Source: Paracoccus stylophorae (lineage in GTDB: Bacteria; Pseudomonadota; Alphaproteobacteria; Rhodobacterales; Rhodobacteraceae). From it: a stretch of DNA of 64,000 bases. Below are positions 1 through 64,000 of the stretch, one piece after another. The notes under the pieces are model-generated. The model was not told the DNA's origin. It saw only the letters and a list, made by a program, of their open reading frames with translations, and ran no database searches. Each line of letters starts with the position of its first letter. The stretch's first letter is position 1. The DNA lies in contig NZ_CP067134.1 of assembly GCF_028553765.1 (NCBI RefSeq), positions 2,213,001-2,277,000 of the forward strand, in the 5' to 3' direction. The translations under genes and the position numbers were made by a program.

Positions 1-285
1 CGGCTGGCACCGCAGATCGACGCGCTGCTGGCCCCGATCGGGTTTCACACGGCGTCCTGCGACTGCGCCAGCCAGATCGGGTCGGGCGCGTTGCCCGTCG
101 ACACGATCCCGTCGGCCGGGCTGCGGCTGACCGGTCAGGGGGGCGATGCGCCCGACCGACTGTCGGCCCGGCTGCGCGCCCTGCCCCGCCCGGTCATCGG
201 CCATATCCGCGACGGCTCGCTGATCCTCGATCTGCGCTGCCTTGACGAGGATCGCGATCTGCTGGACGCGCTGGCGGCGCTATGA
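1..285 (+). CDS. selA: L-seryl-tRNA(Sec) selenium transferase, 3' end only
   Basis: Open from base 1 in frame 1, so only the last 94 residues are present. The piece contains the SelA-like C-terminal stretch [15 protein letters not shown] followed by the small terminal domain ending DLLDALAAL. SelA is a PLP enzyme that converts seryl-tRNA(Sec) to selenocysteinyl-tRNA(Sec) using selenophosphate; its PLP lysine lies upstream of the window. The stop overlaps the selB start by 4 nt (ATGA), so the two are translationally coupled. The identification rests on the C-terminal motif and on the following selB and selC. Confidence 0.88.
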
Positions 286-2288
286 TCGTCGGGACGGCGG
301 GGCATATCGACCACGGCAAGACCGCGCTGGTCCGTGCGCTGACCGGCACCGATGCCGACCGGTTGGCCGAGGAAAAGGCCCGCGGCATCACCATCGATCT
401 GGGCTTTGCCTATGCCGATCTGGGCAGCGGCACCATCACCGGCTTTGTCGATGTGCCGGGGCATGAACGGCTGATCCACACCATGCTGGCGGGCGCGGGC
501 GGCATCGACCTTGCGCTGCTGGTCGTGGCCGCCGATGACGGCGTCATGCCGCAGACGCGCGAACACGTGGCGATCCTGTCCTTGCTGGGGATCGCGCAGG
601 GGATCGTCGCGCTGACCAAGTGCGATCTGGTCGATCCCGCACGCCAACAGGCGGCTGCGCAGGAAATTCGCACGACCCTGGCCGGCACCGCGCTGTCTGA
701 CGCGCGGGTCCTGCCGGTGTCGTCGCAGACCGGCGCGGGGATCGATGCGCTGCGCACGGCGCTGATCGCGGCCGAGGCGCGGCTGGTCGCGCGCCGCGCC
801 GACGGGCCGTTCCGCCTTGCGGTGGATCGCAGCTTTACGCTGGCGGGGACCGGAACGGTGGTGACGGGAACGGTCATCAACGGCCGCGTGGCGGTGGGCG
901 ATCAGGTGATCGTCAGCCCATCTGGCCTGCCGGCGCGCGTGCGCGGCATCCACACCCAGAACCGTCCCGCCGAAACCGGCATCGCCGGCCAGCGTTGCGC
1001 GCTGAACCTTGCCGGCGAGGCGATGGGAAAGGACGCCATCCGGCGCGGCGATGTCGTGCTGTCGCCCGAGATCCACGCCCCGAGCGACCGGATCGACGCG
1101 ATGCTGACCGTCCTGCCGTCCGAGGCGAAAGCGGTCGGAACCTGGTTCCCCGCCCGCCTGCACAGCCACGCGGCCGAAATCGGTGCGCGCATCGTGCCGC
1201 TGTCCGATCCTGTCGCGCCCGGTTCCAGCGGACCGGTGCAGATCGTGCTTGACCGGCCCATCGCCGCGTCCGTGCAGGACCGGTTCATCCTGCGCGACGT
1301 CTCGGCCAGCCGCACCATCGGCGGAGGCCGGTTTCTGGACCTGCGCGCCCCGGCGCGCAAACGCCGCAGCCCGGACCGGCTGGCCCTGATCGCGGCGGCG
1401 CAGCACGACGATCCGGCCGCGGCGCTGTCGGCCATGCTGGCCATCGCGCCGGTCGATCCCGGCATTTTCGCCCGCGACCGGGGCCTGTCGCCCGCCGCGC
1501 TTGCGCAGGCGCTGTCGGTCAGTCGCGCACAGCGGATCGGCGATCTTGCCGTCTCGGCCACCCAGATCGACACTTTGCGCGCAGATCTGCACCGCAACCT
1601 GACGGATTTCCATGACCAGAACCCGGACCTGCCGGGGCTGGCGCGCGAAAAGCTGCGCCTGTCGCTGTCCCTGCGCCTGCCCAAGCCCGCGTTCCTCGCA
1701 TTCTTGCAGGACGAGGCCGGGGCGGGACGGGTCGTGATGGACGGCGCCTTCGTCCGCCTGCCCGGCCACGAGGTCCGGTTAAGCCAGGAAGATGAGGCGC
1801 TGTGGCAGCGGGTCGCGCCGGCGCTGAGCGGCGAAAAACGCTTTCGCCCGCCCCGCGTCCGCGACTTCGCAGCGGAGTTCGGCGTCGATGAACGAGAGAT
1901 CCGGCGCGTCCTGAAGCTGACGCAAAAGCTGGGGCGGACCGACCAGATCGCGCGCGATCATTTCTTTGCCCGGCCCGTCACGGCCGAAATGGCGCAGATC
2001 GCGCAGGATGTCGCCGCCCGATCCGAAGATGGCTGGTTCGCCGCCCCGGCCTTTCGCGACCGGCTGGACAACGGCCGCAAGGTCGCGATCCAGATCCTCG
2101 ACTTCTTCGACCGCCTCGGCCTGACCTTGCGTCGCGGCGATTTGCGGCGCATCAATCCTCATCGCAGCGATCTGTTCGATGCATCCGGAAGGGAATCGTC
2201 CCCGGTGGGGCGGCCGGTCTTCAAAACCGGTTGGGGCAGCGAGACTGTCCCGGGTGGGTTCGACTCCCATTCCCTTCCGCCAGAATAG
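282..2288 (+). CDS. selB: Selenocysteine-specific elongation factor SelB; ORF runs through selC
   Basis: A 668-codon ORF. The N-terminus is a translational GTPase: G1 [11 protein letters not shown] at residues 4-14, G3 DVPGHE near 58-63, G4 TKCD near 112. EF-Tu-like domains 2 and 3 follow, then C-terminal winged helices of the SelB type that bind the SECIS element. SelB delivers Sec-tRNA(Sec) to in-frame UGA codons. The family-like sequence ends around residue 635 ([13 protein letters not shown]). The frame then has no stop and reads straight through the whole tRNA-Sec gene to a TAG at 2286-2288. The last 34 or so residues are therefore tRNA sequence read as protein. Either this tail is really made, or a stop codon was lost. 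Confidence 0.93.
2187..2282 (+). tRNA. selC: tRNA-Sec (UCA anticodon)
   Basis: A 96-nt tRNA with the hallmarks of selenocysteine tRNA: an 8-bp acceptor stem GGAAGGGA/TCCCTTCC, anticodon stem CCGGT/ACCGG with loop CTTCAAA and anticodon TCA at 2221-2223, a long variable arm, the T-arm GGGTTCGACTCCC, and encoded G-CCA at the 3' end. It reads UGA as selenocysteine together with SelA and SelB. It lies entirely inside the selB reading frame on the same strand, so 5' processing by RNase P would cut the selB message inside its ORF. Confidence 0.97.
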
Positions 2289-2304
2289 GCCCGGCGGACG
2301 GTCG

Positions 2305-2352
2305 GGTCAGCAATCGGGCAGGTCAGCAATCGGGCAGGTCAGCAATCGGGCA
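2305..2352 (+). repeat. Three perfect tandem copies of a 16-bp unit
   Basis: The unit GGTCAGCAATCGGGCA occurs three times without a mismatch at 2305-2320, 2321-2336 and 2337-2352, 23 bp after selC. The stop codon of the minus-strand gene that follows (2339-2341) lies inside the third unit, so the repeat forms that gene's 3' untranslated region. No hairpin is obvious. A recent slippage product or binding-site array are both possible. Confidence 0.9.
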
Positions 2353-2797
2353 GGTCCGCCAGATTATGCTCGGCCGGGCCGGGCTGACGGTCAGGCTCGT
2401 CGGTGCGATCCGGCATCTGCTTCAGGTCCAGCCCGCGTGCGGTCGGCGCGTGCCACGTCTTCGATTCCGCCGTGGCGTCCTGCGAATCCGTGCCGATCCG
2501 CGACCCGCCGGTGCCCCCTGTCCATCCGGTGCTGCCGGAATCGCCCGAGTCGGTGCCGTCCTGCCCGTCCCCCTGGCCGTCCCCCTGCCCCTCTGCGGCG
2601 CCCGCACCCGGCTCGGCCCCGTCCTGCGCCTGCGCGGTCTGCGCGGGGGGAACGACCTCTCCGGCCTCGTTCACGCATGCACCTTGCGGCGCCGACTGCG
2701 CATCCGGCGTGTCCGATTGCGCCAGCGCCGCGCTGGCGGCCAGGATCGAGGTCGTGGCGGTTACGGCGCAGACCGCGCGCAGCGAAGAAAAAAACAT
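2339..2797 (-). CDS. Secreted Gly/Asp/Gln-rich hypothetical protein
   Basis: 152 aa if started at the ATG at 2797, which has GGAGG 6 nt upstream; the ATG at 2803 abuts the same GGAGG and is less likely. The N-terminus is a clear signal peptide (MFFSSLRAVCAVTATTSI followed by an AASAALAQ cleavage region). The mature protein is low-complexity, rich in G, D, Q, T and A, with one early cysteine (ACVNEAGE) and a final cysteine. No enzymatic motif is visible. Convergent with selB-selC. I do not recognise the family; it is likely a small periplasmic or surface protein. Confidence 0.6.
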   Translation of the reverse strand: MFFSSLRAVCAVTATTSILAASAALAQSDTPDAQSAPQGACVNEAGEVVPPAQTAQAQDGAEPGAGAAEGQGDGQGDGQDGTDSGDSGSTGWTGGTGGSRIGTDSQDATAESKTWHAPTARGLDLKQMPDRTDEPDRQPGPAEHNLADLPDC

Positions 2798-2967
2798 CGT
2801 CATCCTCCATTCCGGTGCAAGCCGGTCCATCTTCCGCAACGCCGCGTCCGCCCTGCGGTTCCCGGCCCGCCAGCTATCTGCTTGCAGTGCCACGTTCCGG
2901 CGACTAGAACGGCGGAAATTTTCAGGCCGCCGCTGGCACGGCGACCCTTCTTGCTATGAGGACGATG

Positions 2968-4302
2968 ATGCAGGTCAAGGAAACCCGGAACGAAGGTCTG
3001 AAGCGGGGCTATCAGTTCACCCTGCCCGCCGCCGAACTGGCCGAGACGGTCGACGCCAAGCTGAAAGAGGCGCAGCCCGAGGTCGAGATGAAGGGCTTTC
3101 GCAAGGGCAAGGTCCCGATGGCGATGCTGAAAAAGCAGTTCGGCCAGCGCATCATGGGCGACGCCATGCAAGAGGCCATCGACAGCGCCCTGCGCAAGCA
3201 TCTTGAGGATTCCGGCGACCGTCCCGCCGCTCAGCCCAAGGTCGAGATGGAAAATGGCGAGGGTTGGAAGGAAGGCGACGATGTCGTCGTCAATGTCTCG
3301 TACGAATCCCTGCCCCCCATCCCCGAGGTCGATCTGACCCAGTTGAAACTGGAACGGCTGAGCGTTCCGGCCGACGACGCGGCCATCGACGAGGCGCTGG
3401 AGAACCTTGCGAAATCGGCCCAGAACTTCGAGGACCGCCGCAAGGGCAGCAAGGCCAAGGATGGCGATCAGGTGATCATCGACTTCAAGGGTTTCGTCGA
3501 TGACGAGCCGTTCGAGGGCGGCTCGGCCGAGGATTACCCGCTGGTTCTGGGGTCGAACAGCTTCATCCCGGGCTTCGAGGAACAGCTTGTCGGCGCCAAG
3601 GCCGATGACGAGATCAAGGTCGAGGTCAAGTTCCCCGAGGAATACGGGGCCAAGCATCTGGCCGGCAAGGATGCGGTGTTCGAATGCACGGTCAAGGCCG
3701 TCAAGGCCCCGAAACCGGCCGAGATCGACGACGAGCTGGCCAAGAAATTCGGCGCCGAAGACCTGGACGGGCTGAAAAAGCAGATCGCGGACCGGCTGGA
3801 ACAGGAATATGCCGGCGCCGCCCGCGCGGTGATGAAACGCGCGCTGCTGGACCAGCTGGACGAACAGGTCAAGTTCGACCTGCCCGAGTCGCTGGTCGAT
3901 GCCGAAGCCAGCCAAATCGCCCATCAGCTGTGGCACGAAGAACATCCCGAGGAACAGGGCCACGACCACGGCCAGATCGAACCGACCGAAGAGCACAGAA
4001 AGCTGGCTGAACGTCGCGTGCGTCTGGGGCTGCTGCTGGCCGAGATCGGCCAGAAGGCCGAGGTGCAGGTGAACGATCAGGAAATGACGCAGGCCGTGTT
4101 GCAGGCCGCGCGGCAGTATCCCGGCCAGGAACGCGCCTTCTTCGAATTCGTCCAGCAGAACCAGGCCGCCCAGCAACAGCTGCGCGCCCCGATCTTCGAG
4201 GACAAGGTCGTCGATCACATCGCGGAACAGGCGAAGGTCGAGGAAAAGCAGGTCAGCAAGGAAGAGCTGGAAAAGGCCGTCGAGGCGCTGGACGAGCTGT
4301 AA
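2968..4302 (+). CDS. tig: Trigger factor (ribosome-associated chaperone and PPIase)
   Basis: 444 aa. Start chosen at 2968 ([15 protein letters not shown]) because GAGGA lies 5 nt upstream; the in-frame ATG at 2956 lacks a site. The N-terminal ribosome-binding domain carries the signature GFRKGKVPM near residues 45-53. The FKBP-like PPIase domain follows ([13 protein letters not shown] near 165), and then a long helical C-terminal domain ending [13 protein letters not shown]. It binds nascent chains at the exit tunnel. It is monocistronic, with an intrinsic terminator right after the stop. Confidence 0.95.
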
Positions 4303-4326
4303 CTCCGCCCCACGCAGACACACCGG

Positions 4327-4356
4327 AAAGCCGCGGCGCATCGTCGCGGCTTTTTT
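4327..4356 (+). terminator. Intrinsic terminator of tig
   Basis: A stem of at least 8 bp, AAGCCGCG (4328-4335) with CGCGGCTT (4345-4352), a 9-nt loop and a T run through 4356. It starts 25 bp after the tig stop, and no other transcription unit would use it. Confidence 0.85.
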
Positions 4357-4487
4357 CGTGGCGCCGACTGCGGCGACGATCCTCGCGCTCTTTCCAAATA
4401 CCTCGGGGTGAATTGGCCGCAGGCCAAGAGGGGCAGCGCCCCTCTGCCGCGCTTGCGACCGGGTGCCGCGATGCCTATCTTGCGGAC

Positions 4488-4910
4488 ATGGCCGCATCGC
4501 TCAATCTCGTGAAGCTGTGCGTCGGCGCCGAAGGGCCCGACGATCTGGCGCGTTGGCAGAAGCAGCGTTTCGGCGATGCGCCGGCCTGCCATGTCACCCG
4601 CATGTGGCCCCGGCGCGAGGCCGAGTTGCTGGATGGCGGCTCGATCTACTGGGTGTTCAAGGGCGTGATGCTGGCGCGCCAGAGGATCCTGCGCCTTGAC
4701 GAACGCATCGGCGAGGATGGCATCCGCCGCTGCGCGCTGATGCTGGATCGCGATCTGGTGCGCGTCGGCGCCGTGCCGCGTCGGCCGTTTCAGGGCTGGC
4801 GCTATCTCGAGGGCAAGGACGCGCCCGCCGACCTGCCTGCCAGCCGCGGCGAGGAAGAACCGCTGCCGCCCCGCGTGGCGGCGGCGCTGGCCGAGATGGG
4901 GCTGGTCTGA
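4488..4910 (+). CDS. DUF1489 family protein
   Basis: 140 aa. Start at the ATG at 4488 (MAASLNLVKLCVG), which matches where this alphaproteobacterial family normally begins; the 25 upstream codons of the open frame are not family-like. Conserved-looking blocks include ARWQ, HVTRMWPRR, YWVFKG and FQGWRYLE. The product is small and soluble with no signal peptide or membrane segment. The function of DUF1489 is unknown. Confidence 0.8.
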   Translation: MAASLNLVKLCVGAEGPDDLARWQKQRFGDAPACHVTRMWPRREAELLDGGSIYWVFKGVMLARQRILRLDERIGEDGIRRCALMLDRDLVRVGAVPRRPFQGWRYLEGKDAPADLPASRGEEEPLPPRVAAALAEMGLV

Positions 4911-4932
4911 CGCTCTGCCCGGCAGGTGCCGC

Positions 4933-6075
4933 TTATCCGGCAGCCCGCATCACCGCGCGCAGCGTATCGGGCGACAGCGGCGCGGGATTGGCCTTCATCG
5001 ACGAGGATGAGGCCGCCGCATCCGCCGCCAGACCCTGCGCCTCGGCGCCGATCCCCATCTCGCTCAGCCTGGGCAGACCGGCTTCGCGCGACCAATCGGC
5101 CAGCATTCCGGCGGCGCGGTCCAGCGTCGCATCCTCGGCCCCGAAAGCCGTGCCGATCCATCTTCCGACCTGATCCAGACGTGTCGGATCGACTGCCTCG
5201 CGCCTGTTCGCCATCAGCACATGCGGCAGCAGCGCGCCGCAGATCGCGCCATGCGGCGCGCCGGTCAGGCCGCCAAGCGGCCCGGCCAGCCCATGCACCC
5301 CCCCCAGCCCCGCATTGGCCAGCGCCATCCCGCCGCACAGGCTGACCCACGCCATCTCGTCGCGCGCCCCTGGGTCCTCGGCCCGCATCAGGCGGCGGAT
5401 TGCGGCCAGCCCGCGCGGGATCGCATCGCGGCACAGCGCGTCGGTCATCGGGTTGGCACGGGTGCTGACATAGGGTTCGATGACCTGGGTGATCGCGTCC
5501 AGACCCGAGGCCAGCGTGATCCGGCGCGGACAGACATCGGTCAGCGCCGGGTCCACGATGGCCAGCCGGGGCAGCATCCGCGCATCGCGCAGGCTGACCT
5601 TGCGCCGGTGCGCGGGCACGCCGATGACGGCGTTGCGCGTCACCTCGGCCCCGGTGCCGGCGGTGGTAGGCATGGCGACGAAGGGCAGCGGCGCGCGATC
5701 CAGCGGCAGGCCCTGCCCGACCACCTCCAGATGATCCAGCATCGGACGCAAGGCGGGCACCAGGGCCGCAATCGCCTTGCCGGCGTCGATCACCGATCCG
5801 CCGCCCATCGCGACGACAACGCCCGCGCCCGCCTCGCGGGCCGCGCCGACGCCGGCCTCGATCAGCGCCATGTCGGGCTCATCCGCAACCGCAAAGCCCG
5901 ACACCCGGCATCCTCGCGCCTCAAGCTGCGCGCGCAGATCCGCGCTGCGGGCCGGGGACGCGCCGTGAACCAGCAGCACCGATTGACCCAGTGCCGCCAC
6001 ACGGTCGGGGGCGGCACTGGCTTGCCCCCGGCCGAACAGGATTTCGGTCGCGGTGGCGAAGGCGAAGGGGGACAT
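4933..6075 (-). CDS. Iron-containing (group III) alcohol dehydrogenase
   Basis: 380 aa. The Fe-ADH signatures are present in order: nucleotide-binding GGGSVIDAGK near residues 91-100, TTAGTGAE near 137, DAITQVIEPY near 190-200, and metal-ligand histidines in GGVHGLAGPLGG and GAPHG near 257-275. The family oxidises alcohols or reduces aldehydes with NAD(P) and Fe2+ or Zn2+; the substrate cannot be read from sequence. It is a single gene convergent with the DUF1489 gene and upstream of ribH2 on the same strand, separated by 95 bp. Confidence 0.9.
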   Translation of the reverse strand: MSPFAFATATEILFGRGQASAAPDRVAALGQSVLLVHGASPARSADLRAQLEARGCRVSGFAVADEPDMALIEAGVGAAREAGAGVVVAMGGGSVIDAGKAIAALVPALRPMLDHLEVVGQGLPLDRAPLPFVAMPTTAGTGAEVTRNAVIGVPAHRRKVSLRDARMLPRLAIVDPALTDVCPRRITLASGLDAITQVIEPYVSTRANPMTDALCRDAIPRGLAAIRRLMRAEDPGARDEMAWVSLCGGMALANAGLGGVHGLAGPLGGLTGAPHGAICGALLPHVLMANRREAVDPTRLDQVGRWIGTAFGAEDATLDRAAGMLADWSREAGLPRLSEMGIGAEAQGLAADAAASSSSMKANPAPLSPDTLRAVMRAAG

Positions 6076-6170
6076 GGCTGGCTCCTGCGTGGGGTCGGCC
6101 CGTTATCCGGCGTGGCCGGGCCGGTGTCGATCGGTCACGGCGCGGGCGCGGCAGGGGCGCGCGGCGAGGG

Positions 6171-6650
6171 TCAGGCGACTGCCGCGCGATCCTGCTGCGC
6201 AAGCTCGGCGTCCAGCGCCAGGATCTGACGCACCGCCTCGGCCGCCTCGGCGCCCTTTTTCACGAAATGCCGGCGATAGAAATCGGTCATGGGCTCGACC
6301 TCCTGATAGTTGTGCGGCGTCAGCGAGACCGAGAAACACGGCACGCCGGTCTCCAGCCCGACGGTCATCAATCCGTTGACCACCGCGGCGGCCACGAAAT
6401 CGTGGCGATAGATGCCGCCATCGACCACGAAGGCGGCCGCGACGATGGCGTCGTATCGTCCGGTCTTCGCCAGTTTCCGGGCGACAAGCGGCATCTCGAA
6501 CGCGCCGGGCACGTCGAACGCGTCGATCTCGGCACTCGGCAGCAGCCGGGCGGCCTCGTCCACGAAACCGGCATGGGCGCGGTCCACGATGTCCGCGTGC
6601 CAGCGCGCCTTGATGAATGCGATTCGGGGGTGGGGTGTCGTGTCGGTCAT
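6171..6650 (-). CDS. ribH2: 6,7-dimethyl-8-ribityllumazine synthase, RibH2 type
   Basis: 159 aa, the usual length. It condenses 5-amino-6-ribitylaminouracil with dihydroxybutanone phosphate, the penultimate step of riboflavin synthesis. It has FDVPGAFEMPLVARKLA near residues 45-61, the family substrate-pocket region. In place of the common GxVIRGxTxHF of RibH1 it has AAFVVDGGIYRHDFVA, which is the form seen in the second, decameric lumazine synthase of Rhizobiales and relatives. A stand-alone gene preceded by an FMN riboswitch on the same strand. Confidence 0.9.
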   Translation of the reverse strand: MTDTTPHPRIAFIKARWHADIVDRAHAGFVDEAARLLPSAEIDAFDVPGAFEMPLVARKLAKTGRYDAIVAAAFVVDGGIYRHDFVAAAVVNGLMTVGLETGVPCFSVSLTPHNYQEVEPMTDFYRRHFVKKGAEAAEAVRQILALDAELAQQDRAAVA

Positions 6651-6731
6651 CTTCTTCGGAACCCTTCGTTAACCAGCGTCAGGTCCCAGAGCACGAGCCT
6701 TGACCGGCCCGGAAAACGCGGGCGGCCCAAG

Positions 6732-6851
6732 GTTCTCTTCCATCCGGACTATACCGTCGGCACCGGAATTTCACCGGCTCTGCTGTCCCTTCACGAAAAG
6801 GCGCTCGCGGGCTTTCACCGCCGGTGGGGAATTTCGCCCCGCCCTGAGAAC
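6732..6851 (-). promoter_or_regulatory. FMN riboswitch (RFN element)
   Basis: Read on the minus strand, the closing stem is GTTCTC (6851-6846) with GAGAAC (6737-6732). Between them are the RFN hallmarks in order: GGGGCGAAATTCCCC, ACCGGCGGTGAAAGCCC, a variable arm, CCGGTGAAATTCCGG and CCGACGGTATAGTCCGGATG. It lies 82 bp upstream of ribH2 and should reduce expression when FMN is abundant. No clear U-rich terminator follows, so control of translation initiation is as likely as attenuation. Confidence 0.95.
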
Positions 6852-6925
6852 GACCGCGATATAGCATCGCCGCCGCCCGTGGCCAAGATGCCGCGTCGCG
6901 GCCATCGGCGGGACGGGCGCGGCAA

Positions 6926-9415
6926 TCAGCGGTCGCCGCCGCCGCTGTCGGGCCCGGCCGCTGCGCCGTCGGCATCGTCGAAGGCAATCCTTGGGTCCTT
7001 GTCCGGCGTCTGGGCCGGCTGCTGCTGAATCGCAGCAGGTTCGCGCGCCGTGTCGCTGTCGGCTGCCCCGTTGCCGCGCAGCGTTTCGGGGTTGCGCAGC
7101 CAGATATCGCGCTGCGCGAAGGGAATTTCGATCCCCTCTTTCGCGAAGCGTTCGGCGATCTGGTGGCAGACCTCGGACGTGACGCCCAGACCGGCGCCGA
7201 CATCGGACAGGACCGCCCGAATCTCGAAATCCAGGCTGTCGGCGCCAAAGCCGCGGAACAGGACCGCGGGCGGCGGGTCGATGGTGACGATGGGCTGATC
7301 CTCGATGATCTCTTGCAGGATGCGTTCGACCCGGCGCGTGTCGCTGCCATAGGCGATGCCCACCGGGATGATGATCCGGCCGGTCTGGTTGTGCCGCGTC
7401 CAGTTGGTCACCGGCTGCGTGATCAGGTCGCTGTTGGGAACGATCACCTCGGTCTTGTCGAAGGTCTCGACCTGGGTGGAGCGCACCGAGATGCGCTTGA
7501 CGATGCCCTGCTGTCCGCCCGCGCTGATCCAGTCGCCGACGCTGATCGGCCGTTCGATCAGCAGGATGATGCCCGAGACGAAGTTCGACACGATGTTCTG
7601 CATGCCGAAACCGATGCCGACGCCCAGGGCACCGGCGATGAAGGCCAGCGAGGACAGATCGATCCCGGCCGAGGTGATCGCCAGCAGCCCGGCCAGAAAG
7701 ATCCCGACATAGCCCAGCCCCGACACGACGGCGTTCTGCCCGCCGGGATCCAGCTTGGTCTTGGGCAGGACCGATGTGCGCAGCGCGCCCTGCACCGCCC
7801 GCGTCGCCATATAGCCCACCGCGAAGACGATCAGGAATGTCAGCACGCCGCCGGGCGAGATGGTGATGCCGCTGATGCTGAACCCGCGCGAGAACGAGGT
7901 CCAGTATTCGGCCAGATCGGTGCGGCGCGCGCCCCAGATCACCATGAACAGCGGGATCGACAGGATGACCAGCGCAAACCCGATCAGCAGCGGCGCCAGC
8001 CCGTCGCGCGCCCCCTCTTGGCCGCGCATGACCATGTCGAACAGATCGGCGATGAAATCCTGCAACAGGATCAGAAGGCCGATCAGCGCCAGCGTCAGCG
8101 CCCAGGGCCACATCAGCATGTTGGCAAAGTTGATCATGCCGACCGCGCCCATCAGCACCGCGAAGACGACGACGACACGCGTCAGCATCCCGGCCACGGC
8201 CAGCGTCTTGTGACGATAGGTCAGGTTTGCGCCCTGGCCGCGATGGTTCAGCGTGCGCAGCGCCTTGCCCAGCCGGAACAGCGCGATCCCGGCCAGCAGC
8301 AGCAGGATGAAATGCCAGACCGAGACTGCGCCTTCTTCGATGTCCAACGGGACGCGCGCAACCTGATCTCCGACCCGCTCATACAGGCCCGACAGCGGCA
8401 GGACGCCGCGCGCCAGAATGTGATGGACGGCAAAGATGACCGAAAGGGTGATGACCAGACGGCGCGCCTTGCCGCGCGGCCGCTCTTCCATGTCCAGCGT
8501 GTCGTAATTGATCGACCGCACCGGAAACAGCTGGCGCGCCAGCCAGCCGCCGCCGAACAGGATCACCCCCGCCGCAGGCAGCGCGTTGAGGAAAGGCAGC
8601 GTCCATTCGCCGGCCAGTCCGGTTTCCTTCGCGGCCCGGATGCCCAGATAGATCCCGATCATCGGCAGCACGATCTGCCCAAGCGAGGTGATGAACACCA
8701 CGACGGCGCGCGAATGCTGGGACGCACGCGCCGACAGCCGCGAGGGCAGCGACTGCACCCATGACCGGCCATAGGTCAGCAGCACGACGGCGGCGACCAG
8801 ATAGGCCAGGATCGGCAGGATGCGCGATCTCACCTGCGCCCAGACCGATCCGTCGGCAAGCTGCGCGACCTCGGCCCCCACGCCTTCGGCCAGTTCCAGC
8901 GCGGCATTCGCGGCCGCGACCCAGCTCGTCGGCGCCAGGGGCGAGGGAGAGGCGCGGGCAAGTTCGACCGCCTGCCTGTCGGTGGTGATCTCGTCGATCT
9001 GCTTGATCAGCCCGTCGGCGCGGCTGAACGCCTCGACCGCCTTCAGGCGCGGCGCCTGAAGCGTGGTCAGCTGCTGCTGCAATTCGGCCCGCCGCGCAGC
9101 CACGTCGGGGTCTTCGGTCTCGCCCTCGGCGGGGGCCGGGCCGATTGCCTCAAGCTGTTCCTTGACGGTCGCGATCCGGCCGGAATTGGTGTTCTGCGCC
9201 TGCTGAAACCTGCTGCGCCAGTCGACAAGGGCGGCGCGGGTGATGGCCAGCTGTTCGTCCGTGGCGGGGTCGTCGTCGTTGTCGGTGACCTCTTCGGCCT
9301 GCGTCGCGACCTTTTCCCATGCCTGATAATCCAGCCCGCCCCCCTCTTGCGCGGCCAGAGGCGCGGCGACAAGCAGAAGCACCGTCAGCAGGACGGTCAG
9401 AAATGCGCGTATCAT
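6926..9415 (-). CDS. MscS-family mechanosensitive channel with N-terminal DUF3772 domain
   Basis: 829 aa. Start at 9415 (MIRAFLTVLLTVLLLVAAPL), a signal peptide with GAGGA 8 nt upstream and 14 bp after the cysK stop; the longer open frame upstream lies inside cysK. After the signal peptide comes a periplasmic coiled-coil region of the DUF3772 type (residues about 30-180), then roughly 10 membrane segments and the MscS core (GALGVGIGFGMQNIVSNFVSG). The cytoplasmic beta domain (RTTQVE-like RSTQVETFDKTEVIVPNS) follows. The tail is charged and low-complexity. It would release solutes on hypo-osmotic shock. Confidence 0.9.
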   Translation of the reverse strand: MIRAFLTVLLTVLLLVAAPLAAQEGGGLDYQAWEKVATQAEEVTDNDDDPATDEQLAITRAALVDWRSRFQQAQNTNSGRIATVKEQLEAIGPAPAEGETEDPDVAARRAELQQQLTTLQAPRLKAVEAFSRADGLIKQIDEITTDRQAVELARASPSPLAPTSWVAAANAALELAEGVGAEVAQLADGSVWAQVRSRILPILAYLVAAVVLLTYGRSWVQSLPSRLSARASQHSRAVVVFITSLGQIVLPMIGIYLGIRAAKETGLAGEWTLPFLNALPAAGVILFGGGWLARQLFPVRSINYDTLDMEERPRGKARRLVITLSVIFAVHHILARGVLPLSGLYERVGDQVARVPLDIEEGAVSVWHFILLLLAGIALFRLGKALRTLNHRGQGANLTYRHKTLAVAGMLTRVVVVFAVLMGAVGMINFANMLMWPWALTLALIGLLILLQDFIADLFDMVMRGQEGARDGLAPLLIGFALVILSIPLFMVIWGARRTDLAEYWTSFSRGFSISGITISPGGVLTFLIVFAVGYMATRAVQGALRTSVLPKTKLDPGGQNAVVSGLGYVGIFLAGLLAITSAGIDLSSLAFIAGALGVGIGFGMQNIVSNFVSGIILLIERPISVGDWISAGGQQGIVKRISVRSTQVETFDKTEVIVPNSDLITQPVTNWTRHNQTGRIIIPVGIAYGSDTRRVERILQEIIEDQPIVTIDPPPAVLFRGFGADSLDFEIRAVLSDVGAGLGVTSEVCHQIAERFAKEGIEIPFAQRDIWLRNPETLRGNGAADSDTAREPAAIQQQPAQTPDKDPRIAFDDADGAAAGPDSGGGDR

Positions 9416-9429
9416 GCGATAGGGTCCTC

Positions 9430-10461
9430 TCAGTCCTCGAAGACTTCGGGCAGATCGGGGGTTTCGCGCGTCATCCAGCCGGGAACGGGCAGTCCCTTGG
9501 CGCGCAGGAAATCGGGATTGAACAGTTTCGTCTGATAGCGGTTGCCGTAATCGCACAGGATGGTGACGATGGTGTGGCCCGGCCCCATCTCGCGCGCCAT
9601 GCGGATCGCGCCGGCGACGTTGATGCCTGACGATCCGCCAAGGCAAAGCCCCTCGTGTTCCAGCAGATCGAAGATGATCGGCAGCGCCTCGTCGTCAGGG
9701 ATGCGCCACGCCATGTCGGGGGTGAACCCTTCCAGATTGGCGGTGATGCGGCCCTGCCCGATCCCTTCGGTGATCGAACTGCCGGGGCTCTCGAATTCGC
9801 CGGTGGTGTAGAACGAATACAGCGCCGCCCCCTCGGGGTCGGCCAGCCCGATCCTGACGCCGCGCGGCTGCAGGGCCATCGCGACCCCGGCCAGCGTGCC
9901 GCCGGACCCCACGGCGCAGACGAAGCCGTCCACCTTGCCCTTGGTCTGGTCCCAGATCTCGGGGCCGGTGGTTTCCAGATGCGCCTGCCGGTTGGCGGTG
10001 TTGTCAAACTGGTTGGCCCAGATCGCGCCGTTCGGTTCGGACGCGGCCAGCGCCTCGGCCAGCCGCCCGGAATAGCGGACATAGTTGTTGGGGTTCTTGT
10101 AGGGCGCCGCCGGCACCTCGACCAGGGTCGCACCGGCCAGCCGCAGCATGTCCTTCTTTTCCTGGCTCTGCGTTTCGGGGATGACGATGACCGACCGGAA
10201 CCCCATCGACGCCCCGACCAGCGCCAGGCCGATGCCGGTATTGCCCGCCGTCCCCTCGACGATGGTGCCGCCGGGGCGCAACTCGCCGCGCGCCACGGCG
10301 TCGCGGATGATATACAGCGCGGCCCGATCCTTGACCGACTGGCCGGGATTCATAAATTCGGCCTTGCCCAGAATCTCGCACCCGGTGTCGTCGCTGGCCC
10401 GGTTCAGCCGTATCAGCGGCGTGTTGCCGATCGCATCGGACAGATCAGAACAGTTTCGCAT
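9430..10461 (-). CDS. cysK: Cysteine synthase A (O-acetylserine sulfhydrylase)
   Basis: 343 aa, a fold-type II PLP enzyme. The PLP lysine is in NPGQSVKDRAA near residue 44, the substrate loop is EGTAGNTGIGLA near 69-80, and the phosphate-binding loop is VGSGGTLAG near 186. It makes L-cysteine from O-acetylserine and sulfide. It is 14 bp upstream of the MscS gene, so the two are probably co-transcribed. The 93-bp gap on its other side leaves room for its promoter. Confidence 0.93.
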   Translation of the reverse strand: MRNCSDLSDAIGNTPLIRLNRASDDTGCEILGKAEFMNPGQSVKDRAALYIIRDAVARGELRPGGTIVEGTAGNTGIGLALVGASMGFRSVIVIPETQSQEKKDMLRLAGATLVEVPAAPYKNPNNYVRYSGRLAEALAASEPNGAIWANQFDNTANRQAHLETTGPEIWDQTKGKVDGFVCAVGSGGTLAGVAMALQPRGVRIGLADPEGAALYSFYTTGEFESPGSSITEGIGQGRITANLEGFTPDMAWRIPDDEALPIIFDLLEHEGLCLGGSSGINVAGAIRMAREMGPGHTIVTILCDYGNRYQTKLFNPDFLRAKGLPVPGWMTRETPDLPEVFED

Positions 10462-10554
10462 AACGATCGACCTTTCTTGAGGTGCGTGAGGCGTTCGGAA
10501 TACCTACACATGCGGGGTCGCAATGGGCAACCCCGCCGCGCCGCACCGCACACG

Positions 10555-11652
10555 TCACGATCCTGCCAGTTCCCGCAACAGCCCCTCGCGCCGGTGTTCC
10601 AGCCACAGGACCAGCATCGCCAGCGGCCCGTTGGTGATCTGCCCGTCCAGCACCATCCGCACCAGATCCGCGCGCCCGACCAGATGACCCCGAATATCCT
10701 CGGTCTCGGTCTCAAGGCCGTGAACGCCCGCGCTGCCGTCGGGCAGATCGGCGATGCCCACATAAAGGTAAAGATATTCGGTCACCGCGCCGGGGGTGGG
10801 ATAGTGATGGATCGCGGGAAACAGGCGGCCCAGTTTCAGCCCCGCCTCTTCCTGCGCCTCGCGCCGCGCCGCATCCTCGATCCCCTCGCCCGCATCGATG
10901 CGTCCGGCGATCGCCTCCAGCAGCCAGGGCCGGGGATCGCGGCGGAAGGCGGGACCGACGCGGAACTGTTCGATCACCAGCAGACGGTCGCGCACCGGGT
11001 CCCATGGCAGCACGACCACGGCATCGCCCATCACGAATCCCTCGCGCCGGACGGTCGGGGTAAAGCCGCCCGCATGGGTGCGATGCGACATCTTCCAGAC
11101 ATCGACGGCGAAATAGCCGGAATAGGGTTCCTGCCGGCCGTGCAGCCGGACATCGTCCGCACCGCGTCGCGCCACCAGTTCGCCGCCCGAAGGCGGGCTG
11201 GCGGCCGCGCGCAGCCGGCTGTGCGCCCACACGCCGATCATCGGCAACCGCGCCGCGACCTGTTCCGCATCCAGCCGATCGGGCGCGGCCAGAACCTCGT
11301 GCGCGATGGCGGCGGCCAGATCGCCGGGCCAGTCGGTGGCCGACCACGTTCCGCTTTCATCTGACTGCGCCTGAAGCCCCATCAGCGGCGGGCCGCCATC
11401 GTCAGCATCAACCGCCTTAAGCCCCATCACCGCCGCATAGCGCCGGAACGCCGGCGTCGTCGCGACACGGATCGCCGCGACCTCGCCCGCGCCCTCTGCC
11501 AGCACCGGCCAGGTCCCGGCCTCGATCCCGGCACGCATGCCGCCGATCAGCCTGCCCGCCACCGGCTCGGTCGCAGTCCCCGGCGCAAGCCCAAGTGCGG
11601 TCCGCATCCGGGGATCGGCCAGCGGACCGAGCAGCCGGACCGTGCCGGTCAC
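10555..11652 (-). CDS. NUDIX hydrolase, ADP-ribose pyrophosphatase-like, with extra N-terminal domain
   Basis: 365 aa. The NUDIX box is GRIDAGEGIEDAARREAQEE near residues 251-270, matching GX5EX7REUXEEXGU. The flanking sequence (VIEQFRVGP, PTPGAVTEYLYLYVG) is of the NudF/ADP-ribose type. About 180 residues precede it, twice the usual NudF length, and resemble a gamma-glutamylcyclotransferase-like or otherwise fused domain. The start overlaps the stop of the upstream DUF2059 gene (ATGA), so the pair is one operon. Confidence 0.85.
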   Translation of the reverse strand: MTGTVRLLGPLADPRMRTALGLAPGTATEPVAGRLIGGMRAGIEAGTWPVLAEGAGEVAAIRVATTPAFRRYAAVMGLKAVDADDGGPPLMGLQAQSDESGTWSATDWPGDLAAAIAHEVLAAPDRLDAEQVAARLPMIGVWAHSRLRAAASPPSGGELVARRGADDVRLHGRQEPYSGYFAVDVWKMSHRTHAGGFTPTVRREGFVMGDAVVVLPWDPVRDRLLVIEQFRVGPAFRRDPRPWLLEAIAGRIDAGEGIEDAARREAQEEAGLKLGRLFPAIHHYPTPGAVTEYLYLYVGIADLPDGSAGVHGLETETEDIRGHLVGRADLVRMVLDGQITNGPLAMLVLWLEHRREGLLRELAGS

Positions 11653-12521
11653 AGCGCGCGCCCCTGCATCTGCGCGGCGGCGGCGACCCCCAGATCGCGC
11701 GAGGTTTTCAGAAACAGCGCATCGAAGCCCGCAAACAGCAGCGCCGACAGCGCCCTGCCCTCGTCCGAGCCGGCAAAGGCGATGTAGATCTGCAATTCGG
11801 CGTCGTTCAGCGGCGAATAGGCCAGCATCAGATACGCCTCCAGCCAGCCCAGAGTCTCGGCCCGGATGGCGGGTTCCTGCGCCCAGGCATCGGCCAGCAT
11901 CTGCTCCTCGCTCATGTTCATGTCGAACCCGCCGGCATCGGCAAAGCCGCGCGAAAAGGCGATCGCGGCGTTCATGCCGCCGGCCACGTTGGGGCCAAGC
12001 AGATCGGCCGTCTCGATCAGCCGCGCGATGTCGCGCACGCGCGGATCGGCGCGGCTGGCCGCCGCGGAAAAGCGTTCGCGCGCCTGCGCCTCGGTCTCGG
12101 GATCCAGCATCGCCTGTCGCGCGCTGGTCTCAAGCCCGATCAGCCTTTGTCCCAGCCCGGTGCGATAGAAATCCAGCGCCGCCTCCAGCCGCGGGTCCGG
12201 GGTCGCGGGCAGGTTGCGCCGGATGCCGTCCTTGAACAACGCCTCAAGCCGGGCCGGATCGTGGATCCGCGCCACCTTGTCCAGCCAGCCGCCCGCGCCG
12301 CCGTTCTGGAACATCTCGTCCTGCATGGCGCGCGCCTCGATCAGCGCCTCCTGACGCAGGATCGGCATCAGCGCATCCATGTCCATCACCTGCCACAGCC
12401 GCGCGGCCTGCGCGGCCCGGTCCCCGGCGTCTTCGGACATAACCTGCGGCGGCGCGGGCTGCTGCGCCTGGGGCGCGCCGGCGACCAGCAGCGCCGCGAT
12501 CAGGCAGAGGGTTCGGAACAT
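11649..12521 (-). CDS. Exported DUF2059 domain protein
   Basis: 290 aa. Start at 12521 (MFRTLCLIAALLVAGAPQAQ), a typical signal peptide. The mature part is helical with the DUF2059 pattern (FFxxxF-like runs and MLDPETEAQARERFSA). Periplasmic, function unknown. First gene of a two-gene operon with the NUDIX hydrolase. The upstream 29 codons of the open frame lack a signal-peptide logic and run back towards the tRNA-Ser gene. Confidence 0.75.
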   Translation of the reverse strand: MFRTLCLIAALLVAGAPQAQQPAPPQVMSEDAGDRAAQAARLWQVMDMDALMPILRQEALIEARAMQDEMFQNGGAGGWLDKVARIHDPARLEALFKDGIRRNLPATPDPRLEAALDFYRTGLGQRLIGLETSARQAMLDPETEAQARERFSAAASRADPRVRDIARLIETADLLGPNVAGGMNAAIAFSRGFADAGGFDMNMSEEQMLADAWAQEPAIRAETLGWLEAYLMLAYSPLNDAELQIYIAFAGSDEGRALSALLFAGFDALFLKTSRDLGVAAAAQMQGRAL

Positions 12522-12617
12522 GGCGATGCCTTTCTGTGGGAACGGGATTTTTTCGACCAAACCCCCTTGCACTTCAACCCCCACCAATCTAAATCCCCGC
12601 CTCACCACACCAGACGC

Positions 12618-12707
12618 GGAGAGGTGCCGGAGTGGTCGAACGGGGCGGTCTCGAAAACCGTTGAGCCTTCACGGGTTCCGTGGGTTCGAATCCCACCCTC
12701 TCCGCCA
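12618..12707 (+). tRNA. tRNA-Ser (CGA anticodon)
   Basis: A 90-nt class II tRNA including the encoded CCA. Acceptor stem GGAGAGG (12618-12624) with CCTCTCC (12697-12703), discriminator G, CCA at 12705-12707. Anticodon stem GCGGT/ACCGT with loop CTCGAAA, anticodon CGA at 12652-12654. The long variable arm and T-arm GGGTTCGAATCCC are typical of tRNA-Ser. Everything downstream looks accessory, so its 3' end is a plausible integration site for the island. Confidence 0.97.
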
Positions 12708-13289
12708 CTTGCCCTCGCGAAAGCGTTCTCCTGATCCGGCTGCGGCGGGATTTTCTCGTTGTTTTCGAGGGTTATGCGGGACGGGCTGAGCACTGACCCC
12801 GGCGCCAGGTGGCCCGGAAGCGGTCTCTGAAGGCCGATATTCTCCGGACCTGATGACTGCGCGGGTTTGGTGAATTGTTTGCAAGTATCTGGAGCTGGAA
12901 GGTTTTTTCTAGGCGGAAGCTGAACACTTCGACGTCGGTGGCACTCGCCGAGACGGAACAGAGATCGAACTATCGCCAGCGATCGTGTGCCCAGTTCAGC
13001 CAGAACATTCGCCACTGACTATACCCGATTAGCGCTTTTGCGTCCGTTCGCTGCGCCCCGCGCAAACGGCCTGGTCGCGGACGAAGGGGCCGTTCAAAGA
13101 ACTTAATTCAACGACATCTTCAGATACCGACCTCTCGCTGATTTCATATGAATCTAAACAGTAAGTATGGCTCGGGTCTGCGAAGCCGGGGCAAAGCCCT
13201 CCCCAACGCTCGGCATTGTGATCGGCGACGGTTTGCTTCATATCAGTAGACGCTGATACCTTATTCCTTCCAAGTATTGACGGCAGGCT
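12708..13289. other. Gene-free stretch after tRNA-Ser
   Basis: 582 bp in which I find no supported gene. A 70-codon minus-strand frame at 13029-13241 has no recognisable family, no good ribosome site and no neighbour logic. The sequence is less GC-rich than the flanking genes. It could hold decayed island DNA or an attachment site, but no integrase remnant and no second copy of the tRNA 3' end is visible here. Confidence 0.5.
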
Positions 13290-13868
13290 ATGAGTTCGAA
13301 GGATAACCAGGAAAAGCGGCGGCGGAGGGGGCGGCTGCTTGCGCTCTTGCCACTGGCGGTGTTCGGCCTGCTGGGTGCGGCCTTCTATTGGGGCCTCTGG
13401 AACAACGACGACCGGTTGCCCTCGACGCTGATCGGGAAACCGATCCCGGAGTTCGCGCTCCCGCCCATCGAAGGGCGGCAGGACGGCCTAGCGTCGGCGA
13501 ACCTGCAAGGCCAGGTTTCTCTCGTCAATGTCTGGGCGTCGTGGTGCGTCCCCTGCCGCACGGAGAACCCGCTTCTCGTCGACCTGGCCGAAGCGGGCAC
13601 CGTTCCGATCTACGGTATCAACTACAAGGACGATGCCGAGGAAGCGCTGGGTTTCCTCGACGAGCTCGGCGATCCCTTTACCCGCATCGGCGCGGACCGA
13701 TCAGGCCGCGTTGCGATAGACTGGGGCGTCTATGGAGTGCCGGAAACATACATAATCGATGCCGAGGGGCGCATTGCATACAAGCATGTCGGCCCCTTTG
13801 ATCAGGCCTCGCTTGAGGAGGACATTCTGCCGGTCGTGCGCCGGTTGCAGGCGGAGAGCGACCCGTGA
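13290..13868 (+). CDS. CcmG/DsbE-like thiol:disulfide oxidoreductase
   Basis: 192 aa. One N-terminal membrane anchor (LLALLPLAVFGLLGAAFYWG, residues about 17-36), then a periplasmic thioredoxin fold with active site WASWCVPC near residue 82-89 and the cis-proline region YGVPETYIID. The glutamate-containing GxYGVPETY segment is typical of CcmG, which reduces apocytochrome c or other periplasmic thiols. First gene of a run with a TlpA-like protein, CcdA and a methyltransferase; the stop overlaps the next start. Confidence 0.85.
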   Translation: MSSKDNQEKRRRRGRLLALLPLAVFGLLGAAFYWGLWNNDDRLPSTLIGKPIPEFALPPIEGRQDGLASANLQGQVSLVNVWASWCVPCRTENPLLVDLAEAGTVPIYGINYKDDAEEALGFLDELGDPFTRIGADRSGRVAIDWGVYGVPETYIIDAEGRIAYKHVGPFDQASLEEDILPVVRRLQAESDP

Positions 13869-14386
13869 GGCGACGTGACGTCCTTGCCGGAGTCTTGGCG
13901 CTTGCGGCAAGCCCTGCCTCCGCCCGACCACCGATCCCTAATCACGGGACTCCGCGTGAGCTCCTGTCGCCGCCTTTCGTGGATGGAGATGGACGGGATC
14001 TGACGCTGGCGGACTTCGAGGGACGTGTCGTGCTTCTGAACATTTGGGCGACCTGGTGCCCGCCTTGTCGCGAGGAGATGCCGACGCTCGACGCGCTGCA
14101 AGCGCGCCTCGGCGGATCGGATTTTCATGTTCTGCCGCTGTCGATCGATCGGGCCGGTCTCGAACCTGTGCGCCGCTTCTACCGAGAGACCGGCATTCGC
14201 AACCTCGATCTCTATATCGCGGAGGATACGCGCGCGATGCTGGCCTGGGCCGTGGTGGGCCTGCCGACAACGATTCTGATCGACCGCATTGGGCGCGAGC
14301 GCGGGCGCCTCGCAGGCCCGGCCGAATGGAACAGCCCCGAAGCCGTTGCGCAGATAAGCGCTCTTATTGACGAACGTAAGCAATAG
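13865..14386 (+). CDS. TlpA-like exported thioredoxin
   Basis: 173 aa with a GTG start at 13865 overlapping the upstream stop. The N-terminus MRRRDVLAGVLALAASPAS has twin-arginine-like and signal-peptide character. The thioredoxin fold carries WATWCPPC near residues 60-67 and cis-Pro in GLPTTILID. Probably a periplasmic reductant paired with CcdA. The last codons overlap the start of the open frame that contains ccdA. Confidence 0.82.
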   Translation: MRRRDVLAGVLALAASPASARPPIPNHGTPRELLSPPFVDGDGRDLTLADFEGRVVLLNIWATWCPPCREEMPTLDALQARLGGSDFHVLPLSIDRAGLEPVRRFYRETGIRNLDLYIAEDTRAMLAWAVVGLPTTILIDRIGRERGRLAGPAEWNSPEAVAQISALIDERKQ

Positions 14387-14474
14387 GACATGGAAAAGCA
14401 CGACGACCGCGCCAGCCGTTCCGCTCCGTGCGCACACGTGGTGGCGGTCTACCGATCAGTTTGGAGATGTGGAT

Positions 14475-15203
14475 TTGATTGAACTTTCCGCTCTTGGACT
14501 AATGGCGGCATTGCTGGCCGGTGCCGTTTCCTTTCTGTCGCCCTGCGTGCTGCCGCTCGTGCCCGGCTACGTATCCTACGTTGCCGGACGTACGGTCACC
14601 GGCAGTGCAGCGCCTTCGAAGGGGCGGGCCGTCTGGCTCAGCTTCTGTTTCGTCCTTGGCTTCTCCACGATATTTATCGCGCTTGGGGCCTCTGCCACCG
14701 CGCTCGGTCAGGCGCTGCTGCAGTGGCGCTACGAACTCAACCTCGTCGGCGGCGCGATCGTGATCCTGTTCGGTCTGTTCATGATCGGGGCAGCGCGCCT
14801 GTCGGCCATGGAGCGCGACCTGCGTTTTCATCTCGACCTGCCGGGCGGGCAACCGGTCGCCTCCTACGTGCTCGGACTCGCCTTCGGTTTCGGCTGGACA
14901 CCGTGCATCGGGCCGATCCTCGGCGCCATCCTAACCGCCAGCGCGACAAGCGCGACGATTGGCGAGGGCGTCGCATTGCTTGCCGTCTACTCGGCCGGCC
15001 TTGGGATCCCGTTTCTGGTCGTCGCGGGGTTCACCGACAGTATTGCCGGCAGGCTGCGCGGCATCGGTCGTTGGGGTCGCCGCCTGCATCAGGCTGCGGG
15101 CGGCGTCATGATCCTGATGGGCCTGGCGATGATGACCGGGCGGTTGAGCGCACTGGCCTACTGGCTGCTGGACACCTTCCCTGTCCTTGCGCGGATCGGG
15201 TGA
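14475..15203 (+). CDS. ccdA: CcdA-type thiol-disulfide membrane transporter
   Basis: About 242 aa, with six membrane segments. The two redox motifs are SFLSPCVLPLVPGY near the N-terminus and FGWTPCIGPILGA in the middle. CcdA passes electrons from cytoplasmic thioredoxin to periplasmic thioredoxin-like proteins such as the two upstream. The start is uncertain. TTG at 14475 (I-E-L-S-A-L) has GGAG 8 nt upstream and fits the family length; GTG at 14469 and a far upstream start at 14367 are alternatives. The next gene begins 4 nt after the stop. Confidence 0.85.
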   Translation: MIELSALGLMAALLAGAVSFLSPCVLPLVPGYVSYVAGRTVTGSAAPSKGRAVWLSFCFVLGFSTIFIALGASATALGQALLQWRYELNLVGGAIVILFGLFMIGAARLSAMERDLRFHLDLPGGQPVASYVLGLAFGFGWTPCIGPILGAILTASATSATIGEGVALLAVYSAGLGIPFLVVAGFTDSIAGRLRGIGRWGRRLHQAAGGVMILMGLAMMTGRLSALAYWLLDTFPVLARIG

Positions 15204-15207
15204 ACAG

Positions 15208-15822
15208 ATGCGACTGTACGAGAAACATATCCTCCCTCGGCTGACGCATCTGGCGATGGGCCAGGATCAACTTCTTCCCTACCGGCGCCGCGCCGTCTCC
15301 GGGCTGCATGGACGTGTGCTGGAGATCGGGATCGGCTCGGGCCTGAACCTTGCGCTCTACCCCGAGGCCGTGCGTCAGATCATCGGTGTTGACCCGTCGC
15401 CCGAACTCCTCTCTCGGGCCGCGCAAACCTCCCATGGCCTGATGCCCGCGGCCGAGATCATCGAGGGCGTGGCCGAAGCATTGCCGCTGGAGGATCGCAG
15501 CGTCGACTGCGTCGTCGCCACCTGGGCGCTCTGCAGCGTGTCGGAGCCGGAGAAGGCGCTCGCCGAGATCCGGCGCGTTCTCAAGCCGGACGGCATCTTC
15601 CGCTTCGTCGAGCATGGTTTGGCGCCGGAGCCCGGTGTCCGGCGCTGGCAGCGCTGGCTCACGCCCGTCTGGAAACACTGCGCCGGGAACTGTCACCTTG
15701 ACCGTCCAACGGCCGGCTTGATCGAGACAAGCGGCTTCCGAATGGAGCGGCTCGACACCGGCTACGCGACAGGTCCGAAGCCCTTGGTTTTCATGTATGA
15801 GGGGCAAGCTCGCCTCTACTAA
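15208..15822 (+). CDS. Class I SAM-dependent methyltransferase
   Basis: 204 aa. SAM-binding motif I is VLEIGIGSGLNL near residues 38-49, motif II acidic GVDPSPE near 60, and VDCVVATWALCSV near 100 corresponds to motif IV. The C-terminal segment CHLDRPTAGLIETSGF resembles phospholipid or small-molecule methyltransferases of the Methyltransf_11 group. The substrate is unknown. Co-transcribed with ccdA (4-bp gap). Confidence 0.78.
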   Translation: MRLYEKHILPRLTHLAMGQDQLLPYRRRAVSGLHGRVLEIGIGSGLNLALYPEAVRQIIGVDPSPELLSRAAQTSHGLMPAAEIIEGVAEALPLEDRSVDCVVATWALCSVSEPEKALAEIRRVLKPDGIFRFVEHGLAPEPGVRRWQRWLTPVWKHCAGNCHLDRPTAGLIETSGFRMERLDTGYATGPKPLVFMYEGQARLY

Positions 15823-15934
15823 GGAAGCTTGGAAAAAGAACAACATCGGCTTTCGATTCGTGGCGCAACACTAATGGCAAGGCAATCAATTCTCGCCTCG
15901 AACTTTGGCTGCAGGCTCCGCCTTATGAGGTATT

Positions 15935-16594
15935 ATGAGTAGTCAGCAAGATAACCGGCAGGCCAATCTGACGCGCGGCATCCGCGTCGAGATCGCCAGC
16001 CTCGTCTACAACATCATCGAGGTCGTCGTATCCGTCACCGTGGGACTTCTGACCGGCAGCGCGGCACTGGTAAGCTGGGGTCTCGACAGCACGGTCGAGG
16101 CCACCTCGGCCGCGACACTGATCTGGCGCTTGAAGGGGGAGAAAGACGGTGCCGAAAAGCGCACGGTCCTGCACCGCAAGAAGGTCGCGCTCTACGTGGT
16201 TGCCTGTGCCTTCTGGATCGTTGTCGCGGCGATCCTCTACGAGGCGGTCTCCGCCTTCCTCTCGCAGAAGGCGCCGGGCTTCAACTGGTGGGGTATCGCG
16301 ATCCTGGGTGCTTCGCTCGTGGTCAACCCGTTCCTCGCCTGGGGCAAGTATCGCTATGGCAAACGGCTCGATGCGCCCGCCCTGAAGTACGATGCCAAGG
16401 ACACCATGATCTGCCAGTATCAGACAATCGTGGTGTTGGCCGGGATCGGTCTGACGCAATGGATGGGCTGGTGGTGGGCCGATCCGGTCGCGGCGCTTCT
16501 GATCGTGCCCTACGTTGCGTGGGAGGCGTTCGAGGCCACCAAGGATGCGCGGTCGGTCGATCCGGACGACGCCGAAGCTACTGCCGACGCCTGA
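15935..16594 (+). CDS. Cation transporter, CDF-like membrane domain only
   Basis: 219 aa with about six membrane segments. The first helices (GIRVEIASLVYNIIEVVVSV) and LDSTVEATSAATLIW resemble the cation diffusion facilitator core. WADPVAALLIVPYV near the end matches the CDF helix 5 pattern with its metal-site aspartate. There is no cytoplasmic C-terminal domain, so it is shorter than classical CDF exporters. The 3' end overlaps the 3' end of the convergent P450 gene by 17 bp. Confidence 0.75.
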   Translation: MSSQQDNRQANLTRGIRVEIASLVYNIIEVVVSVTVGLLTGSAALVSWGLDSTVEATSAATLIWRLKGEKDGAEKRTVLHRKKVALYVVACAFWIVVAAILYEAVSAFLSQKAPGFNWWGIAILGASLVVNPFLAWGKYRYGKRLDAPALKYDAKDTMICQYQTIVVLAGIGLTQWMGWWWADPVAALLIVPYVAWEAFEATKDARSVDPDDAEATADA

Positions 16595-17825
16595 CGTTGC
16601 GCATGATGAACCGGGATTTAGGCATGGGCGGCAGTTCTCCGGTTTCCAGATCCAGATCCTGATCCGGCACTTCGTAGTCGATGGCGTTCACCAAGAAACT
16701 GCAAAACGCCTTCATCTGGCTGATCGCGATCCACTCGCCCGGACAACGGTGGTTCCTGTGGTGATCACCACCGCCCTGCGGAATGAAGTCGTAGGGGGTG
16801 ACCTCCCGATCGTGAAACCGCTCGGGCCGGAACTCTTGCGGCGCGTCCCACGAGCGAGCGTCGGTATTCGTACCGTAGAGGTCGAGCAGAACCCGGTGTC
16901 CTTTGGTAAAGCGATATCCGCGCCACTCGAAATCGCTCTTCACCCGTGCCGCGACCGCGGGAAAGAACGGATACAGACGGCGGACCTCTTGCACGAAAGG
17001 TTCGAGCTGTCCCTCGTCATCCTTCAGCTTTTGCCGCCACTCGGGATTCCGATGCAGGGCATGCGCCGCCTGGGCGATGAACGCAGAGACCGCGACGATC
17101 GGGCGTACCACGTTCAGAAGCTCCACGGCGGCAACCTTGGAGGTCAGCAGCTCCCCGTTCAGATCACGCCAGGTCGCGACGATATGGGCAGCGCTTTCCT
17201 GTGCCGGCCGGAGGCTTCCGTCGCGCACCCGCTCGATGATGCCGGCCGCCCAACGCTCCGCGCGATGCCGCGCCAGACGCGCGCCCCAGTGCTTCCAGCC
17301 GACCGCCCCGGCGTCCTGGAATAACGCCGTCATCTGCGCCGTCCGCGTCTCGACCTCCGCTTCGGGAAGCGGCACGCCCGACCAGGCACAGGCGGCTCTG
17401 GTGAGGATTTCGCGCACTTCGTCGTAGAGAACGACCTTCTCCGCCGCTTGCCAGTCCCGTGCGTAGCGGTCCAACAAATCCCGCGTCCTGTTTTCGAGAG
17501 CTTCGATCCGCTCCGACGCCATGAGTGATATGAACATCCGCTTGCGATGACGGTGGGCCTCGCCATCGAGCCCCTGGATGCCCTTTTCGCCGAGCAGGGT
17601 TTTCTGGATACGCTTCGGCATCGAGCCCGCGCGCACGAGCCCATCTTCGGAATAGAAGACCTCGGCTGCTGCGGCACCGGTCATGCAGATCGTCTTCTGC
17701 AACAGGATGCGGGTCTCGAACAGGTCGCCTTCAAGATCGCGGCATGTGTCCGGAATGAATCCATATGGGTTGCGCAGCAGGGCGAGCGTGCTGTCGATGC
17801 CCTTTGCGGATGGAATGCTGGACAT
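16578..17825 (-). CDS. Cytochrome P450, CYP152-type fatty-acid peroxygenase
   Basis: 415 aa. The heme-thiolate loop is HHRNHRCPGEWIAISQMKAF near residues 360-380. The I-helix reads ELLNVVRPIVAVSAF; the Arg-Pro replaces the acid-alcohol pair of ordinary P450s and is the mark of CYP152 enzymes (the P450 BS-beta and SP-alpha group). These use H2O2 to hydroxylate or decarboxylate fatty acids and need no reductase. The ending SRFIMRNVRRRQ also fits. The gene follows lspA by 3 bp, so it is the last gene of a minus-strand metal-efflux operon. Confidence 0.88.
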   Translation of the reverse strand: MSSIPSAKGIDSTLALLRNPYGFIPDTCRDLEGDLFETRILLQKTICMTGAAAAEVFYSEDGLVRAGSMPKRIQKTLLGEKGIQGLDGEAHRHRKRMFISLMASERIEALENRTRDLLDRYARDWQAAEKVVLYDEVREILTRAACAWSGVPLPEAEVETRTAQMTALFQDAGAVGWKHWGARLARHRAERWAAGIIERVRDGSLRPAQESAAHIVATWRDLNGELLTSKVAAVELLNVVRPIVAVSAFIAQAAHALHRNPEWRQKLKDDEGQLEPFVQEVRRLYPFFPAVAARVKSDFEWRGYRFTKGHRVLLDLYGTNTDARSWDAPQEFRPERFHDREVTPYDFIPQGGGDHHRNHRCPGEWIAISQMKAFCSFLVNAIDYEVPDQDLDLETGELPPMPKSRFIMRNVRRRQ

Positions 17826-17828
17826 CGA

Positions 17829-18329
17829 TTATTTCCCCGTAACGTTTTCTTCTCGGTGGTTACGTTCGGGCTTGTTCTTCGCCGAGCGGAAGCTGTCCCA
17901 GAACAGCAGGGCCGCACCGCAGAAAATCGCCACATCCGCGAGATTGAAGGACGGCCAGTGGTATGATCCGTAATGGAAATCCAGAAAGTCCGGGACGGCC
18001 TGATAGCGCAGGCGGTCGAGGACATTTCCGAGCGCGCCTCCGATGATCAGACCGAGGGCCGCACCCGTCAGCCTGTCCGGCGCGCGCCACAACCAGATCA
18101 ACAGCCATCCAACGATCACGCCAGCAAGCGCGATGAGGCCCCACCACGGTACGACCCCGCCGAGTATACCGAAGCTGACCCCATCGTTCAGAACCCGCAC
18201 GAGGTTCAGAAAGGGTAAAACCTCGACCCCGCTCTCAAGCGCCGGTGTGCTAAGGGCAAGCGCCTTGGTGCCCTGATCGAGACCAAGCGCTGCGATCGCG
18301 CAGAGCCCGCCCAGAACGCGGCTATTCAT
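17829..18329 (-). CDS. lspA: Lipoprotein signal peptidase
   Basis: 166 aa. Start at 18329 (MNSRVLGGLCAIAALGLDQG), overlapping the stop of the upstream CDF gene by 4 nt. Four membrane helices. The catalytic aspartates are in GALGNVLDRLRY near residue 110 and FNLADVAIF near 135; LNDGVSFG is the conserved loop. It cleaves prolipoprotein signal peptides. Accessory lspA copies often travel with heavy-metal exporters, and this copy lies between a P450 and a CDF gene. Confidence 0.9.
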   Translation of the reverse strand: MNSRVLGGLCAIAALGLDQGTKALALSTPALESGVEVLPFLNLVRVLNDGVSFGILGGVVPWWGLIALAGVIVGWLLIWLWRAPDRLTGAALGLIIGGALGNVLDRLRYQAVPDFLDFHYGSYHWPSFNLADVAIFCGAALLFWDSFRSAKNKPERNHREENVTGK

Positions 18330-19180
18330 GCCGCCGCCTTCAGATCGGCCCGCGCATCGCGAATGATCGCCCAAGCGGAGTGCAGGAACAGTCCGGCGAT
18401 ACCGAAGGCGACGATAAGGTCGGGCCACGCGCTGCCCAGCCACGCTACGAGACCGGCGGCGATGACGACCGCCGCATTGCCGATGGCGTCGTTGCGCGAG
18501 AATAGCCAGACGGCCCGCATGTTCGCGTCGCCCTTGCGGAACCGCAGCAGCGGCAGAACGGAGACGACATTGACGACAAGGGCGATCATGCCGAGCAGGC
18601 CCATGAGACCTGCATCCGGCGTCGTCCGTTCGAAGACCCGGACGATCGTCGTGCCGAGGACGCCAAGACCGAGGAGCCCGAGGAAAATGCCCTGGATCAG
18701 GGCCGACCGAGCCCGCCAGGCGAGGCTCCAGCCAATGGCCAGCAGGCCGAGGAAGGTGATCGCGCCATCGCCGATGAAATCGAGCGCATCGGCCTTCACG
18801 GCCTGTGATCCGGCGATGAATCCGCCGATCATTTCAAGGACGCCGTAACCCACGTTCAGGATCACGACGATCCAGAGAGCGCGTCGGTAGGCCGGATCCT
18901 GATGAGCCGGATTCGGCGGAATATCTCCATCGCCCTCGATCCGGTCGAAGCCGTAACCGGTCACCGCAACGGCCTTTTCGATATCTGGCAGGCGCGCCTC
19001 GGAGGCGTTCAGTGTCATGATGTGCGTTGCGGCCGACACCTTCACATCGTCGGGCGCTACTCCGGCCGACTGCGCCGCCCGTTCAATCTGCGCGGCATCC
19101 TTTGCGCAATCCATACCGGAAACCCGGTAACGGAAGGGCGGGGCATCAGCCGTCGATCCGGCTCTTTCGGTGTTGGCCAT
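18326..19180 (-). CDS. Heavy-metal exporter: N-terminal HMA domain fused to CDF membrane domain
   Basis: 284 aa with start at 19180 (MANTERAG). Residues about 15-85 form an HMA-like domain (YRVSGMDCAKDAAQIERAA), but the second cysteine of the usual CxxC is missing (MDCAKD). Six membrane helices follow, with the CDF metal motifs VKADALDFIGDGA and FSRNDAIGNAAVV. There is no C-terminal cytoplasmic domain. Zn, Cd or Co are the likely substrates. Transcribed divergently from the ArsR-type gene. Confidence 0.85.
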   Translation of the reverse strand: MANTERAGSTADAPPFRYRVSGMDCAKDAAQIERAAQSAGVAPDDVKVSAATHIMTLNASEARLPDIEKAVAVTGYGFDRIEGDGDIPPNPAHQDPAYRRALWIVVILNVGYGVLEMIGGFIAGSQAVKADALDFIGDGAITFLGLLAIGWSLAWRARSALIQGIFLGLLGLGVLGTTIVRVFERTTPDAGLMGLLGMIALVVNVVSVLPLLRFRKGDANMRAVWLFSRNDAIGNAAVVIAAGLVAWLGSAWPDLIVAFGIAGLFLHSAWAIIRDARADLKAAA

Positions 19181-19218
19181 GGTCGCGCTATTCCTGCTAG
19201 GATGAATCGAAGAACAAC

Positions 19219-19238
19219 ATATCAGCGAGGAGTGATAT
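19219..19238. promoter_or_regulatory. Operator-like dyad between the ArsR gene and the CDF operon
   Basis: Perfect inverted repeat ATATCA (19219-19224) and TGATAT (19233-19238) around an 8-bp centre containing the GAGGAG ribosome site. The right arm includes the ArsR-gene ATG. A 56-bp divergent gap with such a dyad is the usual place for an ArsR/CmtR-type repressor to control itself and the CDF-lspA-P450 operon. Assignment is by position and symmetry only. Confidence 0.6.
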
Positions 19239-19581
19239 GGTGCAAATCGTCGATGACCGCAAGAGCGCGACCATCGAGCGACGGGCGAAATTGTTCCGCG
19301 GCTTCGCGGACCCGAGCCGCCTGGCCATTCTCGGTGCACTTTGCAATGAGCCATTGGCCGTTCACGAGATCGTCGAGCGGACGGAACTATCGCAACCCAA
19401 CGTCTCCAACCACCTGAGGTGCCTGCTGGACTGCGGGCTTGTCGCCAGCGACCGCGATGGGCGCTTCATCCGCTACCGTATCAGCAGCCCGCGCATCACG
19501 GTCCTTCTGAGCGATGTGGACGCACTTCTCGACGTGGTCGCGGAAGGCGTTGAGGCGTGTGACAATTATCGTGGGGCGTAA
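19237..19581 (+). CDS. ArsR/SmtB-family metal-sensing repressor (CmtR/CadC-like)
   Basis: 114 aa. Winged helix-turn-helix with helix alpha-R LSQPNVSNHLRCLLDCGLV near residues 49-67 and a wing DGRFIRYRI. Cysteines occur near residue 60 (LRCLLDC) and close to the C-terminus (EACDNY), a layout like the Cd/Pb sensor CmtR, which uses two helix cysteines and one tail cysteine. The metal would release it from the adjacent dyad and open the CDF operon. The exact metal cannot be told from sequence. Confidence 0.87.
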   Translation: MVQIVDDRKSATIERRAKLFRGFADPSRLAILGALCNEPLAVHEIVERTELSQPNVSNHLRCLLDCGLVASDRDGRFIRYRISSPRITVLLSDVDALLDVVAEGVEACDNYRGA

Positions 19582-19628
19582 AAGGTCGAATTTTGACCGG
19601 CACACGCAGCATCGCGAACCTTAGCGCT

Positions 19629-19651
19629 TTGTCGGCACAGCTTGCCGACAA
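19629..19651. repeat. 9-bp perfect inverted repeat
   Basis: TTGTCGGCA (19629-19637) and TGCCGACAA (19643-19651) around a 5-nt loop, 48 bp after the ArsR gene stop. No T run follows, so it is a weak terminator candidate at best. Confidence 0.5.
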
Positions 19652-19698
19652 GTAGAACAGTCGGTTCGCGATCGCCACGCCAGTCCGATCCTTGAGCC

Positions 19699-19773
19699 TC
19701 ATAACCCGACTAGAATACCGCCCCCTAGCAACACATAGGCGATCATGGCGAGCCAGAATAGCACCTTCTCGAC
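19699..19773 (-). other. Possible remnant encoding one hydrophobic helix
   Basis: On the minus strand a 24-codon stretch ending in TGA reads EKVLFWLAMIAYVLLGGGIL, a plausible single membrane helix. There is no ATG upstream in frame, only an internal GTG, and an upstream TGA closes the frame. It may be the tail of a decayed membrane protein gene or chance. Confidence 0.25.
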
Positions 19774-19794
19774 AGCGCCGCCGGTCGAAAATCA

Positions 19795-20168
19795 ATGAGA
19801 GACCTCGTCGCGGACGCAAGACTGCGCGTCGATGGGATCAATCCCACTGACGCTCATCGGGCGATGGGGCGTGGCGATGTCATTTTCGACGTGCGCGAAC
19901 CGGCAGAGCTGGAGAGCGAAGGCGCAATTGAAGGCGCGGTTCACATTCCGCGCGGCCTGGTCGAAGCGCAGGCCGATCCGACACCTGCGTGGCGAACGAG
20001 GCTCTGGCCGCGCAGCGCGATGGCGAGGGCCGTGTTCACGCTCTCTGTGCGTCCGGCGCGAGCGCGGCCCTTGCCGCCGACAGCCTGCGCCAGATGGGCT
20101 ATGGCACCACCGTGATCGAAGGCGGTCTGGCGGGCTGGAAAAAGGCGGACCTGCCGCTTCGCGCCTGA
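19795..20168 (+). pseudogene. Rhodanese-domain protein, frameshifted
   Basis: The first 62 or so codons read as a rhodanese N-terminus (DVIFDVREPAELESEGAIEG). Near 19981-19984 the frame must shift by one to continue as ANEALAAQRDGEG, active-site loop ALCASGAS, and GYGTTVIEGGLAGWKKADLP, ending TGA at 20166-20168. The total of 374 nt fits one lost base. Without the shift the ORF ends at 20115 and lacks the catalytic cysteine. A real pseudogene or a sequencing error are both possible. It would act in sulfur transfer. Confidence 0.75.
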
Positions 20169-20247
20169 CACTGATACAAACGCTGAAGCGATGTTTTCCG
20201 GGCCTCGGCTGGGAACGACGCAACCCTTTTAATGACGGAGTATCACT

Positions 20248-21792
20248 ATGAGACGCCGAAAGTTTCTTACCCTCGCCGCAGCCTCCCTCGCGACCCCTGC
20301 ACTTAATATCAGCCGGGCGTGGGCCGCCGAGCCCGGCGCGCCCTTGCGGATACCGGAGGTCATGGAGATCGGCCCCGGCGCAGGCAACACACTCGATGCG
20401 ATACGCGGAACACGCGACTTCATCGCAGGCGCGGCGTCGGAAACCTGGGGCTACTCGCAGGATTACCTCGGGCCGCTGCTGAGGTTCCGGCGCGGGCGCA
20501 CCGCAAACATAAGTGTCACGAACCGTCTCGATGAACCGATCACGGCTCACTGGCACGGCATGCACGTGCCGGGCTATCTCGACGGTGGGCCGCAACTTGC
20601 TTTCGGCCCGGGCGAGACTTGGGCGCCGGAATTACCGGTCGATCACCCGGCGGCAACGCTGTTTTACCACAGTCATGTTCACGGGCGAACAGGCCCGCAG
20701 GTCTATCGCGGGCTGGCGGGCATGATTGTCATCGACGACCCCGAGATCGACGATCCGCTGCCGCACGACTATGGCGTCAACGATTTTCCACTCATCGTGC
20801 AGGATCGACGCTTCGACCGGTCAGGCCGCGTGACCTATAGTCTTGGCATGATGGACCGGATGCACGGGTTCCAAGCGGACCAGATCCTCGTCAACGGTGT
20901 GATCCGTCCCAAGCTTACAGTTCCGGCGGGTCTGGTACGCCTGCGTATCCTGAACGCGTCGAATGCGCGCGTGTACGATTTCCGTTTCACCGATGGCAGG
21001 CAATTCCACCAGGTCGCGAGCGATGGCGGCCTACTAGATCGCCCGCTGGCCATGGCCAGCCTCCAACTCAACGGCGCCGAACGGGCCGAGATCGTGGCCG
21101 ATTTTTCGGACCGGTCACCTGTCTCTCTCGCCTCGCGCGACATCGGGATGGGTGGCATGATGAACGAGGGCACGATGGGTGACAGGGGCGGCTCCATGAT
21201 GATGGGCGATAGAGGCATGATGGGAGATCGCGGTAGGATGGGCGACCGCGGTATGATGGGGATGGGTGGAAACAGTGGTGCGCCGATCGAGATCATGTCG
21301 TTTGATGTGGGCGCAGCTGCGCCCGCCGGCCCCACCCGCCTACCCACCTCGCTGCCTTCGGATGCGCCCGCACTCGGCGATCCAGTCCGCAGGCGCAATT
21401 TCACCCTCAACATGCACACCGGGGGTATGATGCGCGGCGGCATGATGGGTGGCGACGGTCAGACGATGGGGATCAACGGCGAACCTTACGTCATGGATCG
21501 CATTGATGAGACCATCCGCGCAGGCGAAACCGAGCTTTGGCGCATTAGTACCGACATGATGATGCGGCACACGTTCCACGTTCACGGGACTTCTTTTCGG
21601 GTCGTGAGTCAGAACGGACGACCGGTCGACTCAGCGCGGATCGGTTGGAAAGACGTTGTTCGTGTGCAGGGCTCGACCGAAATCCTGCTGAGGTTCGACA
21701 AGCTGGCTTCGGAAGAGACGCCATTCATGTATCACTGCCACATCCTCGAACACGAGGATGCGGGCATGATGGGACAGTTTACGGTCACATAA
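20248..21792 (+). CDS. Tat-exported multicopper oxidase with Met-rich insert
   Basis: 514 aa. Tat signal MRRRKFLTLAAASLATPA. The four copper-ligand motifs are present: HWHG near residue 100, HSHVHG near 140, HTFHVHG near 445, and HCHILEHEDAGMM near the C-terminus (type 1 site with axial Met). Residues about 304-348 carry a Met/Gly/Asp-rich insert with repeated MGDRG, comparable in position and composition to the Met-rich regions of CueO and CopA that bind Cu(I). Probable periplasmic cuprous oxidase for copper tolerance. Last gene before the prophage module. Confidence 0.9.
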   Translation: MRRRKFLTLAAASLATPALNISRAWAAEPGAPLRIPEVMEIGPGAGNTLDAIRGTRDFIAGAASETWGYSQDYLGPLLRFRRGRTANISVTNRLDEPITAHWHGMHVPGYLDGGPQLAFGPGETWAPELPVDHPAATLFYHSHVHGRTGPQVYRGLAGMIVIDDPEIDDPLPHDYGVNDFPLIVQDRRFDRSGRVTYSLGMMDRMHGFQADQILVNGVIRPKLTVPAGLVRLRILNASNARVYDFRFTDGRQFHQVASDGGLLDRPLAMASLQLNGAERAEIVADFSDRSPVSLASRDIGMGGMMNEGTMGDRGGSMMMGDRGMMGDRGRMGDRGMMGMGGNSGAPIEIMSFDVGAAAPAGPTRLPTSLPSDAPALGDPVRRRNFTLNMHTGGMMRGGMMGGDGQTMGINGEPYVMDRIDETIRAGETELWRISTDMMMRHTFHVHGTSFRVVSQNGRPVDSARIGWKDVVRVQGSTEILLRFDKLASEETPFMYHCHILEHEDAGMMGQFTVT

Positions 21793-22035
21793 CAGGACCC
21801 CACCCGCTCGACACCGGGTGTCGTCAAGAGCTTACGTCTTCTTGCGGCGTTCTATCAGGTGTCGGTGTCGCCTTGTTGAAACGCATTACGGAGTATGTCT
21901 AGACCCGAACGGAGAACACCTCGCTAAGCTGCGGGTCCGCCGAAGCGGCCGTTCAGTCGCTCGGCAGCATTCGTCAAAAAGGGGCTCAGGTGCAGTCGAT
22001 TGCCGCACAGATCACGAACGGCCGTTCTCGCTGTT

Positions 22036-22419
22036 TCAACCAAGGTGTTCGGTCTGGATCGCCCACTCCACTGGAAATGGCTCGAGCACTCGCGCCAGCG
22101 TGACCTCCGGCCCCTGCTTCCCGTTTAGTATCGCTTCGACGATGTCGGGGGCGAGCAAGGTCAGGCGCAGGACGCGTGTCATGTAGGAGGGCGCGATCCC
22201 CTCGCGTTCGGCAAGTTCGGCGATGGTGGCATACTCACCAGACTCCAGCATCCGCTTCCAACGAAAAGCGCGGGCCAGCGCCTTGACCAGTGAGCTGTCG
22301 GCCCTGTGCGGCTGGGTGGCGCCCTCCGGCAACTGCATTTCCTTCCGGCCGCCGCGCTTCACAATGCGGAACGGCACGTGGAGCGTCACCGTCTCAGGGA
22401 TCGGCGTCGCGCGGGTCAT
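22036..22419 (-). CDS. HTH protein of the phage recombinase module
   Basis: 127 aa. A helix-turn-helix is visible in ATIAELAEREGIAPSYMTRVL near residues 64-84, with a hydrophobic C-terminal helix (LAPDIVEAIL). Its start overlaps the recombinase stop by 4 nt, so it is the last gene of the cassette small ORF, DUF2924, serine recombinase, HTH. Perhaps a regulator or recombination directionality partner; that is inference from position. Confidence 0.7.
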   Translation of the reverse strand: MTRATPIPETVTLHVPFRIVKRGGRKEMQLPEGATQPHRADSSLVKALARAFRWKRMLESGEYATIAELAEREGIAPSYMTRVLRLTLLAPDIVEAILNGKQGPEVTLARVLEPFPVEWAIQTEHLG

Positions 22420-23223
22420 GCTGCTGCGCCCATATCGCCGGCCAGCATCTCGCGCGCGAGGTAGCCGAGGCCGTCAATGCGCAGACGAACGTTCAGCCCG
22501 CCCTCTCCAATATCCACACGCTCGACCAGCAGCGCCACGATGCGCGTCTGCTCTGCGGGGAAGAGTTCGTCCCACAGCGGATCGAAGTGCTGCAGGGCCG
22601 CGCGGGCGTCTTCCTCGGTGATGTCGTCGGCATTGGCGCGTGCCGCCTTCCGTGTCCCGGCCACGATCTCGGGTTGGCGGAACACTGCGCGGAGCTGATC
22701 AATGACGGCGGTTTCGATCTCACCAGCCGAGACACGGCCCACGGGACACGATCCGGCGCCGTGCTTCAGCACCGTCTGGCTGACATAGTAGCGGTACAGT
22801 CGGTCGCCCTTCCGGGTGTGCGTCGGCGAGAACGCGGCGCCATCGGGCCCGAACAGCAGCCCCTTCAGCAACGCCGGGGTCTCGGCGCGGGTGCGCGCGG
22901 CGCGCTTGCGCGGGCTCTCCCGCAGGATGGAATGCACCCGGTCCCATGTCTCGCGGTCGATGATCGCATCGTGCTCGCCGGGGTAGCTCTCGCCCTTGTG
23001 GACCGCCTCGCCGATGTAGGCGCGGTTGTTCAGCATCCGGTAGAGGTACTTCTTGTCGATCCGGTTGCCGCGCGGCGTGCGGATGCCGCGCTTGGCCACC
23101 CCGCGCGCCAGTTCCGTCCCCGAGCCAATCTCGAGGAAGCGCGCGAAGATCCAGCGGACGTGTTCGGCCCGTTCCTCGTCGATGACCAGCTTCCGGCTCT
23201 CGACGCGGTAGTATCCGTCTTGG

Positions 23224-24159
23224 TCAAGCGGGTCTGTCGGCCCATTTCCGGCCGTCGCGCAGCAGCGCATTGGCGAGGAGGACGAGCTTGCGCATGACGG
23301 CGGTGATCGCGAGCTTTGGTGCTTTGCCGCTTTCAAGCAGCTGCTGGTATTTTCGCTTGAGGTCTGTGTTGAAGCGGATGGCGACGAGGGCGGGCATGAA
23401 GATCGCGGCGCGCAGGCTGGCGCGTCCGCCGCGGATCATTTCCTTTCCCTTCCACTTGCCCGAACGGCGCGTGAAGGGTGCCAGCCCGGCGAGGCTCGCG
23501 GCCTGTTTCGGCTCGAGGGTGCCGAGCTCCGGCATCTCGATCAGCAGCATGCACGCGGTCACGGCGCCGATGCCGGGAATAGAGGTCAGGATGTCGAGAC
23601 GCTCGGCCAGGGCGGGGTCCGCTGCGATCAGGGTGGAGATGGTTTCGTCAACTTCGGCAAGCTGCTTCTCGATGATGGCCAGCCGCGCCTTCGCCTGGCG
23701 GCGGATCAGGCTGATCGCTGCTGTTTCAGCACGGTTTCCTGCCGCCGTCCGATCCTTGATCAGCGCCAGCCGCGCGACGTGCAACTCCCTCAGTTCGTTC
23801 ATGAGTTCGCCACGAACCGGCCGCGGCGGCAGGTCGAGTGCGAGCCCCATCCGCGCCAGCAGCATCGCATCCACCCGATCTGTCTTGGCCTGCGTGCCAG
23901 TGGCCTCCGCGAAGCGCCGCGCCTGGCGAGGATTGACCTTGACCAGCGCATGTCCCGCCTTTGCGAGCGCTTCCTCCATTCCACGATGATAGGGGCCGGT
24001 CGGCTCGTAGACGATCCGCAGTCCTTCGGTGTTGCCGATCCATTTCAGCAAGGTCTTGAACCCGGCCTTGTCGTTTCCGAAAGAGTTGTGTTGCCGATCC
24101 GAGAGCCGGAACGCGTCCAGCCGGTCTTTCGAGATGTCGATGCCGATGATATCCTGCAT
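23224..24159 (-). CDS. IS110-family transposase (DEDD recombinase), copy 1
   Basis: 311 aa. N-terminal RuvC-like DEDD domain: GIDISKDRLDA near residues 5-15, IVYEPTGPYHRGME near 49, and KTDRVDAMLLARM near 92-104. The C-terminal Tnp2 (transposase_20) domain has ILTSIPGIGAVTA near 190 and the catalytic-serine region RGGRASLRAAIFMPA near 245. The enzyme works with a structured RNA made from the element's non-coding end. Same protein as copy 2. Confidence 0.93.
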   Translation of the reverse strand: MQDIIGIDISKDRLDAFRLSDRQHNSFGNDKAGFKTLLKWIGNTEGLRIVYEPTGPYHRGMEEALAKAGHALVKVNPRQARRFAEATGTQAKTDRVDAMLLARMGLALDLPPRPVRGELMNELRELHVARLALIKDRTAAGNRAETAAISLIRRQAKARLAIIEKQLAEVDETISTLIAADPALAERLDILTSIPGIGAVTACMLLIEMPELGTLEPKQAASLAGLAPFTRRSGKWKGKEMIRGGRASLRAAIFMPALVAIRFNTDLKRKYQQLLESGKAPKLAITAVMRKLVLLANALLRDGRKWADRPA

Positions 24160-24162
24160 CCG

Positions 24163-24327
24163 TCTTTTCCTTACCTCTGCTTGTCATGCAGGCCCGAAGC
24201 CCTGCTATCCGTTCAGGTCATGAGAAAAGACGGGGGCGATCACACTACCGCACGGCCCGCAACGGCCGACCCATTCTCGATCCGTCCCCCGCCGCTGCCC
24301 GGCATATTTGGGGTGCCGGGCAGCGGC
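24163..24327 (-). ncRNA. Predicted bridge RNA of the IS110-type element, copy 1
   Basis: Mirror of the region at 40686-40850: any position p there corresponds to 65013 minus p here. Strong 5' hairpin, a target loop with GCGGTAG at 24245-24251, and a donor loop with ACGGATA at 24206-24212 and GACAAG at 24180-24185. The right target guide complements CT-ACCGC of this insertion site exactly. The left guide (ATGGG) fits this site poorly unless shifted by one base. Transcript ends are guesses. Confidence 0.7.
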
Positions 24328-24893
24328 TCCCTTATCGCAAGGAAGCCGAGGGAAGTCATAAGACAAGCCATAGGGCGGCACCCCGCCCATCCACATGCCC
24401 TTCTTTCGGCTGGCGGCGACCTTGTCGCGGATGCGCTCGGCCGTCACCTCCCGCTCGAACTGCGCGAACGAGAGCAGGATGTTCAGCGTCAACCGGCCCA
24501 TGGACGTAGTCGTGTTGAAGGACTGGGTGACCGAGACGAAGGTCACGCCGTTCCTGTCGAACACCTCGACCAGCTTGGCGAAGTCGGCAAGCGAGCGGCT
24601 GAGGCGGTCGATCTTGTAGACCACCACCACGTCGACCAATCCGTCCTCGATATCCTCCTGCAGCCGCTTCAATCCGGGCCTGTCGAGCGTCCCGCCCGAG
24701 ATCCCGCCGTCATCATACTGATCGCGGACCAGCACCCAACCCTCGGAGCGCTGGCTGGCGATGTACGCCTCGCAGGCCTCGCGCTGTGCATGCAGGCTGT
24801 TGAATTCCTGCTCCAGCCCTTCCTCGGAGGATTTGCGGGTGTAGACTGCACACCGCAGCTTGCGGACGACCTTCGATTTATCGGACGGCTTCG

Positions 24894-25433
24894 TCATGTC
24901 TCCCGGCCCTGCGCTTGCGCTTCGGGCGTTCGCGGCTGCGAACGATCCACTGGATCGTCCGCTCGCCTGCGGCGACCCCCACTCACCCCCCTGTGGTTCT
25001 TGAGGCCGAAGAAGGTCCATCCGTTCCAGCGGGTGCCGGTGATGGCGCGGGCGATGGCCGACAGCGACTTGTACGGCCGCCCCTGCCATTCGAAGCCGTC
25101 GGCGGTGACGGTGACGATATGCTCGACGCCCTGCCATTCTCGCAGGAGGCGCGTCCCCGTGATTGGTCGGTCGCGGTCGGCGCGGATGCTGCGCTTCGCC
25201 CGGTCGCCGCCGTCCAGTTCCTCGCCCAGCCGTTCAAGCCGCCGGATCGTCTCGGGTTTCAGCCCGCCATAGGCGAGTTCTTGGATGCGATACGCGATGC
25301 GGCTTTCGAGATAGCGGCGATTGAAGGGCGGCGGCTCGCTATCGAACAGGTCGCGCCACTGTTGCTTCAAGTCGGGCGTCGGCGTGGTCTTGAGCGCGGC
25401 CAGGCGCACGGGGATGGGATCGGGCTTGTTCAT
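24894..25433 (-). CDS. DUF2924 family protein of the recombinase module
   Basis: 179 aa. Start at 25433 (MNKPDPIPVRLAALKTT), overlapping the upstream small ORF stop. Typical DUF2924 content: DLFDSEPPPFNRRYLESRIAY, IRRLERLGEELD, and the C-terminal LLREWQGVEHIVTV with YKSLSAIARAITGTRWNGW. The family is regularly found next to phage serine recombinases; the function is not established. The stop overlaps the recombinase start (ATGA). Confidence 0.85.
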   Translation of the reverse strand: MNKPDPIPVRLAALKTTPTPDLKQQWRDLFDSEPPPFNRRYLESRIAYRIQELAYGGLKPETIRRLERLGEELDGGDRAKRSIRADRDRPITGTRLLREWQGVEHIVTVTADGFEWQGRPYKSLSAIARAITGTRWNGWTFFGLKNHRGVSGGRRRRADDPVDRSQPRTPEAQAQGRET

Positions 25434-25633
25434 GCATTTCTCCGGTGAGTTGGAGTTGCATGACGGCATTGGTCGGGCGGATAGTGTAGGCAACGTTCTC
25501 CAGTATCGTCAGATACTTCGCCCTTCTCCCGCATGCGCAACCGAACCAGCCCGAGCGCCAGCAGGCCGCACAGCTCAGTGCGGCGTTCTGCGGGCGTCAT
25601 CTGGTCGGGCGGCAGCGGATTGGGGCGTTTCAT
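25430..25633 (-). CDS. Small protein at the head of the recombinase module
   Basis: 67 aa (MKRPNPLPPDQMTPAERRTE...), with a helical segment LCGLLALGLVRLRMR. Translationally coupled to the DUF2924 gene by an ATGA overlap. Small ORFs with this N-terminal pattern recur upstream of DUF2924-recombinase pairs. Function unknown. Confidence 0.65.
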   Translation of the reverse strand: MKRPNPLPPDQMTPAERRTELCGLLALGLVRLRMREKGEVSDDTGERCLHYPPDQCRHATPTHRRNA

Positions 25634-25827
25634 GCGGGGCGGGTCCGGGCTGCAGGGGCTTCATCCGTAAAAAGCCACCTGCCGCGCGGGATCGGGACAG
25701 CGCTCCAGAAACGATCATGATGGATACCACTGCCGCTTCAGGTTGCGCTTCGGTCTTGTTTTGTTCGGTTGAATCGTCAGACTGGCGTTCCGCAAAGTCT
25801 AGTGAGGGCAGCAAGTAGGAGGGCCAG

Positions 25828-28002
25828 GTGGCTAGGTCATTGTTTCGCGGGGCGCCGGAGCTTTCGCGCCTGTTTATTGAATCTCCAATCCAATTGATCA
25901 GCGAATTTCTTTCGCACTCGCAGTTTTCGGTATTCCTAAGCGATGCAATGGCCGCTGTGCCCGCCGATGCTGAAGATCAGATCCGCACCGAAAGAATGGC
26001 GGAAGCTCTGAAGGCTCTGAAGAGTGACAGAATTAACCTGATCGAGATCGAGGCCCGTCGCGTCATGCTGATGACCGACACGACGCCTGATGCGATGCTC
26101 CGTCGGCTCGCCGAAGACCCGCGCTTCGCTGCGAAGGAAGGGTTGAAGGGGCAGCGCGACGCGGTCGCCAGAAGCCTTTGGGCTTACCTCCATGCCATAG
26201 CACTGTTCGAAGCCGCTGAGCGTGCGATGCAGGTGCGGGTCTACCGCGAGCATGGAACGCTATACGAGGCGTGGTCGATAGATGCCTCAATTCCCCTAGC
26301 GGCAGCGGGTGTCGACCATGATGCGCTCTCGAAAGAGATCGCCGAGCGCCTGCAGCATGACGATGGCTGTAAAGTGGAGGCTGTCGACCTACCCGCCGAA
26401 AACGGTGAGAGTCAGGACGTCTTGCTGGCTGTGACCTTCTTCGGCGCCTATGCGAGCCAGAAAACCGTCCAGCCGGACAAGTCGACGAAGCTGCTCTATT
26501 TCCGCCCACCTGATGAGATGCTGCTGGTCTATTCGCATGCCCGGCGACGGATCGAGGTGTGTTCGCGCGACAGGGTGGAACGCAAGATCGTCGCCAATCT
26601 GTTCGCCGCAGATACTCTGAAGCACGACATTTCGAACAAGCCCCTGACCCAGAAGACTTACAACCTCTCTCGCTTCCGAAACTCGCTCAAGCTGCCGATA
26701 CCCGATGAAGAAGCGCATCGGGTCAAGAAGGCAGGCATCATCGAAGTTCAGGTCGCGCTGGGCGACTGGTCTCGGAAGGTGACCCTCAGTGTCGCGCCGG
26801 AGGACGACATCGACGCGATCGCGAGGAGCGTCTTCGGGGCGATCATCCCGAAAGCGGGCGGCGGCTATGTCACGAAGGTCCGCTTCCGGATCGAGCATGT
26901 GGACGGGCGCGGGCGAAAAGGTGTCCTTCAGTTCGACGTCTTCGGAAGGAACAAGTCGAACATCCAGAGCGAACGGGACCCCGCCAAGCGAGAGCTGGGC
27001 TACGATCTCCTCGAAGCCTGGGGTGTGCTTGAACGCATAGGCGACCTTTCGAAGCCGCAGCGCAAGGAGAAGCTTCCGCAGCTGTTGACGCTCTACGACC
27101 TCGCTTCCGAGAAGGCGTCCGGCCAGAACCTCGATGAACTTGGTGTTGCCGCCGACGAGTTGACCGGCGCCGGTTTCCTGACACGCAAGGGATGGTCGGA
27201 TGTCATCCTGTTCGAGGACGATGAGCTTGGTGAAGTCGTTCACAACGTCGAGCGGGACGGCACGAGCGACGAGGCCACGCTGACGCTGGTCGAAGGCGGA
27301 ACGGGGTCGACGGTCCCGGCAGAGGATGTCTCCGAGTACGAGATCCGTTTCGATTACCTGCGAGATGCGCTGCGTGACTTGCTCAAGCCGATGGGCCTGA
27401 AAGGTCGCGTGCGGGAACTCGCCGATCATCTCCATCAGTTGGGTGTCGCGACCATCGGCCTGGCCGAGGCGCCGATCTACCTCGCACGGGCGACATCGGT
27501 CGACAAAGTGCTTGATGCGTCCGACCGCCTCGCCCGGGGCGAAGGCAACCGAATTCGCGGGATCGTCTTCGTGCCACAGGACGTGCGGTTTCCCTATTTC
27601 GGTTGCCATGTCGTCCTGAGCCTCAGAGATCATGTCGATGCCGATACCGGCATGATCGACGCGGATGCGGTCCGCTCCTCCTATGAGGCTGCGATCGATC
27701 CGGCTGCGCGCGGAGCCGCTGTGCACTTCCGCAGGCAAGACGATGGCGCCGCTCAGATCACCGTTCCCGGTCAGGATCCGTGGATCGTCACTGGCGCGAA
27801 AAAAGTGAAGCTGTTCGAGCGTCTCTACATGGCTCACCGTGATCGGGAAGGCGGTGTGAAGCTCGCGGTTTTGAAGACGTACGCCGGGTTTTCTCAGCTG
27901 CCTCAGTTGTTTGGCGATGAATGGGATGAGGTGAACAACCGGTACCTGTATTCGCCCCGGCATGGCCACTGGGCCCTTTGCGAGGAACCCATCTCCGTTT
28001 GA
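25828..28002 (+). CDS. Unrecognised 724-aa protein between integrase and early genes
   Basis: GTG start at 25828 with AGGAGG 6 nt upstream. Soluble, mixed alpha/beta, no signal peptide, no membrane helix, no obvious Walker, nuclease or methylase motif. A charged helical region spans residues about 40-130. There is a patch with a possible beta-sandwich (TLSVAPEDDIDAIARSVFG), and a C-terminal winged-helix-like end (KLFERLYMAHRDREGGVKLAVL). It has its own 190-bp upstream gap and different strand from the integrase module, so it looks like cargo. Position suits an anti-phage or superinfection gene, but nothing in the sequence proves that. Confidence 0.75.
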   Translation: MARSLFRGAPELSRLFIESPIQLISEFLSHSQFSVFLSDAMAAVPADAEDQIRTERMAEALKALKSDRINLIEIEARRVMLMTDTTPDAMLRRLAEDPRFAAKEGLKGQRDAVARSLWAYLHAIALFEAAERAMQVRVYREHGTLYEAWSIDASIPLAAAGVDHDALSKEIAERLQHDDGCKVEAVDLPAENGESQDVLLAVTFFGAYASQKTVQPDKSTKLLYFRPPDEMLLVYSHARRRIEVCSRDRVERKIVANLFAADTLKHDISNKPLTQKTYNLSRFRNSLKLPIPDEEAHRVKKAGIIEVQVALGDWSRKVTLSVAPEDDIDAIARSVFGAIIPKAGGGYVTKVRFRIEHVDGRGRKGVLQFDVFGRNKSNIQSERDPAKRELGYDLLEAWGVLERIGDLSKPQRKEKLPQLLTLYDLASEKASGQNLDELGVAADELTGAGFLTRKGWSDVILFEDDELGEVVHNVERDGTSDEATLTLVEGGTGSTVPAEDVSEYEIRFDYLRDALRDLLKPMGLKGRVRELADHLHQLGVATIGLAEAPIYLARATSVDKVLDASDRLARGEGNRIRGIVFVPQDVRFPYFGCHVVLSLRDHVDADTGMIDADAVRSSYEAAIDPAARGAAVHFRRQDDGAAQITVPGQDPWIVTGAKKVKLFERLYMAHRDREGGVKLAVLKTYAGFSQLPQLFGDEWDEVNNRYLYSPRHGHWALCEEPISV

Positions 28003-28078
28003 TCTCCGTTTGGGGGGTCTGACCATCTCCGATTCGGGCCGTCACTAGGGGTGCTCACTCAGTCAGAGGAGCACCCCG

Positions 28079-28324
28079 ATGCCGACTCCCTTCCCCTCGC
28101 GCCAGGCGGCCCAGACGAGCTGGTCCGGCGCCGCGAACACCAAGCTCACCACCTCCAATGCGGAATGGCGCTGCACGCGCTGTGACAAGCTGCTCGGCGT
28201 CAGCCGGGACGGCCGCATGCACCTGCGCTTCGCGCGGGGGCACGAGTATCTCGTGGGCTTCCCGGTTCAGGCGACCTGCCGGGGCTGCGGCACGCTGAAC
28301 CACGCGACCGCACCCGCGCGCTGA
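28079..28324 (+). CDS. Com-like zinc-ribbon protein
   Basis: 81 aa. Two Cys pairs, WRCTRCDKLLG near residue 30 and ATCRGCGTLNH near 68, with an intervening basic loop. This spacing and the CDKLLG stretch resemble phage Mu Com, a zinc-binding translational activator of mom. No mom-like gene is visible in the window, but two DNA methyltransferase genes lie downstream. Could alternatively be any small zinc-ribbon RNA or DNA binder. Confidence 0.7.
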   Translation: MPTPFPSRQAAQTSWSGAANTKLTTSNAEWRCTRCDKLLGVSRDGRMHLRFARGHEYLVGFPVQATCRGCGTLNHATAPAR

Positions 28325-28423
28325 CGCGCGCATCCACCCAACCCCCTGAAATCGCAGAGACGCGCGACGTCCTGACCTGGCCACGAGAAGGCGCCGGACG
28401 CCTGGCCGCAAGGCAGGCGTCCG

Positions 28424-29134
28424 ATGTCCTTCGCGTGGCACGAGATCCGTGATCACCTCATGCATTCATCCTCCAACCTTCACTTTCAGCGCAGTTTCGA
28501 CGCCATCCGGCGTGCGCAGGCCGCCCTCGCGCCGTTCCGCGATCCGGCGGCCCTGCTGGACGGGCTGCACCGCACGCCCGGCGATCAGGGCCAGAAGAAC
28601 GTGATCCTCTCCGCGCTCGTCAGGGCGGCGCAGGGCGACGGGCCCGCGTCCGACTGCGCTCTGACGCTGCTGTTGCTGGCACTCTGGCCCGGCCTCGACG
28701 CCATCCGCCGCCGGTCGATCTGGCGCAGGATCGGCACCGCCGACGAGATCGCGTCCGACGTGCTGGCGCGCACCACCGAGGCGGTCCGCGGCCTCGACCT
28801 CGGGCGCGTCAACTGGATCGCGGCCACGGTGCTTCGGAACGTCGAGCGCGACATGATCCGCGTGCGCCAGCGCGACACGGCGCGCGAACATCTCGCCAGC
28901 AGCGCCGATCCCGATGAAGTGGCGGACAGCGGCGACAGCGGGATCGGCGCGGCCGGATACGCGCGGCTCAACGGCGCCGTGCGGAAGCTGCTCGGCGACG
29001 ACGCCCTGCTGGTGATCCGCGTGGCGATCGAGGGCTTCTCCCAGGCCGAGGTCGCCGTCGAACTGGGCCTGACCGAGGCCGCCGCCCGCAAGCGGTACCA
29101 GCGCGCGATGCGCCGGCTGCACGCCGCCCTCTAG
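28424..29134 (+). CDS. Sigma-70 region 4-like phage protein
   Basis: 236 aa. The C-terminus carries a region 4 helix-turn-helix, GFSQAEVAVELGLTEAAARKRYQ near residues 204-226. The middle (VLARTTEAVRGLDLGRVNWIAATVLRNVERDMI) recalls sigma region 2-like helices of ECF factors. It may direct phage transcription. ATG at 28460 is an alternative start. First gene of a plus-strand run into the replication module. Confidence 0.7.
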   Translation: MSFAWHEIRDHLMHSSSNLHFQRSFDAIRRAQAALAPFRDPAALLDGLHRTPGDQGQKNVILSALVRAAQGDGPASDCALTLLLLALWPGLDAIRRRSIWRRIGTADEIASDVLARTTEAVRGLDLGRVNWIAATVLRNVERDMIRVRQRDTAREHLASSADPDEVADSGDSGIGAAGYARLNGAVRKLLGDDALLVIRVAIEGFSQAEVAVELGLTEAAARKRYQRAMRRLHAAL

Positions 29135-29230
29135 GAAATCCCCTGAACGGATGTCCCGATCCGGTCCCGCCATTGGCTTTTCCCATTCGAGCGCCCCGAG
29201 CGCCTTCCCTCCAACCGAAAGCAGACACGC

Positions 29231-29425
29231 ATGAACCGCACTGCCGATCTGTCGCTCGAGGATTTCAGGCGTCTTCCGGGGCTCTATCGCCGCTGGGAGC
29301 TGACCGAGGTCTGCGAGCCCAACCGCAACTATCAGATCGAGGACGCCGGCATGCACGCCGACGGGACGCCGCTGCTGGCGATCTACGTCGCCGAGCCCGC
29401 GCCCGACGTCCGCGAGGCCGCGTGA
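29231..29425 (+). CDS. Small phage protein, unknown
   Basis: 64 aa (MNRTADLSLEDFRRLPGLYR...). Acidic and soluble with no recognised motif. Its stop overlaps an ATG of the next frame at 29425. Real because of its codon bias and tight packing with neighbours; function unknown. Confidence 0.6.
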   Translation: MNRTADLSLEDFRRLPGLYRRWELTEVCEPNRNYQIEDAGMHADGTPLLAIYVAEPAPDVREAA

Positions 29426-29463
29426 TGCGCCTCCTCGATCACATCATCTCACGGAGAACCGCC

Positions 29464-29760
29464 ATGCCGGACCAGCCGGACGACATCACCCGTCTTCGCA
29501 AGGCGAGCTACGCGCTCGAAGACCTCCCCGAAACCATCGCCTTCCCGCAGCGCGCGGGTGACGAGCCGCGCGAGCCGCTACCGGTCGTCGAGGCGACCGT
29601 CGACGAGATCGCCTTCGCGATCGTGGAGGCGGAGCGCGAGAGCTCGGCCGCCTACCGCCGCGCCGATGCGCTGAAGCGGCTCTACAAGCTCGCCCGCGAG
29701 GCGGGGTGCATCGGCGCAGATCGCGCCGCCACGGCGGTGATGAAGAAGGAGGGCCAGTGA
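29464..29760 (+). CDS. Small phage protein, unknown
   Basis: 98 aa from the ATG at 29464, which has GGAGA 7-8 nt upstream; the ATG at 29425 would add 13 residues and couple it to the previous gene. Contains VEATVDEIAFAIVEAERESS and a C-terminal basic helix (ALKRLYKLAREAG). The stop overlaps the ATPase start. No family recognised. Confidence 0.6.
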   Translation: MPDQPDDITRLRKASYALEDLPETIAFPQRAGDEPREPLPVVEATVDEIAFAIVEAERESSAAYRRADALKRLYKLAREAGCIGADRAATAVMKKEGQ

Positions 29761-30635
29761 TGGCCCTTCCCATCATCGGCGCCGACGAACGGCTCGCGCA
29801 GCGCAAGGGCATCAAGGGCGTCATCTTCGGCCGGTCCGGCATCGGCAAGACCAGCCTGCTCTGGACGCTGAACGCCTCGACCACGCTCTTCCTCGATCTC
29901 GAGGCTGGCGACCTGGCTGTCGAGGGGCTGGAGATCGACACGCTCCGGCCCCGCACCTGGAAGGAATGCCGCGACTTCGCGGTGTTCATCGGCGGGCCGA
30001 ACCCGGCGCTGCGCGAGGACCAGCCCTACAGCCAGGCGCATTTCGACGAGGTCTGCGGGCGCTACGGCGATCCGGCGGTGATCGAGAAGTACGAGACGGT
30101 TTTCATCGATTCGATCACCGTGGCCGGGCGGCTCTGCTTCCAGTGGTGTCGCGGCCAGCCCGAGGCTTTCTCGGAGAAGACCGGCAAGCCCGACATCCGC
30201 GGCGCCTACGGGCTGCACGGCCGCGAGATGATCGGGTGGCTGACCCATCTGCAGCACACGCGCGGCAAGCATGTCTGGTTCGTGGGCATCCTCGACGAGC
30301 GGCTCGACGACTTCAATCGCAAGGTCTTCCAGCCGCAGATCGATGGCTCGAAGACCGGGCTCGAACTGCCGGGCATCGTCGATCAGGTCATCACCATGGC
30401 CGACATCCCGGACCCGGGCGGCCAGCCGCAGCGCGCCTTCGTCTGCCAGACGCTGAACCCTTGGGGCTATCCGGCCAAGGACCGCTCGGGCCGTCTCGAC
30501 ATGGTCGAGGCCCCGCATCTCGGCCGGCTGATGGAGAAGATCCAGCGCCCCGCGGCGCCTGCCTCCGAACGCCTGACCTGGCCGCCGGTGACGCCCGCCG
30601 ATCCCGCGCCCGCGCAGGAGCCCGGCCATGGCTGA
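29760..30635 (+). CDS. Phage AAA_24-type ATPase, Sak4-like recombination protein
   Basis: 291 aa. Walker A GRSGIGKTSL near residues 24-33, Walker B-like TVFIDSITVAGRL near 115, with LFLDLEAGDLA near 44. Size, motif spacing and the following SSB-like gene fit the RecA-like Sak4 group of phage single-strand annealing or recombination ATPases. Coupled by ATGA overlap to the gene before it. Confidence 0.75.
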   Translation: MALPIIGADERLAQRKGIKGVIFGRSGIGKTSLLWTLNASTTLFLDLEAGDLAVEGLEIDTLRPRTWKECRDFAVFIGGPNPALREDQPYSQAHFDEVCGRYGDPAVIEKYETVFIDSITVAGRLCFQWCRGQPEAFSEKTGKPDIRGAYGLHGREMIGWLTHLQHTRGKHVWFVGILDERLDDFNRKVFQPQIDGSKTGLELPGIVDQVITMADIPDPGGQPQRAFVCQTLNPWGYPAKDRSGRLDMVEAPHLGRLMEKIQRPAAPASERLTWPPVTPADPAPAQEPGHG

Positions 30636-30736
30636 GCGCCTCTCGCCACGCCCGGTGTCCCGATCCGGTCGCCGGGGTGGCTTTTCCCTTCTGACGCCGC
30701 TGCGCGTCCCATCCTCCAACTGAAAGGAGCCGCGCA

Positions 30737-31360
30737 ATGTCCGGACCCTGGAACGACTTCAACTCCGCCCAATCGAACACCAACGTCATCCCGAAAGGCA
30801 CGCTCGCCAAGGTGCGGCTCACCCTGCGCCCGGGCGGCTTCGACGACCCCTCGCAGGGCTGGACCGGTGGCTGGGCGCGCCGCGCCGCCACCGGCGCCGT
30901 CTATCTCGACGCCGAATACACGGTGCTGGAAGGGCCCTATGCCCGCCGCAAGGTCTGGTCGCTGATCGGCCTCTACAGCCCCAAGGGTCCGGACTGGGCC
31001 AACATGGGGCGCGGCCTGATCCGCGGCATCCTCAACTCGGCGCGCGGCGTGTCGGACAAGGACAACTCGCCCGAGGCGCAGGCCCGCCGCCGCATCAACG
31101 GCTTCGGTGATCTCGACGGCGTCGAGTTCGTCGCCCGCATCGACATCGGCACCGACACCAACGGCGAGGACAAGAACGAGATCCGCGCTGCCGTCACGCC
31201 CGATCACCGCGACTACGCAGCGCTGATGGGCGCGGTCGCGCCGCAGTTCACCGCCGCCCCGGCCCAAGGCCATTCCCCGCAGCAGCCCTCCACGGCCACC
31301 CAGCCCAGCCAGCCCGCGTCCGCCCCCGGTGCCGCCGGTCGGCCGAGCTGGGCGCAGTAA
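30737..31360 (+). CDS. Phage SSB-like protein
   Basis: 207 aa. The N-terminal two thirds look like an OB-type fold (AKVRLTLRPGG, AVYLDAEYTVLEGPYARRKVW, DGVEFVARIDIGTD). The tail is Pro/Gln/Ala-rich and disordered, as in single-strand binding proteins. It directly follows the Sak4-like ATPase, a pairing typical of phage recombination modules. Ribosome site AAAGGAG upstream. Confidence 0.65.
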   Translation: MSGPWNDFNSAQSNTNVIPKGTLAKVRLTLRPGGFDDPSQGWTGGWARRAATGAVYLDAEYTVLEGPYARRKVWSLIGLYSPKGPDWANMGRGLIRGILNSARGVSDKDNSPEAQARRRINGFGDLDGVEFVARIDIGTDTNGEDKNEIRAAVTPDHRDYAALMGAVAPQFTAAPAQGHSPQQPSTATQPSQPASAPGAAGRPSWAQ

Positions 31361-31374
31361 AGGGGAGATCGGCC

Positions 31375-33063
31375 ATGCGCCTGCGCCCCCGCCAGAAGAC
31401 CTTCGTCGAGCGCAGCGTGGCTGCGCTCGCTTCCCGCGGCAACACGCTGGGCGTGGCGCCCACCGGTGCGGGCAAGACCATCATGCTCTCGGCGGTCACC
31501 GGCGAGATGATCGCAGACGGCGCGAAGGCCTGCGTGCTCGCCCATCGCGACGAGCTGACCGCGCAGAACCGCTCCAAGTTCCAGCGCGTGGTGCCGGGCG
31601 TCGCCACCTCGGTGATCGACGCCACGGAGAAGTCCTGGGGCGGCCAGGTCGCCTTCGCCATGGTGCCGACGCTGGCGCGCGCCTCGAACCTCGCCGACAT
31701 GCCGCGTCTCGACCTGCTCGTCGTAGACGAGGCGCACCATGCCGTCGCCGACAGTTATCGCCGCATCATCAACCGGGTGCGCGAGGTCAATCCCGACGCC
31801 CGCATCTTCGGGGTCACGGCGACGCCGAACCGTGGCGACAAGAAGGGCCTGCGCGAGGTCTTCGACAACGTGGCCGACCAGGTGCGGCTGGGCGAGTTGA
31901 TCGCCTCGGGCCACCTCGTCCCGCCGCGCACCTTCGTCATCGACGTGGGCGTGCAGGACGAGCTGCGTTCGGTCCGCAAGACCATGGCGGATTTCGACAT
32001 GGCGGAGGTGGCGGGCATCATGGATCGCGCCCCCGTCACCGACGAGGTGATCCGCCACTGGAAGGAGAAGGCGGGCGACCGGCAGACCGTGGTGTTCTGC
32101 TCCACCGTCGCCCATGCCGAGCACGTCACCGACGCCTTCAGGGCGGCGGGCGTTTCCGCCGCGCTGATCCACGGGGATCTGGCGGCCGAGACCCGAAAGG
32201 CGATCCTCGCCGACTACGCGGCGGGCGACATCCGCGTCGTGGTCAATGTCGCGGTGCTGACGGAGGGCTGGGACCATCCGCCCACTTCCTGCGTCGTGCT
32301 GCTGCGCCCCAGCTCCTACAAGTCCACCATGATCCAGATGGTCGGGCGCGGCCTGCGCACCGTCGACCCCGAGGAACACCCCGGCATCGTCAAGACCGAC
32401 TGCGTCGTGCTGGATTTCGGCACCTCAAGCCTGATCCACGGCACGCTGGAACAGGATGTCGATCTCGACGGCAAGACCGAAACCGGCGAGGCGCCGACCA
32501 AGACCTGTCCGGCCTGCGAGGCGGAAATCCCGCTGGCCGCCACCGAATGCCCGCTCTGCGGCGAGGCTTTCCCGCGCGAGGATGAAGGCGCTGGTGAAGG
32601 TGGTGGCACCGCGCCGCTGTCGGGCTTCATGATGACGGAAATCGACCTGCTGAAGCGGTCCAGCTTCGCGTGGGTCGACCTCTACGGCACGGACGACGCG
32701 CTGATGGCCACGGGCTTCGCGGCCTGGGGCGGCATCTTCTGGCTGGACGGGGTCTGGTACGCCATCGGCGGCGCGAAGGGCGAACGCCCGCATCTGCTGG
32801 GCGTGGGCGAGCGCACCGTCTGCCTCGCGCAGGCTGACGACTGGCTGAACACGCACGAGACCGACGAGAGCGCCTTCAAGACCCGTTCCTGGCTCCGCCA
32901 GCCGCCGACCGAGAAGCAGCTCCAGTACCTGCCGCCCGAGTGCCGCCATGACTTCGGCCTGACGCGCTACCGCGCCTCCGCGCTGATGACCTTCGGCTTC
33001 AACAAGCGCGCCATCCGCCAGCTGATCGACACGGCGGCCTCTCCCGAACGGAGGGCTGCATGA
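31375..33063 (+). CDS. SF2 DEAD/DEAH helicase with zinc ribbon
   Basis: 562 aa. Motif I VAPTGAGKTIML near residues 26-37, motif II LLVVDEAHHA near 109-118, motif III FGVTATPNRG near 139, motif VI MVGRGLRT near 322. The zinc ribbon CPACEAEIPLAATECPLCGE is near residues 380-399. About 150 C-terminal residues of unknown fold follow. Likely unwinds DNA in phage replication or recombination. Confidence 0.9.
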   Translation: MRLRPRQKTFVERSVAALASRGNTLGVAPTGAGKTIMLSAVTGEMIADGAKACVLAHRDELTAQNRSKFQRVVPGVATSVIDATEKSWGGQVAFAMVPTLARASNLADMPRLDLLVVDEAHHAVADSYRRIINRVREVNPDARIFGVTATPNRGDKKGLREVFDNVADQVRLGELIASGHLVPPRTFVIDVGVQDELRSVRKTMADFDMAEVAGIMDRAPVTDEVIRHWKEKAGDRQTVVFCSTVAHAEHVTDAFRAAGVSAALIHGDLAAETRKAILADYAAGDIRVVVNVAVLTEGWDHPPTSCVVLLRPSSYKSTMIQMVGRGLRTVDPEEHPGIVKTDCVVLDFGTSSLIHGTLEQDVDLDGKTETGEAPTKTCPACEAEIPLAATECPLCGEAFPREDEGAGEGGGTAPLSGFMMTEIDLLKRSSFAWVDLYGTDDALMATGFAAWGGIFWLDGVWYAIGGAKGERPHLLGVGERTVCLAQADDWLNTHETDESAFKTRSWLRQPPTEKQLQYLPPECRHDFGLTRYRASALMTFGFNKRAIRQLIDTAASPERRAA

Positions 33064-33066
33064 CCC

Positions 33067-33477
33067 ATGCCCACATCCACCCCCATCACCGCCGAGGACC
33101 GACGGCCGCTCTGGCATCCGCGTGGAACGCTCTGTGCTGTCTGCCGGCAACCCACCCGTGGTTTTGGCTGGTTCGATCCGCACCGGTCGAAGCGGCCCCG
33201 GCCCTCGGTCTGGTTCTGCTCAATGCCCTGCCAGTCCTTCTGGACGCGCTTGGCGCGGGAGCGTTTCGCCATGGTTGACCTGACCGAGGAGGAGCGCGCC
33301 GCGATCACCGCCACCATGAAGCGCGTCGCCCTGCTGATGGACGAGATCGGCTGGGCCACCCCGCTCGCCGATCTGACCGAGCCGCAGGTGCGCGCGCTGA
33401 TCGAGGAAGCCGTCGAGGGCTTCCGCGAGGCCATGTCCGACATCGCCCGGGCGCAGACGCCGGAGGTGCCGTTTTGA
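33067..33477 (+). CDS. DUF6511 family phage protein
   Basis: 136 aa, starting 4 bp after the helicase stop. The N-terminus carries a CxxC...CxxxC-like zinc site (LCAVCRQPTRGFGWF ... WFCSMPCQSFW). A helical C-terminal half follows (TEEERAAITATMKRV). Function unknown; conserved in alphaproteobacterial prophages next to helicase genes. Confidence 0.7.
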   Translation: MPTSTPITAEDRRPLWHPRGTLCAVCRQPTRGFGWFDPHRSKRPRPSVWFCSMPCQSFWTRLARERFAMVDLTEEERAAITATMKRVALLMDEIGWATPLADLTEPQVRALIEEAVEGFREAMSDIARAQTPEVPF

Positions 33478-33875
33478 CCAAGCTCTGCACGAAATGCGGC
33501 GTCGAGAAGGACGTCTGCGAGTTCGGACGCCGCCGGCTCAGTCCCGATGGTCGGCAGACCTGGTGCCGCGACTGCCGCCGGGAATACCAGCGCGCCTACG
33601 CGCAGAAATTCAGGAACCCCGAGAAGCATCGGGAGGCGCAGCGTCGCTATCGCCTGCGCCACGCCGAGAAATATCGGGCCCACAGCATCGTCCGGCATGC
33701 CGTCAAGGCTTGTCGGATCGTCGTGCCGGTCTGGTGTCAGCGATGTGGCTGCGTGACCGACCTCGAAGCGCATCACCACGCCTATGACGCGCCGCTCTCG
33801 GTCGAATGGCTCTGCTCGACCTGCCACGGGCTCGCCCACCGCAGCTACGAGGGAGGCCAGCATGCTGGACTATAA
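33474..33875 (+). CDS. HNH-like zinc-binding protein
   Basis: 133 aa. Two zinc-knuckle regions: CTKCGVEKDVCEF with CRDCRREY at the N-terminus, and CQRCGCVTDLEAHHHAYDAP plus WLCSTCHGLAH at the C-terminus. The latter has the LEAHH and CxxCH spacing of HNH endonucleases. Basic middle helix. It could nick DNA or be a non-catalytic binder. Overlaps its neighbours at both ends. Confidence 0.7.
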   Translation: MTKLCTKCGVEKDVCEFGRRRLSPDGRQTWCRDCRREYQRAYAQKFRNPEKHREAQRRYRLRHAEKYRAHSIVRHAVKACRIVVPVWCQRCGCVTDLEAHHHAYDAPLSVEWLCSTCHGLAHRSYEGGQHAGL

Positions 33876-34629
33876 CCGCCGCCCCAGCTTTGCCGACAAG
33901 GTCAACGCCGCCGTCGATCGGGCGCTCACGGCCGATCAGGCGACGCGGCCGCCCCGCGACTATCTCGGCGGCTCGCGCCTCGGCCATGCCTGCGAGCGCG
34001 CCCTTCAGTTCGAGTTCACGGCGACGCCGAAGGACGAGGGCCAAGACTTCAGCGGCCAATCGCTGCGCATCTTCGCCATCGGCCATGCGCTCGAGGATCT
34101 GGCCGTCGCCTGGCTGCGCGGCGCGGGCTTCGACCTCTACACGCGCAAGGGCAACCGGCCCGATGGCGGCCAGTTCGGTTTCTCGGTCGCTGGCGGGCGC
34201 ATCCGCGGTCATGTCGACGGCATCATTGCCGCCGGGCCCGAGGGCTTCGGTCTGGCCGTTCCCGCACTCTGGGAATGCAAGACGATGAACGCGAAGAACT
34301 GGCGCGCCTGCGTCAAGGACGGCGTGACGAAATCCAAGCCGGTCTACGCCGCCCAGATCGCGCTCTACCAAGCCTACATGGAAGGGACGGTCCCCGGCAT
34401 CTCGGCCGCGCCCGCGCTCTTCACCGCGATCAACAAGGACACCGCCGAGCTTCATCATGAGCTGGTGCCTTTCGACGCCGATCTCGCGCAGCGCATGTCG
34501 GACCGCGGGGTGCGGATCCTTCAGGCGACCGATGCGGGCGAGCTTCTGCCGCGCGTCGCCACCACGCCCGACTTCTTCGAATGCCGCTTCTGCCCCTGGT
34601 CCGAGCGCTGCTGGGGGCTTCCCGCATGA
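33862..34629 (+). CDS. PD-(D/E)XK nuclease, Cas4/AddB-like with Fe-S cysteines
   Basis: 255 aa from the ATG at 33862 (GGGAGG upstream). Catalytic residues: GHVDGII near residue 115 (Asp) and LWECKTMNAKNW near 137 (ExK). Cysteines in GHACERALQ near residue 43 and CRFCPWSERC at the C-terminus have the one-plus-three layout of the 4Fe-4S cluster in Cas4 and AddB nucleases. Probably a 5'-3' exonuclease partner of the phage recombination ATPase. There is no CRISPR context here. Confidence 0.8.
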   Translation: MLDYNRRPSFADKVNAAVDRALTADQATRPPRDYLGGSRLGHACERALQFEFTATPKDEGQDFSGQSLRIFAIGHALEDLAVAWLRGAGFDLYTRKGNRPDGGQFGFSVAGGRIRGHVDGIIAAGPEGFGLAVPALWECKTMNAKNWRACVKDGVTKSKPVYAAQIALYQAYMEGTVPGISAAPALFTAINKDTAELHHELVPFDADLAQRMSDRGVRILQATDAGELLPRVATTPDFFECRFCPWSERCWGLPA

Positions 34630-36947
34630 GCGACGACGGCATCCTGCACTTCAACCCGTGGATGGACTTCAACGACGGGCCGCCGTCCGAGAACCCATTC
34701 GGCTGCGACCCCGACCCCGAGCAGATCGCCGTCTTCCTCGACACCGTGTTCAGCTGGTGCGAGGGGCTGATCCCGCTCCGCGGTTTCGTCGACAAGGGTC
34801 AGGGCCGGGACGGCAAGCCGCACAACATCTGGATCCCCGCCGATGACACCGCGCCGGGGAAACTCGCGACCTTCGCCGCGTGGGCGAACCGCGAGGGCGC
34901 GGCGGTCTATGTCATCCCCGGCACGGTCGCCGAACAGGGCCAGGCCCGCGCCGCCGACGTGCTGCAGATGCAGGCCATCGTCGTCGATCTCGATGCGGGC
35001 GACATCCCGGCCAAGCTGGACCATGTCACCCGCCACCTCGGCCCGCCCACGCTCATCATCGAAAGCGGCGGGCGCACGCCCGAGGGCGCGGCCAAGCTCC
35101 ATGTCTGGTGGAAACTGACCGAGCCCGCCGAAGGCGACGACCTGGCCACCCTCTGTCGCCTGCGGGGCGAGATCGCGGTGAAGGTCGGCGGCGACACGCA
35201 TTTCCGCTCCGCGCACCAGCCGATCCGGGTGCCAGGCACCGTCTATCACAAGCACGGCCATCAACGCCTCGTGCAGATCCGCGAGCATCGCTCGGTCGAA
35301 GTGGATCTTGCCGATTTCGCGGAAAAGGTCGCCGACATGCCGCCGCTGCCAGGCGTGGGCTTCGCCAGCGACGTCTCGGCCCCGCAGGCCAAGCCCGGCA
35401 TCGACGCGGTGCTCACCACGCCGGTGCGCGAAGGCGCGGTGGACGACTGGTCCCGCTTCCAGGGGGCCAGCGCCGCCATCGGCCATTACGTACGCCTCGT
35501 CCACGAGGGCCGCCTCGATCCCTTCGCGGGCTGGGAGGCGATCTGCGGCTACAACGCCGCCATGCTGCGCCCGTCCTGGCCGCTCGATCGGCTGATGGCC
35601 GAGTCCGAACGCCTCTGGACGCTGCATGTGAAGCGCAACGGTCCGCCGCTCCTGCGCGCGGCCCGCGTCGATGCTCCGGCAAGCCCGCTGCCGACATTCA
35701 GCCTCGGCGCGCTGCTCGACGACACGAGCCCGATGCCCGAGGACATCATCGGTCCGCGCGTGCTGACGCCGGGCGGTCTCCTGGTGCTGGGGGGCGCGCC
35801 CAAGGTCGGCAAGAGTGACTTCCTGATCTCCTGGCTCGTGCACATGGCGGCGGGCGTGCCGTTCCTCGGCTTCACGCCGCCCCGGCCGCTGCGCGTGTTC
35901 TACCTGCAGGCCGAGATCCAGTATCACTACCTGCGCGAGCGCATGCAGCAGATCGCTCTGGCCGCCGCCGTGATCGCCGCCGCGCGCGACACCTTCATCG
36001 CCACGCCCAAGCTGAAGCTGCTGCTCGACGCGGAGGGCGTCGCCCGCGTGGCCGAGGCGATGCGGGCCGCATTCGCCGACGCGCCGCCCGACATCATCGT
36101 CATCGATCCGATCCGCAACCTCTTCGACGGTGGCCCCGAGGGTGGCGGCGAGAACGACAACACCGCCATGATGTTCTTCCTGAAGGACCGGGTCGAGCTC
36201 CTGCGAGAGGCGGTCAATCCGGACGCGGGCGTCATCCTAGCCCACCACACCCGCAAGGCCAGCAAGCACCAGGTCAAGGACGATCCCTTCCTCGCGCTCT
36301 CCGGCGCTAGCGCGCTGCGCGGCTTCTACACCTCAGGTCTGCTCATGCACCGACCAGACGAGGATAGCACCGTCCGCAGGCTGGAGATCGAGCTTCGGAA
36401 CGGCCCTGCGCTGCCGGGCAAGCTCATCGACAAGGTGAAGGGCGAGTGGGTCGAGCTGAATCCGATGAACGAGCGCCTGGTGCGCAAGGAGGTCGGCGCC
36501 AAACTCGATGCCGAACGGCTGCGCAAGCACGATGTCATCCTCGGCATGTTGCTGGATGAGGCGGCGAGCGAGCGCCTCTACACCGCGATGCAGTTCGCCG
36601 AGACCTTCGAGAACCGGGGAGGTCTGGGCAGCAAGCACACGATCCGCGAGCGCCTCAGCGTGCTGGCGACCAAGGGCTTCGTGAAGTTCCTGCGCGACGC
36701 CTCGGGGTTCGGCTTCCCCGTCACCCGGTCGCGGTTCGGCTATCTCTGCGTCGAGGGCATGCAGTTCGGCGCGCCCGTCGAGCATGTCGATCCGGACACC
36801 GGCGAGGTCGCCACAACCGCCCGTCCGGTCCTGCCCAGCCACTTCAAATGCCCCCAGTCCGGACTCTGCCTGCAGGTCGAAAACCCCGCCGTCTGGGTCT
36901 ACCCGGAGGGGCTCGAGGACGACCTAACTCATATGAGTGAGGCCTGA
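34626..36947 (+). CDS. Phage primase-helicase (RepB-like primase plus AAA_25)
   Basis: 773 aa. The N-terminal half resembles a RepB-type primase: AIVVDLDAGDIP near residue 118 (metal-binding acids), ESGGRTPEGAAKLHVWW near 145, and HQPIRVPGTVYHK near 195. The C-terminal half is a RepA-like hexameric helicase with Walker A GGAPKVGKSDFL near 390, Walker B DIIVIDPIRNLF near 490, and LAHHTRKAS near 540. The last 150 residues include a winged-helix-like end. Coupled by ATGA to the nuclease gene. Confidence 0.85.
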   Translation: MSDDGILHFNPWMDFNDGPPSENPFGCDPDPEQIAVFLDTVFSWCEGLIPLRGFVDKGQGRDGKPHNIWIPADDTAPGKLATFAAWANREGAAVYVIPGTVAEQGQARAADVLQMQAIVVDLDAGDIPAKLDHVTRHLGPPTLIIESGGRTPEGAAKLHVWWKLTEPAEGDDLATLCRLRGEIAVKVGGDTHFRSAHQPIRVPGTVYHKHGHQRLVQIREHRSVEVDLADFAEKVADMPPLPGVGFASDVSAPQAKPGIDAVLTTPVREGAVDDWSRFQGASAAIGHYVRLVHEGRLDPFAGWEAICGYNAAMLRPSWPLDRLMAESERLWTLHVKRNGPPLLRAARVDAPASPLPTFSLGALLDDTSPMPEDIIGPRVLTPGGLLVLGGAPKVGKSDFLISWLVHMAAGVPFLGFTPPRPLRVFYLQAEIQYHYLRERMQQIALAAAVIAAARDTFIATPKLKLLLDAEGVARVAEAMRAAFADAPPDIIVIDPIRNLFDGGPEGGGENDNTAMMFFLKDRVELLREAVNPDAGVILAHHTRKASKHQVKDDPFLALSGASALRGFYTSGLLMHRPDEDSTVRRLEIELRNGPALPGKLIDKVKGEWVELNPMNERLVRKEVGAKLDAERLRKHDVILGMLLDEAASERLYTAMQFAETFENRGGLGSKHTIRERLSVLATKGFVKFLRDASGFGFPVTRSRFGYLCVEGMQFGAPVEHVDPDTGEVATTARPVLPSHFKCPQSGLCLQVENPAVWVYPEGLEDDLTHMSEA

Positions 36948-37047
36948 CTCATATGACAGCGCCAACTGTGCACTCAACGAAATCAACGGGTTACGGGCAA
37001 ATAAGAGTTAGGTCCCTAACTCATGCCCGAAGACTTCATGAAGTCTT
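36927..37047. promoter_or_regulatory. Cluster of perfect palindromes (operator or origin region)
   Basis: ACTCATATGAGT, a perfect 12-bp palindrome at 36927-36938, overlaps the primase 3' end. A near copy ACTCATATGA starts 20 bp later (36947), two helical turns away. AGTTAGG-TC-CCTAACT is at 37006-37021, and AAGACTTCATGAAGTCTT, a perfect 18-bp palindrome, at 37030-37047. Dyads spaced like this usually bind dimeric repressors or initiators. No gene is convincing in 36948-37287. Confidence 0.6.
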
Positions 37048-37101
37048 ATTCCGCAATGATTCCAGCCACTTGAACGCCCCGGAACAGTTAGGTGTCAAAC
37101 C

Positions 37102-37155
37102 CCCATACTACGTATGGGAGGGCCACCCCACAGGGTTGGCCACTCCTCCCATACG
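37102..37155 (+). promoter_or_regulatory. Two mutually exclusive hairpins upstream of the RuvC-like gene
   Basis: GTATGGG (37112-37118) can pair with CCCATAC just 5' of it (37102-37108). Extended as CGTATGGGAG-GGCCA (37111-37125), it can instead pair with TGGCC (37137-37141) and CTCCCATACG (37146-37155). The two foldings share the central segment and exclude each other. This resembles attenuator or riboswitch logic, though an origin structure is possible. There is no T run directly after. Confidence 0.5.
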
Positions 37156-37287
37156 TCCGGGTCAGCCGCGCGCGCCGCCGTGACGCTCCCTTGTGCTCTC
37201 CGATCCGACGACGGCGGGCCCGTACCGCCAAGCACCAGACCGCCGTCGTCTTCCACCACCACAGGCCACCGGCAAAGGAGACCCATC

Positions 37288-37827
37288 ATGGCTCAGCCGA
37301 CTCTGATCCCGAATTGCGACGGCGCAAGGTTTGAATCGCTGCCGCTCGACACCTCCCGCAACCGCTGCATCCTCGCCCTCGACCTCGGCACCACGACTGG
37401 CTGGGCGATCCGCGGCCATGACGGTCTGATCACCAGCGGCACCGTCTCGCTCCGCCCCGGCCGCTTCGATGGCGGCGGCATGCGCTACCTGCGCTTCACC
37501 AACTGGCTGACCGAGATCGACCGGCTGTCCGGTCCTGTCGCCGCCATCTGGTTCGAGGAAGTCCGCCGCCACGCGGGCACCGACGCGAGCCATATCTACG
37601 GCGGGCTTATGGCCACGCTGACCGCATGGGCGGAACTTCGCGGCGTGCCGTACGAGGGCGTGCCGGTCGGCACGATCAAGCGCCACGCCTCGGGCAAGGG
37701 CAACGCCGACAAAGCCACCATGGTCGCCGCCGTCCGCGCCCGCGGCTTCAGCCCGGCCGACGACAACGAGGCCGACGCCATCGCCATCCTGCTCTGGGCG
37801 ATCGAGACGAAAGGGGGTGTCGCATGA
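37288..37827 (+). CDS. RuvC-like Holliday junction resolvase
   Basis: 179 aa; start at 37288 after AAAGGAG. RNase H-like catalytic acids: ILALDLGTTTGWA near residue 30, IWFEEVRRHAG near 90 and DDNEADAIAILLW near 160. Resolves branched phage DNA before packaging. The upstream open frame is excluded because it runs through the hairpin region. Stop overlaps the next start. Confidence 0.88.
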   Translation: MAQPTLIPNCDGARFESLPLDTSRNRCILALDLGTTTGWAIRGHDGLITSGTVSLRPGRFDGGGMRYLRFTNWLTEIDRLSGPVAAIWFEEVRRHAGTDASHIYGGLMATLTAWAELRGVPYEGVPVGTIKRHASGKGNADKATMVAAVRARGFSPADDNEADAIAILLWAIETKGGVA

Positions 37828-38024
37828 GGTGGCACCCCCATGGCTACGGCGGTCGGCGCCGGGATCCCGAACAGGTCAAGCGCGAGGGCTGGCAGGAACA
37901 GGGCGTCCTCGCGGTCTCCGCTGATGACGACCGCCTCACCTGGCCCGAGCGTGAACTGGTCCGCCAGCTGGGCGAGAAGCTCTACGGCCCGCGCCCTTCC
38001 GACAGGGAGGCGCGGCATGGCTGA
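37824..38024 (+). CDS. Small phage protein, unknown
   Basis: 66 aa (MRWHPHGYGGRRRDPEQVKR...), with ATGA overlap to the RuvC-like gene and an 8-bp overlap with the next. Basic N-terminus, acidic middle (LAVSADDDRLTWPEREL). Supported by packing only. Confidence 0.6.
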   Translation: MRWHPHGYGGRRRDPEQVKREGWQEQGVLAVSADDDRLTWPERELVRQLGEKLYGPRPSDREARHG

Positions 38025-38397
38025 TCGCGAATGGACCGCCGACTGCGTCGCCGATCATTTCGAGGAGGCATTCCGCACCCTGCGCAAGCTGCCGCCGGTG
38101 AAGGCACAGGGCTACTTCAACACCTGGCCCGACATCGTGCGGACCAGCCGCGAGATCGCCGCGATGGAGCCGCAGCCGATGCGGGTCTGGCCCTCTGCCG
38201 CCGCGATCACCCGGCTTGAGCAGACCTTCGACTGGGTGCTCTGGATCGAGGAGGCGGAGCGCAAGCTGGTCTGGTCGCGTGCGGCCCGGGTGCCGTGGAA
38301 GCAGATCAGCGGCGAGCTGGGGTGCGACCGCACGACCGCCTGGCGGCGCTGGCAACTGGCGCTGACCAAGATCGCCGCGCGGCTGAATGCACAGTGA
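38017..38397 (+). CDS. DUF6362 family phage protein
   Basis: 126 aa from the ATG at 38017 with AGGGAGG upstream. The C-terminus is a helix-turn-helix of resolvase or sigma type: VPWKQISGELGCDRTTAWRRW near residues 91-111. WPDIVRTSREIAAMEPQPMR is the family core. Probably a DNA-binding regulator; a terminator-like stem follows 70 bp downstream. Confidence 0.72.
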   Translation: MADREWTADCVADHFEEAFRTLRKLPPVKAQGYFNTWPDIVRTSREIAAMEPQPMRVWPSAAAITRLEQTFDWVLWIEEAERKLVWSRAARVPWKQISGELGCDRTTAWRRWQLALTKIAARLNAQ

Positions 38398-38404
38398 CTC
38401 CAAT

Positions 38405-38416
38405 GTGTTGCAACAC
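38405..38416. repeat. 12-bp palindrome followed by T run
   Basis: GTGTTGCAACAC just after the DUF6362 stop, followed by TTTTT. Too short a hairpin for a strong terminator; may be an operator. Confidence 0.4.
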
Positions 38417-38465
38417 TTTTTCCTTCGACATCTGCAACATGATCGTGCTATTCCGAAGGCAAGAT

Positions 38466-38499
38466 GGGGAGAGTGCGCTGGAAGCTCGCTCTCCCTTTT
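38466..38499 (+). terminator. Probable intrinsic terminator
   Basis: GGGAGAG (38467-38473) pairs with CTCTCCC (38489-38495), a 15-nt loop, then TTTT. It ends the early operon. The remaining sequence up to 38812 (415 bp gap in total) holds no gene I can support; it is rich in GGTCC-like words. Confidence 0.6.
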
Positions 38500-38812
38500 G
38501 CGTTGACGGGGGCCTTCTGGACCCCGGTATCCAGCGAGGGTCCGGCCGGGGTCCAGCCCACGGCAGTTTCTGGTTCCTTCCTGGCGACATTTGTATGCTG
38601 GCGGGCGAAGCGCGGAACATCGCCAGCGACAGGGCCGGATTTTTGGGAAGCCACCCGGAAGCCGGAGCCACGCGCGCCCCGCGCAAACACCAATGAACGC
38701 TGGCCTTCCGACCGGACACCGCTGGTGGCCGCTGGACCCCGTGTGGAGTCCGGCCCGGCATCCGGAGTCCGGAAGCCACCGGCATCCACCCGACCGAGGA
38801 ACCGTGCCCATC

Positions 38813-40177
38813 ATGACGTTGAGCTTCGCCCCGGACGCGATCGAGACGTGGCCGCTGTCGCGCCTCCAGCCCTACGCGAAGAACGCGAAGGCGCATGGCG
38901 CGGATCAGGTCGCGAAGATCGCCGCCAGCATGGCCGAGTTCGGCTGGACCGTGCCCTGCCTCGTCGGCGAGGACGGCGAACTGATAGCAGGCCACGGGCG
39001 CGTGCTGGCCGCGACGCAGCTCGGGCTGACCGAGGCGCCGGTGATCGTGCTCGGGCACCTGACCGAAGCGCAGCGCCGGGCGTACCGGATTGCGGACAAC
39101 AAGCTGACGGAACTCGGCACCTGGGACGAGGCGCTGCTGTCGGCGGAACTGAACGACCTGCTGGCCGAAGACTTCGACCTGTCGCTGGTCGGGTTTTCCG
39201 ATGGCGAACTCGACAAGCTGCTGGCCTTCGATCTCGACGGTGGCGGCGAGGAAGAGGGCGCCGGGGGCTCCGTGCCGCCGGTGACCATCCCCGAACCCCC
39301 ACGCAATCCGGCGTCGCGGACGGGCGATCTCTGGATCCTCGGCGATCACCGGCTGCTGTGCGGCGACAGCACCAGCGCGGCCGATGTGCGCCGCCTGATG
39401 AACGGTGAGCGCGCGATCCTTTTCGCGACCGATCCACCGTATCTCGTCGACTACGACGGCTCGAACCATCCGACCCGCAACAAGGACTGGTCGGCGTCCT
39501 ACGGCACGACTTGGGACGACAGTTCGCAGGGCGCGGAACTCTATGACGGGTTCATCGCTGCAGCCGTGGCGGAAGCCATCGCCGAGGATGCTGCCTGGTA
39601 CTGCTGGCACGCCTCGCGCCGCCAGGCGATGCTGGAAGCCTGCTGGGAGAAGGCTGGCGCCTTTGTGCATCAGCAAATCATCTGGGTGAAAGACCGGGGC
39701 GTCCTGACCCGGTCGCATTACCTCTGGAAGCACGAGCCCTGTTTCATGGGCTGGCGTCGCCCGAACCGCCCGCCGAAGGTGGCCGAGGAAACGCTGCCAT
39801 CGACATGGGCGCTTCCCAGCTTCGCCAAGGATGACCGGCCTGACCATCCGACGCCGAAGCCGCTCGACGCCTTCGGGATCCCGATGCGCCAGCATGTGGC
39901 GCGGGGCGGCCTCTGCTATGAGCCGTTCTCCGGCTCCGGGTCGCAGATCATGGCGGGCGAGGCCAATGGCCGCCGCGTCTTCGCAATGGAGATCAGCGCG
40001 GCGTATGTCGATGTCGCCGTGGAGCGTTGGCAGGCCGAAACCGACAAGGACGCGATCCTCGACGGCGACGGCCGGACCTTCGCGCAGGTGAAGGCGGAGC
40101 GGCTGGGCGACGTCACCGATACGCCGGACACGGACGCCGAACCCGAACCCGCGCGAAAGCGCCAGACCGCCGCGTGA
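38813..40177 (+). CDS. ParB/Srx-like domain fused to DNA methyltransferase
   Basis: 454 aa; start at 38813 (MTLSFAPDAIETWPLSRLQP). The N-terminal 120 residues are a ParB-like nuclease/CTPase fold (ELIAGHGRVLAATQLGL, RRAYRIADNKLTELG). The C-terminal methylase has motif IV ATDPPYLVDYDGS near residue 205 before motif I YEPFSGSGSQIMAGE near 375, the beta-class order. DPPY indicates N6-adenine or N4-cytosine methylation. Orphan, with no restriction partner; probably protects phage DNA or regulates. Confidence 0.88.
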   Translation: MTLSFAPDAIETWPLSRLQPYAKNAKAHGADQVAKIAASMAEFGWTVPCLVGEDGELIAGHGRVLAATQLGLTEAPVIVLGHLTEAQRRAYRIADNKLTELGTWDEALLSAELNDLLAEDFDLSLVGFSDGELDKLLAFDLDGGGEEEGAGGSVPPVTIPEPPRNPASRTGDLWILGDHRLLCGDSTSAADVRRLMNGERAILFATDPPYLVDYDGSNHPTRNKDWSASYGTTWDDSSQGAELYDGFIAAAVAEAIAEDAAWYCWHASRRQAMLEACWEKAGAFVHQQIIWVKDRGVLTRSHYLWKHEPCFMGWRRPNRPPKVAEETLPSTWALPSFAKDDRPDHPTPKPLDAFGIPMRQHVARGGLCYEPFSGSGSQIMAGEANGRRVFAMEISAAYVDVAVERWQAETDKDAILDGDGRTFAQVKAERLGDVTDTPDTDAEPEPARKRQTAA

Positions 40178-40685
40178 CATGCATGACCTGGCTCTACCTT
40201 CCTCCGGAGACGCTTCCGGAGCCGGAGACGCATGTCTGTTCGGCCTCTCCCTCTGCTCCGGCGCGGGCGGTATCGACCTCGGGCTCACCATCGCCATCCC
40301 CGGATATCGTGCTGTGGGCCATGTCGAACGGGAAACCTTCGCCGCAGCCACTCTCGTGGCGCGGATGGAAGACGCGTCCCTGGATCAGGCTGTTGTCTGG
40401 GACGATGTTGCAACTTTCGACGGCCGCCCGTGGCGCGGCGCGGTGGACATCGTCACTGCGGGCTATCCGTGCCAGCCGTTCTCCGTCGCGGGCAAACGCC
40501 GGGGCGCCGACGACCCGCGCCACCTCTGGCCGCATGTCGCCCGCATCATCGGCGAGGTCGAACCGCCCTTCGTCTTCCTCGAGAATGTCGCCCATCATCT
40601 CCGCCTCGGCTTCCCCGAAGTCGCCGCAGGACTGGTCGGCATGGGCTTGTCTTATGACTTCCCTCGGCTTCCTTGCGATAAGGGA

Positions 40686-40850
40686 GCCGCTGCCCGGCAC
40701 CCCAAATATGCCGGGCAGCGGCGGGGGACGGATCGAGAATGGGTCGGCCGTTGCGGGCCGTGCGGTAGTGTGATCGCCCCCGTCTTTTCTCATGACCTGA
40801 ACGGATAGCAGGGCTTCGGGCCTGCATGACAAGCAGAGGTAAGGAAAAGA
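40686..40850 (+). ncRNA. Predicted bridge RNA of the IS110-type element, copy 2
   Basis: Seen in order. A perfect 14-bp hairpin: GCCGCTGCCCGGCA (40686-40699) with its complement at 40709-40722. A stem GGGGG..GATC with GATC..CCCCC encloses the target loop, which is ATGGG (40739-40743), hairpin CGGCC/GGCCG (40745-40760), then GCGGTAG (40762-40768). The donor loop is ACGGATA (40801-40807), hairpin GCAGG/CCTGC (40808-40825), then GACAAG (40828-40833). GCGGTAG complements target CT-ACCGC, ATGGG equals the left target, ACGGATA equals the element's right end, and GACAAG complements CT-TGTC at its left end. Family knowledge: IS110 bridge RNAs have exactly this guide-hairpin-guide order. Confidence 0.78.
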
Positions 40851-40853
40851 CGG

Positions 40854-41789
40854 ATGCAGGATATCATCGGCATCGACATCTCGAAAGACCGGCTGGACGC
40901 GTTCCGGCTCTCGGATCGGCAACACAACTCTTTCGGAAACGACAAGGCCGGGTTCAAGACCTTGCTGAAATGGATCGGCAACACCGAAGGACTGCGGATC
41001 GTCTACGAGCCGACCGGCCCCTATCATCGTGGAATGGAGGAAGCGCTCGCAAAGGCGGGACATGCGCTGGTCAAGGTCAATCCTCGCCAGGCGCGGCGCT
41101 TCGCGGAGGCCACTGGCACGCAGGCCAAGACAGATCGGGTGGATGCGATGCTGCTGGCGCGGATGGGGCTCGCACTCGACCTGCCGCCGCGGCCGGTTCG
41201 TGGCGAACTCATGAACGAACTGAGGGAGTTGCACGTCGCGCGGCTGGCGCTGATCAAGGATCGGACGGCGGCAGGAAACCGTGCTGAAACAGCAGCGATC
41301 AGCCTGATCCGCCGCCAGGCGAAGGCGCGGCTGGCCATCATCGAGAAGCAGCTTGCCGAAGTTGACGAAACCATCTCCACCCTGATCGCAGCGGACCCCG
41401 CCCTGGCCGAGCGTCTCGACATCCTGACCTCTATTCCCGGCATCGGCGCCGTGACCGCGTGCATGCTGCTGATCGAGATGCCGGAGCTCGGCACCCTCGA
41501 GCCGAAACAGGCCGCGAGCCTCGCCGGGCTGGCACCCTTCACGCGCCGTTCGGGCAAGTGGAAGGGAAAGGAAATGATCCGCGGCGGACGCGCCAGCCTG
41601 CGCGCCGCGATCTTCATGCCCGCCCTCGTCGCCATCCGCTTCAACACAGACCTCAAGCGAAAATACCAGCAGCTGCTTGAAAGCGGCAAAGCACCAAAGC
41701 TCGCGATCACCGCCGTCATGCGCAAGCTCGTCCTCCTCGCCAATGCGCTGCTGCGCGACGGCCGGAAATGGGCCGACAGACCCGCTTGA
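40854..41789 (+). CDS. IS110-family transposase, copy 2
   Basis: 311 aa, with the same sequence as the protein at 23224-24159: DEDD motifs GIDISKDRLDA, YEPTGPYHRGME and KTDRVDA, C-terminal RGGRASLRAAIF. It starts right after the donor-loop region (AGGTAAGG ribosome site), so message and guide RNA share the left end. Intact and presumably active. Confidence 0.93.
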   Translation: MQDIIGIDISKDRLDAFRLSDRQHNSFGNDKAGFKTLLKWIGNTEGLRIVYEPTGPYHRGMEEALAKAGHALVKVNPRQARRFAEATGTQAKTDRVDAMLLARMGLALDLPPRPVRGELMNELRELHVARLALIKDRTAAGNRAETAAISLIRRQAKARLAIIEKQLAEVDETISTLIAADPALAERLDILTSIPGIGAVTACMLLIEMPELGTLEPKQAASLAGLAPFTRRSGKWKGKEMIRGGRASLRAAIFMPALVAIRFNTDLKRKYQQLLESGKAPKLAITAVMRKLVLLANALLRDGRKWADRPA

Positions 41790-42411
41790 CCAAGACGGAT
41801 ACTACCGCCTTGCGGCAGGCCTCTTCACGGCGGCGGAAGTCGGCGCGCCCCACAAGCGCGAGCGGCTCTTCATCCTCGCCATCCGCGAAGGGGACGAGCT
41901 GGCCGACCCCGCGCGCCTGCTCTGGCACCCGGTCGAGTGGCGGGAACCGGACGGAACTGCTGCGGCTCTGGCCGACGCCAAGGGCCAGCGCCAACGAGAA
42001 CAGGCAGACAATACCGACGCCGTCGCAGAAAGCGGGCCAGCACGGCATGAACCTGGCGACCACGGCTGCGATGTGGCCCACGCCGCAGACCGACAGTTTC
42101 CGCAGCCGGGGCGGCGAACGACGAGACGAGAAGGGTCTGGACCGCATGGCGCGGGACTGGCCGACGCCGATGGCGAACGACGGCTGCAAGCCGAGCGCGG
42201 GCAACCGCAAGACGGCCGATCTGACCCATGCGGTGGGATTGTGGATGACGCCGACGGCGCGGGATCACAAGGACGGGGCGACGACACTCGCGAACACGCC
42301 GGTGAACGGCCTGCTTGGCCGCCAGATGGGGTGGATGCCGCCCTTCCTCGGCGGCAACGCCATGTGCCACATTCGTGGTGCTTGGTTCCACGAGAGGAAA
42401 AGGAGGCATCC

Positions 42412-43443
42412 ATGGAAAAAGGTATCATCGTCGGGGTCGATCTTGCAAAGCACAGCTTTCAATTGCACGGGTCATCGGCGGACGGGACCGTTCTGTTTCG
42501 CAAGAAGCTCAGCCGACCACAGTTTCACCGTTTCATGTCGGAGCAGCCGCATTGCACCGTTGTCATGGAGGCCTGCGGCGGGGCACATTTCTGGGCGCGT
42601 GAACTTGTGCGACTGGGCCATGAAGCGCGGCTGATCTCGGCGCGCTACGTGAAGCCGTTCATCAAGCGGCAGAAAAACGACGCGGCCGACGCCGAGGCGA
42701 TTGTCGAGGCGGCAACCCGTCCGACGATGCGGTTCGTCGAGGTCAAGAGTGCAGAACAGCAGGCCCGCGCCGTCGTGTTCCGGACCCGTGAGCAACTTCT
42801 GAAGCAACGAACCGAGCTGGTGAACGCGCTGCGTTCGCATCTCTACGAATTTGGGTATGTGGCACCACAGGGGATCCACAATCTTCCGCGCATCGCGGAA
42901 ATTCTTGATGATGAAAATACGGATATTCCGCTGCTGGCGCGCGAGACCTGCCTTGATCTGCTCTCACAAATCTCCGCTCAAACCGCCCGGATAAATGCGC
43001 TGACGAAGCGGATGGGCGAACTGGCCCGCACGGCGGACACGACCCGCAGATTGCAGACAATGCCGGGCATCGGGCCGATCGGCGCTCTGGCTATCGAAAC
43101 CTTCGCGCCGCCGATGGAAACCTTCGGCTGCGGCCGAAACTTCGCCGCTTGGCTGGGTCTCGTGCCCCGGCAGAACTCGACCGGGGGCAAACAGCGGCTC
43201 GGTCGAACGTCGAAGATGGGCCAGCAAGACATTCGGCGATTGCTGATCATCGGCGCGATGGCCGTGGTGCGGTGGACAAGTCAGAAAGGCGCCCGTCCGG
43301 GGACATGGCTGGCGCGTATGCTGGCGACGAAGCCGCGAATGCTCGTGGCAGTCGCACTGGCAAACAAGATGGCTCGTGGCATCTGGGCGATGCTGACGCG
43401 CAAGGAGGATTATCGAGATCCGGGGCAGTTGATGGCGGCGTGA
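42412..43443 (+). CDS. IS1111-type transposase, copy A
   Basis: 343 aa from the ATG at 42412 (AGGAGG upstream); upstream codons of the open frame belong to the interrupted gene. DEDD domain: GVDLAKHSFQLHG near residues 8-20, VVMEACGGAHFWARE near 50-64, KNDAADAEAIVEAA near 90. The C-terminal Tnp2 domain carries TMPGIGPIGALAIE near 218 and LGRTSKMGQQDIRRLL near 260 with the catalytic serine. Same protein as copy B. Confidence 0.93.
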   Translation: MEKGIIVGVDLAKHSFQLHGSSADGTVLFRKKLSRPQFHRFMSEQPHCTVVMEACGGAHFWARELVRLGHEARLISARYVKPFIKRQKNDAADAEAIVEAATRPTMRFVEVKSAEQQARAVVFRTREQLLKQRTELVNALRSHLYEFGYVAPQGIHNLPRIAEILDDENTDIPLLARETCLDLLSQISAQTARINALTKRMGELARTADTTRRLQTMPGIGPIGALAIETFAPPMETFGCGRNFAAWLGLVPRQNSTGGKQRLGRTSKMGQQDIRRLLIIGAMAVVRWTSQKGARPGTWLARMLATKPRMLVAVALANKMARGIWAMLTRKEDYRDPGQLMAA

Positions 43444-43529
43444 TACCGCGACGACCATCATCTGAAACCGGTACGCCGAGGATGTAGGGAGAGGTGCCAA
43501 ACTTCATGGGAAAATGATCGAACAGATCA

Positions 43530-43660
43530 GGGTCAGGAAAACCAGTCCAGGACACAGAGCCACTCGCTCGCCCGCCAGATTTGGACCTGGCCCGCGGATC
43601 ACCATACCGGCCGGCGGCGCGTGAAAGGCCGCACTATCAGGCCTGACACAAGCACGCACT
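43530..43660 (+). ncRNA. Predicted bridge RNA (seekRNA) of the IS1111-type element, copy A
   Basis: CCAGGAC (43547-43553), hairpin GAGC/GCTC (43557-43569), then CCGCCAG (43572-43578). Read against the bottom strand of the target, CCAGGAC-CT-GGCGGC, the first word equals the left half and the second complements CT-GGCGG. That is the IS110 guide-hairpin-guide order. Further on, ACACAAG (43646-43652) complements CT-TGTGT of the element end. A left donor guide is only tentative (CACCAT at 43600-43605, 5 of 6 against the other end). Transcript limits are guesses. Confidence 0.62.
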
Positions 43661-44074
43661 CGATCAGAAACTCAGAACAAGGCAAATCAACTTGCAAACC
43701 GGGCGGCATCCACACAAGGTCCTGGTGACGCCGATGGCTGGGAGCGATACCTCCGAGCCGCGCCGGACCTTGAACCCGCTGTTCGTCGAGGCACTGATGG
43801 GTTGGCCCACCGGGTGGACCGGCTTCGCCTCTGTGGCAACGGCGTGGTCCCCTTGGTTGCGGCGCATGCGCTGCGAACTCTCGCGGCTGAACTGCTGGCC
43901 GATGGATGAGGCAGCGGCATGAAGCAGACCCGCCTCATGTCGCTGGTCGAGTCCGTCGCCAACGTGATCGTCGGCTACGGCGTCGCGGTCGTGACGCAGA
44001 TCCTGATCTTCCCGATCTTCGGGCTGCACACGACGCTGGCGCAGAACCTGAAGATGGGCGCCATTTTCACCATC

Positions 44075-44094
44075 TTATGCCGAGCTCGGCATAA
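44075..44094. repeat. 20-bp perfect palindrome at the outer left end of the RIT element
   Basis: TTATGCCGAGCTCGGCATAA, directly outside the left 34-bp repeat. It has no counterpart at the right end. The half-word CGGCATAA recurs inside at about 44190 (GTCGGCATAATCGG), so it may be a recombinase binding site. Confidence 0.8.
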
Positions 44095-44095
44095 C

Positions 44096-44129
44096 ACGGT
44101 TTATGCTGAGCGCAGGATTATGCGGAGTC
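44096..44129 (+). repeat. RIT left inverted repeat, 34 bp
   Basis: Perfect inverted match to 47500-47533. Contains TTATGCTGAGCGCA and TTATGCGGAGTC, two similar half-sites as expected for tyrosine-recombinase binding. Confidence 0.9.
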
Positions 44130-44246
44130 GTCCGGGCGTTGGTGTCGCAAGTATCTGACCCGCATTTGTTTTCCTGCCTGCATCGGTCGGCATAATCGGA
44201 TTGTCCTTCGTGTGGCGCCGCAGTGGCGCCTTTCACGGAGGACAAC

Positions 44247-45539
44247 ATGAACGAACTCAACGCGCCGGTCACACGGCGACGCCTTCTGGATGCAGGACCG
44301 CACCAAGCCCTGGTTGACGATTATGCCCGGTATCTTGCCGCAACCGGGCTTTCGCACGTTTCGGTTCGGATCCATCGGGGCTCCGCCCTGCATTTCCTGG
44401 CCTGGAGCGTCCAGAGCGGCATCGCGCTGGATCATGCCGGGCAGGATATCGTGGCGCGGTTCGCTGCGCATGATTGCCAGTGCCATTCGTCGCCGCGCTC
44501 GCTCGGGCAGTACTACATCAACCGGGTCGATGGCTTCGTGCGCTACCTCGCGGCGCGGGGTACTCTGCCGCCGCAGCCTGTGGCCGAGGCACCGGCGGTG
44601 GACCACAACGTTGCGGACTGGCTCGATGCGCAGGCCCGGCAGCGCGGGTTGGCAACGGTCACCATCGCGCGGCACAGTCGGATGCTGGCGCAGATCCTGC
44701 CGCTGATCGGCAGCGACCCATCGCGTTACACGCCCCGGATTATCCGCGACGGTTTGATCGAACACGCCCGGACGGCGCGGTCCGTGCATTATCCGAAGAT
44801 GGTGGCAAGCGCGCTGCGCCTGTATCTGCGCCACCTTGCGCAGCGCGGGGTCGCCGCGCCCGGCCTTGACCGTGCGGTTCCCACGGCAAAGACTTGGCGA
44901 CTGGCGAGCCTGCCGCGCTATCTGGAGCCGGACGCGGTCGAGCGGCTGATCGCGTCCTGCGATCCCGAGACCCCGGGCGGCCGCCGTGACCGGGCGATCC
45001 TTCTGCTGCTGGCCCGCTTGGGGCTTCGGGCGCGCGATGTGGCAGAGCTGCGCCTGGCCGATATCGACTGGCGTGCGGGGAACATAGCTGTCTGCGGCAA
45101 AGGTCGCCGGGAAGTCCGGTTGCCATTGCCGCAGGATGCAGGCGACGCCCTGATTGCCTGGCTGAGCGGGGCGCGGCCAGCCGCCTCGGGCGATACTGTA
45201 TTCTCGCGGCTCTTGCCGCCCTTCGATCCCATCAGTTCCGGCGTAGTCGGCGGTGTGGTGCGCCGGGCGGTCGGTCGGGCCGGCATCGAGAATGCGCCCT
45301 CGCGCGGCAGCCATCTGCTCAGGCACTCGGCCGCCATCGCGATGCTGCGCGGCGGCGCCACGCTGGACGCCATCGCCACCGTGCTGCGGCACCGGTCGAC
45401 CGACACCACGGCGCATTACGCGAAGGTGGATGTCTCCATGCTGGGGGACGTGGCGCAAGGCTGGCCGACCGACGGACCGGCATGCCCAGTGGCACCACCG
45501 CTCTTCGGCCTGGTCTGGCCGGAGGGCGCGCCATGCTGA
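44247..45539 (+). CDS. ritA: RIT tyrosine recombinase A
   Basis: 430 aa from the ATG at 44247, which has GGAGGA 5 nt upstream; the GTG at 44223 is an alternative. Phage-integrase catalytic residues: LLARLGLRARDVAELR (Arg I), GKGRREVRLPL (Lys), SHLLRHSAAIAML (HxxR), LRHRSTDTTAHYAKVD (His and nucleophilic Tyr). The N-terminal SAM-like core-binding domain is at residues about 20-110. Overlaps ritB by 7 nt. Confidence 0.9.
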   Translation: MNELNAPVTRRRLLDAGPHQALVDDYARYLAATGLSHVSVRIHRGSALHFLAWSVQSGIALDHAGQDIVARFAAHDCQCHSSPRSLGQYYINRVDGFVRYLAARGTLPPQPVAEAPAVDHNVADWLDAQARQRGLATVTIARHSRMLAQILPLIGSDPSRYTPRIIRDGLIEHARTARSVHYPKMVASALRLYLRHLAQRGVAAPGLDRAVPTAKTWRLASLPRYLEPDAVERLIASCDPETPGGRRDRAILLLLARLGLRARDVAELRLADIDWRAGNIAVCGKGRREVRLPLPQDAGDALIAWLSGARPAASGDTVFSRLLPPFDPISSGVVGGVVRRAVGRAGIENAPSRGSHLLRHSAAIAMLRGGATLDAIATVLRHRSTDTTAHYAKVDVSMLGDVAQGWPTDGPACPVAPPLFGLVWPEGAPC

Positions 45540-46447
45540 GCCGCGACCTCGACGACTACATCGCGCTGCAACGGGCCCGCGGGTTGAAGTTCACGACCCA
45601 GCCCTGTCTGCTCAGGAGCTTCGTGGCTGCGGCCACCTTGGCAGGCGATACGCATGTGACGACCGCCCGCGTGCTCGACTGGGCGGTGCGGACGACATCC
45701 GACGTACAGGCGCGCAATCGCCTGGCCGTTGTCCGGCGCTTTGCCGAACATCTGGCCGTCGCCGACCCGGCACACGAGGTCCCGCCCGCCGATGCCCTCG
45801 GGCGCTGGCGCTTCGAACGGCGGATGCCGCACATCTATACGGGCGACGAGATTGCCGCGCTGATGATGGCAGCCCGGCGGCTCGGTCCTCCGGGTTCGAT
45901 CCGGGGCGAGACGCTGGCCACGGCGATCGGCCTTCTGGCGGCAACAGGCCTGCGTGTCTCCGAGGCGCTCGGACTCGACACGAGGGACATGACGTCCGAG
46001 GGGCTGGTGATCCGCGAGACCAAGTTCCGCAAGAACCGCCTCGTCCCCTTGCATCCCACCGCACGGACGGCGCTTAAGTGCTACATGCGGCGGCGTGCGC
46101 AGGTCCGGGGCGCGGGCGATGCACTGTTCGTGAACGACCACGGCCGACGGCCGTCCTATGTCACGATTTACGCGCTCTTCCTGCGGATCGGCCGCGAGAC
46201 CGGCATCCGCGGCTTGCCCGGCGAGAAAGGGCCACGGCTCCACGACCTGCGCCACACCTTCGCGGTGCGCTCGCTCGAGGCCTGCGACGGCGACCGCCGC
46301 GCGATCTCGCGGCACATGCTGGCGCTGGCCACTTACCTTGGCCATGCCGATCCCAGCCACACCTGGTGGTATCTGCAGGCGACGCCGACGCTGATGAGGC
46401 ATATTGCCGATGCGGGCGAGGCCCTGATGGCGGAGGGTATGGCATGA
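45533..46447 (+). CDS. ritB: RIT tyrosine recombinase B
   Basis: 304 aa from the ATG at 45533 (GGAGGG upstream). Catalytic residues: AATGLRVSEALGLD (Arg), TKFRKNRLVPLHP (Lys), RLHDLRHTFAVRSL (HxxR), YLGHADPSHTWWYL (His and Tyr). Divergent from ritA and ritC, as expected for the middle member of the trio. ATGA overlap with ritC. Confidence 0.9.
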   Translation: MLSRDLDDYIALQRARGLKFTTQPCLLRSFVAAATLAGDTHVTTARVLDWAVRTTSDVQARNRLAVVRRFAEHLAVADPAHEVPPADALGRWRFERRMPHIYTGDEIAALMMAARRLGPPGSIRGETLATAIGLLAATGLRVSEALGLDTRDMTSEGLVIRETKFRKNRLVPLHPTARTALKCYMRRRAQVRGAGDALFVNDHGRRPSYVTIYALFLRIGRETGIRGLPGEKGPRLHDLRHTFAVRSLEACDGDRRAISRHMLALATYLGHADPSHTWWYLQATPTLMRHIADAGEALMAEGMA

Positions 46448-47457
46448 CGCCCCTCGCTCCGCATCTGTCCGCCTTTCTGCGCGACCACCTGCCGCGCGAA
46501 CGCGGCGCCTCGCAACATACCATCGCATCCTATGCGCATTGTTACCGGCTGCTTCTGAGCTTCGCGGCCGAGCGACGAAAGACGAGGCCCAGCAGGATCG
46601 TCATCGAGGATCTCGATGCGACCCTGATCTGCGCCTTCCTGGATCATCTCGAGGCGGAGCGGTCCAACACGGCCCGCAGCCGCAATGCCCGGCTCGCGGC
46701 GATCCATTCGCTGTTCCGCTACGTCGAGTATCGCGTGCCCGCTTGCCTCGATCAGGCGCGGCGGATCCACGCGATCCCGATGAAGCGCAGCGCGCAGCCG
46801 CTGGTGGGTTACCTGACGCGGGCCGAGATGCAGGCCCTGTTTGCCGCCCCCGATCTGCAAACGGCCGCGGGGCTGCGTGATCAGGCCATGCTGCATCTTG
46901 CCTTCGCGGCGGGCTTGCGGGTCTCGGAACTGACCGGCCTCCGGTTGGACCAGTTCGACGATGCCGCGTTGCCCAGCCTGCATGTGATCGGAAAGGGGCG
47001 ACGTGAACGCATCCTGCCGCTCTGGCAGGACACGGCCCGCGCCGTCCGGCGCTGGATTGCGGTGCGCCCGAAATCGGCCGACCCGCAGTTGTTCCTGAAT
47101 GCCGCCGGTCGCATGATGACGCGATCGGGGTTCGAATACATCCTGCGAAAACACGCCGCCGCTGCGGCGAAGGCGGCCCCCTCGATCGCGGCCAAGCGGG
47201 TGACACCGCATGTCCTGCGCCACAGTTGCGCCATGCACACGCTGCAAGCCACCGGAGATGTGCGCAAGGTCTCGCTCTGGCTTGGCCATGCCAGCGTCCA
47301 GACCACCGAGATGTACCTGCGCGCTGATCCAACAGAAAAGCTCGAAGCGCTGACCGCCATGGGGCCGCCAACCCTGCAACGCGGCCGCTTCACCGTGCCG
47401 GACAAGCTGATGGCAATGCTGTCCGACGCCGGTAACGGCCGTAATTATGCGGAGTGA
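46444..47457 (+). CDS. ritC: RIT tyrosine recombinase C
   Basis: 337 aa. Catalytic residues: AAGLRVSELTGLRL (Arg), GKGRRERILPLW (Lys), TPHVLRHSCAMHTL (HxxR), LGHASVQTTEMYLR (His and Tyr). The stop lies 42 bp before the right inverted repeat. The long upstream open frame starting at 46078 is a shadow inside ritB. Confidence 0.9.
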   Translation: MTPLAPHLSAFLRDHLPRERGASQHTIASYAHCYRLLLSFAAERRKTRPSRIVIEDLDATLICAFLDHLEAERSNTARSRNARLAAIHSLFRYVEYRVPACLDQARRIHAIPMKRSAQPLVGYLTRAEMQALFAAPDLQTAAGLRDQAMLHLAFAAGLRVSELTGLRLDQFDDAALPSLHVIGKGRRERILPLWQDTARAVRRWIAVRPKSADPQLFLNAAGRMMTRSGFEYILRKHAAAAAKAAPSIAAKRVTPHVLRHSCAMHTLQATGDVRKVSLWLGHASVQTTEMYLRADPTEKLEALTAMGPPTLQRGRFTVPDKLMAMLSDAGNGRNYAE

Positions 47458-47499
47458 ACTCCGCCGAAAAACACCGTGGCGTCGGGTATCGGCGCCGCG

Positions 47500-47533
47500 G
47501 ACTCCGCATAATCCTGCGCTCAGCATAAACCGT
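47500..47533 (-). repeat. RIT right inverted repeat, 34 bp
   Basis: Perfect inverted match to 44096-44129. Just inside it, ATTATGCGGAGTGAACTCCGC near 47446 repeats part of the same word in both orientations. Confidence 0.9.
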
Positions 47534-47656
47534 CGTCTCGATCGCCCGTTCCTTCGCCTTGCGGCGGGTGTTCGAGGCGATCCGGATGCGGAGCGCCAAA
47601 TGATCGACCGCCGCCCCGTAGGGACGGCGGTCATCAGCTTGTCGGGGTCCGGCGCG

Positions 47657-48229
47657 TCAGGCGGCGGGGAGTTTGTACACGCGCCCCCGATCCTCGACCT
47701 TCTCCGAGGTCACCTCGAGCCCGAGCTTCTTCTTCAGCGCCCCGGCCATCGCGCCGCGCACCGTGTGCGACTGCCAGCCCGTCGCGGCCATGATCTCCTC
47801 GATGGTCGCGCCCTCCGGCGCGCGCAGCATGGCGATCAGGGTCGCCTGCTTGGTGCCCTCGCGCGGCGTGCGCGTCTTGGGCGCGGCCTTCGGTTCGGTG
47901 GGGGTGTTCGGCGCGGCCTCCTCGGTCGGCGCGTCCGTCGCGCCCGCAGGCGCGGGGTTCGCGTCCTCGGGCGCGATGCCGATGGCGGCGAGACCTGCGT
48001 CGGTGGCGACCAGCGTGACGCCGTGGCCGTCGCCGGTCTCGCGCCAGACGGGTTCGCCCTTGCGCATGTCGGCATCGACCTCCTGCAGGAAGCCCTTGGC
48101 GAGCATCGCGCCGACCACCTTGGCGGCGGCGCCGCCGCGCAGGCTCTCGGGCAGCGGCAGCGCGATGTGGTCCTCGCGCTGGGCGGCGGCGCTGAGGATG
48201 ATGGATTGGGTATCGGAAAGCTTGGTCAT
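47657..48229 (-). CDS. DUF3489 family protein
   Basis: 190 aa. N-terminal MTKLSDTQSIILSAAAQRED and two winged-helix-like blocks, the second being the DUF3489 core (TKQATLIAMLRAPEGATIEEIMAATGWQSHTVRG, quoted in parts: ATIEEIMAATGWQSHTVRG near residue 145). An Ala/Pro/Thr-rich linker separates them. Likely DNA-binding. Minus strand, opposite to the phage late genes. Confidence 0.82.
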   Translation of the reverse strand: MTKLSDTQSIILSAAAQREDHIALPLPESLRGGAAAKVVGAMLAKGFLQEVDADMRKGEPVWRETGDGHGVTLVATDAGLAAIGIAPEDANPAPAGATDAPTEEAAPNTPTEPKAAPKTRTPREGTKQATLIAMLRAPEGATIEEIMAATGWQSHTVRGAMAGALKKKLGLEVTSEKVEDRGRVYKLPAA

Positions 48230-48324
48230 GGGATCGTCTCCGTATTCGGGCCCGCGTCATGCGGCGCCTTCTACGACCCCGAGCCGCGCAGGGCGCGCGG
48301 CGGGAGTTCCGGCAGTGCTGGAGA

Positions 48325-48633
48325 TCAGCGGGCGTGCTCGCCCTCGCCGAAGGCGCTGTCGGTGATGCGCTTCAGGAGGCTGGCGTAGTGTTCGAGGGTG
48401 CCGACCATGGCCCAGCCCGCCTCGTCGGGGGCGCAGTTGAAATGCTCGTCGCTGAGCGCCTGCAGGCGCGCGAGCATCTCGTCGATCTCGGCTTTCTTGC
48501 CGATGAAGGCGGCGAGCGCGTTCGACCGGTTCCTCGAACCGGTGGCGGAACCGGTCTCACCCTTGTTCCGGCGCGCCTTCTCGGCGCGGAGTTCGTGGCG
48601 CGGGGTGGTGATCGGGTTCAGGCGCGTGGTCAT
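48325..48633 (-). CDS. Small phage protein, unknown
   Basis: 102 aa. Basic N-terminus (HELRAEKARRNKGET), helical middle (FIGKKAEIDEMLARLQAL), and WAMVGTLEHYASLLKRI. Upstream of the DUF3489 gene on the same strand, so the two form a small minus-strand unit facing the late operon. No family recognised. Confidence 0.6.
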   Translation of the reverse strand: MTTRLNPITTPRHELRAEKARRNKGETGSATGSRNRSNALAAFIGKKAEIDEMLARLQALSDEHFNCAPDEAGWAMVGTLEHYASLLKRITDSAFGEGEHAR

Positions 48634-48694
48634 CGTGATGGCTCCTTGGTGAGTTGCATCGTCCTTCTGACAGGACGTTCGCTCTGTCCGTGAC

Positions 48695-48713
48695 GCTTAT
48701 CAACTCGATAAGC
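48695..48713. promoter_or_regulatory. 7-bp inverted repeat in the divergent early/late gap
   Basis: GCTTATC (48695-48701) and GATAAGC (48707-48713) around AACTC, in the 111-bp gap between a minus-strand small gene and the terminase operon. CGTCC/GGACG lies just upstream. Good place for an operator controlling late transcription; unproven. Confidence 0.45.
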
Positions 48714-48744
48714 ACATGAATCTGAATGATAATCGGAGCCGCCG

Positions 48745-49341
48745 ATGCAGGGCATGAGCGAGCGCCAGTACGCCGCGCATGTCGGGCTGTCGCGGGGCGC
48801 GATCCAGAAGGCCAAGGCCGCCGAGCGGCTGGTCCTCTATCCCGACGGCAGCATCAACGCGGCCGCCAGCGACGCTAGACGGGCCGAGACGACGGACCCG
48901 TCGAAGACGAGGAAGGCACCAGCGCCGAAGCTGAAGCCTGTCCCCGAGGCGGCGGTGGCCGCTGTCGGCGATACGCTGCGCGAACAGGGGCTGGCAGTCC
49001 CCGCCGTCGGCGGCGGGACGACCTTCCTGCAGGCCAAGACCGCGAACGAGGTGCTGAAGGCGCAGGAGCGGCGCATCCGGCTCCAGAAGCTGAAGGGGGA
49101 GTTGATCGAGCGGGCCCGCGCGCTGGCGCTGGTGTTCCGGCTGGCGCGGGAGGAACGGGACGCGTGGGTGAACTGGCCTGCGCGCGCGGCGGCGCTGATG
49201 GCGGCCGAGCTCTCGGCCTCATCCAGCGACGCGACGGGCCAGCAGATCACCGTGGAGCCAGCCGCGATGCAGAAGGTCCTGGAGAAACATGTACGCGCCC
49301 ACCTCGACGAACTCGCCGAGGTCCGGCCCGACTTCCGGTGA
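48745..49341 (+). CDS. Terminase small subunit (Nu1-like)
   Basis: 198 aa. N-terminal helix-turn-helix MSERQYAAHVGLSRGAIQKA near residues 4-23, basic linker, then KTANEVLKAQERRIRLQKLK and a helical C-terminus (WVNWPARAAALMAAEL). This is the Nu1 pattern of DNA recognition plus large-subunit contact. It overlaps the large subunit by 53 nt. Confidence 0.8.
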   Translation: MQGMSERQYAAHVGLSRGAIQKAKAAERLVLYPDGSINAAASDARRAETTDPSKTRKAPAPKLKPVPEAAVAAVGDTLREQGLAVPAVGGGTTFLQAKTANEVLKAQERRIRLQKLKGELIERARALALVFRLAREERDAWVNWPARAAALMAAELSASSSDATGQQITVEPAAMQKVLEKHVRAHLDELAEVRPDFR

Positions 49342-51292
49342 AGATGACGCGCTGACCGACTTCGACGGCGCGGGCGAGATCTTGCGTGCCTGGGGCAACG
49401 GACTCCGGCCCGACCCGGACCTGACCGTTTCGGAATGGGCGGACCGGCACCGGATGCTCTCGGGGCGGGCTTCAGCCGAACCGGGGCGGTATCGCACCGT
49501 GCGCACGCCCTACATGCGCGAGATCATGGACCGGCTGTCGCCGGGGGATCCCACGCAGCGGATCGTGTTCATGAAGGCGGCGCAGGTCGGCGCGACCGAG
49601 GCGGGCAACAACTGGATCGGGTTCGCGATCCACCAGGCGCCGGGTCCGATGCTGGCGGTCCAGCCGACCGTGGAACTGGCCAAGCGCAACTCGCGCCAGC
49701 GCATCGACCCGCTGATCGATGAAAGCCCAGAGCTGCGGGAGCGGGTGAAGCCCGCGCGATCCCGCGATGCGGGCAACACGATGCTCTCGAAGGAGTTCGC
49801 GGGCGGCATCCTGATCATGACGGGCGCGAACTCGGCGGTCGGGCTTCGGTCCACCCCGGCGCGCTACATCTTCCTCGACGAGGTCGACGCCTATCCCGCC
49901 TCGGCCGACGAGGAAGGCGATCCGGTCACGCTCGCCGAGGCGCGCTCCCTGACCTTCGCCCACCGGCGCAAGGTGCTGCTGGTCTCGACGCCCACGATCC
50001 GGGGGCTGTCGCGCATCGAGCGCGAGTACGAGGCCAGCGACCAGCGTCGGTTCTTCGTGCCGTGCCCACAATGCGGCCACGCACAATGGCTGAAGTTCGA
50101 CCGGCTGCGCTGGCAAAAGGGCCGCCCGGAGACGGCCGAGTATCACTGCGAGGGCTGCGACGCGGCAATCGCGGAACACCACAAGACGGCGATGTTGGAG
50201 GGCGGCGAATGGCGGGCGACCGCCACGGCCGCCGATCCGATCACGGTCGGGTATCACCTTTCGGCGCTCTATTCGCCGATCGGCTGGCTGAGCTGGGAGC
50301 GGATCGTGCGGTCATGGGAAGCAGCCCAAGGGTCGGACGAGGCGATCAAGGCGTTCCGCAACACGATCCTCGGCGAGACATGGGTCGAGACCGGGGAAGC
50401 GCCCGACTGGCAGCGGCTCTACGACCGGCGCGAACGCTGGAAATCCGGCACGGTGCCAGCAGGCGGGTTGTTCCTGACAGCCGGAGCCGACGTGCAGAAG
50501 GACCGGATCGAGGTCGATGTCTGGGCCTGGGGTCGCGGCTTGGAAAGCTGGCTCGTCGATCACGTCGTCATCGAGGGCGGGCCCGACCGGCACGACGCCT
50601 GGTCGGAGCTGACCGCGCTGCTGGACAGGTCCTGGCCGCATGAACGCCGCGCGCATCTCAGGATCGCGCGGCTCGCCATCGACACCGGCTACGAGGCCCC
50701 GGCGGTCTATTCCTGGTCGCGGGCGCAAGGCTTCGCGCAGGTGTCGCCGGTCAAGGGCGTCGAGGGGTTCAACCGCTCGAGCCCGGTGTCGGGGCCGACC
50801 TTTGTCGACGCGACCGAGGGCGGCAAACGCCTGCGGCGCGGGGCGCGGCTCTGGACCGTGGCGGTCTCGACCTTCAAGGCCGAAACCTACCGCTTCCTGC
50901 GGCTGGCACGCCCGACCGAGGAGGAGATGGCCGACGGGGCGGCGTTCCCGCCCGGCTCGGTGCACCTGCCGCACTGGGTCGAGAACGAATGGCTGAAGCA
51001 GTTCGTGGCCGAGCAGCTGGTGACGGTGCGCACCAAGCGCGGCTTCGCCCGGCTGGAATGGCAGAAGCTGCGCGAGCGCAACGAGGCGCTGGATTGCCGG
51101 GTCTACGCCCGCGCAGCCGCCTGGATCGCGGGCGCGGACCGCTGGCCCGACGAGAAATGGCGCGACCTCGAGGATCAGCTCGGGGCCGCCCCCACCGACA
51201 CCGATCCCGCCGGGCAGATCAACCGGCCGGTACAGGCCCCGCAGGGCAAGCGCCGCTCCGACTGGCTCGGGCGGCGGGAGGGATGGTTCTGA
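49289..51292 (+). CDS. Terminase large subunit (lambda GpA type)
   Basis: 667 aa. ATPase: IVFMKAAQVGATEAGNNW near residues 91-108 (Walker A-like), RYIFLDEVDAYPAS near 190 (Walker B), and the zinc ribbon CPQCGHAQWL with CEGCDAA near 255-290. The nuclease carries FLTAGADVQKDRIEVDVWAW near 395 and ARLAIDTGYEA near 465. Packages phage DNA into the prohead and cuts at cos. Confidence 0.93.
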   Translation: MYAPTSTNSPRSGPTSGEDDALTDFDGAGEILRAWGNGLRPDPDLTVSEWADRHRMLSGRASAEPGRYRTVRTPYMREIMDRLSPGDPTQRIVFMKAAQVGATEAGNNWIGFAIHQAPGPMLAVQPTVELAKRNSRQRIDPLIDESPELRERVKPARSRDAGNTMLSKEFAGGILIMTGANSAVGLRSTPARYIFLDEVDAYPASADEEGDPVTLAEARSLTFAHRRKVLLVSTPTIRGLSRIEREYEASDQRRFFVPCPQCGHAQWLKFDRLRWQKGRPETAEYHCEGCDAAIAEHHKTAMLEGGEWRATATAADPITVGYHLSALYSPIGWLSWERIVRSWEAAQGSDEAIKAFRNTILGETWVETGEAPDWQRLYDRRERWKSGTVPAGGLFLTAGADVQKDRIEVDVWAWGRGLESWLVDHVVIEGGPDRHDAWSELTALLDRSWPHERRAHLRIARLAIDTGYEAPAVYSWSRAQGFAQVSPVKGVEGFNRSSPVSGPTFVDATEGGKRLRRGARLWTVAVSTFKAETYRFLRLARPTEEEMADGAAFPPGSVHLPHWVENEWLKQFVAEQLVTVRTKRGFARLEWQKLRERNEALDCRVYARAAAWIAGADRWPDEKWRDLEDQLGAAPTDTDPAGQINRPVQAPQGKRRSDWLGRREGWF

Positions 51293-51294
51293 AC

Positions 51295-51504
51295 ATGATC
51301 GACTGGACGGAAACCGAGCTTTCGGCGCTGCGCCGGGCCTATGCCAGCGGCACGACGCGCGTCAGCTATGACGGCAAGTCGGTGGATTACGGCTCGGCCG
51401 AGGATCTGCTCGCCCGCATCCGGACCATCGAGCGCGCCATCGCGGGCTTCAGCCGCCCGCTGCCCGTGGCGGGGCTCGCTGGCTTCTCGCGCGGGGATCG
51501 CTGA
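51295..51504 (+). CDS. gpW-like head-tail joining protein
   Basis: 69 aa, the size of lambda gpW (68). MIDWTETELSALRRAYASGT, VSYDGKSVDYGSAEDLLARI and a final helix fit the gpW fold. Sits between terminase and portal exactly as in lambda. ATGA-like overlap with the portal start. Confidence 0.85.
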   Translation: MIDWTETELSALRRAYASGTTRVSYDGKSVDYGSAEDLLARIRTIERAIAGFSRPLPVAGLAGFSRGDR

Positions 51505-53072
51505 TGTCGGCGACCTGGTTCGACCACGCCATCGCCACGGTGGCGCCGCGCATGGCGGCTCGGCGCGTGATGGCGCGTCAGGCATTCGAGACGCTGACGC
51601 GTGGCTATGACGGCGCGGCGCGCGGGCGACGGACGGACGGCTGGCGCGCGCCGGGATCCTCGGCCGACACCGAAATCGGCGTCGCCGGGGCGCTGCTGCG
51701 CGACCGCATGCGCGATCTGGTGCGCAACAACCCGCATGCGGCCAAGGCCGTGGCGGTGCTGGTCAACAACATCATCGGCGCGGGCATCATGCCCCGCGCC
51801 GCCAGCGGTGACGACACGCTGGACCGGAAGGTGGATACGCTGTTCGAGCGCTGGACGGCGGACTGCGACGCCGATGGCCAGCTTGACTTCTATGGCCTGC
51901 AGACGCTGATCTGCCGGGAGATGGTCGAGGCGGGCGAGGTTCTGGTGCGCCGCCGCCTGCGGCGCGCGAGCTACGGCCTGCCGGTGCCGCTGCAATTGCA
52001 GGTGCTGGAAGCCGACTTCCTCGACGCCACCAAGTCCGGAGCCCTCGGCGCAGGGCGCCTCGTGCAGGGGATCGAGTTCGACCCGGTCGGGAAGCGCCGG
52101 GCTTACTGGCTGCATGCCGAGCATCCGGGCGACGCCTACGGGGCCTTGCAGAACGGGTTGCAGAGCCGCCCGGTCCCCGCGACCGAGATCGCCCATGTCT
52201 ACGAGAAGCAGCGCACGCAAGCGCGCGGCGTCCCCTGGGGCGCGCCGGTGATCCGGTCGTTGCGTGATCTCGACGACTATGAAGTGGCCGAACTGGTTCG
52301 CAAGAAGACCGAGGCCTGCGTCACCGCCATCGTCTTCGGCGACGACGAGGCGCAACAGGGCATCGCGCCCTCCGTGGTCGATGCCGACGGCAACCGGGTG
52401 GAACAGTTCGAGCCGGGGCTGATCGCCTATGCCCGCGGCGGCAAGGACATCCGCTTCAACCAGCCCTCGGCGACGGGCGGCTACGGCGAATACAAGCGCG
52501 CGAGCCTGCACACGATCTCGGCAGGCTTCCGCGTGCCCTACGAGCTGCTGACGGGGGACCTGTCCCAAGTGAACTACTCCTCGATCCGGGCGGGTCTCGT
52601 GGAGTTCCGCCGCCAGATCGACGCCGTCCAATGGCAGCTGTTCATCCCGATGTTCTGCGCCCCGGTGTGGCGGTGGTTCACGGAAGCCGCATGGGCGGCG
52701 GGGCAGATCCCGTCGCCGATCGTGCCTGTGGAATGGTCGCCGCCGAAGTTCGAGGCGGTCGATCCGCAGAAGGACGCGATGGCGAACCTGCTGTCCATCC
52801 GCTCGGGCACCATGACGCTGGCCGAGGTGATCGCCCGGCAGGGCCGCAACCCCGACGCCGTGCTGGCCGAGATCGCGGCGACCAACGCCAAGCTCGACGC
52901 GCTGGGGTTGGTCCTCGACAGCGACCCTCGCCGCGTCACCAAGACCGGCAGCGCACAATCCAAAGACGGGGCCAGCGATCCGGCGAACGATCCGGCCGCC
53001 GACGAACCAGACGCCGACGACCCGACCGCCGACGCGGATACAGACCCGGCGCAGGCCGACCAACAGGACTGA
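51504..53072 (+). CDS. Portal protein (lambda gpB type)
   Basis: 522 aa. NNPHAAKAVAVLVNNIIGAG near residues 75-94, YGLQTLICREMVEAGEVLVRR near 130-150, PYELLTGDLSQVNYSSIRAG near 340-359, and an acidic Asp/Ala-rich tail. The dodecameric portal is the DNA entry channel of the head. Followed 5 bp later by the protease-capsid gene. Confidence 0.92.
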   Translation: MSATWFDHAIATVAPRMAARRVMARQAFETLTRGYDGAARGRRTDGWRAPGSSADTEIGVAGALLRDRMRDLVRNNPHAAKAVAVLVNNIIGAGIMPRAASGDDTLDRKVDTLFERWTADCDADGQLDFYGLQTLICREMVEAGEVLVRRRLRRASYGLPVPLQLQVLEADFLDATKSGALGAGRLVQGIEFDPVGKRRAYWLHAEHPGDAYGALQNGLQSRPVPATEIAHVYEKQRTQARGVPWGAPVIRSLRDLDDYEVAELVRKKTEACVTAIVFGDDEAQQGIAPSVVDADGNRVEQFEPGLIAYARGGKDIRFNQPSATGGYGEYKRASLHTISAGFRVPYELLTGDLSQVNYSSIRAGLVEFRRQIDAVQWQLFIPMFCAPVWRWFTEAAWAAGQIPSPIVPVEWSPPKFEAVDPQKDAMANLLSIRSGTMTLAEVIARQGRNPDAVLAEIAATNAKLDALGLVLDSDPRRVTKTGSAQSKDGASDPANDPAADEPDADDPTADADTDPAQADQQD

Positions 53073-54447
53073 CCTTCATGGACACGATGATCGAACTGCC
53101 GGCCATGCGCCGGTCGGCGGAGCTTGCGCCGAACACGGCCGATGCCGACAACCGCACCGTCGAGGTGGTCTGGTCGGCCGGGGCTCGCGTCCGCCGTGCC
53201 ACCTTCTTCGGCGAGCCTTATGACGAGGAACTCAGCCTCGACCCGGCCCATGTCCGGCTCGACCGGCTGAACGCGGGCGCGCCGTTCCTGAAGGTGCACG
53301 AGCTCGACACGCTCGACGCGGTGATCGGCTCGGTCGTGCCGGGCTCGGCCCGGATCGAGAACGGTCGCGGCATCGCCTTGGTCCGGATCAGCGAGCGTGC
53401 CGATGTCGAGCCGATCTGGCGCGACATCCAGGCGGGGCACATCCGCGCCGTCTCCATCGGCTACCAGGTCCACCGGTTTGATATCTCGAAGCCTGATGGC
53501 GCCCGCGAGCTCTGGCGCGCGGTGGACTGGACGCCCTTCGAGGTCTCCGCCGTCGCGGTCGGCGCCGACCCAGCAGCGGGCTTCCGCGCCCAGCACCCCC
53601 TTCACGACTGCGTCCTCCACCGCCGGGACGCCCCTTCCACCACGAAAGGACCGATCCCGATGACGGACACGACCCAGACCCCGGCGAGCGACGCCGCAAC
53701 CCCCGCCAACACCCAGCCGACCGCGCCGGTCGAAACCGAGGACACCCCCATGACCGAGCCGAAACCGGCTGCGCCCGACCCGAAGGTCGCGGCCAGCGAG
53801 ACGCGCAGCCAGAAGACGCAGGTAACTCCCGCGCCCGATACCGAAGTGGTCGCCACCCGCGCCCGCGAGGCCGAGCGCGACCGCGTCTCCACCATCTACG
53901 ACCTGGCCGGGCGGCTGAACCTCGAGCGCGGCTTCGCCGAGGACCTGGTCAAGCGCGGTGTCAGCGTGGACGAGTCCCGCCGCCTGATCCTCGACCAGGT
54001 CGCAGCGAAGTCTGACGAGACCCGGACCTTCCCCCATGTCTCCGTCCCGCTTGGCGGCCGGGACGAGCGCATCACCCGCCGCGACGCGGTGGCGAACGCG
54101 CTGCTGCACCGCTACAGCCCGACGCTGTTCCAGCTGGAAGACGCCGCGCGCCAGTATCGCGGCATGACGCTGCTGGAACTGGCCCGCGAAAGCCTCGGCA
54201 ATGCCGGGGTGAACACCCGCGGCCTGTCGCGCGACGAGGTGGCGACGCGCGCGCTGCATTCGACCTCGGACTTCCCCGAGATCCTCTCGGCAGTCACCAA
54301 CAAGACCCTGCGGCAAGCCTACGAGGCCTATCCCCGCACCTTCATGCTGTTCTGCCGCCAGATGGGGTGGATGCCGCCCTTCCTCGGCGGCAACGCCATG
54401 TGCCACATTCGTGGTGCTTGGTTCCACGAGAGGAAAAGGAGGCATCC

Positions 54448-55479
54448 ATGGAAAAAGGTATCATCGTCGGGGTCGATCTTGCAAAGCACAGCTTTCAATT
54501 GCACGGGTCATCGGCGGACGGGACCGTTCTGTTTCGCAAGAAGCTCAGCCGACCACAGTTTCACCGTTTCATGTCGGAGCAGCCGCATTGCACCGTTGTC
54601 ATGGAGGCCTGCGGCGGGGCACATTTCTGGGCGCGTGAACTTGTGCGACTGGGCCATGAAGCGCGGCTGATCTCGGCGCGCTACGTGAAGCCGTTCATCA
54701 AGCGGCAGAAAAACGACGCGGCCGACGCCGAGGCGATTGTCGAGGCGGCAACCCGTCCGACGATGCGGTTCGTCGAGGTCAAGAGTGCAGAACAGCAGGC
54801 CCGCGCCGTCGTGTTCCGGACCCGTGAGCAACTTCTGAAGCAACGAACCGAGCTGGTGAACGCGCTGCGTTCGCATCTCTACGAATTTGGGTATGTGGCA
54901 CCACAGGGGATCCACAATCTTCCGCGCATCGCGGAAATTCTTGATGATGAAAATACGGATATTCCGCTGCTGGCGCGCGAGACCTGCCTTGATCTGCTCT
55001 CACAAATCTCCGCTCAAACCGCCCGGATAAATGCGCTGACGAAGCGGATGGGCGAACTGGCCCGCACGGCGGACACGACCCGCAGATTGCAGACAATGCC
55101 GGGCATCGGGCCGATCGGCGCTCTGGCTATCGAAACCTTCGCGCCGCCGATGGAAACCTTCGGCTGCGGCCGAAACTTCGCCGCTTGGCTGGGTCTCGTG
55201 CCCCGGCAGAACTCGACCGGGGGCAAACAGCGGCTCGGTCGAACGTCGAAGATGGGCCAGCAAGACATTCGGCGATTGCTGATCATCGGCGCGATGGCCG
55301 TGGTGCGGTGGACAAGTCAGAAAGGCGCCCGTCCGGGGACATGGCTGGCGCGTATGCTGGCGACGAAGCCGCGAATGCTCGTGGCAGTCGCACTGGCAAA
55401 CAAGATGGCTCGTGGCATCTGGGCGATGCTGACGCGCAAGGAGGATTATCGAGATCCGGGGCAGTTGATGGCGGCGTGA
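54448..55479 (+). CDS. IS1111-type transposase, copy B
   Basis: 343 aa, same sequence as copy A (GVDLAKHSFQLHG, VVMEACGGAHFWARE, KNDAADAEAIVE, TMPGIGPIGALAIE). Intact with the same AGGAGG ribosome site. Confidence 0.93.
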   Translation: MEKGIIVGVDLAKHSFQLHGSSADGTVLFRKKLSRPQFHRFMSEQPHCTVVMEACGGAHFWARELVRLGHEARLISARYVKPFIKRQKNDAADAEAIVEAATRPTMRFVEVKSAEQQARAVVFRTREQLLKQRTELVNALRSHLYEFGYVAPQGIHNLPRIAEILDDENTDIPLLARETCLDLLSQISAQTARINALTKRMGELARTADTTRRLQTMPGIGPIGALAIETFAPPMETFGCGRNFAAWLGLVPRQNSTGGKQRLGRTSKMGQQDIRRLLIIGAMAVVRWTSQKGARPGTWLARMLATKPRMLVAVALANKMARGIWAMLTRKEDYRDPGQLMAA

Positions 55480-55565
55480 TACCGCGACGACCATCATCTG
55501 AAACCGGTACGCCGAGGATGTAGGGAGAGGTGCCAAACTTCATGGGAAAATGATCGAACAGATCA

Positions 55566-55696
55566 GGGTCAGGAAAACCAGTCCAGGACACAGAGCCACT
55601 CGCTCGCCCGCCAGATTTGGACCTGGCCCGCGGATCACCATACCGGCCGGCGGCGCGTGAAAGGCCGCACTATCAGGCCTGACACAAGCACGCACT
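55566..55696 (+). ncRNA. Predicted bridge RNA of the IS1111-type element, copy B
   Basis: Same sequence as 43530-43660, shifted by 12036. Guide words CCAGGAC (55583-55589), CCGCCAG (55608-55614) and ACACAAG (55682-55688). Against this target the left half is CCAGAAC, so one guide G would pair as G-T wobble; the right half fits perfectly. Confidence 0.6.
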
Positions 55697-56602
55697 CGAT
55701 CAGAAACTCAGAACAAGGCAAATCAACTTGCAAACCGGGCGGCATCCACACAAGGTTCTGGCCACCGACTTCAAGGCCATGCACCGGGTGCAGCTCGGCG
55801 AGGCGCCGCAGCTGCTGGAGGTCGGCGAGAGCGGCGAGTTCAAGCGCGGCACGCTCGGTGAGAGCAAGGAGAGCTACAAGGTCAAGACCTATGGCCGGGT
55901 GGTCGCCATCACCCGCCAGACGCTGATCAACGACGATCTCGACGCCTTCACCCGGATCCCGGCGATGTACGGCAACTCCATCGCCCAGCTGGAGTCGGAT
56001 GTGGTCTGGGGCATCATCACCGCAAACCCGGCGATGGCCGACGGCAACGCGCTGTTCCACACCACGCACAAGAACCTCGCGGGCACCGGCGCGGCGCTCG
56101 ACGTCGGCAGCGTCGGTGCGGCGCGCGCGGCGATGGCCAAGCAGACCGGCCTCGACAAGAAGACCGTGCTGAACGTCCGCCCCGCCTTCCTGATCGTGCC
56201 CGCCTCGCTGGAACTGAAGGCCGAGCAGTTGGTCGCCCAGAACCTCGTGCCCGCGGCGACCTCCAGCGTCGTACCGCAGTCGATCCGGACGCTCGCGCCG
56301 ATCAGCGAGCCTCGGCTCGACGCGGCGAGCGAGACGGCCTGGTATCTGGCGGCCTCGCCGAACCAGATCGACACCATCGAGTACGCCTATCTCGAGGGTC
56401 AGCAGGGCGCCTACATCGAGACGCGCAACGGCTTCGACGTCGACGGGGTCGAGATAAAGTGCCGCCTCGACTTCGGCGCCAAGGCCATCGACTGGCGCGG
56501 CCTCTACAAGAACCCGGGCGCGTAACCCGCACCCCGTCCTGAACCCTGACATGCGGGCGGTCCTGACGGGCCGCCCTTCGTCTTTCCACGAGGATCACCC
56601 CC

Positions 56603-56938
56603 ATGAAAACCTACGTCCAGCCCGGAAACACCATCACCCTGACAGCGCCCTATGCCGTCGCCTCCGGCGATGGCCTGCTCGTCGGCTCCATCTTCGGCAT
56701 CGCTTCGGGAGCGGCCGCCATCGGCGAGCCTGTCGAGACCGCGCTCGTCGGCGTGTTCGACATCACCAAGGTCGGCTCGCAGGCCTGGACGGTCGGCGCG
56801 AAGGTCTACTGGGACGACACCAACAAGCGCACCACGACCGTCGCGACCGACAACACCCTCATCGGCGCGGCCGTCGAGGCGGTGGCGAGCGGCGCCGGCG
56901 ACACCATCGGCCGGGTGCGCCTGAACGCGACGTTCTGA
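56603..56938 (+). CDS. DUF2190 capsid decoration/cement protein
   Basis: 111 aa. TLTAPYAVASGDGLLVGSIFG near the N-terminus, DITKVGSQAWTVGAKVYWDD, and GAAVEAVASGAGDTIGRVRL are the DUF2190 pattern. Directly after the major capsid gene, as expected for a head-stabilising protein. Confidence 0.85.
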   Translation: MKTYVQPGNTITLTAPYAVASGDGLLVGSIFGIASGAAAIGEPVETALVGVFDITKVGSQAWTVGAKVYWDDTNKRTTTVATDNTLIGAAVEAVASGAGDTIGRVRLNATF

Positions 56939-57249
56939 TGTCGGCCTTCGCCGCCGCCATCGGCGCGCTCTTCGCCGATCCGAACATCGGCCGGGACGCG
57001 GTCTACATCGCCGACGGCGGTACACCCGTGCTGGTGCGTGCCGTCGCCCGTCGCGCCGACGCGGTCACCGACTTCGGCGACGCGCGGCTCTGGTCCGAAA
57101 CCACCCGGATCGACCTGCGCGTGGCCGAGGTGGCGAACCCGCGTCCCGGCGACCGCATCGAGATCGACGGCGACGCCTTCCTCATACAGGGCGAGCCGGT
57201 CCGCGACCGCGAGCGGCTGGTCTGGACCGTCGACCTGAGGCCCGCGTGA
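56938..57249 (+). CDS. Head-tail attachment protein (gpFII-like)
   Basis: 103 aa from the ATG at 56938, overlapping the previous stop. Beta-rich: AVYIADGGTPVLVRAV, RIDLRVAEVANPRPGDRIEI, FLIQGEPVRDRERLVWTVDL. Size and position suit a head-tail completion protein. The family assignment is tentative. Confidence 0.65.
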   Translation: MSAFAAAIGALFADPNIGRDAVYIADGGTPVLVRAVARRADAVTDFGDARLWSETTRIDLRVAEVANPRPGDRIEIDGDAFLIQGEPVRDRERLVWTVDLRPA

Positions 57250-57875
57250 AACTGAAGCTCGACATCGATCCCGACATCGTCGCGATGATGGCGGCGGAGG
57301 TGGCGGCCGGGGAACGCGCCGTGACGGCCGCCATGCGTGAGGCTGGAACCGGACTGAAGAGCGCATGGCGGTTGCAGATCACCGGCGCGGGGCTCGGCCG
57401 ACGGCTCGCCACTTCGATCCGAAGCCAGAACTTCCCGAGGTCAGGCGAAAGCCTCGATGCGGCGGCGCTGGTCTGGTCGAAGGCGCCGGTCATCGTCGGC
57501 GCGCATGACGCCGGCCCGCTGATCCGCTCGAAGAACGGGTTCTGGCTGGCGATCCCGCTGCCTGCCGCGGGCAAGTCCCTGCGCGGCGGCCGGATCACTC
57601 CCGGCGAATGGGAGCGGCGACGCGGCCTCCGCCTGCGCTTCGTCTATCGCCGGACAGGCCCGAGCCTGCTGGTCGCCGAGGGGCGGCTGAACACGAAGGG
57701 TCAGGCGGTGGTGTCGCGCTCGAAGACCGGGCGCGGCAAGGTCACCGCGCCGATCTTCCTGCTGGTGCCGCAGGTCAAGCTGCCGAAGCGGCTGGATCTG
57801 GCGCGGGATACAGACCGGGCGTTGGACAGCGTGCCGGGGCTGATCGTGGCGAACTGGGTGGGGGGTAGGTTGTGA
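57246..57875 (+). CDS. DUF6441 phage tail-region protein
   Basis: 209 aa with GTG start overlapping the upstream stop. Contains SAWRLQITGAGLGRRLATSI, GAHDAGPLIRSKNGFWLAIP and RLRFVYRRTGPSLLVAEGRL, typical of this family of minor tail or completion proteins. Last phage gene before the mercury cassette. Two bases after its stop is a 12-bp palindrome CGCATCGATGCG (57877-57888). Confidence 0.75.
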   Translation: MKLKLDIDPDIVAMMAAEVAAGERAVTAAMREAGTGLKSAWRLQITGAGLGRRLATSIRSQNFPRSGESLDAAALVWSKAPVIVGAHDAGPLIRSKNGFWLAIPLPAAGKSLRGGRITPGEWERRRGLRLRFVYRRTGPSLLVAEGRLNTKGQAVVSRSKTGRGKVTAPIFLLVPQVKLPKRLDLARDTDRALDSVPGLIVANWVGGRL

Positions 57876-57925
57876 TCGCATCGATGCGCAATCTTGCTCG
57901 GCAGCCACGAAACCGACGGCTCGGG

Positions 57926-59350
57926 TTACCCCGCGCAGCACGACAGCTTCGCGACATCCTTGTCGAAGGTCTGCGCGGCGAGCTTCAGCCCCTCTACCGT
58001 GGTCAGATAGAGGAAGATCGTCTCGCCGAGCGCCTTTGTCGTCATGCCGAACTTGAGCGCCATGGCGAGCGTCTGGACACTGTCGGCTCCCTCCGGCGCC
58101 ATGATCACGCCGCCCAGGAGGCGGTCGGTCGCCCGGTCCGCGACGAGCTTGATCAGGCCGCGCGTGTCGCGGGCGGCGAGCGCGCGGGGCACGTTGTCGA
58201 GCGTCAGCACACTGGTCTTGACGTCATGACCCGCGGCGCGCGCCTGCGCCTCGGTCAGCCCGACGCCGGCGACCTGCGGATCGGTGAACACCACCCACGG
58301 CATCGCGGCGTTGTCGTAGCGCTCCGCCCCGCCCAGAACGGCGTTGCGGGACGCGAGCTTGGCGCCATAGGCGGCCATGTAGACGAACTGGTCGCGGTCG
58401 GTCACATCGCCCGCCGCGAAGATGCCGGCCTTCGTGGTCTGCATGTCGTCGCCCACCCGGATCGCGCCACGCGCGTCGGTCTCGACGCCCATCTCCGCGA
58501 GGCCCAGCCCCTCGGTGTTGGCTGCGCGTCCCGTCGTCAGGACGAGGCGGTCGGCCGTCAGATCGCGGTCTGCGCCGTCCACCGTCACCGTCAGGACCGC
58601 ACGGGCCCCGTCGCGCCGTGCGGCGTCGTAGGTCGCGCCATCGAGTATGTTAAGACCTTCGGCGCGCAAAACCTCACTGAGCGCTTCGGACACCTCCGGC
58701 TCGGTGCGCGGCAACAGGCGCGAGCGGCAGACGATGGTAACCCGCGTGCCCATCCGCGCCATCATCTGCGCCAGCTCCACGCCGATATAGCCGCCGCCGA
58801 GAAAGATCAGGCTTTCGGGCAACCGGTCCAGCTCCAGCAGCGACGTGCTGTCGAGCGTTGGTGCGTCCTGGATCCCAGGGATGTCGGGCACGGCGGGTCG
58901 GCCACCGGTCGCGACGATCACCTTGGGAGCCGTGATCCTGCGCCCGCCGACCTCGACCCCGCCGAGGACGAGACGCGCCGGACCCTCGTCGAGATAGGTC
59001 ACACCGCCGTAGCCCGGCAGCAGATCGGCGTACTTCTTCTGGCGCAGTGTCGCGACAAGATCGTCCTTGGCCGCAATCAGCGCCGACCAGTCGGCGACCT
59101 GCGCCTCGCTGTTCAGGCCCGGGAACCGATGTGCTGTCTGCGCACCGTGCAGGGCTTCCGCGGCCCGGATCATCGTCTTGGAGGGCACACAGCCCACGTT
59201 CACGCAGGTCCCGCCGATGGTGCCGTGGCCGATCAGCGCGACGCGCTTTCCACCTTCCGCAGCGGTGATCGCGGCCGAGAACCCGGCCGATCCGGCGCCG
59301 ATCACGGCAAGGTCGAAATCGCCCTTGGGCGCGCAACAATCGTCTTTCAT
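57926..59350 (-). CDS. merA: Mercuric reductase, short form
   Basis: 474 aa from the ATG at 59350 (MKDDCCAPKGDFDLAVIGAG); 59362 is an alternative. Flavoprotein disulfide reductase: FAD site IGAGSAGFSAA, redox pair GGTCVNVGCVPSK near residues 48-60, NAD site FLGGGYIGVELA, C-terminal vicinal CysCys in KLSCCAG that hands Hg(II) to the active site. It lacks the N-terminal HMA domain; an early CysCys in DDCCAP may partly serve. Reduces Hg(II) to volatile Hg(0) with NADPH. Confidence 0.95.
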   Translation of the reverse strand: MKDDCCAPKGDFDLAVIGAGSAGFSAAITAAEGGKRVALIGHGTIGGTCVNVGCVPSKTMIRAAEALHGAQTAHRFPGLNSEAQVADWSALIAAKDDLVATLRQKKYADLLPGYGGVTYLDEGPARLVLGGVEVGGRRITAPKVIVATGGRPAVPDIPGIQDAPTLDSTSLLELDRLPESLIFLGGGYIGVELAQMMARMGTRVTIVCRSRLLPRTEPEVSEALSEVLRAEGLNILDGATYDAARRDGARAVLTVTVDGADRDLTADRLVLTTGRAANTEGLGLAEMGVETDARGAIRVGDDMQTTKAGIFAAGDVTDRDQFVYMAAYGAKLASRNAVLGGAERYDNAAMPWVVFTDPQVAGVGLTEAQARAAGHDVKTSVLTLDNVPRALAARDTRGLIKLVADRATDRLLGGVIMAPEGADSVQTLAMALKFGMTTKALGETIFLYLTTVEGLKLAAQTFDKDVAKLSCCAG

Positions 59351-59354
59351 CAAG

Positions 59355-59588
59355 TCATCCATCCGTTCGAGTGGTCTGGCGCCGCTGCCGCCGCCAGACC
59401 GCATACACGGTCAGTGCGACGAAGAAGGCGAGAGCGGGCAGCAAAACGTAGTCGAGCCAGCCCAGCCAGGCCGACAGTCCCACGGCGCCCAGAAGCACCA
59501 CGAGCACCGGCGTGAAGCAGCAGAGCGCGGCGAAGACGGTGCCGACGATCCCTGTCGCGATCAGCTTCCGGTCGGACTGCTCGGTCAT
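59355..59588 (-). CDS. merF: Mercury transporter MerF
   Basis: 77 aa from the ATG at 59588. Two membrane helices; the first holds FAALCCFTPVLVVLLGAVGL with the Hg-binding CysCys. The basic tail overlaps the merA start region. Moves Hg(II) across the inner membrane to MerA. Confidence 0.92.
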   Translation of the reverse strand: MTEQSDRKLIATGIVGTVFAALCCFTPVLVVLLGAVGLSAWLGWLDYVLLPALAFFVALTVYAVWRRQRRQTTRTDG

Positions 59589-59592
59589 CCCG

Positions 59593-59898
59593 TCAGCCCG
59601 CGACGCGTGCCGGGTAGCCTGCATTGGCCGACGCGGTTGCGATGGCTTCGGCGCTGGTCGCGGCGGTGTCGAAGATCACCGTTGCGGTGCGCGCCTCGAA
59701 GTCGATCTCGACGGCGCGCACGCCCGCGACGCCCTCCATCGCGCGCTTCACGGTGATCGGACACAGCGCGCATGTCATGTTGTCGACCGCGAAGGTGACG
59801 GTCTGCTCCGCGGCGACGGCCTGCGCGGCAGCAGGGATGGCCGTGATGGGTGCTGTGGCGGTCAGGCCGAACAGAACAAGTGCAAGGATCTTCTTCAT
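59593..59898 (-). CDS. merP: Periplasmic mercury-binding protein MerP
   Basis: 101 aa. Signal peptide MKKILALVLFGLTATAPITA, then an HMA fold with the metal loop DNMTCALCPITVKRAM near residue 39-54 and GYPARVAG at the end. Scavenges Hg(II) in the periplasm and passes it to MerT or MerF. Confidence 0.94.
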   Translation of the reverse strand: MKKILALVLFGLTATAPITAIPAAAQAVAAEQTVTFAVDNMTCALCPITVKRAMEGVAGVRAVEIDFEARTATVIFDTAATSAEAIATASANAGYPARVAG

Positions 59899-59916
59899 GG
59901 GGATATCCTTTCGGGG

Positions 59917-60306
59917 TCAGTAGAGAAGCGGGGCCCACCAGTCGATGGTGAGGGCTGCGAGAACGAGGATGAGGGAGGCCCAGAGCGCGGTCTTGGTGAT
60001 GCGCGCCGAGGATGGGCGCGCACAGTAGGAACCGGGTTCGCAGACGGTCGGCTTGCGGAAATAGACCTGCCAGAAACCCGCCCCGATGAAGCCGAGCGCG
60101 ATCACGGCGAAGATCGGCTTGTAAGGCTCCAGCGCCGTGAGGTTGCCGATCCAGGCCCCCGAGATGCCGAGGGTCAGCAGCACCAGCGGCCCGATGCAGC
60201 AGGCCGAGGCGAGAAAGGCGCCCACCACACCGCCCGCCGCGAGCCAGCCCTTTCGGGCACGGCGATCCGCTGCTGAGGTGTCCGTTCCGTCGTCCGTCAG
60301 CGCCAT
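59917..60306 (-). CDS. merT: Mercuric transport protein MerT
   Basis: 129 aa from the ATG at 60306 (MALTDDGTDTSAADRR). Three membrane helices. The first carries AFLASACCIGPLVLLTLG with the CysCys pair. The second pair is in CEPGSYCARP on the cytoplasmic side. First gene of merTPFA. Confidence 0.94.
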   Translation of the reverse strand: MALTDDGTDTSAADRRARKGWLAAGGVVGAFLASACCIGPLVLLTLGISGAWIGNLTALEPYKPIFAVIALGFIGAGFWQVYFRKPTVCEPGSYCARPSSARITKTALWASLILVLAALTIDWWAPLLY

Positions 60307-60337
60307 GTCGCGCACCTCTCGTCTGTGATTGAGGAGA

Positions 60338-60368
60338 GGTGTAGGGTCTGTAGCAACTACAGGCTCAA
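60338..60368 (-). promoter_or_regulatory. mer operator-promoter for merTPFA
   Basis: On the minus strand: -35 TTGAGC (60368-60363), a 19-bp spacer, then -10-like TACACC (60343-60338). The spacer contains the dyad CTGTAG-TTG-CTACAG. A 19-bp spacer with a centred dyad is the hallmark of promoters untwisted by MerR. The -10 is weak against consensus. Confidence 0.8.
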
Positions 60369-60382
60369 GAGGAAACTTGCCC

Positions 60383-60808
60383 ATGACCGATCACGAGCGC
60401 GAGAGCGACTTAACACGCGGCGACCTGGCCCGGGCGACCGGCTGCAACATCGAGACGATCCGCTATTACGAGAAGACCGGCCTGCTGCCCGACCCGCCCC
60501 GCACGGACGCCGGCTACCGGGTCTATTCCGCCGCACACGCCACACGCCTCCGCTTCATCCTGCGGGCCCGCGAACTCGGGTTCTCGATGGAGGACATCCG
60601 CGGGCTGATGGGGCTCGGAGACGGCGCCGCGCCGACCTGCGCGGAGGTCAAGGAACGGACGGAGCGGCACCTTGCCGATGTCCGCGCGAGGATCGCGGAT
60701 CTTCGGCGCATCGAAGCCGTCCTCGCTGCAACCGCATCCAGGTGTTCGGGCGCCGAAGTCCCCGACTGTCCGGTGCTCGACGCAATTTCCAACTCGGCCG
60801 ACCCATGA
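60383..60808 (+). CDS. merR: Hg(II)-responsive regulator MerR
   Basis: 141 aa from the ATG at 60383. HTH ARATGCNIETIRYYEKTGLL near residues 12-31, long dimerisation helix, and the three metal cysteines in APTCAEV near residue 79 and RCSGAEVPDCP near 119-128. Represses and, with Hg(II), activates merT. Its TGA overlaps the ATG of the next phage tail gene, so it reads into the phage operon. Confidence 0.94.
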   Translation: MTDHERESDLTRGDLARATGCNIETIRYYEKTGLLPDPPRTDAGYRVYSAAHATRLRFILRARELGFSMEDIRGLMGLGDGAAPTCAEVKERTERHLADVRARIADLRRIEAVLAATASRCSGAEVPDCPVLDAISNSADP

Positions 60809-61221
60809 CACCTCGCGAAACCATCCTCGCCGCGCTGCACGCGCGGCTCTCGGCGCTTCCCGCCACCGCGCTCCGCGGCGAGATGCTGCCCGAGCGCGTT
60901 CCGAACGAGGGGCTGCTGATCCTGCGCGACGGCGAACCGGGCGAGCCCGAGGTGACGCTCTCGCCGCTGCGCTACCAATACCAGCACCGGGCCGAGATCG
61001 AGGCGGTCGTGCAGGGCGCCGAGCGTGACGCCGCCTTCGACGCGCTGACCGCCAGCATCGGCACGGCGCTCGCCGCCGACCGCACGTTGGGCGGGCTCTG
61101 CGACTGGGTCGAGGCGGAAGCGCCGCGTCCGGTCGATCTGCCCGTCGAGGGCGCGGCGAGCATGAAGGCCGCCGTCATACCGGTCGTGCTGCACTATTCC
61201 ACGGCCGACCCGCTGGCCTGA
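60805..61221 (+). CDS. Phage tail terminator/completion-like protein
   Basis: 138 aa from the ATG at 60805. MTPRETILAALHARLSALPA, RGEMLPERVPNEGLLILRDG, and RAEIEAVVQGAERDAAFDAL. The size and the place between head-tail genes and tail tube suit a tail terminator; such proteins are often mislabelled acyl-CoA transferase. Start codon overlaps the merR stop. Confidence 0.7.
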   Translation: MTPRETILAALHARLSALPATALRGEMLPERVPNEGLLILRDGEPGEPEVTLSPLRYQYQHRAEIEAVVQGAERDAAFDALTASIGTALAADRTLGGLCDWVEAEAPRPVDLPVEGAASMKAAVIPVVLHYSTADPLA

Positions 61222-61245
61222 CCCCGACAACCTGAGGAGAACACC

Positions 61246-62187
61246 ATGGCACGAGCCCAGGGGGCGCGGGCGCTGATGGCGCTTGCGTTCGAGACGACCT
61301 ATGGAACGCCGCCTGCCAGCGGCTTCACCCGCATGCCTTTCGCCAGCACTTCGCTCGGCGCGGAGCAGCCGCTGCTGAACTCGGAGTTGCTGGGCTACGG
61401 CCGCGATCCGCTGGCGCCGATCAAGGACGCGGTGACGGCCGATGGCGATGTCGTGGTGCCGCTCGACGCGGAAGCCTTCGGCTTCTGGCTGAAGGCGGCG
61501 TTCGGCACCCCGACCACCACGGGCGCGGAGGCGCCGTACACCCACGAGTTCCAGTCGGGGTCCTGGACGCTGCCCAGCATGTCGATCGAGACCGGCATGC
61601 CGGAGGTGCCGCGCTTCGCGATGTATTCCGGTTGCGTGCTCGACCAGATCAGCTGGCAGATGCAGCGCTCGGGCCTGCTGACCGCGACGGCGCGGCTGGT
61701 GGCGCAGGGCGAGACGGTGGGGACGACGACCAGCGCAGGCACACCGGCGGCGCTGGAATTGAAGCGCTTCGGGCATTTCAACGGCTCGATCACGCGCAAT
61801 GGCACGGCGCTCGGCAACGTGGTCTCGGCCGAGATCACCTACGCCAACAACCTCGACCGGATCGAGACCATCCGCTCGGACGGGCGCATCGACGGCGCGG
61901 ACCCGTCCATCGCGGCGCTGACCGGCCGGATCGAGGTCCGCTTCGCCGACCAGACGCTGGTGACGCAGGCGATCAACGGCGATCCCTGCGAGATGGAATT
62001 CGCCTACGTGCTGCCCTCGAGCGAGAGCTTCACCTTCACAGTGCACGCCGTCTACCTGCCGCGCCCGCGTATCGAGATTTCCGGGCCTCAGGGCGTGCAG
62101 GCGACCTTCGACTGGCAGGCCGCGCGCGACAGCGTCGTCGGCCGGATGTGCACCGCCACCCTCGTGAACGACGTGGAGAGTTACTGA
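61246..62187 (+). CDS. Phage major tail tube protein
   Basis: 313 aa with GAGGAG upstream. MARAQGARALMALAFETTYG, the beta-rich core with VVVPLDAEAFGFWLKAAFG, FNGSITRNGTALGNVVSAEI, and VRFADQTLVTQAINGDPCEM are typical of siphophage tail tube proteins. Precedes the tail chaperone and tape measure. Confidence 0.85.
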   Translation: MARAQGARALMALAFETTYGTPPASGFTRMPFASTSLGAEQPLLNSELLGYGRDPLAPIKDAVTADGDVVVPLDAEAFGFWLKAAFGTPTTTGAEAPYTHEFQSGSWTLPSMSIETGMPEVPRFAMYSGCVLDQISWQMQRSGLLTATARLVAQGETVGTTTSAGTPAALELKRFGHFNGSITRNGTALGNVVSAEITYANNLDRIETIRSDGRIDGADPSIAALTGRIEVRFADQTLVTQAINGDPCEMEFAYVLPSSESFTFTVHAVYLPRPRIEISGPQGVQATFDWQAARDSVVGRMCTATLVNDVESY

Positions 62188-62881
62188 TGCTGACGCTCGA
62201 TTTGACCAGCGCGCCGCGCTGGCATGACCTCGCGCCCGGCGTCCGGGTTCAACTCCGCCCGCTGACCACCGCCCTGATGGTGGCGACGCGCAGCGACCCC
62301 GTAGTGGAGGCGGTCCCCGAGGAGGCCTCGGACGAGGAACGCGCCGTCGCTTTCGCGAAGGCGCTCGCGCGGCGTGCCGTGCTCGTCTGGGACGGCATCG
62401 GCGACGCCGACGGCAACCCCATCGACCCAAGCCCCGAGGCCATCGACGCGCTGCTCGATGTCTGGCCGATCTTCGAGGCCTTCCAGCTGACCTATGTCTC
62501 GAAGGGTCTGCTGCTGGAGCAGGAAAAAAACGTCTCCGCGCTCTCGCCGAGTGGTCCTTCGGCGGGGGCGACCGCTACTGCGAGGGTTGCGAACCCTGCG
62601 AAGGCAGCCCGCAAGCCTGCCCGGACTGCCCGGCGCGGCTGAACCGGCCGGAAACTCCGGAGGGTTGGCAGGTCTGGGACCTCGTCGGCCGCCTCGGAGG
62701 CCAGCTCCGCGTTCTGCCGGGCGCGGTGATCGGCTGGGACATGTCGGCCGCGCTGGTGCTCGCGGGCGCGCTCGGCGTGCCGCCGCTCGCCATGGCCGAA
62801 CTGCTGCCCGTCATCGAAGCGGTGATGGTCACCAAGCTCAACGAACAGATGGATCACTCCCATGGCGGAAAAACGGGTTAG
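62187..62881 (+). CDS. Tail assembly chaperone, short form (to 62642) and -1 frameshift long form
   Basis: The zero-frame product is 151 aa (62187-62642), helical, of the gpG type. At A-AAA-AAC (62525-62531) a -1 slip would replace its last 36 codons with a 116-aa extension ending at TAG 62879-62881, 231 aa in all. The extension begins RLRALAEWSFGGGDRYCEGC, has five cysteines in CEGCEPCEGSPQACPDC, and ends KLNEQMDHSHGGKTG. This mirrors lambda gpG and gpGT, which chaperone the tape measure. The extension overlaps the tape measure start by 20 nt. Confidence 0.85.
62525..62531 (+). promoter_or_regulatory. Slippery heptamer for programmed -1 frameshift
   Basis: A-AAA-AAC in the right phase: zero-frame codons are GAA-AAA-AAC. 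It is at codon 115 of the tail chaperone, just before the two frames diverge in meaning. A classic bacterial slippery word. A downstream structure is likely in this GC-rich stretch but was not folded. Confidence 0.8.
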
Positions 62882-64000
62882 CGTCCGCCTCGCGGCCGTG
62901 GGCGGACGGCAGGTGCGCGCCGAGCTGGAAGGTGTCGGTGAGGCCGGGTCGCGTGGCTTCGGGCGGCTTAGCCGCGAGATGGAGGCTGCCAACGCCCGGC
63001 TCGCAGCCTTCTCGCGGCGGGTGCGGGTCGCGGCCGCTGCCGCCGTGGCAGCCGCTGCAGCCGCGGGCGTGGCGATGATCCGGTCCGGCCTGCAGACGGT
63101 CGATGCACAGGCCAAGCTCGCCCAGTCGCTCGGCACCACCGTCGCCTCGATCCAGACGCTGGAGCGCGCGGGCGAGCTGGCCGGTGTGTCGATGTCCGGC
63201 ATCGAGCAGGCCACCAAGGATCTGACGCGCCGTCTCAGCCAGGCGGCCGCCGAGACCGGTCCAGCCGCCGACGCGCTCGACCGGCTGGGCCTTTCCGCCA
63301 ACGAGCTGATCGCCCTGCCGCTGGACCAGCGCGTGGGTGCGATCAACGCCGCCATCGAGAGCTTCGTGCCCGCCGCCGAACGCGCGGCTGTCGCGGGCCA
63401 GCTTTTCGGCGAAGAAGGCTCGATCGCCATGTCGCGGATCGACACCGCGACGCTGCGCCAGGCGACCGAGGACGTCCTCGCCTTCGGTGTCGTCGTCTCC
63501 GAACAGGACGCCGACCAGATCGAGCGGACGAACGATGCCATCTCCCGGCTCGGGCTGATCTGGCGCGGGCTGTCGAACCAGCTGGCGGTTGCCGCCGCAC
63601 CCGCACTGGAAGCGGTCGCAGATGCGATGGCGTCTGTTTCAAGCCGCACCGGGCCTCTGGGCATCGCGATCCGCGGGCTCTTCGACAACATCGGCCGCCT
63701 GACCACCTATGCCGCCACCTTCGCAGCTTTCCTCGCCGGTCGCTGGGTCGCCGGCATGGCTGCGGCGGCGCTCTCCGTGCGGGGCCTCGCCACGGCGTTG
63801 GTCGTCCTGCGCGGGGCGCTGATCCGCACCGGCATCGGCGCGCTGATCGTCGGCGCGGGCGAGCTCGTCTACCAGTTCACCCGTCTCGTCTCTGGCGCGG
63901 GCGGCTTCGGCGAGGCGATGTCGCTCCTGAAGGACCTCGCGGTCGAGGTCTGGGAGCGGATCAGGATGGGTGCGGCGGCGGCGGGTGCGGCCGCCACGGC
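62862..64000 (+). CDS. Phage tail tape measure protein, 5' part
   Basis: Starts at the ATG at 62862 (MAEKRVSVRLAAVGGRQVRA) and runs off the window after 379 codons. Ala-rich helical repeats, SLGTTVASIQTLERAGELAG and VSMSGIEQATKDLTRRLSQA, then hydrophobic segments near 265-320 (AATFAAFLAGRWVAGMAAAA). It sets tail length and is the usual next gene after the frameshifting chaperone. Confidence 0.88.
   Translation, partial: MAEKRVSVRLAAVGGRQVRAELEGVGEAGSRGFGRLSREMEAANARLAAFSRRVRVAAAAAVAAAAAAGVAMIRSGLQTVDAQAKLAQSLGTTVASIQTLERAGELAGVSMSGIEQATKDLTRRLSQAAAETGPAADALDRLGLSANELIALPLDQRVGAINAAIESFVPAAERAAVAGQLFGEEGSIAMSRIDTATLRQATEDVLAFGVVVSEQDADQIERTNDAISRLGLIWRGLSNQLAVAAAPALEAVADAMASVSSRTGPLGIAIRGLFDNIGRLTTYAATFAAFLAGRWVAGMAAAALSVRGLATALVVLRGALIRTGIGALIVGAGELVYQFTRLVSGAGGFGEAMSLLKDLAVEVWERIRMGAAAAGAAAT

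Follow-up and report, generated by a model that had tools for sequence, protein, structure and literature searches.

Results

An IS110-group element in a phage-type methyltransferase gene

The window, meaning the whole 64,000-nucleotide stretch of Paracoccus stylophorae DNA that was analyzed, contains an insertion sequence at positions 40646–41803 of the forward strand, the strand on which all of its features are given below. It consists of a 1156-bp unit plus a CT core counted at both ends, limits that were set by comparing the flanks of five identical copies in the genome. The element interrupts a C5 cytosine methyltransferase gene, the left part of which lies at 40179–40645 on the same strand (PF00145 on the open reading frame 40179–40808). 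From the flanks of the copies, the left CT core is at 40646–40647 and the right CT core at 41802–41803. The right donor (RD), TGTC, follows the left core at 40648–40651 and the left donor (LD), ACGGATA, occupies 41795–41801. A single gene (40854–41789) encodes a recombinase of 311 amino acids, with 208 nt of left end before its ATG at 40854 and 14 nt of right end past its stop.

The recombinase scored above the cut-offs for PF01548 and PF02371 in Pfam and matched NF033542, "IS110 family RNA-guided transposase", in NCBIfam (219 bits; cut-off 140). Its nearest solved relatives in a sequence search are ISCro4 (PDB 9t56; E 7e-35) and IS621 (PDB 8wt6; E 5e-34), to which it aligns across residues 4–304. 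Both a RuvC-like DEDD domain and a Tnp domain with the catalytic-serine position are present, and the reading frame and catalytic motif residues are intact. The DEDD motif residues D8, E52, D94 and D97 and the serine S233 fall within motifs aligned to IS621 and ISCro4; in naming them we relied in part on what we take to be the catalytic residues of IS621. A preliminary description of this DNA had placed an IS110-type element at the same coordinates, and Pfam, NCBIfam and the homology to IS621 and ISCro4 agree on this. That the element belongs to the IS110 group and carries a predicted bridge RNA is very well supported. A search of phage records returned no match to the element.

A second IS110-family element is present at 42318–43725 and 54354–55761. 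Its copies are 99.9% identical over 1408 bp, PF01548 and PF02371 were found in the first copy, and one copy lies approximately 0.5 kb downstream of the element described above. Because its long non-coding part (approximately 280 nt) is downstream of the gene, the IS1111 group is suggested.

The left end and its predicted bridge RNA

The left end contains a predicted 5′ stem-loop at 40686–40722, with 14-bp perfect arms at 40686–40699 and 40709–40722, followed at 40723–40781 by a predicted target-binding loop with its stem (GGGGG..GGATC/GATC..CCCCC). Within this loop are the left target guide (LTG), GAGAATGGG, at 40735–40743, a hairpin read from the sequence at 40745–40760, and the right target guide (RTG), TGCGGTAG, at 40761–40768, which is the complement of CTACCGCA. 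The base after the RTG, T at 40769, is a predicted target-loop handshake base with the role described by PMC11208158; it is the invariant column T124 of alignment A2 (see below) and would pair donor A 41801 after strand exchange. On the donor side, the left donor guide (LDG), ACGGATA, is at 40801–40807 and the right donor guide (RDG), GACAAG, at 40828–40833, with the predicted donor-loop handshake base C at 40834.

The guide matches named in the preliminary description are all present, and that observation is confirmed. The RDG complements CTTGTC, which starts the element at 40646, and the LDG repeats the last 7 bases before the right core at 41795–41801, both as had been claimed; thus the donor guides are complementary to the element's own donor ends. 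The claim that GCGGTAG complements CT-ACCGC to the right of two insertion sites holds more widely, with the seven bases CTACCGC paired to the RTG at all five sites in this genome. For the left target the claim stands in part. The LTG ends in AATGGG (40738–40743), and in the register ending at 40743 it fits the methyltransferase sites with ATGGG adjoining the core (6 of 7 positions). At the serine-recombinase site described below the match is down to ATGG, one position out of register (4 of 7), and the LTG also fits only 4 of 7 positions at the site of the relative L038.

The CT core is encoded by the RTG and the RDG, and is encoded neither by the LTG (AAUGGG-UC, in either register) nor by the LDG (ACGGATA-G), in which most relatives have the core C at the next base. 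Durrant and colleagues describe the core dinucleotide of IS621 as part of all four guide pairings (PMC11208160, in the portions available), a pattern that is not seen here. We read the missing core pairing as variation inside the family and not as a bar to membership, because the IS621 LDG itself stops at the core C in the structural account (PMC11208158, likewise in part) and because many relatives have no CT after the LTG.

We aligned 35 left ends (alignment A2; L049, L054 and L099 were dropped from 38 that were non-redundant). The named structure, with 41 pairs, is paired in 87.1% of alignment cells compared with 37–54% when the partners were slid, and 26 of the 41 pairs show changes on both sides. 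The covariation score of 0.310 was reached in none of 500 shuffles (0.157 shuffled). Signal is strong in the 5′ stem-loop, where helices 1 and 2 covary, and in the target loop, where helices 3–5 have 94–99% of cells paired with changes on both sides; it is weak in the donor-loop hairpin (57%) and the donor outer stem (71%). A pairing between the left end and the RDG in a first consensus (A1) was excluded from the tested structure because it equals the donor match. The preliminary description had pointed to conserved structure in homologous left ends as a check on its reading, and the 35 left ends share such a covarying structure. The left end in the window has a fold z of −3.8. The Rfam matches in the window are a selenocysteine tRNA (2187–2278), an FMN riboswitch (6728–6855) and a tRNA (12618–12704); no bridge RNA was among these three.

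A sigma-70 scan gave no match in the linear left end. With the right and left ends joined, TTGACC-17-TATGAC spans the core and is the best candidate of the junction at 9 of 12 positions, a score taken without a shuffle control and against a consensus that may not suit this organism.

Copies of the element in the genome

The genome holds five copies that are 100% identical over 1158 bases. All five are inserted at the core dinucleotide CT and flanked as GG-CT...CT-ACCGC. The preliminary description had raised the matter of copies at sites lacking CTACCGC, and there is none among these five. Three of them (L002, which is the copy at 40646–41803, L004 and L005) sit in three copies of the C5 cytosine methyltransferase gene at CATGGG-CT-ACCGCC.

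A further copy (L003) lies on the reverse strand of the window at 23210–24367, where the coding sequence to either side of it reads as that of a large serine recombinase. Its site is CCCTATGG-CT-ACCGCGTCGAG, with ACCGCG to the right of the core. Resolvase, Recombinase and zinc-ribbon domains were identified in an intact homologue of this gene elsewhere in the genome (L222), and an unoccupied serine-recombinase site reads GG-CT-ACCGC. The target is uninterrupted in L222 (15830–15840), L232 and L239, as CCCTA[CT]GG-CT-ACCGCGT; the TATGG-CT-ACCGC of L232 is identical to the occupied site.

In the last copy (L001; G000:C1:2450517-2451674) the left flank is of the methyltransferase type and the right flank of the PadR type (PF03551), so it is a chimaera, which may have arisen by deletion, either between two copies or between one copy and a new target. 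The left flank comes from another related prophage-like region that is 96% identical to the window over 6.7 kb. In a search of 125 genus genomes, the PadR side was matched only in this genome. Beyond the PadR side is a gene that by eye resembles a chromate transporter.

A genome search found no unoccupied ATGGGCTACCGC, and GGCTACCGC occurs at 12 unoccupied places, three of which resemble the serine-recombinase site. Thus, in this genome, the element occupies all exact matches to the methyltransferase site, whereas most partial matches are empty.

Guides and targets change together among relatives

Relatives were found in 24 of 292 genomes of the order (protein, E ≤ 1e-40) and, by DNA (E ≤ 1e-30), in 13 of 394 family genomes and 20 of 125 genus genomes, this genome being counted in each. 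We added 8 loci from named genomes, 3 viral contigs and 17 of 113 plasmid records. Parsing yielded 56 distinct element-site rows, 8 of them without a full right target.

In 48 rows with 23 guides, 222 of 288 right-guide positions matched the right target of the same element, compared with a shuffled mean of 83.7 (sd 15.4) and a maximum of 149 in 10,000 shuffles. Left guides matched at 297 of 392 positions (56 rows, 34 guides), with a shuffled mean of 169.8 (sd 12.1) and a maximum of 225 in 5,000; here the register was the best of four for real and shuffled pairs alike. The shuffles kept the relatedness among rows. No shuffle reached the observed right or left score, and a chance match between guides and targets was rejected. 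On the right, two of the 48 rows fail (L033 and L016, each with only 1 of 6), and L056 is weak with 3 of 6. Two elements with recombinases 48–49% identical to the query illustrate how guide and target change together: L013 has TTCTAAAG with CTTTAGAA, and L015 has TTCCCGAG with CTCGGGAC.

The LTG register is clear in 32 of the 34 distinct left guides. CT comes next in 11 of these and not in 21, and the end of the register lies 8, 9, 10 and 11 bases past the stem in 14, 12, 3 and 3 of them. These counts are post hoc, and a few assignments (L013, L015 and L044) depend on a single match. In the members seen of the clade that holds the copies in this genome (L001–L005, L037, L038, L044, L045 and L046), the LTG is without CT and the LDG has G, at several sites. 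Another subclade (L061, L062, L063, L064 and L049) has the right guide GTCAGTAG and sites CTA[CT]TGAT, and similar sites are reused in several genomes.

Some rows depended on manual decisions. The right targets of L049, L064, L056 and L075/L084 were assigned by hand, the parsing pattern having chosen the wrong end, and the right target of L054 was blanked. The core position of L075/L084 was picked with the guide known, and L016 and L053 each had two possible anchors, of which one was discarded by hand. Left out of the guide table were a lineage of 35–40% identity with other ends (L018, L020–L024, L027, L029, L030, L035 and L040) and truncated or unparsable left ends, including L025, L034, L039, L041–L043, L055, L058, L059, L074, L076, L079 and L081. 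L008, L028 and L050 were missed by the pattern, the target loop of L028 being missing. Judged by eye, L008 and L050 have right guides that agree with their own flanks at most positions. L039 and L041–L043 keep right ends only, and all four read CTACCG. In L008, whose left end precedes the gene at locus 1498, the left core appears by eye to be TT and the right core CT, and the left guide also has TT; nature may here offer an example of a guide that encodes another core base.

Donor ends and handshake bases

The donor ends are nearly invariant in the family, and for this reason the donor side offers a weaker test of covariation than the target side. End and guide changed together in three lineages, L098/L099 (ACAGATA), L013 (AGGGATA) and L065 (CTTCTC/GAGAAG). 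Against this, the donor end changed with the guide unchanged in L016 and L050, and the guide changed without a matching end in L070. The RDG of L013 ends as GACAAT, where core pairing needs GACAAG, and L047 keeps the core C in its LDG, unlike the element described here, which has G. The automatic donor table misread the right end at several loci, for example L091, L085, L093, L094, L056 and L010, and for these the ends came from other readings of the same loci.

Hiraizumi and colleagues report, in the portions available (PMC11208158), that strand exchange brings the base just past the right donor guide into pairing with the target base to the left of the core. The predicted base in this position, C, is opposite G in all five copies in this genome. 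Among the 56 family rows it is complementary in 46 and fails in 10. When scored by left-guide group the total is 27.1 of 34 compared with 16.0 ± 2.1 in shuffles, none of 20,000 being as high.

Apparent repeated insertion at one base pair of phage methyltransferase genes

Identical elements occur in methyltransferase genes whose 800-bp left flanks are only 84–92% identical to one another (L002, L004, L005 and L046). In L046, an IMG/VR contig, the flanks are 86.5% (left) and 89% (right) identical. The nearest flank differences from L002 are 15 bases to the left and 14 to the right of the core in L004, 18 and 41 in L046, and 72 and 26 in L005. The opposite holds for L002 and L038 (Tropicimonas), whose elements are only 88.6% identical although their flanks do not differ over 800 bp on the left and 524 bp on the right. 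In addition, L047 carries an element 74% identical to that of the window at the same base of the methyltransferase gene, and its LTG fits the site at 7 of 7 positions. That identical elements lie in diverged flanks, and 88.6%-identical elements in identical ones, points to separate insertion events at a single base pair of phage-type C5 methyltransferase genes. Most simply, this one position in one phage gene has been hit repeatedly by related elements. A single old insertion was rejected on the same two comparisons.

The uninterrupted site, GGCATGGG-CT-ACCGCCTTGC (that is, GGCATGGGCTACCGCCTTGC), was found in at least 120 viral stretches. In 115 of the 120 listed, PCQ[PAG][FWY]S lies upstream in the same open frame (GMGYRL), and in the remaining 5 the site is near the end of the fetched stretch. 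We take PCQ[PAG][FWY]S to be a typical C5 methyltransferase motif. The longest open frame at the site is a different one in 85 of the 120 stretches listed; the methyltransferase motifs are in the GMGYRL frame. The one intact homologue of the interrupted gene that was checked, in viral contig L103, is PF00145.

Discussion

Proposed mechanism

This is almost certainly an active or very recently active IS110-group element in which a bridge RNA from the left end would guide both target and donor pairing and the recombinase would insert at CT. The ends, the guides, the covariation and the repeated insertion at one base can be read from the DNA, and from them we infer that there is a transcript and a circle, that catalysis occurs and how much weight each guide carries. 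The left end would encode a bridge RNA estimated at 160–200 nt. Its target loop is predicted to pair GCATGGG-CT-ACCGC, a stretch whose codons are conserved among C5 cytosine methyltransferase genes of phages and, in part, among those for large serine recombinases. Its donor loop would pair ACGGATA-CT-TGTC, the sequence formed where the element's two ends are joined. A circle, in which a promoter may re-form at the junction, would be excised by the DEDD/serine recombinase and then inserted at CT. The right guide would be the main source of specificity, since at each of the five sites in this genome it matches 7 bases, counting the core; the left guide probably adds 4–6 of 7 bases at these sites and, at the methyltransferase sites, is one nucleotide off the canonical register without core pairing. 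The preliminary description had proposed a naturally functional guide, and what appear to be recent, independent insertions support this.

Related elements often occupy related sites, a relatedness that the shuffles do not remove and that would be seen if protein or host factors chose the site and the guide matches merely reflected shared ancestry of element and site. We consider this very improbable. Across the 23 distinct right guides, a change in the guide goes with a change in the target, the RNA is structured with conserved compensatory pairs, and RNA guidance is established for the homologous IS621 (PMC11208160, in the portions available). The location of all of the methyltransferase copies at the same base could also mean that they descend from one old phage-carried insertion whose element was homogenised later, and gene conversion between copies in one genome is possible and could contribute to their identity. 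This seems unlikely given that L002 and L038 share identical flanks with elements only 88.6% identical, that L046 has the identical element in diverged flanks, that the site is uninterrupted in at least 120 viral stretches, and that further copies interrupt a serine recombinase gene or adjoin a PadR gene.

It is about equally improbable that the element is now inactive in this genome, the copies being recent and the absent LTG and LDG core pairing being a form of decay. The LDG change from core C to G and the LTG without CT fit such decay, as does the relative L047, which keeps the LDG C. Against it, the clade members seen (L001–L005, L037, L038 and L044–L046) share both features at several sites, and the reading frame and catalytic motif residues are intact.

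A more tentative suggestion, which we hold to be possible and somewhat short of probable, concerns this alphaproteobacterial lineage. The LTG may have been freed from the core, so that it slides by one to three nucleotides relative to the loop hairpin between subclades and need not pair CT, and core choice and most specificity would rest on the longer right guide. If this is true, the elements keep one conserved right half-site, in phage methyltransferase and serine recombinase codons, as the left guide drifts.

The locus offers a natural experiment. Related elements that share a right guide and differ in their left guides occupy a single base pair of one phage gene, and elements with no differences occur in diverged copies of that gene. 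The pattern suggests that a natural bridge RNA can function with a longer right guide and no core pairing by the left one, which bears on design rules for guides derived from IS621. It also suggests that an IS110 element spreads through prophages by reading codons conserved in methyltransferase and integrase-type genes.

Comparison with known systems

The bridge-RNA class, the logic of its guides and natural covariation of guide and target were published in 2024 (PMC11208160; PMC11187229; both in the portions available). The element is a new member of this class, and its left-guide variation is informative. We recognised no description of it in the titles and abstracts of published papers on IS110 with methyltransferases or prophages, on guides, on diversity and on Paracoccus. 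One analysis by Durrant and colleagues, in the portions available, retained only guides with a CT core (PMC11208160), and because of this filter the variation in the left-guide core may already be known to them.

Like IS621 in the portions available of its descriptions (PMC11208160; PMC11208158), our element has a homologous recombinase, a CT core, predicted handshake bases and a predicted left-end RNA in which a 5′ stem-loop, a target loop and a donor loop carry four guides in the same order. In the same sources the right guide of IS621 has 4 bases, whereas that of our element has 7–8 including the core. Our element also differs in its left guide, which is one off in register and without CT-core pairing, and in its LDG, which is without the core C. 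Among solved structures, the best sequence match to the recombinase is the ISCro4 transposase. The donor ends of IS621, as we take them to be, resemble those of our element. IS621 targets REP sequences, and the target here is a coding motif in phage methyltransferase and serine recombinase genes.

The IS1111 group shares the DEDD recombinase family with our element. In that group the long non-coding end is downstream of the gene and there are subterminal inverted repeats of 7–17 bp. Unlike the IS1111 group, our element has its long end upstream (208 nt compared with 14 nt), so that a long right end is absent, and a repeat scan of the region with a minimum of 12 nt found no inverted pair joining its two ends.

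The seekRNA of ISEc21, also of the IS110 family (Siddiquee and colleagues, PMC11187229), is as a comparison close in another respect. In the portions available of that work, ISEc21 likewise has an upstream non-coding region, a guide RNA and a linear target in conserved codons of a mobile gene, and is thus a precedent for coding-motif targets in mobile DNA. The target codons of ISEc21 are in IS3 transposases, whereas those of our element are in phage-type C5 methyltransferase and large serine recombinase genes.
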